From: an uncultured Leptolyngbyaceae cyanobacterium
GTDB taxonomy: Bacteria; Cyanobacteriota; Cyanobacteriia; Leptolyngbyales; Leptolyngbyaceae
Length of the DNA stretch: 40,939 bases
Direction: 5' to 3'
Assembly: GCA_938023035.1 (NCBI GenBank)
Contig: CALIDI010000008.1
Coordinates: forward strand, 1-40,939
Each line of letters begins with the position of its first letter. Position 1 is the stretch's first letter. Below are positions 1-40,939 of the stretch, in pieces. Below the pieces are notes generated by a model. The model was not told where the DNA came from. It searched no databases and worked only from the letters and a program-made list of their open reading frames with translations. A program made the position numbers and the translations under genes.

Positions 1-76
1 CGTACCAATACCGCGCCCCTTTCTCTTCAGGGTCGATCTCCGGCAGGTTCAGGTCTGAGGATGGCTGACTCGTCAT
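1..76 (-). CDS. 5' end of an unidentified gene, cut by the window edge
   Basis: An ATG at 76-74 on the minus strand opens a frame that stays open to the left edge, giving 25 residues that begin MTSQPSSDLNLPEIDPEE and end KGARYWY. The stretch is hydrophilic and acidic, and its composition looks coding. A purine-rich AAGGGG lies just before the ATG. The fragment is too short to assign a family. It could also be a chance open frame, since only 76 bases are visible. Confidence 0.4.
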   Translation of the reverse strand, partial: MTSQPSSDLNLPEIDPEEKGARYWY

Positions 77-544
77 GCCCCTTACTCTAACGACTTTTGC
101 CTCGTTCGCAATAGCCCCACCTTCCTGCGGTGACTAATTACGATCAGTTGAATCAGAAACGCCCATTTTTAGAGCAGTTCAACGGACTGAAAACCTTAAA
201 AGCTTGTGAACATTCACCTTGAGAAGCCTAGTAAAACCGATAGACCCAAACTTTAGGAGTTATAGGGGTGGTCGTCCTATCCCTTAAAGAATAAAGTAAA
301 GAATAAAGCATCATCGGGCATTTCCAGAAGCTTTTCAGCAACAGTCTTCTGGTTCGAGATTATTTTTCTCTGTCTTTCACATAAGGACACTACCAGAGGG
401 GCTACTCTACTAAGTTGATCAGGCCAAGATTCATTCACCAGTGCTCAACCCAAAGGTTTTCCTAAGCACAATCCTGGGTTGAGGCTTAGACAAATTTGAC
501 TACCGTCAGTTCAATTACATTTAGCGGCCAATCGCGGCTCAATC
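77..544. other. Intergenic region with a 12-bp tandem duplication
   Basis: No gene is seen in this stretch, which separates the leftward edge gene from the rightward glycosyltransferase, so promoters for both should lie here. The one clear structure is a perfect two-copy tandem repeat, TAAAGAATAAAG at 285-296 and again at 297-308. No confident -35/-10 pair or terminator was recognised. Confidence 0.5.
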
Positions 545-1990
545 ATGCTCAATACATTTTTGAAATCCTCAAAAGCTCTCTACCTCTTAGCGCTAGCGAG
601 TACAACTTTTTGCTGCTTCATGCTGTTTATAACCGGAATCATTACCTTTTTTACCGTGGAAAGCAGCCAGGAAAAGCTTAATGCAATCATCTTTTCAGGT
701 TTTTCGTTTCCGCGTCTTTTTTTCAATGCAATTTATCTTGTTCTAATACTTGTTTATCTGGTCTGGTTGTCACAACCACAGCAGCATTTTTCTAGCTTCT
801 TTAAGCTTCTAAAAATTGTGTTTCCGTTTCTGCTGCTCAGTTACTTTGCTTACCCCTTAAGTAATGATATTTACAGCTATCTACAATATGGATGGATGAG
901 CCTTCATGGAATTAATCCATATCTCAATCCACCCATTACTTATCCATCTGTTCTTTCTCCCCACGTTGAATGGATTTATTCAACTTCCACCTACGGCCCT
1001 GTCTCAATGTTGATTTTTACTCTGACAACTCTGGGTGTTTTTCTTCATCCTATCGTTGGAGTTTATATCTTTAAACTATTCTGTCTACTGACCCATGGTG
1101 TGAATGCTTTTCTCATTTGGAGATTTTATAAAACCTCGACTCACCAAACTAAGCTAACTCTGGCCTACATCTTGAATCCAGCATTGGTAAATGCTTGCGT
1201 TATCGATGCCCATGTAGATGTGTTCCTATGCACCAGTATTCTGGTATTTATCGGATGTTTTTTCCTACGTCGCTATGTAGCCGCCTCTCTTGCGGTTTTT
1301 GCTGGTTTTTTGACCAAGACATTGCCGATTATTTGGTTACCGTTAATCGCGGGTTTCTTGATCCGTCAGCGTCGCTGGAAAGAACTGGGAATTGCAACAG
1401 TGGGATGCTTAGTGTTTGTAATTGTTGTAAGTCAAACATGGTTGCCGACACTAGATGCCTGGAAAAGTTTAAGCAATCAATCCACAGCCTATCTAACCGC
1501 TCGATCCTGGCAGCATTTGATCAGTGTAGGGGCTGAAAAATTGCTAGGCATTACTGCCGAGTCAAAAGTTGCGCTTGTGACATTGCTTAAGCAAATTGGC
1601 TATGCGATTTTCCTGTTTTTTTATCTCAGCCGATTGATGCGGTTATTTTTTCGTTCAAGTTATGAGGAAGAGCACCTAGTTACTGATGCAGGTTGGGTAC
1701 TTGTTGTTTTATTTCTGTTTGGTGCTCCCTGGCTTATGTCCTGGTACCCATCGATTTTGTTTGCGATCGCCCTCTTAACCTTTACCCGTTCCCCGCTTTT
1801 TGCCCTGGTAGCTTTAGCCTTTTGCCTATCGACAAATCTCATCTATGGGACAGGAAGTGGAGACAATCTTATGGGAATGGCCACTGCTTTATCCACCATC
1901 CTGCCACCGGTCATAGCCCTACTTTGGGGGCAGCCAATCCTAAAATGGATCAAGCAGCACCACCCACAAAAACACGCGCTAGAGCAGTAA
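545..1990 (+). CDS. Polytopic GT-C type glycosyltransferase (MptB/GT87-like)
   Basis: A 481-residue membrane protein with about a dozen hydrophobic segments. It resembles polyprenol-phosphate-sugar dependent (GT-C fold) mannosyltransferases. The first large extracytoplasmic loop carries SNDIYSYLQYGWMSLHGINPYL-like signatures: an acidic residue next to the YSYLQYG motif followed by GxNPYL at about residues 106-127, the pattern typical of this class. It would use a lipid-linked sugar donor on the outer face of the plasma membrane. ATG at 545 is used; there is no strong ribosome binding site. The base composition is AT-richer than most of the window, with HIP1 rare. No neighbouring sugar gene indicates the acceptor. 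The family is fairly sure; the substrate is unknown. Confidence 0.7.
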   Translation: MLNTFLKSSKALYLLALASTTFCCFMLFITGIITFFTVESSQEKLNAIIFSGFSFPRLFFNAIYLVLILVYLVWLSQPQQHFSSFFKLLKIVFPFLLLSYFAYPLSNDIYSYLQYGWMSLHGINPYLNPPITYPSVLSPHVEWIYSTSTYGPVSMLIFTLTTLGVFLHPIVGVYIFKLFCLLTHGVNAFLIWRFYKTSTHQTKLTLAYILNPALVNACVIDAHVDVFLCTSILVFIGCFFLRRYVAASLAVFAGFLTKTLPIIWLPLIAGFLIRQRRWKELGIATVGCLVFVIVVSQTWLPTLDAWKSLSNQSTAYLTARSWQHLISVGAEKLLGITAESKVALVTLLKQIGYAIFLFFYLSRLMRLFFRSSYEEEHLVTDAGWVLVVLFLFGAPWLMSWYPSILFAIALLTFTRSPLFALVALAFCLSTNLIYGTGSGDNLMGMATALSTILPPVIALLWGQPILKWIKQHHPQKHALEQ

Positions 1991-2527
1991 TCGACGTCCT
2001 GGCAAAAATCGCACCTTAAAAACTTAAGCAAAATCTTTGAGGATCGCAGATAAGATTAATCACCCAGTAGACGAAGGCATCCGTCTGGCCACTCCCAACC
2101 CCATCCACAACTCCCAGAACAGGAGAGAGGCTGCGAGCCGAATTCCCTTTCTCCCTTGATGGCAGAAGGAGCTAGAAGACGCGGGTGGCTTAGGCTAATC
2201 TAGACTTAAATGTCTGCAATGTCTACCTTGCTGTATCAACAGCCTCAAGGGCGGGCTTAAACCTGTCAAAATCATTGTCAGCCCACCTTAAATGAACCCT
2301 GGAAGCAACTGAATGAATGTTTCCAGTAATCCCTCTGGCGATGAACTGCTAGTACAAGCATTCACACGAATGCTTGCACTAGTACTCTTACTAAACCAAA
2401 AGTTGGAGGCTCAAGTTAAGCCAACTTAGCAGAATGACAGATTTTTTAGGCCCCTGAGTTCCTCAAGACAAACAATTCTCACGAAAAACCACTCTAATCC
2501 TGATACTTGGTCAGTTACCAGACTTCT
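1991..2527. other. Convergent intergenic region
   Basis: It lies between the 3' ends of the glycosyltransferase (plus) and ndhH (minus). No gene is seen. The main structure is the hairpin at 2349-2382, listed separately, which could end either transcript. Confidence 0.5.
2349..2382. terminator. Hairpin between convergent genes, possible bidirectional terminator
   Basis: Arms CTAGTACAAGCATTC (2349-2363) and GAATGCTTGCACTAG (2368-2382) pair over 15 positions with one A/C mismatch and a 4-base ACAC loop. It lies about 150 bp downstream of the ndhH stop. Neither side has a clear T-run, so a role in RNA 3'-end protection or as a repeat remnant is equally possible. Confidence 0.4.
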
Positions 2528-3712
2528 CTAGCGATCCACCGACCCCATAATCACGTCGATACTACCCAAAATTGCCACAATGTCAGCAACCTTCATGCCA
2601 CGTAGCAATTGGGGCAAAATCTGCAAGTTAGTGAAATCAGGGGCGCGCACCTTAAATCGCCAGGGAAAAACATGATCACTACCGATTAGAAAGGCACCTA
2701 GCTCCCCTTTACCACTCTCTAGCCGGACGTAGTTCTCACCCGCAGGAATCTTCCACGTCGGAGCCAGTTTCTTGCCAATGTACTGAAACTCAAAACCATC
2801 CCACTCAGATTTAGCCCCAGCCATCATCCGCTTGGCTTCTAAGTTTTCATAGGCACCGCCAGGAATCCCCTTAACTGCTTGGCGGATAATCTTCACTGAC
2901 TCTCGCATTTCGCGAATACGCACTAGGTAGCGTGCAAAACAATCTCCTGCGGTTTCCCACTGCACTTCCCAATCAAAGTCGTCATAGCACTCATAGTGAT
3001 CCACCTTACGCAGATCCCATTGCACACCAGAACCGCGCAGCATCGGCCCCGACAAGCCCCAATTAATTGCCTCTTCACGGGTAATCGTACCAATGCCTTC
3101 GATGCGTCGCCGGAAGATGGGGTTGTTCGTGATTAATTTTTCGTACTCATCCACTTTGGGTAGGAAGTAATCGCAAAAATCTAAGCACTTATCTAACCAG
3201 CCATAGGGTAAGTCAGCCGCCACTCCGCCAATACGCCAGTAGTTGTTGTTGACCATGCGGTAGCCTGTTGCCGCTTCCCACAGGTCATAAATCATCTCGC
3301 GCTCACGGAAGATGTAAAAGAAGGGCGTTTGAGCACCAACGTCTGCTAGAAAAGGGCCAAGCCAGAGGAGATGGTTGGCAATCCGATTCAGCTCTAGCAT
3401 AATGACGCGAATGTAGCTTGCTCGCTTGGGCACCTCAATTCCCGCCAGTTTTTCTGGAGCATTGACGGTAATCGCTTCGTTGAACATACCCGCCGCATAA
3501 TCCCAACGGCTGACATAGGGGACGTACATTACCACCGTGCGATTTTCGGCGATTTTTTCCATTCCCCGATGCAAGTAACCAATGACTGGTTCGCAATCAA
3601 TAACATTCTCACCATCTAGAGTGACAATCAGCCGCAGAACCCCATGCATGGAGGGATGATGAGGCCCCATGTTGAGTACCATGGGTTCTGTTTTTGTCTC
3701 AATCATTGCCAT
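2528..3712 (-). CDS. ndhH: NAD(P)H-quinone oxidoreductase subunit H (NDH-1)
   Basis: A 394-residue protein, the usual length for cyanobacterial and plastid NdhH. It is the 49-kDa/NuoD-type subunit of the peripheral arm of NDH-1, on the cytoplasmic side of thylakoid or plasma membranes, next to the quinone site. Recognisable stretches are [15 protein letters not shown] near the N-terminus (about residues 13-27), [15 protein letters not shown] (about 44-58) and the C-terminal [20 protein letters not shown]. It reads through without lesions from an ATG at 3712. It sits alone, with no other ndh gene in the window. NDH-1 serves cyclic electron flow, respiration and CO2 uptake. Confidence 0.97.
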
Positions 3713-4447
3713 AGGTCTGTGTTCTCCGCTCTAAAAGGCTGTGCTGACAAAGGGGCAAGCATGGGTATCGCAGGCAACGATCGCCACTCGCTGGAAATAA
3801 CTGTAACGGAACGTTACCTAATCAGAATTATACGGATCATCGGTTGAAAGTGGGGATAACAAACGCATCGAATTCTAGTGCACTCACGATTCAATTGTGA
3901 TCAATTGTGACGAATCTCTGGCAGCCGCTCTTGTTGACGCCCAGGCAGCCGCAAAACCTCTGTGTGTTCCGCTAGGTGTTTTTCTATGAAGTTACAAACT
4001 AAGATTAGGACAGAGGCTAGGTTGATTTTTTCGTCAAAAGTTAAGAAAGATAGTGCTCTTATATTATTTAAGTGTCCTAATAAATTTGCGTGGTGCGATA
4101 AAATAGAGCACTGGGCAGCAATACTGTGTTGAATCACCCATTATTGTGGATGGTAGAATTGCAGGTTTTGGTACGAGACGGCGTATGAGGCAGCGATCAG
4201 GAGGTAAAACAGCCTTTTAAGGGAGTCTAGCCAGAGGCTACGATTTCTACATTTTTCCTTTAGAAATGGCTGTGACAAAGTTTCTATCGCGATCGCCTGC
4301 TCCGGCGATGGGGGATTAAGGGGGGTGTATGGGCGCTGCCCGCAGCCAAGGGTTCTACTTCTGCACCCCATCTTCAATTACATGACGCTGTAGCGATAGA
4401 TGTTTCTGTTACGGATGAAGAACCCGAAAGAGCGTAGGAGAGAATGA
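3713..4447. other. Long AT-rich intergenic region without a convincing gene
   Basis: It separates the divergent ndhH and ExbB-like genes. Two 78-codon minus-strand frames (3901-4137, GTG start, and 4141-4377) have no recognisable domain and are not called. A perfect tandem duplication TCAATTGTGA occupies 3891-3900 and 3901-3910. The promoters of both flanking genes should lie here. Confidence 0.4.
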
Positions 4448-5209
4448 GTGAACATCGTCGAAATCTTTCAAAAGGGCGGGGTAACAATGATTCCCCTATT
4501 GCTGCTGTCAATTTTGGCCCTTGGTACCAGCATTGAACGGCTGTGGTTTTGGTTTAATGTTTTAACTCAGGGAAAAGCGATCGCCAACCAGGTACTAGAG
4601 GCGGCTCAACGAGACTGGCTCATCGCAACGGAACTGGCCAGACGCTCCTACGAGCAACCGATTGGACGATTTCTCTACAGTCCCCTGCAATTACGGGAAC
4701 CCGACCCTGAAGTCTTTCGCCTAGCGTTGGAGTCAGCGGCAGATGAAGAACTCTCTCTGATGCGGCGGGGCGATAAGATTTTGGAAGCGGTGATTGCCCT
4801 TTCCCCATTGTTGGGGTTATTGGGCACAGTGCTCGGCTTGATTATTTCCCTTGGCAACATTCGTTTGGGAGAGTTGGGTCGAGCTTCTACAGCCGGGGTG
4901 ACAACCGGCATTGGAGAAGCTTTGATTAGCACGGCTACCGGGCTGATTGTGGCGATCGCCACGGCGGCTTTCTATCGCCTCTTTCAAGCGTTTCTCTTCG
5001 GCCAGGTCAAATTGTTTCGGCGGGCTGGGAACGAGCTAGAAATGCTATATCGCCAGAAGTGGGCAGAGCAGCAATTGTTGCCCAAAGTAAATGAAGCTCA
5101 CGTCCCAGAGAAACTTGACAAACCAGAGAAACTTGACGAAGCGGTTCCGAAACTAGAAAGAGAGGAAACAATAGAGCCAGTTTCTGAGCCGCCTGCTTCA
5201 TCCAGCTAG
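4448..5209 (+). CDS. MotA/TolQ/ExbB proton channel family protein
   Basis: A 253-residue inner-membrane protein starting at GTG 4448. Three hydrophobic segments match the ExbB/TolQ layout: about residues 14-36, about 108-132 with the conserved [15 protein letters not shown] stretch, and about 154-178 with [17 protein letters not shown]. Such proteins form the proton channel that energises outer-membrane transport or envelope processes through an ExbD/TolR partner. No ExbD is adjacent: the next gene is convergent. The C-terminal tail after about residue 205 is charged and low-complexity, with a short internal duplication of PEKLD. The family is clear, while the partner and the energised process are unknown. 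Confidence 0.85.
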
Positions 5210-5386
5210 CAGTTTGTCAATGTTGTAGGGCAGTCCTAGCCTGTTTGCGTCGTGCTACATCTGTGAGGCTGGCGGTATTCTATCAAGATTCTCCTGACGA
5301 GCCTCAGCCCCTCACAACTCAGTCCCTAGCAATGTTCGAGTACTTCATTAATACTTCAAATTGAAGTGGTCGCGCTCCGATACACC

Positions 5387-6181
5387 CTAAGCTTTGGCCG
5401 GAGCCATACGATTGGTGCGGAAAGTAACATTGGAGCCTTCTTGAGTTTGCTCTAGCACAAGCAGAGGGGTCGGTTTTGCCTTTTGATCCCAGTGCATGGT
5501 AGCAATCCGGCCCTGAATGGTGGGTTGCCAAGACTCATTCTCAGCGGAGGGGTTGAGAAACGTTTCTATGCAATCAATAATCTGATTAATGGTGACAGAG
5601 GTCGGCTGAGTCGGTAGCTTGAAGATTTTAATCTGAATGCGAAAAAGCACGCGCTTAGTACCCTTCGGCAAGTCACCCGGCTCATACTCCACATCAAAGA
5701 TTTCATCAATGTGCCGTCCGGTGCTGGCAATTCCAATTTCTCCCTGGCTGGCTTGAGTTGGACGCAGAGCCACACTGATTTTTTCCTTAACTCGAATCTT
5801 AATTTGATTCAAAATGGCAAAGTGGAACACTTCCTCATCCATCCGCATGCGCAGATAGTCTAGATTAAACTCTCTAGAGTGAATTAAATCAGGGTTGCGC
5901 TCCATTTTGCCGATAGTTTCGACAGCATACTTCAACTTTTTCTGAAGTTCTCGATTCTTGAGGGTTTCAAACTTCACCTGTTTACGGAGCTTTTTGACCT
6001 GTAGCCAGGAGGTAGTTCCTAATGCCAGCAGCGCAATCGCTAAGCCAACTGAAACGTAGGGCCATACTTGGCCACTTGCTAAAGGATTGCCAGCGGGTTG
6101 ATTAGCTGGTTGCTCAGTCTTGGGAGTTGGCCGATTGGCTTGGGCAAACAGCGGAGTGGAGATAAGCTTTGAAACTGACAT
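5387..6181 (-). CDS. Membrane-anchored cyanobacterial protein of unknown function
   Basis: A 264-residue protein I do not recognise as a named family. After a Pro/Gln/Asn-rich N-terminal stretch (about residues 15-37) comes one hydrophobic segment (about 41-60, VWPYVSVGLAIALLALGTTS), then a basic, probably coiled-coil stretch rich in Lys, Leu and Glu (about 61-95). A soluble, mixed alpha/beta-looking C-terminal half follows. The likely topology is one membrane anchor with a large soluble domain. It is convergent with the ExbB-like gene, 177 bp away. The ORF is intact with normal codon use, so it is very likely a real gene. Confidence 0.7.
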   Translation of the reverse strand: MSVSKLISTPLFAQANRPTPKTEQPANQPAGNPLASGQVWPYVSVGLAIALLALGTTSWLQVKKLRKQVKFETLKNRELQKKLKYAVETIGKMERNPDLIHSREFNLDYLRMRMDEEVFHFAILNQIKIRVKEKISVALRPTQASQGEIGIASTGRHIDEIFDVEYEPGDLPKGTKRVLFRIQIKIFKLPTQPTSVTINQIIDCIETFLNPSAENESWQPTIQGRIATMHWDQKAKPTPLLVLEQTQEGSNVTFRTNRMAPAKA

Positions 6182-6463
6182 AGGACAATTGGACTAAGTT
6201 GCTTCTACTCTTAAAGTTCCCTAGATGCTACCCATGTCATCAATCTTGCGCTAGAAACAGGGAAACTGATGCAGTTCTTTACACTTTAAATAAATGATCA
6301 AGTGAACGACAAACGGAAAATTCTTATTTCAGTTTACTTATCTCAGCTTAAGGGATGGCAGTCCTCACCCAAGTGTTTTACCCACTTGCTGAGCGCTAAG
6401 TCAGTCGTCCTAATGAATGGTTTATTTTGGCGCTAAAGTCCCCCATTGCGGCTTAAGCATTCG

Positions 6464-8104
<1,641 letters not shown>

Positions 8105-8401
8105 GGCAGCTTGCTGATTCCGGTAATCACTCTTCGCCCTATTGTAAAGAAACGGTTTGGCCTCTTGCTGGCTCTGTTAGGAATCGATCACCCCTGAGCG
8201 GATTTCTTTAACAACTGTTACAGTGCGTTATGCTGAACCGGTTGCATACCCCAAACGGAGCCAAAGGGCGCGTCATGGCGTTAGCGACAACGAACCGCCT
8301 CGGCATGGCTTTACCGCTTCTTAGCCCAAAAAGGTACTACCTGTGGCAATCTGGAAAGCAGCATGTAAACTCGTGATCTTTTCGCTTTTTGCCGACTTCT
8401 T
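8105..8401. promoter_or_regulatory. Shared upstream region of cimA and ispG
   Basis: These 297 bases lie between the divergent start codons of cimA and ispG and must hold both promoters. The stretch contains no open frame worth calling. I could not identify a confident -10/-35 pair or operator. Confidence 0.4.
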
Positions 8402-9640
8402 ATGCAAACCCTGCCAAACCCTGCTGTTAAGCCATCTGCCCTAACCCCATCGGATCTGATCTCAACAGATCCGGCGATTCAGCGTCGGAAAACCCGCCCA
8501 GTAGCTGTGGGGAGCATCACTATTGGCGGCGATCATCCGGTAGTAGTACAGTCCATGATCAACGAAGACACTCTGGATACAGATGCTTCAGTTGCCGCGA
8601 TTCGACGGTTACACGAAATCGGCTGTGAGATTGTGCGGGTCACGGTGCCAAGTATTGCCCATGCGATCGCCCTAGCAGAAATTAAGCAAAAACTCCTCGC
8701 GACCTATCGACCCGTACCCCTAGTGGCCGATGTACACCACAACGGCATGAAGATCGCACTAGAAGTGGCAAAGCATGTCGATAAAGTGCGGATTAACCCA
8801 GGGTTGTACGTGTTTGAGAAACCCAAGAGCGATCGCACCGAATACACCCAGGCTGAATTTGATGAAATCGGCGACAAAATTCGTGAAACCCTAGAGCCTT
8901 TAGTCGTTTCCCTCAGAGATCAGGGCAAAGCGATGCGCATCGGGGTAAATCATGGATCCCTAGCCGAGCGGATGCTGTTCACCTATGGTGACACCCCAGA
9001 GGGCATGGTAGAGTCAGCTCTGGAATTTATCCGCATCTGTGAATCTCTCGACTTTCGCAACATCGTGATTTCCCTAAAAGCTTCCCGTGTGCCGGTAATG
9101 CTAGCGGCCAATCGCCTCATGGTCAAGCGGATGAATGAATTAGGGATGGATTACCCTTTGCACCTAGGGGTTACTGAAGCTGGGGATGGCGAGTATGGCC
9201 GAATTAAGTCAACCACAGGAATTGGCACTCTGCTGGCTGAAGGGATTGGCGACACAATTCGAGTTTCGCTAACCGAAGCACCTGAGAAAGAAATCCCTGT
9301 TTGCTACAGCATTCTGCAAGCCCTGGGGCTGCGTCGCACCATGGTCGAGTATGTGGCTTGCCCCTCCTGCGGACGCACCTTATTTAATTTGGAAGAAGTG
9401 CTCCATAAAGTGCGAGAGGCTACCAACCACCTGACAGGTCTTAACATTGCAGTCATGGGCTGCATCGTCAACGGCCCTGGAGAAATGGCCGATGCGGATT
9501 ATGGCTATGTAGGCAAACAGGCAGGTTACATTGCCCTCTATCGTGGTAAGGAAGAAATTAGGCGGGTTCCAGAATCAGAAGGGGTTGAGCAACTGATTAA
9601 CTTGATCAAAGCTGATGGGCGCTGGGTGGATCCTGCTTAG
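8402..9640 (+). CDS. ispG: 4-hydroxy-3-methylbut-2-en-1-yl diphosphate synthase
   Basis: A 412-residue IspG (GcpE), which reduces MEcPP to HMBPP in the MEP pathway that supplies isoprenoids, carotenoids, phytol and quinones. The [4Fe-4S] ligands are visible: C320 and C323 in [10 protein letters not shown]354 in GCIVNGPGE and the fourth ligand E361 in the same motif. The N-terminal TIM-barrel section carries [17 protein letters not shown]. It is the short bacterial form without the plant insert. In cyanobacteria the electrons come from ferredoxin. Translation starts at ATG 8402. The N-terminal 25 residues before [10 protein letters not shown] are poorly conserved, so a later start cannot be excluded. 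Confidence 0.97.
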
Positions 9641-10060
9641 GCGGTTGCTGACCAGGAAATTACTGACTGGCTTCGTTTGCTTTCGCCTTCACTCAAGACC
9701 CGTCGCTTACGCTCAGTTGAGCGCCTAGCCTTTGCCTTGAGGGGACGTTTGAAAAATGGCTTTCAGTCCTGAACCCTCAACTCTGAACCTTCATATTGCG
9801 ATCGCCAGGTTGCTTCGTACATTGGGGGCGAAGGGATGTATTTCACTTTTGCAAGTTGCCCCACCCCGCGGGAAGAGTGAAGCACTCCATCCCCTTGCTT
9901 GTATGCCCGTTAGGACGATACCCCTTCTCTCAAAGTGCGCGCAGGGGAGCCAGATTCAAAGCCCCTTTCCCTCCTTGGGAGAGGGATCTAGGGTGTTGCT
10001 TGCTTCCCGCAGGATGGGTGACGAAACTGGGATGCACTCCTTCTGATTCTGAGCAAACCG
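9641..10060. other. Convergent intergenic region made largely of repeats
   Basis: It lies between the ends of ispG (plus) and the GH57 gene (minus). Short overlapping open frames here are not called because the DNA matches an interspersed repeat found elsewhere in the window (copy at 9846-9932) plus related motifs at about 9960-10030 such as CTTCCCGCAGGATGGG. Confidence 0.5.
9846..9932 (-). repeat. Interspersed intergenic repeat, copy A
   Basis: Read on the minus strand, this stretch contains in order TGAGAGAAGGGG, a GCCCTAACGGGC-like segment (here GTCCTAACGGGC), GGGGATG and CTCTTCCCGCGGGGTGG. The same modules occur in the same order at 15134-15214 on the plus strand; the first half recurs at 29290-29315. 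The copies are imperfect, which fits an old non-coding repeat family rather than a recent duplication. Confidence 0.65.
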
Positions 10061-11548
10061 TTAATTGACAAGAACCTGACCGCGCTCGTAGATCTGGCGG
10101 GCGTAGTCTGTCCAAATGCCCTGCCCCCAATAGCGAAAACAACTGGTTTCGAGCAATAGGGTATGCAGCAGTGCCTCCAGATAATCCTGGCGCTGGGTAG
10201 TGGTAGGATCTTGCGCCACCAGAGGGTCATATTTTGCGTGGAATTGGGCGCTAAGCTGGTTCATTGGCTCTAACACATTTTCATAGCCTTTCACCCAACT
10301 GATGCTATTTGTCCAAGACGCACCCTCCATGTGAAAGCGGGGGTTGGTTTGTTTGAGCTGGCCGATCGCGGCCTCAACGGCTTCAGGAGTCGCCTGATCA
10401 GGGGCGACAACTTGCCAGATTTGGTGCTGGTTCACCGCCTGACAAGTGGGGTAATCTTCAGAGGTGACTCCAGCGGCTTCCAGAAGTTCGATGTATTCGG
10501 TGCCATTGAAGCCAACCACACCGGTGGTTGTGCGGCCATTGGCTGTCATGTCGTACCAGGGTGAGAAAAAGTCGCGGGGATATTCGTTCATCATTACCCC
10601 GCCATTTTCGCCATCAGCAATCTGGGTGACACAACTGGGGATGGCGCGATCGCCAAGAATGTGCGGTTTGCGGCTCTTGGCCTCGTGGTAAGGCTGCATC
10701 TGGGCCACTAACTTGGTATCAGACCCTTGGGTTTTAATCAATGCGGTCATGCAGATGGTTTCGCCCTTAGAATTGCGAGCCATCAGGCGATTCGGCAGAT
10801 ATTTATCCGCCTGGTGTAGGGGGGTGCCATCCAACCGCTCAACGGTATGCTCTTGCACCAGCAGCCAGCGGTAGCCACACTCCTTGAGCGCCTTAATGTA
10901 CTCATACAACGTATCTGGATGGTTAGGCAGATGCATCTCGGGGGGAGAAAACCCCTTAACCCGGCGCAAAGCCTCAACCCCAAACAGCGCTGCAAAAAAG
11001 TGCTGCCACGCCTGAATTTGCAATTTAATGTCGGGAATGGGCGTGGAAGGAATCACGGCATGGCTCCAGCAGGTTCCCAGCCATTCCACATAGGGCTGAT
11101 ATTGGCGATCGCAAGCCAGTCGTTTCAAATTATCGAGAATATCGTGGCGCTGCATCTGCACAAATCCCCACAGCAAATTGCCGGAGTAATCCAGCATAAT
11201 TCGAGGGTTGCAGCCGTTATGAACCAGTTCCGGAATAAAATCCCCCATGCGGCGGTAGCACCAGGCAAAAGTCTCGGCATTGTGGTTATCGCCCTCATGG
11301 GGGTGCTCAAACATATACTGCAAGTGGCTGATTAAACCACCCTGCCAACCCGCAGGAATAGTGGGCTGATGCATATGTAAAGCGCAGGCAAACCCGGCGG
11401 TGATTGCTTCTAACCGTAGGTTTGAGTCGGGTAGAAAAATCGGATCTGGATGGTTCACAATCGGGTGAATCTCGGCCTCTTGGCCACAGAGATTGGGGAG
11501 ACCTCCGCGCAGAATGTCAAAAGATGGAGCGATCGCAGCGGCTGTCAT
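10061..11548 (-). CDS. Glycoside hydrolase family 57 protein
   Basis: A 495-residue cytoplasmic protein with no signal peptide. Family 57 hallmarks are the HMHQP motif at residues 58-62, the LGTCWSHAVIPSTP stretch (about 157-170) and GFSPPEMHLP around E204, where the family places its nucleophile region. GH57 enzymes include alpha-amylases, 4-alpha-glucanotransferases and branching enzymes; this shorter variant is common in cyanobacteria and its exact reaction is not established by sequence. A role in glycogen or maltooligosaccharide metabolism is likely but inferred. ATG at 11548. It is transcribed divergently from prfC, with about 160 bp between the starts. Confidence 0.82.
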   Translation of the reverse strand: MTAAAIAPSFDILRGGLPNLCGQEAEIHPIVNHPDPIFLPDSNLRLEAITAGFACALHMHQPTIPAGWQGGLISHLQYMFEHPHEGDNHNAETFAWCYRRMGDFIPELVHNGCNPRIMLDYSGNLLWGFVQMQRHDILDNLKRLACDRQYQPYVEWLGTCWSHAVIPSTPIPDIKLQIQAWQHFFAALFGVEALRRVKGFSPPEMHLPNHPDTLYEYIKALKECGYRWLLVQEHTVERLDGTPLHQADKYLPNRLMARNSKGETICMTALIKTQGSDTKLVAQMQPYHEAKSRKPHILGDRAIPSCVTQIADGENGGVMMNEYPRDFFSPWYDMTANGRTTTGVVGFNGTEYIELLEAAGVTSEDYPTCQAVNQHQIWQVVAPDQATPEAVEAAIGQLKQTNPRFHMEGASWTNSISWVKGYENVLEPMNQLSAQFHAKYDPLVAQDPTTTQRQDYLEALLHTLLLETSCFRYWGQGIWTDYARQIYERGQVLVN

Positions 11549-11709
11549 AGAGAGTCCTCAAGGTTTGCCCCATTGTAGTGGAGGAAAGGAACGCTTTGGG
11601 TTGTGAGTTTGATCGCGATACGCAAGTAAGTGGGGTCTCAGAGCGATAGATCTGACTTTCTCGATATTGCTACACTAGGGTATTAGAGCAATCATCCCTC
11701 AGGCAGTCC

Positions 11710-13338
11710 ATGTCCACTGAAATCGCAGCAGAGTTAGAGCAGGCCGTTGAGAAGCGACGAAATTTCGCGATCATCTCGCACCCAGATGCTGGTAAAACCA
11801 CCCTCACCGAAAAACTTTTACTCTATGGGGGGGCGATTCACGAAGCCGGAGCAGTGAAGGCGCGGCGAGCACAGCGCCATGCTACTTCTGACTGGATGGC
11901 GATGGAGCAACAGCGGGGGATCTCCATTACTTCCACGGTGCTGCAATTTGAGTATGGCGGCTGCCAGATTAATCTGCTGGATACTCCCGGCCACCAGGAC
12001 TTTAGTGAAGATACCTACCGCACTCTGGCCGCTGCCGATAATGCAGTGATGCTGATTGATGCGGCAAAGGGGTTAGAGCCGCAGACTCGCAAGTTATTCG
12101 AAGTCTGTCGCTTGCGGGGCTTACCGATTTTCACCTTTGTCAACAAGCTAGATCGCCCAGGTCGAGAGCCTTTGGAGTTAATGGATGAAATTGAAAAAGA
12201 ACTAGGTTTGCAAACCTATGCGGTCAATTACCCGATTGGCATGGGCGATCGCTTTAAGGGCGTATACGATCGTCCCAGCCAAAAAATTCACCTGTTTGAA
12301 CGGAGCGGTCACGGTTCTAAAGAAGCCAAAGATACGGTAGTGGATTTGGGCGATCCTCGGATCGAGACGCTACTAGAACGCGACCTCTACTACCAGTTCA
12401 AAGATGAGTTGGAGCTGCTAGAAGGGCTTGGCTCCGAGTTTGATCAGGATTTAATCCATCAGGGGCAGCTCACGCCAGTCTTTTTTGGCAGTGCCATGAC
12501 CAATTTTGGGGTCGAACTGTTTTTGCGAACATTTCTTGACTACGCCCTCAAGCCAACCCCCCATGCCAGCACTTTGGGGGAGATTCCGCCCACCTATGCA
12601 GATTTCTCGGGGTTTGTCTTTAAGTTGCAGGCCAATATGGATCCCAAGCACCGCGATCGCGTCGCGTTTGTGCGTGTCTGCTCAGGTAAGTTTGAGAAAG
12701 ACATGGTCGTTAACCATGCCCGCACAGGTAAGGTAGTGCGGCTCTCGCGCCCGCAAAAGTTGTTTGCCCAAGACCGAGAAGTGATTGATGAAGCCTACCC
12801 GGGGGATGTGATTGGCTTAAACAACCCTGGCACCTTTGCCATTGGGGATACTATCTATGTTGGGAAAAAGCTTGAATACGAAGGGATTCCCAGTTTTTCT
12901 CCTGAGCTGTTTGCCTATCTTAAAAACCCCAACCCTTCTAAGTTCAAGCAGTTCCGCAAGGGTGTTTCAGAACTGCAAGAAGAAGGGGCGATTCAAATTA
13001 TGTACTCGGTGGATGAGGCCAAGCGTGATCCCATTCTGGCGGCGGTGGGGCAGTTGCAGTTTGAGGTCGTCCAGTTTCGCTTGTTGAATGAGTACGGGGT
13101 AGAAACCAATCTCGATTTGCTGCCCTACAGCGTTGCCCGTTGGGTAACCGGCGGCTGGGAAGCACTGGAGAAAGCCGGTCGCCTGTTTAATACCTCTGTA
13201 GTCAAAGATGGCTGGAACCGACCGGTACTGCTGTTTCGCAACGAGTGGAATTTGCATCAGGTTGAGGGTGACCATCCAGAATTAAAGCTGAGCGCGATCG
13301 CCCCTGTTGTTTCTGGGCAACAGCCCGAAAGCCTCTGA
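11710..13338 (+). CDS. prfC: Peptide chain release factor 3
   Basis: A 542-residue translational GTPase that recycles RF1/RF2 from the ribosome after peptide release. The G domain shows G1 SHPDAGKTT (residues 23-31), the switch region with RGISITS, G3 [14 protein letters not shown] and G4 NKLDR. The RF3-specific SEDTYR after DTPGH separates it from EF-G and from LepA. Domains II and III follow with the usual VGQLQFEVV stretch near the C-terminus. The length is close to the family norm. ATG 11710. The gene is monocistronic, followed by a 380-bp structured gap and the convergent futA. Confidence 0.96.
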
Positions 13339-13718
13339 GGAGGCTTTAGCAAACCAAACACTAATCAGTTCCCTATTTGGGAGATTTGACACATCAGCAA
13401 CAACATCCAGCTAGCCGCGCTCTCCGACGGCGCTCCAGTCGCTATCTAGGAGGGTCGGTTCTGGTCTGGAAAGTGCCTGGGTAAATTGGCTCGATTCATT
13501 GTTATGCAGGAAAGTCGGAGCGCTGTCCCCAGATAGGGGATTCTCCCTTCGCCGCTACCATCGTCCTTAACTGCACTTAGCGATCATGATCGCCATAAAC
13601 ACAATGGTGACCGCGAGTCAGAAAGCCAACCCAGCATCAGCGGTCGAGCACTGGGTTGTATCCTCAGCTTTCTGACCAAAGCTCTACTTACATAGAAGCA
13701 TCCGACTTCTGCCACTCC
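13339..13718. other. Convergent intergenic region with strong secondary structure
   Basis: It sits between the 3' ends of prfC and futA and holds no gene. It is dominated by the composite stem at 13617-13676. Another pair of matching segments, GCGCTCTCCGAC (13417-13428) and GTCGGAGCGC (13514-13523), is also complementary apart from two extra bases. A small RNA here is possible but not shown. Confidence 0.45.
13617..13676. terminator. Two-helix stem-loop between prfC and futA
   Basis: The outer helix is GTCAGAAAGC (13617-13626) with GCTTTCTGAC (13667-13676), 10 perfect pairs. The inner helix is AACCCAG (13628-13634) with CTGGGTT (13651-13657), 7 perfect pairs. They are separated by a 1-base bulge on the left, a 9-base bulge on the right, and closed by a 16-base loop. 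It lies 43 bp past the futA stop. There is no T-run, so it may be a bidirectional terminator, a 3'-end stabiliser or part of a small RNA. Confidence 0.5.
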
Positions 13719-14798
13719 TCAGGCCCAGTTACCCTGATTCATTAACTTCAGAGCGACTTGATTATTTTCGCCAAAAATTCTGGCGTTGAGTCGATCTTCC
13801 CTAAATTCGGTGCCATAGCTAGCCAGGACAGGATCCAGCTTGACCCCTTTGAGCACCGGATACTCATTATTGCCATTGGCAAAAATTTCTTGGGCTTCCC
13901 GGCTGACCAAATGTTCCAGAAACTTTACTGCCAACTCCGGATTCCGCGAGGTTTTGACCACACCACCACCACTGATGTTAATATGCACACCTCGACCTAA
14001 CTTACCCGGCCCCGTTTGATTTGGGAAAAACATCCCAATCTTCCTAGCGACTTCTTTATCTTCAGGCTTGCTTGATTTCGCTAACCGCACTAAATAATAA
14101 GTGTTCACGAAGGTAACATCAGCAACACCTGACGCAACCGCCCGAATCTGAGCCGTATCATTGCCCTCTGGTTGGCGAGCAAAGTTATTGACTAACCCTT
14201 GAATCCACTTTATTGTCTCCTTTTCCCCGTGGGCTGCCAGGATTGAACCCGTCAAGGATTGGTTGTACACACTGCTAGAAGACCGCGAGATCACCCGGCC
14301 TTTCCACTTACCGGTGGCTAGATCCTCATAGGTGCTTAGTTCTGATGGATTGACTTTGTCTTTGTTGTACATCAGTACCCGCGCCCGCTTCGAGAAGCCA
14401 AACCAGTGCCCCCCAGGTTCCCGCAGGTTTTCAGGTACCGCAATGCGTAACAAACGCGAATTAACCGGCTGCAAAATCCCTGCTTCTTGGGCACGCCAGA
14501 GTCGTCCTGCATCTACTGTAATCAGTACATCCGCCGGACTATTGGCTCCTTCGCTTTTAATCCGTTCGATCAACTTATCAGCATCGGCTTCGATCAGCCG
14601 AACTTTGACTCCGGTTTTAGCCTCAAAACTTTTGTACAGGGCATTGTCGGTATCGTAATGACGCGCCGAATAAAGATTGAGAACTTTTGTAGATTGAGCA
14701 ACTCCTTCTCTGGACTTCACTAACTCATGCAAGGCGATCGCAGCCGTGGCAGCACCGGCTCCAAGAAATAAACGACGAGAGACTTTCATTGCTTGCAA
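13719..14798 (-). CDS. futA: Periplasmic ferric iron-binding protein (FutA/IdiA type)
   Basis: A 359-residue solute-binding protein of the Fe3+ ABC transporter family. The N-terminus has the twin-arginine motif SRRLFLG (residues 7-13) followed by an Ala-rich hydrophobic stretch, so export by Tat is expected. The mature part starts near STKVLNLYSARHYDTD. Likely Fe3+ ligands, by analogy with FutA1/FutA2, are H47 and Y48, Y178, and the Y234-Y235 pair in NTYYLV. The permease (FutB) and ATPase (FutC) genes are not in the window. Two inverted repeats upstream are candidate regulatory sites; iron (Fur) control is expected for the family. FutA and IdiA cannot be separated by sequence alone. Confidence 0.93.
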   Translation of the reverse strand: MQAMKVSRRLFLGAGAATAAIALHELVKSREGVAQSTKVLNLYSARHYDTDNALYKSFEAKTGVKVRLIEADADKLIERIKSEGANSPADVLITVDAGRLWRAQEAGILQPVNSRLLRIAVPENLREPGGHWFGFSKRARVLMYNKDKVNPSELSTYEDLATGKWKGRVISRSSSSVYNQSLTGSILAAHGEKETIKWIQGLVNNFARQPEGNDTAQIRAVASGVADVTFVNTYYLVRLAKSSKPEDKEVARKIGMFFPNQTGPGKLGRGVHINISGGGVVKTSRNPELAVKFLEHLVSREAQEIFANGNNEYPVLKGVKLDPVLASYGTEFREDRLNARIFGENNQVALKLMNQGNWA

Positions 14799-14822
14799 AT
14801 TTTCTCCTAGGCTTAGGCAGAT

Positions 14823-14851
14823 GAAAGTTTTATCGATTAAGCAAAACTTTC
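14823..14851 (-). promoter_or_regulatory. Perfect 9-bp inverted repeat in the futA leader
   Basis: GAAAGTTTT (14823-14831) and AAAACTTTC (14843-14851) are exact inverted copies separated by 11 bases. The element lies 25-53 bp upstream of the futA start. Its position and symmetry suit an operator or leader hairpin. Farther upstream, TTATTG (14861-14866) and CAATAA (14878-14883) form a second AT-rich inverted pair of the sort that Fur-type repressors bind. Which of them is functional is inference. Confidence 0.45.
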
Positions 14852-15271
14852 TTCCGCATTTTATTGAAATTTATTACCAATAAGGAACTTAGTGGAATTC
14901 ACCGCGCCTGTCAAGTAGAGCGTGAGTTAAGGTTCGTAAAACAGAACAACCATAGAGGCTGCGCTGCTCAGCTAGGCCCGCTCGAAGTCTGGCGCTTTCT
15001 CTTAAACAAATACTTCGGACAGTTTTTGTGAAAATGCTGAACCCCCTTGCTACCGGGTCAGCTCTGGCCCTCACCCTCAATCCTTCTCCTAACCAGGGAA
15101 AGGGACTTCAGCTTGGCTCTCCTTCTTTCCCGGTGAGAGAAGGGGAATAGCCCTGACGAGCCTTCAAAAAAGGGGGATGTAGCGGTTTGCTCTTCCCGCA
15201 GGGTGGAGCAAAAGATTTGGCAGTAAAATTGTCGGTCAACCAGGTCTAGGCGATTGATTCTACAAGGCCCT
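14852..15271. other. Intergenic region between futA and the YdcF-like gene, with repeat
   Basis: Besides the futA upstream region it contains the interspersed repeat copy B (15134-15214), preceded at about 15061-15110 by a CCCTCACCC...CCAGGGAAAGGGA type sequence common in cyanobacterial intergenic repeats. No gene is called. Confidence 0.5.
15134..15214 (+). repeat. Interspersed intergenic repeat, copy B
   Basis: The plus strand reads TGAGAGAAGGGG, then AATAGCCCTGACGAGCC, GGGGATGTAGCG and GCTCTTCCCGCAGGGTGG, the same order of modules as the minus strand of 9846-9932. The central GCCCTGACGAGC segment is a decayed version of the quasi-palindrome GCCCTAACGGGC seen at 29291-29303. Confidence 0.65.
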
Positions 15272-16432
15272 TTAGAAAGGGCGCAGCCAGCCGCGTAAAA
15301 AGTAGTAGATTGAGCTAAGGTACTCGGTCAATGCCTGGGAACTCATGTAAAATCCTTCCGCCGTCGGGACAAAATCAGAAGCTTGCACTTCGCGCTCAAT
15401 CAGATCGCGACCTTGCGCCACCCGAGACAGGCGACTGGCCGATGGTAAGGTGTAAAAGTCGGTAGGGCGCGCATAGATGGTTACAGCTGGCCCAAATACC
15501 TGCCGAAAGGTCAGATAGGCACGGTGCATATTTAAGGCGGAGCCAACCAGTAGGATTTGACCGCCAAAGTTAATCGGATTGTCTGGATTTTCTAAAATGC
15601 GCTTGACGTTTTCAGCACTCCGGCGAATGGTAAAAGAGTCGGCGTCAATCACCATTGCTGACTCTGGCACGCCGTAGGAGCCAGCTAAAAACGATCGAAT
15701 ATCTGCTGCCTCTGAAACGGCTTCTCGAGTTTCTCCCTCTTTGCGTCTACGATCGATTCTTGACCCGGCGCTAATGATGATTAGGGGATTGGTTCCCGCA
15801 GCGGCTTCTTGCTGATAAAGTTGACCGGCATAGAGGAGGCGATCGCCGTGCTCGGTCAGTTGTGTGGGTAAGCGGGACAAGATTTGAAACTGATCGGCCG
15901 TTAATGCCCGTTCTTGAGGGGGGGGAGCTTCGGGCGGTACCCCTTGTAATGGGCGCAGTTGAGTCCGGGTTGTGTTTTGCCCTAGGAGCACAATCACCCT
16001 CCGGCTTCCTGCGGGGGTTGCAGGCTGCGCCTGAATGACCTCAATCCCTTCTTGCTCTAACTCTTGAGCCAAGTAATAGGAAAGAATCGGCACACTACTT
16101 AAAGCAAGAATAATCACTCCTGCCAGAGCTAAGTTCTTAACCCAGCCCTTCAGCTTGCCAGTGATCAAGAAATAAAGCAGAATCAGGCCCAGGCCCCAAG
16201 GGGTCAGTGGAAAAGAAATAATGCGCCAGAGGACTGGCAGCACTCCACCATCCACAATTGGCCCCCGAATAAAGGCTAAGCCCAGAATCACCAGAATTAG
16301 CCCCAGCACAATTTTGCCCAGTAGCACTCTGGGCAGCGCTTTGAGCACTACATACCAGGTGATTAACCCAACGACGATCCATAGCAGAACCTGGGTCAGC
16401 AGCAAGAAAACGTCGGTCAGTAGTAAAACCAT
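15272..16432 (-). CDS. YdcF/ElyC family protein with DUF218 domain
   Basis: A 386-residue membrane protein. Four or five hydrophobic segments fill the first 130 residues; a DUF218 (YdcF/SanA/ElyC) domain follows from about VIVLLGQNT near residue 145. Within it are IIISAGSR, an acidic EAADIRSFL stretch, SFTIRRSAENVK and ILLVGSALNMHRAYLTFRQVFG, which are the usual conserved blocks. Members are linked to envelope integrity and lipid-carrier metabolism in other bacteria, but the biochemistry is not settled. The N-terminal multi-span section is longer than in small SanA-type proteins and resembles the ElyC-type cyanobacterial forms. ATG at 16432. Confidence 0.82.
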   Translation of the reverse strand: MVLLLTDVFLLLTQVLLWIVVGLITWYVVLKALPRVLLGKIVLGLILVILGLAFIRGPIVDGGVLPVLWRIISFPLTPWGLGLILLYFLITGKLKGWVKNLALAGVIILALSSVPILSYYLAQELEQEGIEVIQAQPATPAGSRRVIVLLGQNTTRTQLRPLQGVPPEAPPPQERALTADQFQILSRLPTQLTEHGDRLLYAGQLYQQEAAAGTNPLIIISAGSRIDRRRKEGETREAVSEAADIRSFLAGSYGVPESAMVIDADSFTIRRSAENVKRILENPDNPINFGGQILLVGSALNMHRAYLTFRQVFGPAVTIYARPTDFYTLPSASRLSRVAQGRDLIEREVQASDFVPTAEGFYMSSQALTEYLSSIYYFLRGWLRPF

Positions 16433-16785
16433 GCTGCAATTCTTCTATAGAGGAACTTGAACGGGGCTTGCCATTAAATCAAGAGGAACCCACAGTACGA
16501 CTAAGGCAGCCTCTTGAACACCATGATGCCGCCAAATCAAGAAATGGCATGACTAAATTGACCAGAGGGCTGTTGCACGGTTCTATAGGGGCGCAGATCG
16601 GTGCCTCTCAGGCACCTGATGATAGGGCCGTCACCCCGGTTAAGCCGAGTCCTGCTTGGAGACGGCTGTTTTTCCTACACCCCCGGTCACGAACCTGGGC
16701 TTGGACGGGGTGGATGCTGATCATAGTAATACATTTGCCCTATGAGCGCTTTAGTAGCGTTGGGTGCTCATAGGCCTGATTGCTT
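16433..16785. other. Intergenic region with a short hairpin
   Basis: It lies between FTR1 (ends 16786) and the YdcF-like gene (starts 16432), both minus strand. A 101-codon plus-strand frame here has no recognisable features and is not called. GGTGCCT (16600-16606) and AGGCACC (16610-16616) form a perfect 7-bp stem with a CTC loop, extended by three pairs beyond a one-base bulge. It could terminate FTR1 transcripts, though it has no T-run. Confidence 0.4.
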
Positions 16786-17742
16786 TCACGGCTCTGGTTG
16801 AGGGGCGATCGCTGCTGGTTGCTGTTGAGATTTTGGGGCGCGGCGATCGCGCAAACTCCAAAAGTAAAAGCCCCCCACTGTCAAGAGAAAGCTGACATAG
16901 GCAACCGCCTCTAGCAGAAACAGGTGATCGGTATAGCCAAACAAAGTCCGCAGAATGATTCCTGGAAACTGACGGGCGGGTAACCAATGGCTGGTATCCC
17001 AGAGGAGTGGCCCCACAAAACAGGCGGGTGGCTGTTGTGTTAAATCTCCAAAGAAGCAGAGCGGGGTTCCCTGAAGTTGGGCGTAGCGGTAAAGGGCCAC
17101 ATCAAAATGGTGCAGTGCCGAAATGACCAATCCTCCCACAATCAGCAGGAGTAAAATACCCATCCCTTGAAAAAACTGGCGCAGATTAATTTTGACCCCC
17201 AACCGGAAGAGTAAGATGCCTAGGGTAACCGCGCCTCCAATACCCCCCAGAGCACCGACCGTAGCAGTTAGGCCCTGCTGAAAGTTGGCGGCTAAAAACA
17301 AGACGGTTTCAAACCCTTCGCGTAAAACGGTGAAGAAAATCAGGGTAAAAATGCCACGAGCTGCCGTGGTTTGGTTCTGCAAGCTGGCGCTAACAGCGGT
17401 CTCTACTTCAGCTTTAAGCTGGCGGGCTTGCCGGGTCATCCAAATCAGCATCCAGCTCAGAAGGGCGATCGCCGCCACACCAAAAACCCCCTCCAACAAG
17501 GGTTTTACAATCAGGCGGTACTGGGGGTCAACCAGCAGTACTGTCGGCAGCACCCCTGCTAACAGAACTCCGACCACCAGACTGGCAAACACCCCCGCGA
17601 TCGCGCCCCCATAGACCCAACGCTGTAACTCGACTTGATTGGCCTTGCTAAGATAGGCCAACACTAAGCCAATCACTAGGGTCGCTTCTACCCCCTCTCG
17701 CAGGGTGATTAGAAACGTGGGTAAGGCCGCACTCCAATCCAT
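16786..17742 (-). CDS. FTR1 family iron permease
   Basis: A 318-residue membrane protein with seven or so hydrophobic segments. Both defining REXXE motifs are present: REGVE at residues 15-19 and REGFE at residues 141-145. In FTR1/EfeU proteins these glutamates lie in transmembrane helices and carry iron across the plasma membrane. No multicopper oxidase, EfeO or EfeB gene is adjacent, so the source of the iron is unclear. It starts at ATG 17742, only 35 bp after the recombinase gene on the same strand, so the two may be co-transcribed by readthrough. A transporter of another cation is less likely. Confidence 0.9.
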   Translation of the reverse strand: MDWSAALPTFLITLREGVEATLVIGLVLAYLSKANQVELQRWVYGGAIAGVFASLVVGVLLAGVLPTVLLVDPQYRLIVKPLLEGVFGVAAIALLSWMLIWMTRQARQLKAEVETAVSASLQNQTTAARGIFTLIFFTVLREGFETVLFLAANFQQGLTATVGALGGIGGAVTLGILLFRLGVKINLRQFFQGMGILLLLIVGGLVISALHHFDVALYRYAQLQGTPLCFFGDLTQQPPACFVGPLLWDTSHWLPARQFPGIILRTLFGYTDHLFLLEAVAYVSFLLTVGGFYFWSLRDRRAPKSQQQPAAIAPQPEP

Positions 17743-17777
17743 AACACTGACAACTTCCTGAGTTCTACCTTCTTAGT

Positions 17778-18980
17778 CTAATCCAATCCCTTTGGCGGTT
17801 GGTTCGCATGCATGGCATCGCTGGGGGGCATCCGATACATGCGCTGGAGGGCGGCGGCTACGGCCTGTTGTTGGTCACGGCGAGTGAGCCATTGGTGATA
17901 GGTGCGGTTATGAATGGCGACAGAATGCCCCATCATTTTGGCGGCAACAGTATCGGGCAAGCCGAAGTGAATGGTGCGTACAGCCCAGGCATGGCGCAAG
18001 TCGTAGGGAGAAAAGGGCACCCCGTAGCGGCGGAACTGGGCCGTGACCCGTTGGCCAATCCGTTGCAGGGTCGTGTGGGCCAGATCAGTTTGGATCGCCG
18101 GTAGATGGCCCTCCTTTAGATGAAAGGTTTCAACCCAGGCGGGGTAAAAGGGCCAGACTTCGTGCTCTCCCGTTTTGGTCGTGGCTAGGACCCGCACCGT
18201 TGCTTCTGGGGTATGTTGCAGGCTCGAAAGATCGCAAAAAAAGACCTCATGGTTGCGCAGACCGTAGGTCGCCATGAGACCGTAGACAAAGCGCCAGGCC
18301 GGGTTGGGGATTTGCTCCCAAGTGGCCAGAATTAACTCGTCAGAGGGTAATTGTCGGGGGGTCGCCTGGCTGCGATCATAGCCACCGGTTAATGTCTTCA
18401 GATCAAGGGGGAGCGGCAGGTTCAGAAACTCCGCAAAGGCTGCCATTGCGGTGCAGCAGGTCTGGCGACTGCGAGCATTGACATCTGTGGCGTTGATGGT
18501 GGCATAAATGGCCTCTGTCAGGCTCAGATTTGGGTGGGTGTTGGCGATCGCCGTTAATTGACGCAGGTAGGGTTCATAGGCACTTTCCCAGGTCGTTTTT
18601 GTGGAAGCAGGGCGACTCTGACGCTGGGGTTGGGCAAAAAAGTAATCGCCAAAGGCCGTAATTTTATCTGCCAATTCCAATCGGTCGATCCGCCCTAGCC
18701 GGTGATGATAATTGCGCCAATCAAAGTGGTTTTGGAGCAATTGTGCAGCAATAATTTTGACTTCCTGCTCTGCTTGCTTTAGGCCAGCGGGTGTGGCCGG
18801 AATTCCTAGGCTAAGGCGTTGCTGATGCGGCTTGAGGCGATCGCTGCCAGGTCGGGGGGGCAGGGTGCCCCGTAAGTTTAACTTTTGGCCGCGGCGCTCA
18901 ATTTGCAGTCCCATCTGTGCGGCTTTGAGCCGCTGATTAAGCTGGGTAATTTTTTGATCAAGGGTGGTAAAGTCGGTCAT
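17778..18980 (-). CDS. Tyrosine recombinase / site-specific integrase
   Basis: A 400-residue protein from ATG 18980; a GTG nine bases upstream is possible. The N-terminal 90 residues resemble an arm-binding domain (IERRGQKLNLRGTLPPRPG then a KQAEQEVKIIAAQL helix). A SAM-like core-binding region follows, then the catalytic domain: R242 in GLRNHE, K269 in TTKTGEH, R329 in YDLRHAW, H352 in MMGHS and nucleophile Y361 in RTYHQW. The box II histidine that usually precedes LR is Y326 here, a substitution that may or may not affect activity. No att-like repeats, tRNA or phage genes surround it, so it appears to be a stable resident gene. It lies 25 bp after the LivG-like ATPase stop. Confidence 0.85.
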   Translation of the reverse strand: MTDFTTLDQKITQLNQRLKAAQMGLQIERRGQKLNLRGTLPPRPGSDRLKPHQQRLSLGIPATPAGLKQAEQEVKIIAAQLLQNHFDWRNYHHRLGRIDRLELADKITAFGDYFFAQPQRQSRPASTKTTWESAYEPYLRQLTAIANTHPNLSLTEAIYATINATDVNARSRQTCCTAMAAFAEFLNLPLPLDLKTLTGGYDRSQATPRQLPSDELILATWEQIPNPAWRFVYGLMATYGLRNHEVFFCDLSSLQHTPEATVRVLATTKTGEHEVWPFYPAWVETFHLKEGHLPAIQTDLAHTTLQRIGQRVTAQFRRYGVPFSPYDLRHAWAVRTIHFGLPDTVAAKMMGHSVAIHNRTYHQWLTRRDQQQAVAAALQRMYRMPPSDAMHANQPPKGLD

Positions 18981-19005
18981 AGACGACACTGCCCCCGTGG
19001 CAGGC

Positions 19006-19824
19006 TTATTTGCCCAGATAAGCTTCTAACACCTGGGGATTGGTCTGAATCTCCTGGGGCTTGCCCACAGCCAGATTGCGCCCTTCGGCTAAGACCCAGA
19101 CCCGATCGCAGAGAGACATAACCACATCCATATTGTGCTCGATGATCAGAAAGGTCATCCCTGCCTGGTTCCACTGCAAGATGCGATCGCAGATCTGGTT
19201 AATCAACGTCGGATTCACTCCCGCCGCCGGTTCATCCAGCAAGATCAGTTTAGGATTGGTCATTAAGGCCCGTCCTATTTCTAACAGTTTACGTTGGCCG
19301 CCAGAAAGGCCACCGGCATAGTCGTGGGCTTTTTCTGCCAGACCAACCGAGTGCAAAATTTCCATGGCGCGATCGCGTTCGGCCCGTTCTTCCCTGGCGA
19401 TTTGCCCTGCTCGCAGCCAGACATTCCAAAACTGTTCGCCGGTCTGGCGTTGGGTCGCTAGCAGCATATTTTCTAGCACCGACAGGCGCGATAACACCCG
19501 CGCCACCTGAAAAGTCCGCACTAAGCCCTGATGGGCCACTTGATGGGGGGCTAACCGATGGATTGGGTGGCCATCAAACAGCACTTCCCCAGCATCGGGG
19601 CGCAAAAAATTCGATAACAGGTTAAACAGGGTGGTTTTGCCCGCCCCATTTGGCCCAATCAACCCCGTAATACTGCCCTGGGCAACCTCAATAGTTGCCC
19701 GATCTACAGCAACCAGGCCGCCAAACCGCTTCACCAAGCCGCTAGCTGCCAACAACGATCGATTCTCCGATCTGGCCGCAGAGAAGTCTGCAGGTTCCGC
19801 CTGGGTTTGTGTAGATTCAGACAT
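19006..19824 (-). CDS. Branched-chain/neutral amino acid ABC transporter ATPase (LivG/NatA-like)
   Basis: A 272-residue ABC ATPase. Walker A GPNGAGKTT lies at residues 57-65, the signature LSGGQ at 173-177 and Walker B LILLDEP at 193-199, followed by the LivG-type AAGVNP and the C-terminal LAVGKPQEIQTNPQVLEAYLG. The ATG at 19824 is one base past the stop of the upstream permease gene, giving tight coupling. A TTG at 19836 would add four residues and is less likely. Together with the LivM-like permease it forms half of a HAAT-type importer such as cyanobacterial N-I (NatABCDE). The binding protein, second permease and second ATPase are not in the window. Confidence 0.9.
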   Translation of the reverse strand: MSESTQTQAEPADFSAARSENRSLLAASGLVKRFGGLVAVDRATIEVAQGSITGLIGPNGAGKTTLFNLLSNFLRPDAGEVLFDGHPIHRLAPHQVAHQGLVRTFQVARVLSRLSVLENMLLATQRQTGEQFWNVWLRAGQIAREERAERDRAMEILHSVGLAEKAHDYAGGLSGGQRKLLEIGRALMTNPKLILLDEPAAGVNPTLINQICDRILQWNQAGMTFLIIEHNMDVVMSLCDRVWVLAEGRNLAVGKPQEIQTNPQVLEAYLGK

Positions 19825-19825
19825 T

Positions 19826-20959
19826 TCATCGATCAAGGGTGAGTTCCTCCTTTTTGCCTAAAATCCCTTGAGGACGGAGCATCATCAGCAGCATCAGCAG
19901 TAAGCCAATAAACATCAGCCGCACGGCCCCTTCCCTGGCGGGGTCAATGGTTGGCGGAATCAGGGGCACGGCGCTATGCAAGGCTTGAACCAGGTTGGGC
20001 AGAAACCGCGTCACCTCGAAATAAGCCCAGAGAATCACAGCACCCAGAATGGTGCCTGCATTGTTTCCGGCACCTCCTAAAACCACAATAATCCAGGCAT
20101 AGAAAGTCGTCAGGGGTTCAAAGGTGCTTGGATACACACTGGTCAATTGCCAGGCCAATAGAGAGCCAGCGACAGCCGCGATCGCATTGCCAAGCATCAG
20201 TGACTGTTGCTTATACCAAAAGACATCCTTCCCCAGTGCCTTTGCGACCTCCTCATCTTCTCGAATAGCTTTAAGAATCCGCCCCCAGGGGGAATGGGCC
20301 AAGCGCTCTAACATCCAAAAGGCGATCGCCGTCAACACGACTGAGATTAGCATTAAGCCACTACGGGCAGGATTGTCACTAAAGCGATACAGGGATGTGG
20401 CCGCAATCCAATAAACCCACAAACCACCCAACCCCAGCAGAGCCACTCCGATCAACGTGCCATCGATGGCCCCATTGAGCTTTTGAAACCGTTGCCGTAA
20501 CCACTGCACAACCCGCCCAATCGCCCAGATGGCAATCAGTGTCAAAATGCCAATCATCACCAGGCGGCTAAACAGGGTTGGGCGAAACTGGGCCAGAGGC
20601 AGGGGAAAATTTTGCACCCCAAAGGCTCCACGGGTAAGCCATTCTTCGTTTAAGGCCACCAGTCGAATCACCTCAGAAACCCCAATCGTCACAATCGAGA
20701 GATAATCTTCTCGCAGGCGCAGCGTAAAAAAACCAATCAGCACGCCGAGGAGGGCGGCCAGTAGTGCACCGCAGAAAACCGCAACCGGCAGCGGTACTGC
20801 CTGAGCACTGAGCAGCACGGTTGTATAAGCGCCCAGCGTCATTGAGGCCACATGCCCAAAGTTAATCAGCCCGGTTAAACCCCATTGCAGGTTTAAACCT
20901 AAACTGAAAAGGGCATAAGTTGCCGTGACAACAATCAGAGAAACTAGGTAATTAGTCAT
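19826..20959 (-). CDS. Branched-chain/neutral amino acid ABC transporter permease (LivM/NatC-like)
   Basis: A 377-residue permease with about nine hydrophobic segments. The ATG at 20959 (MTNYLVSLIVV) is chosen because the protein becomes LivM-like exactly there; the longer frame to 21118 adds 53 hydrophilic, Arg-rich residues with no family match. LivM features are LGLNLQWGLTGLINFGHVA near the start and the permease loop ILKAIREDEEVAKALGKDVFWYKQQSLMLGNAIAAVAG. A glycine-rich GGAGNNAGTILGA stretch follows. An insertion of about 60 residues around WLRQRFQKLNGAIDG distinguishes it from enteric LivM. It is the first gene of the pair with the LivG-like ATPase and runs divergently from the DppB-like permease. 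Confidence 0.88.
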   Translation of the reverse strand: MTNYLVSLIVVTATYALFSLGLNLQWGLTGLINFGHVASMTLGAYTTVLLSAQAVPLPVAVFCGALLAALLGVLIGFFTLRLREDYLSIVTIGVSEVIRLVALNEEWLTRGAFGVQNFPLPLAQFRPTLFSRLVMIGILTLIAIWAIGRVVQWLRQRFQKLNGAIDGTLIGVALLGLGGLWVYWIAATSLYRFSDNPARSGLMLISVVLTAIAFWMLERLAHSPWGRILKAIREDEEVAKALGKDVFWYKQQSLMLGNAIAAVAGSLLAWQLTSVYPSTFEPLTTFYAWIIVVLGGAGNNAGTILGAVILWAYFEVTRFLPNLVQALHSAVPLIPPTIDPAREGAVRLMFIGLLLMLLMMLRPQGILGKKEELTLDR

Positions 20960-21174
20960 GCCATCGCGTTGTTTCGTCGATTTATGCAATGCTGTTGGTT
21001 TGTATCCTACCAAAGCGGAGCCGCTTCGGCGGCGGTGGCGATCGCGATCGGGCAACAAGATCGTCTTTGGTCTGACCTGAAAAGTAACATTTGCAGGAAA
21101 ATGGGGGATCAGTCGCAAGCAAACCTCAAAATCTTAACGGTGTTAGTTCTGTTCATTTAGGTTAGGTTGTTCTG

Positions 21175-22179
21175 GTGTGGATCTATCTTGTGAAACGATT
21201 GCTAGGCCTGGTTCCGGTGCTGTTGGGCATGACACTGTTCGTATTTCTGTTTCTGCGCCTGATTCCGGGTGATCCAGCAGTGGTTTTGTTAGGAGAAGCC
21301 GCAACCCCTGAGCAAATCACCGCCCTGCGCGAGCAACTTGGCCTCAATCGCCCCCTCTTTGTCCAATACTTTGCCTTTTTAGAGCATCTACTACGGCTGG
21401 ATTTGGGAACCAGTGTAATCAGTGGGATTCCAATCATTGAGGAATTGAATAGTCGCTACCCGGCCACGTTTGAGCTAGCGCTCGCGGCCATGGCGATCGC
21501 TCTGCTGGTCGGCATTCCTGCTGGGATATTGGCCGCCCTCCACAAAAATCACTGGCTTGATCAGAGCCTGATGGCCGGCTCTCTGCTGGGGGTGTCGTTG
21601 CCAGTTTACTGGCTGGGGCTGCTACTGATTTATCTGTTTGCGGTTAATCTGCAATGGCTGCCAGCAGGGGGACGCAGCACCGATACAAGTTTGATACAAC
21701 CCCTTACAGGCTTGTATGTGGTGGATGCTGTTTTCCGCTGTAACCCCTTGGCCCTGGCCGACGCCCTCTCCCATCTCTGCCTGCCTGCACTCACACTCAG
21801 CACCATTCCCCTGGCGATCATCGCTCGGATTACCCGTAGTGCCATGGTCGAAACCCTTTCTCAAGATTACATTCGCACAGCACGGGCCAAAGGCGTGCCT
21901 GCCTTCTGGGTGGTTGGCCGCCATGCGCTGAAAAATGCCCTCCTACCCGTTGTCACGATCAGTGGGTTGCAGTTTGGCACGTTGTTAGGGGGCGCTATCT
22001 TAACCGAAACGATTTTTGCTTGGCCGGGGATTGGCTCTTGGATTTATGAAGGTATTTTGGCGCGAGACTATCCCGTGGTGCAGGGTGGGGTCTTATTTGT
22101 GGCGATCGCCTTTGTTCTAATTAACCTATTGGTTGATATTTCCTATGCGCTGCTGGATCCACGGGTGCAATACCGCTAA
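21175..22179 (+). CDS. Peptide/nickel-type ABC transporter permease (DppB-like)
   Basis: A 334-residue permease with six hydrophobic segments. It begins VKRLLGLVPVLLGMTLFVFLFLRLIPGDP, the standard DppB/OppB start, and has a periplasmic loop from about residue 35 to 95. The cytoplasmic coupling motif is DYIRTARAKGVPAFWVVGRHALKNALLP near residues 222-249. The start is GTG 21175; another GTG lies 15 bases later. No DppC, ATPase or binding-protein gene is adjacent, so the gene is an orphan. ureD follows on the same strand after 45 bp, and a nickel route to urease is tempting but not supported by any specific residue. Confidence 0.87.
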   Translation: MWIYLVKRLLGLVPVLLGMTLFVFLFLRLIPGDPAVVLLGEAATPEQITALREQLGLNRPLFVQYFAFLEHLLRLDLGTSVISGIPIIEELNSRYPATFELALAAMAIALLVGIPAGILAALHKNHWLDQSLMAGSLLGVSLPVYWLGLLLIYLFAVNLQWLPAGGRSTDTSLIQPLTGLYVVDAVFRCNPLALADALSHLCLPALTLSTIPLAIIARITRSAMVETLSQDYIRTARAKGVPAFWVVGRHALKNALLPVVTISGLQFGTLLGGAILTETIFAWPGIGSWIYEGILARDYPVVQGGVLFVAIAFVLINLLVDISYALLDPRVQYR

Positions 22180-22224
22180 ACCCTGTCCAGATCCAAACCG
22201 GTTGTCCATTCTTGAGAGGTGCTT

Positions 22225-23112
22225 GTGGTTCTCCAGCAAAGTGCAGCAACGATTCTGACGCAGGGGAGTCGGCCCGATTCACCAGCGGGGGATACCCCAT
22301 CCTGGCAGGGTCGGTTAGAGCTGCACTATGACTGGCAAGAGGGAGCAACTCGAATTGGCCACAGTCAGGCCCAAGCACCCCTCAAACTCCAACGTCCGTT
22401 TTATCCAGAAGGCCCAGCCGTGTGCCATACGGTGATGCTCCATACGGCTGGGGGAATCGTTGGTGGCGATCGCTTAGTCGTGACCATCCAACTCGCGCCC
22501 CAGGCCCAGGCCCTGGTGACCACTCCTGCTGCCAGTAAAATCTATCGCTCCAATGGAAGAGAAGCGCAGCAGGCCATTCATCTCAAGCTTGCGGCCCAAA
22601 CCCGGCTGGAATGGTTTCCCCAGGAGGCGATCATATTCAACCAAGCCCTGTATCGGCAAACGCTGCGGGTCGATTTAGCCCCCACTGCTGAATGGCTGGG
22701 CTGGGAGATTCATCGCTTTGGCCGCACCGCCAGAGGAGAAGCGTTTGTCGCCGGGGATTGGCGATCGCATACCGAAGTCTGGCAGGGCGATCGCCCCCTC
22801 TGGCTAGATCGACAATGGCTGCCGGGCGATCCAACCCGGTTGCATTCCCCCCACGGTTTAGCGGGATTCCCGGTCATCGGTACCTTTGCCTGGGTTGGGC
22901 CGGTAGTCACCCCCGAACTGGTAGCAACAGCTCGACACCTCTGGTCAGGCACCCGCGGAGAAGGGGGAGTCACCCGGCTGCCCCTGGGTTTGGTATGCCG
23001 TTACCGTGGGCATTCCTCAACCGAGGCGCGGCAATGGTTCACCGCCGTTTGGCAGATGATTCGACAAACCTCCTGGCAGCGTCCGGTCTGCCTACCTCGA
23101 GTTTGGTCATAG
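22225..23112 (+). CDS. ureD: Urease accessory protein UreD
   Basis: A 295-residue UreD (UreH), the scaffold that binds apo-urease together with UreF and UreG during nickel insertion. Family blocks include LQRPFYPEGPAVCHTVMLHTAGGIVGGD (about residues 56-83), VTTPAASKIYRS and WFPQEAIIFNQA. GTG 22225 is preferred over GTG 22219 because GAGAGG at 22214-22219 then sits five bases ahead as a ribosome binding site. No structural ureABC or other accessory genes are in the window, so the urease operon must be elsewhere or split, as is common in cyanobacteria. It follows the DppB-like permease by 45 bp. Confidence 0.93.
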   Translation: MVLQQSAATILTQGSRPDSPAGDTPSWQGRLELHYDWQEGATRIGHSQAQAPLKLQRPFYPEGPAVCHTVMLHTAGGIVGGDRLVVTIQLAPQAQALVTTPAASKIYRSNGREAQQAIHLKLAAQTRLEWFPQEAIIFNQALYRQTLRVDLAPTAEWLGWEIHRFGRTARGEAFVAGDWRSHTEVWQGDRPLWLDRQWLPGDPTRLHSPHGLAGFPVIGTFAWVGPVVTPELVATARHLWSGTRGEGGVTRLPLGLVCRYRGHSSTEARQWFTAVWQMIRQTSWQRPVCLPRVWS

Positions 23113-23259
23113 GAAATCCTGCAAGGCTATGGCCTCTGAGTCGAGATGGAGATACCGCATCGCTCCACTCCAGCCATGAGCACTCCATCACTCCTTCATG
23201 GCTTCCCTAGCTTATGATTGAAGAAATGAATTCCTAATTTGTAACGTTGCAACCTACTC

Positions 23260-25893
23260 ATGAGTACCCCAAAGACTGGTGCTGAGATTCGGCAAGCCTT
23301 TCTCGATTTTTTTGCGGCAAAAGGCCATCGGGTGTTGCCAAGCGCATCCCTGGTACCTACAGACCCGACCGTGCTGCTCACGATCGCGGGAATGTTGCCG
23401 TTTAAGCCAATCTTTTTGGGGCAAGAGGTGCCAGAGTTTCCTAGGGCAACGACTTCTCAGAAGTGCATTCGCACTAACGATATTGAGAATGTGGGACGAA
23501 CGGCACGGCATCACACTTTTTTTGAGATGCTGGGTAACTTCAGCTTTGGAGATTATTTCAAAAGTCAGGCTATCGCCTGGGCCTGGGAGCTTTCGACCCA
23601 GGTGTTTCAGCTACCACCGGAGCGGCTGGTAGTGAGTGTGTTTGAAGACGATGACGAAGCCTTTGCCATCTGGCGCGACAAAATTGGCCTCCCGGTCACC
23701 CGGATTCAGCGGATGGGCGCGGCGGATAATTTTTGGGAGTCTGGCCCAACGGGGCCTTGTGGGCCTTGCTCTGAGCTGTATTACGACTTCAAGCCAGAAC
23801 TGGGCGATCAGGGAATTGATCTAGAAGATGACCATCGCTTCATCGAGTTCTATAACCTGGTTTTTATGCAATATAATCGGGATGCCAGTGGCAACCTAAC
23901 CCCGTTGAAATCTAAAAATATTGACACGGGGATGGGGTTAGAGCGGATGGCCCAAATTTTGCAGGGCAAGCCGAATAACTACGAAACTGATTTGATTTTT
24001 CCGATTATTGAAGCAGCGGCAGCGATCGCAGGAATTGACTACGCTACTGCCGATACGCCCACAAAGGTCGCATTGAAAATTATTGGCGACCATACCCGGG
24101 CCGTGGTTCACATGATTGCCGATGGCATTACGGTTTCCAATGAAGGGCGGGGCTATGTGCTACGCCGCCTGATTCGCCGAGTGATTCGCTATGGGCGGTT
24201 GATTGGCATTCACCGCGAGTTTACGCCCCAAGTAGCAGAAACCGCGATCGCCTTAGCAGAAGCCGCCTATCCCCATGTGCGCCAGATGGCTCTTAACATC
24301 AAAGTGGCCCTACAACGGGAAGAGGTGCGCTTCCTGAAAACCTTGGAATTTGGTGAAAAAGAGCTGGCCACGCTAGTAGAGGAAATTGGTCAGGGTGGGC
24401 AGATTCCTGGAGAGAAGGCCTTTATTCTCTACGACACCTATGGCTTTCCGCTAGAACTAACGGAAGAAATCGCTGCAGAGCAGGGCTTAACCGTAGACGT
24501 TGCCGGGTTTGAAACCGCCATGGAGGAGCAACGCCGCCGCGCTCAGGCGGCTCGGGAAACGATTGACTTGACGGCTCAGGGGATCCTGGCTCAGTTGGCC
24601 ATGGAAATGGAACCCACGGAGTTTCAAGGCTATACCCGACCCTTGACAACGGCGCAGGTAAAGGCGCTAGTGATGGGCGGTCGGCAGGTACCACTCGCTG
24701 AGGCGGGGAGCACGGTGCAGATAGTGCTAGACCAAACCCCCTTCTATGCCGAGTCGGGGGGACAGGTCGGCGATCGCGGCTACCTCTCTGGCGATCAAAC
24801 CCTGGTGCGGGTAGAAGATGTGCAGAAAGAAGCCGGGTTATTTGTCCATGCTGGCAAGGTGGAACGGGGCACTTTGCATGTAGGGGATGAAATCAAGGCG
24901 CAAATTGATGTAGCCTGCCGTCGGCGCGCCCAGGCCAACCATACGGCGACCCATCTCCTACAAGCAGCACTGAAACAGCTCATCGACGATAATATCTCCC
25001 AGGCTGGTTCTCTAGTAGCCTTTGACCGGCTGCGGTTTGACTTTTATTGCCCCCGCGCCCTAACTGCTGAAGAACTCGCGCAAATTGAGACGCTGATTAA
25101 TACCTGGATTGCCGAAGCTCACCCCGCCCAGGCGACTGTGATGCCCCTGGCCGATGCTAAAGCTAAGGGAGCGATCGCCATGTTTGGTGAAAAATATGGC
25201 AGCGAGGTGCGCGTGCTGGATGTGCCCGGCATCTCCATGGAATTGTGCGGTGGCACCCACGTTAGCAATACCGCCGAGATCGGCCTGTTTAAGATTGTCT
25301 CGGAGTCGGGCGTGGCCGCCGGGATTCGCCGGATTGAGGCGATCGCCGGCCCGGCAGTGCTTGAGTACCTCAACCTCCGCGACAGCATCGTCAAGGAATT
25401 GGGCGATCGATTTAAGGCCAAACCCGAAGAGGTGTTAGACCGGGTCACCGCACTGCAAGAAGAACTCAAAGCAACCCAGAAACAACTGGTTACCCTGAAA
25501 AGTCAAGTCGCCTTGGCTAAAGCCGACCAATTATTGACCCAGGCAGAAACCGTGGGAGAGTTTCAAATCTTAGTCGCTCAGATGGAAGGGGTTGATGCAG
25601 AATCCCTCAAAACCGCGGCGGAACAACTTCAGCAAAAGCTGACCAATGGGGCCGTTCTATTGGGTTCTACCCCTGAACCCGATAAGGTCAGTCTGGTTGC
25701 AGCTTTTAGTCCGGCAGTAGTAGCTCAGGGGTTGCAGGCGGGCAAGTTTGTCGGGGCGATCGCCAAAATTTGTGGGGGCGGTGGCGGCGGTCGTCCCCAC
25801 CTCGCCCAAGCGGGCGGACGAGATCCCAGCAAACTGGCAGAAGCCCTGGCTCAAGCCAAACAGGACTTGCACCAGAAATTTTCCTCCATTTGA
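23260..25893 (+). CDS. alaS: Alanyl-tRNA synthetase
   Basis: A full-length 877-residue class II synthetase that charges tRNA-Ala. The N-terminal aminoacylation domain starts [27 protein letters not shown] and includes the motif 2 region [37 protein letters not shown]. The editing domain carries the zinc-binding HTATH (H561, H565) and CGGTH (C663, H667). The C-Ala/DHHA1 end has the glycine-rich [17 protein letters not shown]. It is intact, starts at ATG 23260, and stands as its own unit, 147 bp after ureD and 136 bp before serA. Confidence 0.98.
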
Positions 25894-26029
25894 CGAATTA
25901 AAAAAACCGGGTTGTTTCGCTGTAGGACATCCCAAAATGGCGTAACCTAGACAGTCTGGATGGGTAAACCTGCCCGATTTCGTGTGGTTTCCCAAAATCA
26001 CTGCTGTTTTTTACTGAGAAGTTGATCCC

Positions 26030-27613
26030 ATGCCTAAGGTTCTCGTTTCTGACCCGATTGATCAGGTCGGTATTGATATTCTGTCTCAGGTTGCCCAGGT
26101 TGATATCAAAACAGGTCTGCCACCCGAAGAACTGATTCGAATTATTCCTGAATACGATGGCTTAATGATTCGTTCAGGGACGCGCGTCACCCAACAGGTG
26201 ATCGAGGCTGGTAGTAATCTCAAAATTATTGGTCGGGCAGGGGTCGGAGTTGATAATGTCGATGTGCCAGCGGCCACGCGCAAAGGCATTGTGGTGGTCA
26301 ATTCTCCCGAAGGAAACACCATTGCCGCAGCCGAGCATACCCTAGCGATGATGATGGCTCTGTCACGCTACATCCCAGAAGCCAATCAATCAGTCAAACG
26401 AGGGCAGTGGGATCGAAAAAGCTATACCGGCAACGAAGTTTATAAAAAAACCCTGGGGATTGTTGGCCTCGGTAAAATTGGTGCCCACGTTGCCACTGTG
26501 GCCCGAGCAATGGGGATGAAGTTACTGGCCTATGACCCCTATGTCTCCCATGAACGGGCAGAGCAGCTCAGTTGTCGCCTAGTGGAGTTGGACATTCTCT
26601 TGCAAGAGGCCGATTACATTACCCTACACTTACCCAAGACTCCTGAAACCACCCATCTAATCAATGCCGCCGCGATCGCCAAGATGAAGCCCACTGCTCG
26701 CATCATCAACTGTGCCCGGGGTGGCATTATTGATGAAGCTGCTCTGTACAACGCCTTAAAGCAGGGACAGTTGGCCGGGGCCGCCCTAGATGTGTTTGAA
26801 CAGGAACCGCTGGGAGAATCGGCTCTAAAAGAGCTTGGCAAAGAATTAATCCTCACTCCCCATTTGGGCGCTTCTACAGAAGAAGCCCAGGTTAACGTGG
26901 CCGTGGATGTAGCCGAACAAATTCGAGATGTTTTACTTGGGTTACCCGCGCGATCGGCCGTCAATATCCCAGGATTACGCCCCGATCTACTGGAGAAATT
27001 GCGTCCCTACCTCCAATTGGCCGAAACGTTAGGTAACCTAGTTGGCCAGCTGGCCGGTGGCCGCGTGGAATCGCTCAACATTCGATTGCAGGGAGAATTA
27101 GCCACCAATCAGAGCCAACCCATTGTCGTCGCGGCCTTGAAAGGGCTGCTCTCAAATGCTCTACAAGAACGGGTTAATTATGTAAACGCTAGCATTGAAG
27201 CCAAAGAGCGGGGCATTCATGTAATCGAAACCCGCGATGCCTCCATTAAAGATTACACAGGGGGTTCTCTCTACCTAACAGCAAAAGGTTCCCTGGGTGA
27301 ACACTCCGTCAGCGGTGCTTTGCTCGGCGACACCGAAATCCGGATTACCAGTGTGGATGATTTTCCTGTGAATGTGCCCCCTAATCGCTACATGCTGTTT
27401 ACCCTGCACCGTGATATGCCGGGCATTATTGGCAAAATTGGCTCGCTCCTGGGCAGTTTCAACGTCAATATCGCCAGCATGCAAGTCGGGCGCAAAATTG
27501 TCAGAGGGGATGCCGTGATGGTGTTGAGCATTGACGATCCTCTACCCGACAACATTCTGGCAGAGATCATGAAAGTCTCGGGAATTCGAGATGCCTATAC
27601 GGTGACCCTTTAG
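26030..27613 (+). CDS. serA: D-3-phosphoglycerate dehydrogenase
   Basis: A 527-residue long-form PGDH that oxidises 3-phosphoglycerate to 3-phosphohydroxypyruvate, the first step of the phosphorylated serine pathway. Domains in order: substrate-binding N-terminus, Rossmann NAD+ domain with GLGKIG at 146-151, catalytic segments ARGGIIDE and TPHLGAST, an allosteric substrate-binding (ASB) domain from about residue 320, and a C-terminal ACT domain (NRYMLFTLHRDMPGIIGKIGSLLG) that usually senses serine. ATG 26030. The stop codon at 27611-27613 lies inside the first copy of an 18-bp tandem duplication. Confidence 0.97.
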   Translation: MPKVLVSDPIDQVGIDILSQVAQVDIKTGLPPEELIRIIPEYDGLMIRSGTRVTQQVIEAGSNLKIIGRAGVGVDNVDVPAATRKGIVVVNSPEGNTIAAAEHTLAMMMALSRYIPEANQSVKRGQWDRKSYTGNEVYKKTLGIVGLGKIGAHVATVARAMGMKLLAYDPYVSHERAEQLSCRLVELDILLQEADYITLHLPKTPETTHLINAAAIAKMKPTARIINCARGGIIDEAALYNALKQGQLAGAALDVFEQEPLGESALKELGKELILTPHLGASTEEAQVNVAVDVAEQIRDVLLGLPARSAVNIPGLRPDLLEKLRPYLQLAETLGNLVGQLAGGRVESLNIRLQGELATNQSQPIVVAALKGLLSNALQERVNYVNASIEAKERGIHVIETRDASIKDYTGGSLYLTAKGSLGEHSVSGALLGDTEIRITSVDDFPVNVPPNRYMLFTLHRDMPGIIGKIGSLLGSFNVNIASMQVGRKIVRGDAVMVLSIDDPLPDNILAEIMKVSGIRDAYTVTL

Positions 27614-27643
27614 GTGATCCTTATACTTTAGGTGATCCTTACA
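27608..27643 (+). repeat. 18-bp tandem duplication spanning the serA stop codon
   Basis: CTTTAGGTGATCCTTATA (27608-27625) is followed immediately by CTTTAGGTGATCCTTACA (27626-27643), one base different. The first copy contains the serA TAG. A related ATTAGGTGATTTTTAT occurs near 29385. Confidence 0.85.
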
Positions 27644-27862
27644 AAAGACATCAGCACGGACACATAGGACGGAGTGAGTGAGTGGGAAGGGGATGAAGCC
27701 AGTGACTATCGGGTGAATTTTTGAATGCTGAATGTTGTCAGACTTTGCTCTTCCCCTAGGGTCGTTTAAATTTCTGGCCTCCCCCGCAGGCTCCACTCTT
27801 CCCCCTATGACCTATGCTGAGGCATTCCATATCATAGAGATGAGTCCTTTTCAGTCCGTTGC

Positions 27863-29035
27863 ATGCTAACCCAAATTAAAGACCTGGCCAAGAGTCTTGC
27901 TCCTACGCTGAGTGAAATTCGCCGCCATCTACATAGTCATCCTGAATTAAGCGGTCACGAACAGCAAACAGCAGCCTATGTAGCAGGAGTACTCTCCTCT
28001 TGCGGATTACAGGTAAGAGAGGGGGTTGGCAAAGTCGGGGTCGTGGGTGAGTTGCTTGGCAACGGTAGTGATACCCGTTTGCTAGCCATTCGCACAGATA
28101 TGGATGCACTCCCAATTCAAGAACGCACGGATTTGGCTTTTGCGTCCCGTCATCCGGGTATCATGCATGCCTGTGGCCACGATGTTCATACGACCGTGGG
28201 GCTAGGTACGGCAATGGTTTGGGCCCAATTGCGAGACGTGCTGCCAGGTCGTCTTCGCTTTTTGTTTCAGCCGGCGGAAGAAATTGCTCAGGGAGCCGCC
28301 TGGATGGTCAAAGATGGGGTAATGGAGGATGTCTCTGGAATTTTTTCTGTCCATGTGTTTCCATCGATCGCGGCTGGAGTCGTCGGGATCCGGTATGGGG
28401 TTTTAACAGCGGCGGCGGATGATCTAGAAATTTTGATTCAAGGGGAGTCTGGCCATGGTGCGCGCCCCCATGAGGCGATTGATGCCATTTGGATCGCAGC
28501 CCAGGTGATTACCGCTTTGCAACAGGCGATTAGCCGTACCCATAACCCCCTCCGCCCAGTGGTTTTGACCATTGGCCAAATCAAAGGGGGACGTGCATCA
28601 AATGTGATTGCCGATCAGGTGAGGCTACTGGGCACGGTGCGATCGCTCCATCCAGAAACCAGCCTAGAACTACCCGCTTGGGTTGAGCAAATTGTGGGTG
28701 GCATTTGCCAGACCTATGGAGCGAAGTACGAGATTAAATATCACTGTGGGGTTCCCTCCGTTATCAATGACTTTCGTTTGACTCGCATCTTAGAGATGGC
28801 GGCCACCGAAGCCTGGGGCGCTGAGCAGGTACAAATCATTCAGGAACCCTCCCTTGGGGCTGAAGATTTCTCAGTTTACTTACAACACGCGCCCGGCAGC
28901 ATGTTTCGTTTAGGGGTGGGCAACCGCGATCGCCCGAACTATCCCCTCCACCATCCTCAGTTTGAGGTCGATGAGTCAGCGATTGTCACCGGCGTGGTAA
29001 CACTGGCTTACGCGGCCTATCAGTACTGGCAGTAA
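27863..29035 (+). CDS. M20 family amidohydrolase/carboxypeptidase
   Basis: A 390-residue metal-dependent amidohydrolase of the M20D type (IAA-amino acid hydrolase, hippurate hydrolase, N-acyl-amino acid amidohydrolase). The metal-binding segment MHACGHDVHTTVG places ligands at C104 and H106. The EE pair follows in FQPAEEIAQGA; later blocks are GHGARPHEAIDAI (dimerisation domain), PSLGAEDFSVYL and the C-terminal LHHPQFEVDE. No signal peptide, so it is cytoplasmic. The natural substrate cannot be read from sequence; an amino-acid conjugate is expected. ATG 27863. It is monocistronic, 249 bp after serA. Confidence 0.92.
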   Translation: MLTQIKDLAKSLAPTLSEIRRHLHSHPELSGHEQQTAAYVAGVLSSCGLQVREGVGKVGVVGELLGNGSDTRLLAIRTDMDALPIQERTDLAFASRHPGIMHACGHDVHTTVGLGTAMVWAQLRDVLPGRLRFLFQPAEEIAQGAAWMVKDGVMEDVSGIFSVHVFPSIAAGVVGIRYGVLTAAADDLEILIQGESGHGARPHEAIDAIWIAAQVITALQQAISRTHNPLRPVVLTIGQIKGGRASNVIADQVRLLGTVRSLHPETSLELPAWVEQIVGGICQTYGAKYEIKYHCGVPSVINDFRLTRILEMAATEAWGAEQVQIIQEPSLGAEDFSVYLQHAPGSMFRLGVGNRDRPNYPLHHPQFEVDESAIVTGVVTLAYAAYQYWQ

Positions 29036-29486
29036 AGCGTGCTCTCGGAGATTACTGAATAGCGGTATCAAATCGCCTTGACCAATCGGTTAAAGGGAAG
29101 TGTCTGATACTTCAGAAGGGAACCCTTGGCAGGGGGGCAATGCCTACAAGAGAAGAGAGGAAAGAGGCAAGAGCAAAGAGGGTTGCCGGGGTGAAGCCCT
29201 TAGCTGGTGAAGCCCTTGGCTAGGAGTAATCCCTACAAGAGAAGAAATGCTTAATGAAGGGATGAATTGCCCTTATCCCCCTTTCTTAGATGCCCGTTAG
29301 GGCTATACCCTTATCCCCATAGGAGACAGGAGTGAGAGATCCGGTTCCCGATGCCTTCGAGAGAGGGATAGGGTGACTCTGGATTAGGTGATTTTTATCT
29401 AGATTGGGTGATTCTTACCCAGAGTTAGTAACGTCAGCCATTCATCCACTGCTGCAGTCACGCTTTCCCCTAAGGCCTGCCTAGAC
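29036..29486. other. Repeat-rich convergent intergenic region
   Basis: It lies between the ends of the M20 gene and the MalG-like permease. It contains GGTGAAGCCCTTAGCT (29190-29205) followed directly by GGTGAAGCCCTTGGCT (29206-29221), two copies of CCTACAAGAGAAGA near 29143 and 29233, and a partial copy of the interspersed repeat at 29290-29315. No gene is seen. Confidence 0.6.
29290..29315 (-). repeat. Interspersed intergenic repeat, partial copy C
   Basis: On the minus strand it reads AAGGGTATAGCCCTAACGGGCAT, with 23 positions matching copies A and B well in their first half; the CTCTTCCCGC module is absent. This copy best preserves the quasi-palindrome GCCCTAACGGGC. Confidence 0.6.
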
Positions 29487-30359
29487 TTAGCCCTTCACGG
29501 CTCCTGCCGTTAAACCCTGCACAATTTTGCGCTGAAATAGCAGCACCAGCACCACCAGGGGCAGGGTGCCGACCACCGTAGCAGCCGCGATCGGCCCATA
29601 GGGAATTTCAAACACCGTGGTTCCCCCAATTTGGGCGGCAGCAACCGGAATCGTTTTCATCGTTTCTTCAGTGATGAACGAGAGCGCAAAAATAAACTCA
29701 TTCCACGCAAAAATAAAGGTCAAAATCCCGGTGGTTACCAGGGCTGGCAAAGTCAGAGGTAGAACGATTTGCACGAGCATTTGCCCAGTGGTGTAACCAT
29801 CTATCTTCGCAGCATCTTCTAAATCTCTGGGTAACTGCTGAAAGAAGCTTTTGAGTACCAGAATTGTTAAGGGCAGGTTGATAGCAGTGTAAGGCAAAAT
29901 CAAGGCCAGGTAATTATTGCCCAACCGCAACCACTGCACCATCTCGAGCAAACCTTGTAATAACAAAATGCCCGGGAACAGCGTGATCAAAACAATTCCT
30001 GCCTGCACCCATTGCCTTCCCAGAGGGCGTAGCCGGGCTAGTGCATAGGCCGCAGGTGCGCCTAAGGCCAGACAAACTAGGGTCGAGGCGATCGCCACAA
30101 TAGCACTGTTCAGGATATAGCGCAGGAAGGGTCGGCGAGTAAACAGTTCAATGTAATGGGCCAGAGTAAAACGGGTCGGAATATAGACATTCGGCAACGC
30201 CGCAATATCCTGATTCAGCTTAAAAGAAGTCAGCACCTGCCACAGCATTGGAGCCAGGCAAAACAGGCAAATGGCCGCTACCGCCAACCAGAAAAGGATC
30301 TGTCGCAGCAGGGCAGAGAAAGACGACTTGGTTGTGGATGACAGCAGCAGCATAGACAT
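29487..30359 (-). CDS. Carbohydrate ABC transporter permease (MalG-like)
   Basis: A 290-residue permease with six hydrophobic segments and the EAA-type coupling loop LEDAAKIDGYTTGQMLVQIVLPLTLPAL near residues 180-207, which contains the A-K-I-D-G core typical of MalG/CUT1 permeases. The C-terminus LLFQRKIVQGLTAGAVKG is also the family standard. It would form the pore with a MalF-like partner, but neither MalF, a sugar-binding protein nor an ATPase is in the window; upstream lies a stretch with no gene. The substrate is therefore unknown. ATG 30359, with a second in-frame ATG two codons later. Confidence 0.9.
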   Translation of the reverse strand: MSMLLLSSTTKSSFSALLRQILFWLAVAAICLFCLAPMLWQVLTSFKLNQDIAALPNVYIPTRFTLAHYIELFTRRPFLRYILNSAIVAIASTLVCLALGAPAAYALARLRPLGRQWVQAGIVLITLFPGILLLQGLLEMVQWLRLGNNYLALILPYTAINLPLTILVLKSFFQQLPRDLEDAAKIDGYTTGQMLVQIVLPLTLPALVTTGILTFIFAWNEFIFALSFITEETMKTIPVAAAQIGGTTVFEIPYGPIAAATVVGTLPLVVLVLLFQRKIVQGLTAGAVKG

Positions 30360-30838
30360 TGGATTGGCAAGAAATCTGAATAAAGCTTTGAGATGCCCGT
30401 ATCAGAATGGATTGAAGCGCCTCAACAGGCTGTAGAAGTCAGTTGCGCCCCCTTCGTAAGCACCAACCGGCCGCAACAGTGCCCCCCCAGCATCCATACC
30501 CTCCAGCATCAATTAAGGCGAAAACAAATGCTGTGACCGGTTTTGCCCACCCGATAGCACACCATACCATCTTACTCAAATCCATAGCTGGGTTTGAGCC
30601 AGCCCTCTCGATAGTCGGAAGTACCCTCCTCATTCTCCACAGTGGAGCGACAAAATCCTTCCTGGTCATAGGTGGTTTTACCAGAATTTTGCCCGGTGCT
30701 TCCTTCAGCATGGGAACTCGACCAAGCGACCTGCTTCTACAAAAGTGCATTGAGGAAATCAGGGAATCTGGCCTAGCTCAAAACCGCTTTTCCCAACCTC
30801 AAAGTTAACCCATCCCATTGCCGGGTATCTAAACAAAG
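30360..30838. other. Intergenic region with a possible decayed coding fragment
   Basis: No intact gene is called. On the minus strand 30572-30736 is one open frame of 54 codons without a start codon, ending TSDYREGWLKPSYGFE then TAA. Its composition (acidic then aromatic, few rare residues) looks more protein-like than the overlapping frames with ATG starts. It may be the tail of a decayed gene or a repeat; I do not recognise the family. Confidence 0.35.
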
Positions 30839-31882
30839 TCAAGGCTTCCGCAGGATCAGCGTTACCTCATCCCGATTATGGAATAGTTGCTTGGCGTGAA
30901 GGAGTTGCAGCTCACTGGCCAAGATTGCCAGTACCTCCTTAACTGTGGGCAACGGTTTCTTGTGCAACAGTTTCACGGTCAGAATCACGATACTCTCTGC
31001 CCTAAGAGCTGGCAACAACCGCCGAATTGTGTGGGCGGTCTGATAGGGACTCCAATTCATATCACAGACTAGCAAGTCATAGGCAGCCAGTGGCAAGGTC
31101 ACGTGCTCCGCCTTTTGCGCCAAATGGGTAAGGTGGGGATGCCCCTGCAAAGCAGGATGGAGATTAGCTGGGTCGATCGCGGTTACGGCTAACCCCCGTT
31201 CTAGCAGTAGAGAAGTCCAGCCGCCGGGGGCGGCCCCCACATCTAGAGCCTGATGAAACTGGTGCAGATCGAGCTGAAAGCGCGTTTCAGCTTCGAGCAA
31301 TTTGAACTTGGCACGAGAAACCATACCCAACTCTTTTTGAAAGCGGATAATGCCCCCCGACCAATCGGATAGATTGTGGGCTGGCTGGGAGAGGCCTAGG
31401 TAAAGACGATCGATCGTCAGGTAAAGCGAAATCACCCAGTCGGCCTGCCGTACTACTGGTACTAGGCCAAAGCGTTGGACTAGGAATTCATCGATCGCTG
31501 CTTTCATGCCATAAGCCGTGTAGGCAAACTCGACTCCCTTGACTCGCCGCACCTGGATTGCGACCTTTTCTCCGGGTTGCCAGCGGGTTTCTTGACTGAG
31601 CAAATCAGGGGCGATCGCACAATCTGTCTCGGTACGCTGAATCGCTACCTCCTGCTCAATGGGTTGCACATGGCGCAAAAAGATCGGCTCCTGCTGGTGC
31701 AAAACCTGGTAAACCTCAGATAAAGGTGTTTGGGTTTGAAACTGGAAGACCTCTTGAGGCTCAAGAAACTGGGTTGTGAGATCAGGAAAAAGCTGCTGCA
31801 ATTCCGCGATCGCGACAGGTCCATAGCCAGAATTAGCAGAGCCGAGCAAGCGGCTAGGCAGAAGATGAGATACCGTATCCAT
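30839..31882 (-). CDS. FtsJ/RlmM-like SAM-dependent methyltransferase
   Basis: A 347-residue protein whose C-terminal half is a Rossmann methyltransferase. The SAM-binding motif DVGAAPGGWTS lies at 214-224, an acidic YDLLVCDMNWSP at about 268-279 and a lysine-containing ILTVKLLHK follows; with K192/K194 in SRAKFKLLEA this fits the K-D-K-E arrangement of FtsJ 2'-O-methyltransferases. The N-terminal 180 residues resemble the THUMP-like front part of RlmM-type enzymes. An rRNA 2'-O-methylation role is likely but the target is not known. ATG 31882. The next stretch upstream is AT-rich and then a pseudogene. Confidence 0.82.
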   Translation of the reverse strand: MDTVSHLLPSRLLGSANSGYGPVAIAELQQLFPDLTTQFLEPQEVFQFQTQTPLSEVYQVLHQQEPIFLRHVQPIEQEVAIQRTETDCAIAPDLLSQETRWQPGEKVAIQVRRVKGVEFAYTAYGMKAAIDEFLVQRFGLVPVVRQADWVISLYLTIDRLYLGLSQPAHNLSDWSGGIIRFQKELGMVSRAKFKLLEAETRFQLDLHQFHQALDVGAAPGGWTSLLLERGLAVTAIDPANLHPALQGHPHLTHLAQKAEHVTLPLAAYDLLVCDMNWSPYQTAHTIRRLLPALRAESIVILTVKLLHKKPLPTVKEVLAILASELQLLHAKQLFHNRDEVTLILRKP

Positions 31883-32100
31883 GACACAGCAGAGGTTCTA
31901 AAGAAGATCAAAAGAAGTCGGTCATTATAAAATGAAAAGATTAGCAATAGCGTTTATCTATCCATAAAACGCATGTCAAACACAATAAACTGTGCAACCT
32001 TTAGGGTTCCTAACCAAACCTCTTTAGCGATTTTTTCAAAAATTAAAAAATGAGAGTCTTACCATCTCATCTAAAACTTCACCCTAGAGGTACAGGATAA

Positions 32101-32923
32101 GCAACCGGCCAGCTTTTGACCCCGGCTACGATTGGCTGCACTTATTCCTGAAGTATTTGATAAAGTATTTGATATTTGATAATGTGCAACCGGAAAAACC
32201 CATCTGGTTTGATGATGGCAAAATTGGTGGAGTCATTGAGCAGATAGAAGCCAGACACGTTCAGATCCGTATTACGCAGATGCGACTGGGAGGCAGTCAT
32301 CTCTGGGCTGATAAGAGAATTAACCTACTAGAGAGTCACTTGCCCCTAGGAGCGCTGCCCCCTAGGATTTGCAGGATCTGGCCTTTATTGCCTAATTTAC
32401 TGATACTATTGAACTATCGTTTCTAATACTGCCCATGATGTCGAGCTGTTGCAGCAAGAACTTCTGCGCTTAGGCTCGAAAGCGCCAGCTATTATGCTAA
32501 AAATTGAAACAAGCCAAGGCTTCGAGAACTTACCCGATACGCTGCTGATGGTTATGCGCTGGCTCTGTTGCGGGGTTGTGATTCGCGGGGTAACCTGGCA
32601 GTAAAATGTGGCTTTGAACGGCTAGCAGAGGTTCAAGAAGAAATTCTTTGGGTCTGCGAACCCATATCCCGGTCATCTGGGCAACCCAGGTGTTAGAAAC
32701 CCTGGCGAAGGAAGGAATGCCCTCCTGTGCAGAAATCACAGATGCAGTCATGGGGCACTGAGCTAGATATGTCATGCTGAACAAAGGCCCCCATTTGCTC
32801 CATGCTGTCTGCGTCGTAGCTGACATTTTAGAACACACACAAACTCACCAAGCTAAGAAGTGTGCCATGCTCCGAGAACTACGGCTAGCTCACGCCTCAG
32901 TTGGTGAGATCCATATCCATTAA
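32101..32923 (+). pseudogene. Degraded long-form pyruvate kinase
   Basis: Joining frames gives a clear pyruvate kinase: IWFDDGKIGGVIE near 32197-32235, then RINLLESHLPLGALP, DLQDLAFIA, IMLKIETSQGFENLP, CGFERLAEVQEEILW, VIWATQVLETLAKEGMPS, AEITDAVMGH, VMLNKGPHLLHAV and the tail KKCAMLRELRLAH ending TAA at 32921-32923. Lesions: duplication of AAGTATTTGAT at 32151-32173, a frameshift near 32361-32366, TAA at 32393-32395 where Gln is expected, frameshifts near 32423, 32590-32600 and 32665, and TGA at 32759-32761. The N-terminal part is missing and the active-site GDLAVE-like motif reads GNLAVK. The segment order matches the large (about 600-residue) pyruvate kinases found in some cyanobacteria. 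It cannot make enzyme. Confidence 0.9.
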
Positions 32924-33196
32924 ATAAATCTAAATTTTGTGCAAGTCCAGATTCAATTCTTTCACTAGAAAAATCGCAGTCCGCAAACTCAACCTGCTTT
33001 AGGGCCAGTCAACAAGAGTTGTCAGGCCCAAACACGGAACTACAATCAAATCATTAACTAGCTGTATCAATCAGATTTCTAAATCAGGGTTTTTCCTTTC
33101 GACTTTGCCCAGCCTGCCCGTTGACTTTCTTCCTTCAGAAGACACAAGTACCGCTGCACTCACCTAGCAGGGAGCTATCTCAAGAAACCACCGGAA

Positions 33197-33391
33197 CTAG
33201 TAGCGTGACTGTGAATGGCGCTTCCGTTGCTTTTGCTTGGCGATCGCCTTCCGCTTTTCCTTCTCTAAAGGAGTTTCAAAGTGACGATTCTTTCTCATAT
33301 CTTGGAAAATGCCAGCCTTGGAAACTTGACGCTTGAACCGACGTAACGCCGACTCAATTCCTTCGCTCTCTCCAAGAATCACTTGAGCCAT
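33197..33391 (-). CDS. rpsU: 30S ribosomal protein S21
   Basis: A 64-residue basic protein, [20 protein letters not shown] at the N-terminus, followed by [27 protein letters not shown] and a Lys/Arg-rich tail. This is the S21 fold that contacts the mRNA anti-Shine-Dalgarno region of the 30S subunit. It lies 261 bp downstream of the RNA-binding protein gene rbp on the same strand. The rbp-rps21 pairing is known from Anabaena, where it is cold-responsive; whether it is so here is inference. ATG 33391. Confidence 0.97.
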
Positions 33392-33652
33392 TTATTCCAT
33401 CCTTCACTTAGCTGAACAACAAACTGACTGATGTTAGCTTCGTTCAGCCCAAAGGACTACGGAAACAGGGCAAACTTAACGCTGCATGTCACCGGGTTAG
33501 CCCCTTGGGCCGACCCAAAGCCAGGGTAGACTTGCTGATTCAGCTAGAAAAGCCATAACAAGTCACTTGGGATCACTTCCCTAACTGAATCAAAGCTGAA
33601 GACATTTGCTGAATCTTTACTCAAGATTGTGTAACGAGTCAGCAAACAAGCG

Positions 33653-33958
33653 TTAATAACGGCGATCGCCCCCACGGCGGTTATTTCCCCAGCCACCACC
33701 AGAAGCGGGGCGCTGTTCACGAGGCTTGGCTTTGTTCACTTTCAGATCTCGCCCCATCCATTCGGCTCCATCCAGAGCCTCAATCGCAGCGGCTTCTTCA
33801 GCTTCTGACCCCATCTCGACAAAAGCAAAACCACGAACGCGACCTGTCTCACGATCTGTGGGCAACTGCACACGATTAACGGTGCCATACTCTTTGAACG
33901 CATGTTCGAGGTCTTCTTGCGTAACCTGATAGGACAGATTACCAACATAAATTGACAT
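33653..33958 (-). CDS. rbp: RRM-domain RNA-binding protein (Rbp)
   Basis: A 101-residue single-RRM protein. RNP2 is IYVGNL at residues 3-8 and RNP1 is RGFAFVEM at residues 42-49; the short C-terminal tail is glycine/arginine-rich (GGGWGNNRRGGDRR). Cyanobacterial Rbp proteins bind single-stranded RNA, several are cold-induced, and some take part in mRNA localisation near membranes. The tail is shorter than in RbpA1 types, but the Gly-rich class is clear. It starts at ATG 33958 and precedes rpsU. Confidence 0.95.
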   Translation of the reverse strand: MSIYVGNLSYQVTQEDLEHAFKEYGTVNRVQLPTDRETGRVRGFAFVEMGSEAEEAAAIEALDGAEWMGRDLKVNKAKPREQRPASGGGWGNNRRGGDRRY

Positions 33959-34283
33959 GGAGTTTCTCCAGAACTAAGAAATTGTAGAGAGTTAAATTCG
34001 GAGAAACACTTGAAAAAAGCGAATTACACAACCGAAATTAATTTCTATCAGCATCAATATAGCACAGCTTATGCGGCCTGGCACAGATATACCCGTCGCC
34101 GGGTGCATGTCACTTTTGGCTTCACCCTTTTCTGGTATGCCCGGCTTGCTCTAATCCCTCTCCCAATTTGGAAGAGGGACTTTGAGATGGTTCGGCCCCT
34201 TGCTCCCAGGTTGGGAGCAAGGGGCTGGGGGATGAGGGCCTGAAAAGGTTCCATGCTCTCCCCGTCGCCAAGCACAGCCCTTT
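33959..34283. other. rbp upstream region with intergenic repeat hairpins
   Basis: The part next to 33958 should hold the rbp leader and promoter. Farther right, about 34150-34240 is a repeat of the CCCTCTCCCAATTTGGAAGAGGGA type with a perfect hairpin at 34196-34224. No gene is called. Confidence 0.5.
34196..34224. repeat. Perfect 13-bp hairpin in an intergenic repeat
   Basis: CCCCTTGCTCCCA (34196-34208) and TGGGAGCAAGGGG (34212-34224) are exact inverted copies with a GGT loop. An imperfect stem of the same style, CCCTCTCCCAA with TTTGGAAGAGGG, lies at 34155-34178. It sits downstream of the small membrane protein gene and could also end that operon's transcript, though it lacks a T-run. Confidence 0.8.
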
Positions 34284-34475
34284 TTAAGATGGCAAGGATT
34301 GTCTACCAAGCCCAAACGGCGATAAACCCACCTTTGCAGTCAACAAAATAGTCACCTGAGGGCTGTCGGCTTCTTCTAGGCGGGGTCGGTTTTGCAGCCA
34401 GGCAAAGATCGCGGCAGCGAGCACCAGCACCAGTGTAGTAGCCGCGACCAGTTGTAGCATGATGGTGTAGCGCAT
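34284..34475 (-). CDS. Small single-span membrane protein, unknown function
   Basis: A 63-residue protein: a short basic N-terminus, one hydrophobic span (about residues 5-26, IMLQLVAATTLVLVLAAAIFAW), then an acidic to neutral tail. A very strong ribosome binding site, AAGGAGGAGG, lies directly before ATG 34475, which supports a real gene. It begins 13 bp after the flavocytochrome stop and is the last gene of the operon. I recognise no family. A role as a small accessory subunit of the flavocytochrome is possible. Confidence 0.65.
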   Translation of the reverse strand: MRYTIMLQLVAATTLVLVLAAAIFAWLQNRPRLEEADSPQVTILLTAKVGLSPFGLGRQSLPS

Positions 34476-34488
34476 TCCTCCTCCTTGA

Positions 34489-35826
34489 TTACGCCAGGTT
34501 AAAGTGTTCCATGTGTATATTTGTAACGGGCACTTCCAACGCTAACAACGCCCGCTCTACTGCTGCCATCATGGCGGGAGCTGCACAGATAAAGTACTGA
34601 CGACTACCTCGGTGAATGGGAATGTGTCGTGCCAGCAGATCGCGGTCAATATAGCCCGTTTCACCCGACCAATCTTCTGCGGCTTTCCGCAAAACATAGA
34701 TGATTGTCAGATCGAGGGTTGCTTTCAGCGCTTCAAGTGCCTCTCGATAGGTCACATCTTCCCAGGAGGGAGCAGCATAAATCAGCAGAAATGGGCGATC
34801 GTCGTGGCGCTCCGCTGCTGTTAGCAACATGCTGTAAATGGGTGTAATCCCGACTCCGCCAGCAATTAAGACAAAGCCGGCACTATTCCAGTAGCGTTCA
34901 GTGGTAAACACACCGTAAGGCCCATCCAAATAGGCTTTGGTGCCCGGCTTCACGGTTTGGATCTGGCTGGTAAAGTCCCCTAGAGCCTTGATCCCAAATT
35001 CAAGCTGATCGGGGCGATCGCCACTAGATGACATGGAAAAAGGATGCTCTCGCATACTCAGCGGTGTAATGTCAAGGGTTAACCAGGCAAACTGGCCCGG
35101 CTGAAAGGTAAAGCCCTCATGGCCCAGGGGCCGCAGCACCAGACTCCAGACATTGCCTCGCTGAGGCATAACAGACTCAACAACGTAGGGGCGCTTTGTC
35201 ATCAGCCAGGGCTTTACCAGACGCACATATACAATCAGCCAGAGGGCTACCAAGATCAGGCCACCCCAGAGCACCTGTTTCCAAAACAAGCTGAGATAAT
35301 AACCCACCCCAACGGCGTGACCAAACCCCAAACCCACTGCCAGCAGCGCTAACAAGCTATGCATAGCCCGCCAGGGTTCGTAGGCAATCTTCAGCGGCTT
35401 GCGCCAGATCGTCGTGACCACCATGGCCAGAAATGCCACCGTACCCAGTACAGCCAGTCGCGCCCGCCAAGGAGCCTGGGGAAAATTGAGCAATTGCAGG
35501 GTTTCGGGCTTTGTGATGAATAGCATGACTGGATGCACCAGCACCAGTACCAGTGCTACGACCGAACTGTAGCGATGAAACTGCAAGAGAATATCAATGC
35601 CATAGGAGGACTCAATGCGATTGACACGAGCCGTTAAAACAAATTGCAGTACCATCAGCGCCAGACCAATAAACCCCAAAGCCACCGAAAACTCTACCCA
35701 GAATCCGCGTTCTACGGGCATGGGATGAAGCAACAGCAGCAACAGGGGAAACAGGGTAACGAACAGATAGGCGCTGATCCAGGTAAGCGCCACAGCAATG
35801 GGGCTGTGCATTAGCAGGCGTCTCAT
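34489..35826 (-). CDS. Ferric-reductase-like transmembrane flavocytochrome
   Basis: A 445-residue protein. The N-terminal half has six hydrophobic segments with the heme-ligand pairs H84/H98 and H156/H170, each 14 apart, as in FRE/NOX ferric reductases. The C-terminal half is a ferredoxin-NADP+ reductase-like unit with the FAD segment REHPFS (259-264) and the nucleotide-binding GGVGITP (323-329). It should pass electrons from cytoplasmic NAD(P)H across the membrane to an acceptor such as Fe3+, O2 or a quinone. ATG 35826 is chosen because it overlaps the upstream stop as ATGA; the longer frame to 35877 would overlap the lactonase gene by 55 bp. Confidence 0.88.
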   Translation of the reverse strand: MRRLLMHSPIAVALTWISAYLFVTLFPLLLLLLHPMPVERGFWVEFSVALGFIGLALMVLQFVLTARVNRIESSYGIDILLQFHRYSSVVALVLVLVHPVMLFITKPETLQLLNFPQAPWRARLAVLGTVAFLAMVVTTIWRKPLKIAYEPWRAMHSLLALLAVGLGFGHAVGVGYYLSLFWKQVLWGGLILVALWLIVYVRLVKPWLMTKRPYVVESVMPQRGNVWSLVLRPLGHEGFTFQPGQFAWLTLDITPLSMREHPFSMSSSGDRPDQLEFGIKALGDFTSQIQTVKPGTKAYLDGPYGVFTTERYWNSAGFVLIAGGVGITPIYSMLLTAAERHDDRPFLLIYAAPSWEDVTYREALEALKATLDLTIIYVLRKAAEDWSGETGYIDRDLLARHIPIHRGSRQYFICAAPAMMAAVERALLALEVPVTNIHMEHFNLA

Positions 35827-36719
35827 GGGGCTTCTCCAGTGGAAATTCCAAAGCGATGGGTTGGCAATCCAGGGCAATCGGTTGGTAGGCGAAACAAATC
35901 GCCAGCATAAAAGCCGGCCTGAATTTCAGTCTGACTCAACCCAATGGAGGCCGAGGTGATGTACAAATCGGTAAGGTGGCTACCTCCAAAAATCGGGCAG
36001 GTGGGGCGTTGCACGGGTAGCTGCACCCGTCGCAATTCCTGGCCGGTTGGGTCAAACTGCACAACACACCAGCCATCCCACAGGGCCGACCAGAGATGAC
36101 CTTGGGTATCAACGGCTAATCCATCGGGTTCTACGGGTTCATCGCCCAAATCGATTAATACCTGGCGATCGCCAATGCTTCCTGTGGCTCGATCAAAAGC
36201 GTAGGCAAAAATTTGTCTCCGGGGCGAATCGGTCAAGTAAAAGGTGTCTCCGGCTGGGCTCCAGCCCAACCCATTGGCAATGGTTAACCCCGTTTCCATG
36301 GTCTGCCAGGTACCGTCGGGATCATAGCGATAGAGAGCCGCTTGCCCCAGCTCTGGACTAAGGGAACCAACCCAAAACCGACCTTGCACATCGCACTTGC
36401 CGTCATTAAAGCGACTACCAGGGCAGGCAAACTTCACTTGGTGCAGCGTTTGTTGTGCGCCGGTTTGGGGATCTAGCAGCGCGAGCCGATTACCCAGCGC
36501 CATTAGAAGTTGCGGCCCATCGGTAAGAGCGATCGCGCTCACCACATCCCCGACATCAAAACTGCGATCTCGACCTGTAGCCGGATTAAACTGATGTACC
36601 CGATGGTTATAGATATCGACCCAGTAAAGCACCTGAGTGGCTGCATCCCAGAGGGGACACTCCCCCAGGCGGGCACGGGCAGCAAGAACATTTTGGATAG
36701 CGGTGACCGTTACACTCAT
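35823..36719 (-). CDS. SMP-30/gluconolactonase family protein
   Basis: A 298-residue six-bladed beta-propeller lactonase. ATG 36719 starts the recognisable fold (MSVTVTAIQNVLAARARLGECPLWD); the frame continues back to 37025 but that section overlaps the glucosidase gene and is a shadow. Metal-site segments are LGECPLWD with its Glu, RFNDGKCDVQGRFWVG with its Asn and FYLTDSPRRQIFAY with its Asp. It would hydrolyse an aldonolactone such as glucono-1,5-lactone, matching the SDR upstream. It starts 22 bp after the glucosidase remnant and shares ATGA with the flavocytochrome gene. Confidence 0.9.
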   Translation of the reverse strand: MSVTVTAIQNVLAARARLGECPLWDAATQVLYWVDIYNHRVHQFNPATGRDRSFDVGDVVSAIALTDGPQLLMALGNRLALLDPQTGAQQTLHQVKFACPGSRFNDGKCDVQGRFWVGSLSPELGQAALYRYDPDGTWQTMETGLTIANGLGWSPAGDTFYLTDSPRRQIFAYAFDRATGSIGDRQVLIDLGDEPVEPDGLAVDTQGHLWSALWDGWCVVQFDPTGQELRRVQLPVQRPTCPIFGGSHLTDLYITSASIGLSQTEIQAGFYAGDLFRLPTDCPGLPTHRFGISTGEAP

Positions 36720-36741
36720 GGGGCTTTGAGGATTGTGGATT

Positions 36742-37614
36742 TTAGCGTTGAGATTGCTGGTGCAGCAAAGTGGCGACCAAGCTAGTCCAGCCGGTTTGGT
36801 GATTAGCGCCAATACCCGCGCCGTTATCTCCATGGAAATATTCATAGAACAGAAGCAAGTCGCGCCAATGGGGATCGGTCTGGAAGAGAGAGTGACCCCC
36901 ATGCACAGGGCGATCGCCTGCTTGATTCCGTAAAAAGATGCCGCAAAGCCGCTGACCAATCGCCTCTGCCACCTGCTGCAAGGTCTGGTGTGGGCCTGAC
37001 CCAGTCGGATACTCCAGCAACACATGTAAGTGCTTGGCCGTATTGGCTCGGTTCACCACTCGAATCTGAATCAGAATATCCTCGTCTGTCTGCTTGGCAT
37101 ACTCGACAAAGACATCAAAGTATTCGTTGCGATCAAAAATGCCTGTATCTACTAATTCAAATTCTGGATCATAAAAACCCCGTTCTTGATTGGCCCTGAC
37201 CAACTGATCATAGGGAAAAGCCACCTGAGGATATTTATAGAGATACTTCATGTAGGCGTGGGAGGGGATATTGTCCAGGTAAAAGTAGTACTCCTTGACA
37301 TCTTCCCCGTGGTTGCCCTGCGGCCCTGTCAGCCCAAAAATACGCTCTTTAAGAATGGGGTCTTGCCCATTCCAGAGGGCGATCGCAAAGCACAGCCGTT
37401 GGTGATTATCAGAAATTCCGGCAATGCCATCCTCCCCCCAGCGGTAGGCCCGCGAGCGGGCATGGTCATGAGGAAAATAGTCCCAAGCTGCTCCGTCAGG
37501 GCTATAGTCTTCGCGCACGGTGCCCCACTGGCGTTCACTCAAGTAAGGCCCCCAGCGTCGCCAGTAGGCGGTGCGATCGCGATCGTCAGCCAGGCGTTTT
37601 TCTTCTGCTGTCAT
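36742..37614 (-). pseudogene. MGH1/GH63-like glucosidase with a large internal deletion
   Basis: A 290-codon intact frame. Residues 1-197 match the N-terminal part of large (about 880-residue) cyanobacterial MGH1-like glucosidases: [60 protein letters not shown]. Residues from about 201 jump to their extreme C-terminus: [25 protein letters not shown] and [18 protein letters not shown]. About 590 residues including the (alpha/alpha)6 barrel core are missing, with the join near 37010-37025. The frame is kept and a GAGG site precedes ATG 37614, so a short protein may still be made, but hydrolase activity is unlikely. An assembly error is an alternative. Confidence 0.8.
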
Positions 37615-37697
37615 TGGTTACCTCGTGGGTATCACTTTTGGTTGGTTTGATTCATGCTGTTGGCAGCTCATTCGCAGCAAGCGGTAAACCGCTTTTA

Positions 37698-38507
37698 CTA
37701 GGCCGACCAGGCTTCTCGAAAGTCAGCGTAGAGGGTTAAACCACCATCAATAAATAACGTTTGTCCAGTGATGTAAGCGGCCTCATCCGAAGCGAGAAAA
37801 GCAACAGCCGCCGCCATTTCTGCAGAAGTACCTACCCGCCCCATAGGAATATGGCTTTCGACGGCCGCCTGTTTTTCCAAGTCTTCGATCCAGGCTTTGT
37901 TGATTGGGGTCACCGTGGCTCCAGGGGCGATCGCATTCACCCGAATGCCCTGGGCTGCATATTCTAGCGCCAGGGTCTTGGTCATGTTTTCCATGCCACC
38001 CTTACTGATTGCATAGGTGACATAGAGGGGGCGGGGAATGATTTCATGGACGCTGGAGATGTTGATAATCACCCCGGTTTGCCCTTGGGTGAGCCAGTGG
38101 TTAATCGATTCCCGCGCGCAGAGAAAGGCCCCGCGCAGATTGACTCCCATAATCCGGTCAAAGTCTTCAGCCGTGACCTCATGGGAAGGCGTTTCAGTCT
38201 GAATTCCGGCATTGTTGACGAGAATGTCGAGATTGCCTAGTTTTTCAATGGTGGTAGCCACCATCTGGCAAATGTCCGCTTCTTTAGAAACATCCCCTCG
38301 CACTAGGAGCGATCTCACCCCACAGGCTTCGGCCTGCCCACAGGCTTGCTGCATCGCCTGGGCTTCGGTGACTTGTGCTCCCTCCGGGCTGCTGCGGTAG
38401 TTAATGGCAACGTTACACCCCTCCTCCGCCAGTCGAATCGCGATTGCCTGCCCAATGCCAGAGGCCGCCCCTGTTACCAAAGCAGTTTTGCCTTTCAATC
38501 CCTTCAT
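37698..38507 (-). CDS. SDR family oxidoreductase, glucose 1-dehydrogenase type
   Basis: A 269-residue classical short-chain dehydrogenase. The cofactor motif TGAASGIG is at residues 12-19, NNAG at about 98-101 and the catalytic S151/S152, Y165 and K169 (YAISK). The INYRS after beta-2 and the C-terminal IDGG fit the glucose 1-dehydrogenase subgroup, which makes gluconolactone and NAD(P)H. ATG 38507 is preferred over 38543 because GAGAGG lies four bases ahead and the family starts there. It is the first gene of the putative operon; the glucosidase remnant follows after 83 bp. The true sugar or polyol substrate is unproven. Confidence 0.9.
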   Translation of the reverse strand: MKGLKGKTALVTGAASGIGQAIAIRLAEEGCNVAINYRSSPEGAQVTEAQAMQQACGQAEACGVRSLLVRGDVSKEADICQMVATTIEKLGNLDILVNNAGIQTETPSHEVTAEDFDRIMGVNLRGAFLCARESINHWLTQGQTGVIINISSVHEIIPRPLYVTYAISKGGMENMTKTLALEYAAQGIRVNAIAPGATVTPINKAWIEDLEKQAAVESHIPMGRVGTSAEMAAAVAFLASDEAAYITGQTLFIDGGLTLYADFREAWSA

Positions 38508-39054
38508 AGAGCCTCTCAGTGAATGAACATTGCTTTGATCCAAGCTTACCGGTGTGAATCTATCCGTATTTTTGCGGAGTTACTGACGCTGGGCATCTAC
38601 CAGAGGAATCAACCCTCAACCCAAATCAAATGACAAAAATCTTTCCGTCGAAGGATGTTCGATTGTTTCAATCTATCCCCTCTGGGAAGAATAGAACCCT
38701 AGATAGAAAGTTTCCTCTAGTGTCCTGACTATATACAGCCGTAGCCATCCTCTTAATACCTGGAGCGATTGCAGCAACGCCTTAAGCCTCACCCCTTAGA
38801 AATAAGGATTTCATAACCTGACCACGAGGTGCAGAGAACACAGAGCCATCTCTCGGTGCCATCCGGGTCTCTGAGGTCAAGCCTAACGATTTTCAGTCCT
38901 TGCACTTATGATGCTAAAAACAGAACCCAAAGCGACTCTGCGGTGATCGATTCTGAGCGCTCTTGCATCCGTTTTACGACTTGATTAATCTGTTTGATTA
39001 ATCTGTATTCCTTAGAGTTGGACATTTCTTCCAGGTAGGGATCGCACTACATCC
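38508..39054. other. Divergent upstream region of the SDR operon and the osmoprotectant genes
   Basis: No gene is called. Promoters of both divergent operons should lie here. The tandem palindrome repeat at 38981-39006, listed separately, is the only strong structure. Confidence 0.5.
38981..39006 (+). promoter_or_regulatory. Tandem 13-bp repeat with palindromic cores
   Basis: TTGATTAATCTGT occurs exactly twice in a row (38981-38993 and 38994-39006). Each copy holds the perfect 8-bp palindrome GATTAATC. It lies 49 bp before the permease ATG, a plausible place for an operator. No regulator is identified; a two-copy duplication without function is the alternative. Confidence 0.4.
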
Positions 39055-39693
39055 ATGCAGAACTTCTTTTTGATTCGCTATGGGGGCGAAATTTTGCGCC
39101 GCACGGGGGAGCACTTAGTACTGGTGGCCTGTGCCATCGCGATCGCCACTCTGATTGGCATTCCTCTGGGCATTGTTATCACCCGTCACCGCCGCCTGCG
39201 TCAACCGATTCTGGCGCTGGCCAATATTTTTCAAACAATTCCCAGTTTGGCCCTGTTTGGGCTGCTGCTACCGATCCCCCTGATTGCTGGCATTGGTGCG
39301 ATTCCGGCGATTGTCACCCTGACGCTCTACTCCTTTCTGCCGATTATTCGTAATACTTACGTAGGCATCACCAACATTGACCCGGCAGTGCGAGAAGCCG
39401 GTCAGGGGATGGGCATGACCGACTGGCAATTGCTGTCTCAGGTGGAGTTACCCCTGGCCTCGGGGGTGATTTTAGCGGGTTTACGGGTGGCAACGGTGAT
39501 TGCGATTGGTGTTGCGACCATTGCAGCGGCGATTGGAGCTGGTGGTTTGGGGCAACTGATTTTTCGAGGAATCTCTGTAGTGAACGACCAACTGATTTTG
39601 GCAGGAGCGGTGCCCGCCGCAGCGATCGCCCTAGTGGCAGATTATGGCCTAGGCCGGCTGGAAAAGCGACTCAATCGTAGAGGTCAACCGTGA
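39055..39693 (+). CDS. Osmoprotectant (glycine betaine/choline) ABC transporter permease, OpuBB/ProW-like
   Basis: A 212-residue permease, the usual short OpuBB length, with five or six hydrophobic segments. The family pattern is evident in LVLVACAIAIATLIGIPLGIVITRH, the coupling loop VREAGQGMGMTDWQLLSQVELPLASGVILAGLRVATVIAIGVATIAAAIGAGGLG and the C-terminal YGLGRLEKRL. It overlaps the binding-protein gene by GTGA at 39690-39693. The ATPase gene is not in the window. It is intact, ATG 39055. Confidence 0.92.
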   Translation: MQNFFLIRYGGEILRRTGEHLVLVACAIAIATLIGIPLGIVITRHRRLRQPILALANIFQTIPSLALFGLLLPIPLIAGIGAIPAIVTLTLYSFLPIIRNTYVGITNIDPAVREAGQGMGMTDWQLLSQVELPLASGVILAGLRVATVIAIGVATIAAAIGAGGLGQLIFRGISVVNDQLILAGAVPAAAIALVADYGLGRLEKRLNRRGQP

Positions 39694-40595
39694 ACCCCAA
39701 AATGACCATCCGCCAATTGCTCATCTTGTTTCTGCTAGCAGTGGTTTGCCTGGGGGCCGTTGCCTGTCGGGGCAATACGCCAACAGGGCAGCAGGCCGAC
39801 CTAGTGATTGCCTCAAAGGGCTTCACCGAGCAGGACATTTTGCAAGAATTGCTAGCTCAGCAAATTGAACGTCGTACACAGTTGAAGGTTGATCGGCGAC
39901 GACTAGTCGGTTTTGTGGCCCATAAAGCCCTGATCAACGGGCAAATTGACGGCTATGTCGAGTATACGGGAACCGCTTATGTTGGCTATTTGCAACAACC
40001 CGTATTAACCGATGCCGCCGAAACTCGTCAACGCCTAACAGATCTCTATGCCACCCAATTTAATTTGCAGGTGCTGCCTTCCCTTGGCTTTGAAAATACC
40101 TTTGCCATGGTGATTCGGGGAGAAGATGCCCAACGCTATCAGGTTGCCACCCTTTCTGAGGCTGCCCAGTATGCACCGCAATGGCGAGCAGGTTTTGGCT
40201 ACGAGCTTCTGGAGCGGGAAGATGGCTTTCCTGGGTTGGCGCAAACCTATCACCTGCAATTTGCCCACAGCCCCGAAGTGATGGATCTTGGGTTAATCTA
40301 CCGCGCCTTAACTCAAAAAAAGGTGGATTTCATTGCGGGCAACTCAACCGATGGGCAGATTGCGCGCTTAGGACTGGTGGTTTTGCAGGATGACAAACAC
40401 TACTTTCCCCCCTATTAGGCGGTGCCCATTTTCCGTTGGGAAACCTTGCAAACGTATCCGCAATTGCAAGGGGCGATCGCCGAATTGGCAGGCAAAATTT
40501 CTTCTGAAGCGATGCAAAATCTGAATTACCAGGTGGAAGGGGAGTTGCGTGACGTGAGAGAAGTTGTCCAAGAGTTTTTACAAACTCAGACTTAA
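39690..40595 (+). pseudogene. Osmoprotectant-binding lipoprotein interrupted by TAG
   Basis: GTG 39690 overlaps the permease stop. The product starts with a lipoprotein-type signal (LLILFLLAVVCLGAVAC, Cys at about residue 26) and continues as an OpuBC-like glycine betaine/choline-binding domain (VIASKGFTEQDILQELLAQQIE, VEYTGTAYVGYL). At 40416-40418 a TAG ends the frame after 242 codons, right after KHYFPPY. The same frame then runs 58 more codons (AVPIFRWETLQ, ELAGKISSEAMQNLNYQVEGE) to TAA at 40593-40595, which is the normal C-terminal lobe. GAG to TAG is the simplest change. The truncated form lacks the last helices and is probably inactive; recent mutation, sequencing error or readthrough are possible. 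Confidence 0.88.
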
Positions 40596-40629
40596 GCATC
40601 TCTTTCTGGTAAAACCAGACGGTTCTCCG

Positions 40630-40774
40630 TATAATGAGATTCAAGTGAAGAAATGTAAACATTCCCTACATTTTTGTCGCTTAATGGAAATATCCATTAA
40701 TCTGGCAGGAGTAGATGGAAATAAAGCTTTACATCACCTAAGTACTTATACTCATTTTTGCGGAGTTTTGCGCC
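40630..40774 (+). promoter_or_regulatory. Putative psbD promoter and leader
   Basis: A perfect -10 hexamer TATAAT lies at 40630-40635, without a good -35 box 17 bp before it. The following leader of about 130 bases has AAATGTA (40651-40657) paired with TACATTT (40667-40673), and TTAATGGA (40681-40688) with TCCATTAA (40693-40700), both perfect stems. AATGT at 40652-40656 could also pair with ACATT at 40659-40663. Light and RNA-level control is usual for psbD, but the role of these stems is inferred. A TTTACAT at 40729-40735 resembles one half of an RpaB-type HLR1 site. Confidence 0.45.
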
Positions 40775-40939
40775 ATGACTATTGCAGTCGGACGCGTCCA
40801 GCAACGGGGCTGGTTTGATGCCCTGGATGACTGGCTCAAGCGTGACCGTTTTGTCTTTATCGGGTGGTCAGGCCTGTTGCTGTTTCCCTGTGCCTACTTG
40901 GCTCTGGGGGGCTGGCTGACCGGCACCACCTTCGTCACC
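40775..40939 (+). CDS. psbD: Photosystem II D2 protein, 5' part
   Basis: The first 55 codons of D2, [20 protein letters not shown] at the start, then [34 protein letters not shown] to the window edge. D2 is, with D1, the reaction-centre core of photosystem II in the thylakoid membrane; this part is the stromal N-terminus and the first half of helix A. It is nearly identical in all cyanobacteria. psbC normally overlaps its 3' end, outside the window. ATG 40775. Confidence 0.98.

Follow-up and report, generated by a model that had tools for sequence, protein, structure and literature searches.

Background

Full-length GH63-like glucosidases are found in cyanobacteria and other bacteria as proteins of mostly about 880-930 aa that carry PF22422 and PF03200. 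In MhGgH, a related GH63 enzyme, Asp182 acts as the acid and Glu419 as the base (PMC6608630). Among solved structures, the nearest folds to a full-length cyanobacterial homologue (L050) in a Foldseek comparison of its AlphaFold model were those of the GH63 processing alpha-glucosidase I (4j5t; Chaetomium 8e3j), which ranked first with a TM of about 0.5, and also included that of E. coli YgjK (3w7x). Even the full-length homologue shares 10-14% identity with these enzymes in the structural alignments. Pseudogenes that arise by internal in-frame deletion are also known, in which the ends of a gene are intact, the middle is gone and the frame is kept.

In the present study, a stretch of 40,939 nucleotides (the window) from an uncultured Leptolyngbyaceae cyanobacterium (contig CALIDI010000008.1 of assembly GCA_938023035.1) was analyzed, in which a short ORF joins the two ends of such a glucosidase. 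Its first 199 and last 91 residues are homologous to the full-length enzymes and keep all of the tested conserved sites, but some 585 residues are lacking, most of the barrel among them, and unlike alpha-glucosidase I and YgjK the product is without most of their fold. The remnant resembles an internal-deletion pseudogene in its intact ends, absent middle and preserved frame, but it has no frameshift or stop yet, and such a status is therefore either recent or unproven.

Results

The ORF at 36742-37614 (minus strand) encodes 290 aa from an ATG to the stop codon at 36742-36744 with zero internal stops, and a GAGG motif was read by eye close 5' of the ATG; a sigma-70 match was looked for and none was found. 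Alignment to homologues matched it to the two ends of a GH63-like glucosidase of ~885 residues, in agreement with the original prediction that two glucosidase ends had been fused with the frame intact. The two-end layout was right, and the sizes proposed for the retained ends (~197 and ~85 residues) are corrected herein to 199 and 91. The N-terminal 199 codons (37018-37614) cover the first part of a strand-rich N-terminal domain, the limits of which were taken from the L050 model, and show identity of up to about 82-84% with homologues, and the C-terminal 91 codons (36745-37017), with the last barrel helices and a conserved FYEYF... motif, show identity of up to about 74%. In whole-genome matches, residues 1-199 and about 200-287 were the two ends of mostly single ORFs of ~900 residues. 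In a Pfam scan of the remnant, PF03200 reached 11.3 bits at the C-terminus, below the cut-off of 22.4, and PF22422 was absent; in the full-length homologue L034, PF22422 (MGH1-like_GH) and PF03200 were both above cut-off. An NCBIfam scan of the remnant gave no match.

Both parts were present in 81 homologue ORFs among the loci retrieved (a count made after the locus of the window itself and a duplicate had been removed), where they are spaced by 511-690 residues, and they were adjacent in the window alone. In other words, full-length homologues exist for a copy that is without an essential domain, which is the pattern expected of a pseudogene. The join (37015-37020, minus strand) was placed between 37017 and 37018, inside the predicted range of 37010-37025, and falls at codons 199/200, the last N-side codon being 37018-37020 and the first C-side codon 37015-37017. 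Relative to L050, L051, L052, L053 and L034, 582-590 residues are missing, and the predicted loss of ~1.8 kb is corrected to about 1.75-1.77 kb. On the N side of the join, ten relatives have a Leu codon followed by CCN, and on the C side nine of the ten read GTN GAR TGY CCN, the tenth starting with CTT. The window reads TTG followed by CTG GAG TAT CCG, and codon 200 appears, from these letters, to be mixed from bases of both sides. Microhomology at the join, which had been suggested as a possible trace of the event, gave no clear case against these ten relatives.

Models of the fusion and of full-length L050 were obtained with the same 40 homologues. The L050 model (pLDDT 77.8, pTM 0.84) has a strand-rich N-terminal domain to about residue 315, which can be read as the GH63 beta-sandwich, and consists mostly of helices from about residue 328. 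The fusion was modelled with a pLDDT of 49.6 and a pTM of 0.39; the block-mean pLDDT was 77.9 in L050 and 47.8 in the fusion over residues 1-200, and about 76 and 54, respectively, over the C part. Judged from the L050 model, the cut sits in the strand 194-204, inside the N-terminal domain, and the C piece starts after most of the helices. These models suggest no compact new protein, with the reservation that a poorly scored model does not prove misfolding. The region missing from the remnant corresponds to about L050 residues 200-784 and contains most of the helical catalytic barrel, which had been described as gone; its last helices are kept in the C-terminal 91 codons. The conserved C-terminal Glu (E258) is also kept, and this Glu/GWT motif can be aligned to that of GH63 glucosidase I. 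Lost with the middle are the WDxxFH and GLDNIG segments, which by homology presumably hold the substrate-binding Asp and the acid.

The original prediction had left room for a known family of ~290-residue proteins with the same arrangement and for the short form in related genomes; no such family was found in Pfam, NCBIfam or the genome searches, and no genome searched held the short form besides that of the window. The survey of the order covered 42 genomes, its own included, with a match at E <= 0.001 in 32 and none in the other ten. Of the 53 N-side rows in the table from this survey, 46 have frames of at least 880 residues, and among the seven shorter frames N and C parts occurred together in that of the window only. 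A frame of 641 residues was recorded in the survey in genome G010. Neither the remaining 41 genomes of the order nor the other 57 genomes of a further, overlapping set showed the short form. In a class sample of 388 genomes, 18 matched, and a match past residue 199 was seen in the window's own only; by our estimate, fused forms down to about 60% identity would be expected to show at this threshold, more divergent ones could escape, and in some genomes 6 of 7-11 candidates were scored. The search of the GTDB collection covered the best 80 of 581 confirmed stretches. Matches were obtained in 53 plasmid records, 50 of them covering less than 80% of the query and three at least 80%, and there was no short form among the matches listed. 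The three longer ones (Azospirillum H9 and H10 and Rhizobium H12, 81-85% query coverage) were considered as short forms and rejected, since their CDSs of 2757-2763 bases are full length; in these records the match passes residue 199 by extension. Some tblastn matches also run past residue 199, e.g. to 268 in L093, which is full length. A 277-aa frame in G343 was likewise discarded as a second short form because the contig end cuts the frame. Literature on the family name, cyanobacterial GH63 and in-frame deletion pseudogenes of glycoside hydrolases yielded nothing on this gene.

Separate trees of the N part and the C part were built from 46 homologues and the window, the C tree resting on 91 columns. 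Each tree groups the window with L034 and L050-L054, with modest support, and the window lies outside the starred sets of both trees. The end branch of the window is long in the C part (0.46) compared with the N part (0.078), which could reflect relaxed constraint there, whether before or after the deletion. Upstream of the remnant lies a gene at 37698-38543 (minus strand) that we take, from its sequence type, to encode an SDR. Genes 71-77% identical to it stand upstream of the homologue, directly or within about 2.1 kb, in seven of the 27 loci searched (L034, L041, L052, L053, L054, L056 and L059), and six further loci have a weaker match of 44-50%; the gene is absent from the 5-kb flanks of L050 and L051, the two closest N-part relatives of the window. 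The gene downstream (35823-36719, minus strand), presumably of the SMP-30/gluconolactonase family, has its start codon 22 bases past the stop of the remnant, and a similar gene was near homologues in four of 90 loci (L094, L095, L100 and L107), none of which is a clade-mate of the window. The operon neighbours had been thought unchanged; this is borne out upstream, in the seven loci, but the downstream gene is not shared with the clade. A deletion that keeps the frame would presumably leave translation into the SMP-30-like gene undisturbed. Because both ends belong to one clade and the SDR gene lies beside seven relatives, one gene seems to have lost its inside; an origin of both ends from one parent gene is supported but not proved.

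Positions invariant in all other rows numbered 56 in the N part and 13 in the C part, and the window differs at none of them, nor at any of the 99 codons that are at least 97% identical (80 N, 19 C). Residues unseen in other rows numbered 0 in the N part and 1 in the C part of the window, against medians of 2 and 2. Assuming free drift since the deletion and a transition weight of 2, the 99 codons and the lack of a stop set an upper bound on neutral change of about 0.012 substitutions per site at 95%, and the odds are even at 0.003. For a gene that is now drifting, the deletion would thus be recent, less than about 0.012 substitutions per site ago; on sequence grounds the remnant may be either recent or constrained, the conserved-site test fitting both alike. 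In the N part, dS is saturated against six of seven relatives, making dN/dS on the window branch uninformative, and the C-part dS comparisons leave out L034 and L052, which gaps put out of register. The clean frame and lack of stops had been taken to argue for a recent or selected event. A short period of neutral drift is consistent with these data, but a random deletion preserves the frame one time in three, and therefore the clean frame needs no selection.

The only other GH63-like copy found in the same genome is the paralogue on contig C12 (L032, about 28.9-31.7 kb), which has a premature TGA within the same conserved C-terminal motif (HQTG) and a readable frame beyond. Thus, both copies of the enzyme in this genome look damaged. 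Broken members of the family were also observed elsewhere. The copy in G009 (L041, 541-1674) is split around an ORF that we take to be transposase-like and resumes beyond it to the contig end; the homologue in G207 (L145, 2815-5585, on a 4.87-Mb contig) lies in two frames separated by about 155 bases; at two loci in G007 the parts do not share a frame, and at one of these they lie more than 1 kb apart; and the stretches retrieved from G062 and G058 showed N-terminal parts only. In Chamaesiphon polymorphus (L054, 5001-7454), which is placed with the window in both trees, 78 barrel residues have been lost in frame and independently; this loss may be a matter of assembly, as the contig name gives a low coverage of 5.5x. 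Together with the ten of 42 genomes of the order without a match, these broken members make it evident that many lineages can do without the enzyme. Isolated C-terminal fragments of about 39-60 residues in short frames, which are probably further remnants, were noted in G013:C23, G001:C96, G005:C99 and G053:C34.

Discussion

Herein, we consider the short ORF to be a pseudogene freshly formed by one in-frame deletion of ~1.76 kb in one GH63-like glucosidase gene, and the probability of this reading is put at roughly three in four. Of the two options that had been offered, a gene that has died or a small protein that has taken on a new function, the former is favored by the single parent, the intact ends, the cut through a domain, the lack of a confident fold, the absence of the short form from the other genomes searched and the other broken copies, and the latter has no positive support. 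We propose that the parent was a GH63-like glucosidase gene adjoining the SDR gene, from which a single deletion would have taken out the rest of the strand-rich N-terminal domain together with most of the catalytic barrel, the ends being joined without visible homology and in frame by chance. Judging from the models, the product would neither fold nor catalyze, and the enzyme would by then have become dispensable in this genome. In other words, the short form is most likely a recent and ordinary gene loss with no working enzyme. Several observations count against this reading: the 99 unchanged codons and the lack of a stop indicate that decay has either not visibly begun or been prevented, the start motif is kept, the C-part end branch is long, and the closest N-part relatives have no SDR gene in the 5-kb flank.

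The main rival is an assembly error or a minority strain variant, in which the real gene is full length and assembly, binning or polishing dropped its middle. An assembly of 62 contigs with 95.9% completeness leaves some room for such an error, and conserved sites as intact as these are what a live gene would show. However, 121 bases around the join match in full only themselves in the assembly, all other matches being of 25 bases or fewer (E > 0.1) with none across the join, and no direct or inverted repeat within 36600-37750 covers it, so that a misassembly through a repeat is not supported. Moreover, in a search of the assembly with a full-length protein, the C12 paralogue was the only place that matched the missing middle, with no stray copy. 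We therefore regard an artifact as unlikely, though worth keeping in mind.

Selection for a small protein, with the fused ends forming a new stable product such as a binding protein or a regulator, would account for the open and preserved frame, the intact start region and the absence of any change in the conserved codons. A recent event explains this conservation equally well, however, the form was found in no other genome searched, and a cut through a domain with no confidently modelled fold is not what such a product would predict; this explanation is accordingly given a low probability. A more specific version, in which a partial N-terminal domain is completed by the C-terminal barrel helices to give a non-catalytic, selected protein of 290 residues, appears slightly more doubtful still; if it were true, the protein might, for example, bind glycans or act as a partner to the adjacent SDR or to the C12 paralogue. 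Recombination between two paralogues, one giving the N-terminus and the other the C-terminus, was also considered, as the C part is about 69-74% identical to C12-type paralogues and related copies and about 55-69% to most clade members. Nevertheless, the breakpoints are not at homologous positions, and the C tree, like the N tree, places the window with the same relatives, for which reason a chimera was set aside as the main reading, on trees with few columns and low support; of all the explanations, this one is the hardest to credit.

If the deletion reading is correct, the locus is a clean case in which a large enzyme gene can die without a frameshift or a stop, in what is otherwise ordinary gene loss, and automatic annotation may call the remnant an intact 290-aa protein. 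It would also describe one genome with lesions in both copies of the enzyme and in a nearby gene for an osmoprotectant-type binding protein.

The latter gene, at 39690-40597 (plus strand), encodes a substrate-binding protein that we take to be of the osmoprotectant type, and it has a premature in-frame TAG at 40416-40418, past which the frame stays readable to 40597. It adds a second lesion of fresh appearance less than 3 kb from the glucosidase remnant. The frame of the binding protein is 245 aa in the window and at least 299 aa in 12 of the 14 other matched genomes, where one of the 12 reads through a TGA; in one of the remaining two genomes the frame is split, and the other gave a match to part of the protein. 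Beyond it, the contig end (40777-40939) falls inside the apparent start of psbD (photosystem II D2), as read by eye; psbD is often present in several copies, and a multi-copy gene would explain a contig break at this point.
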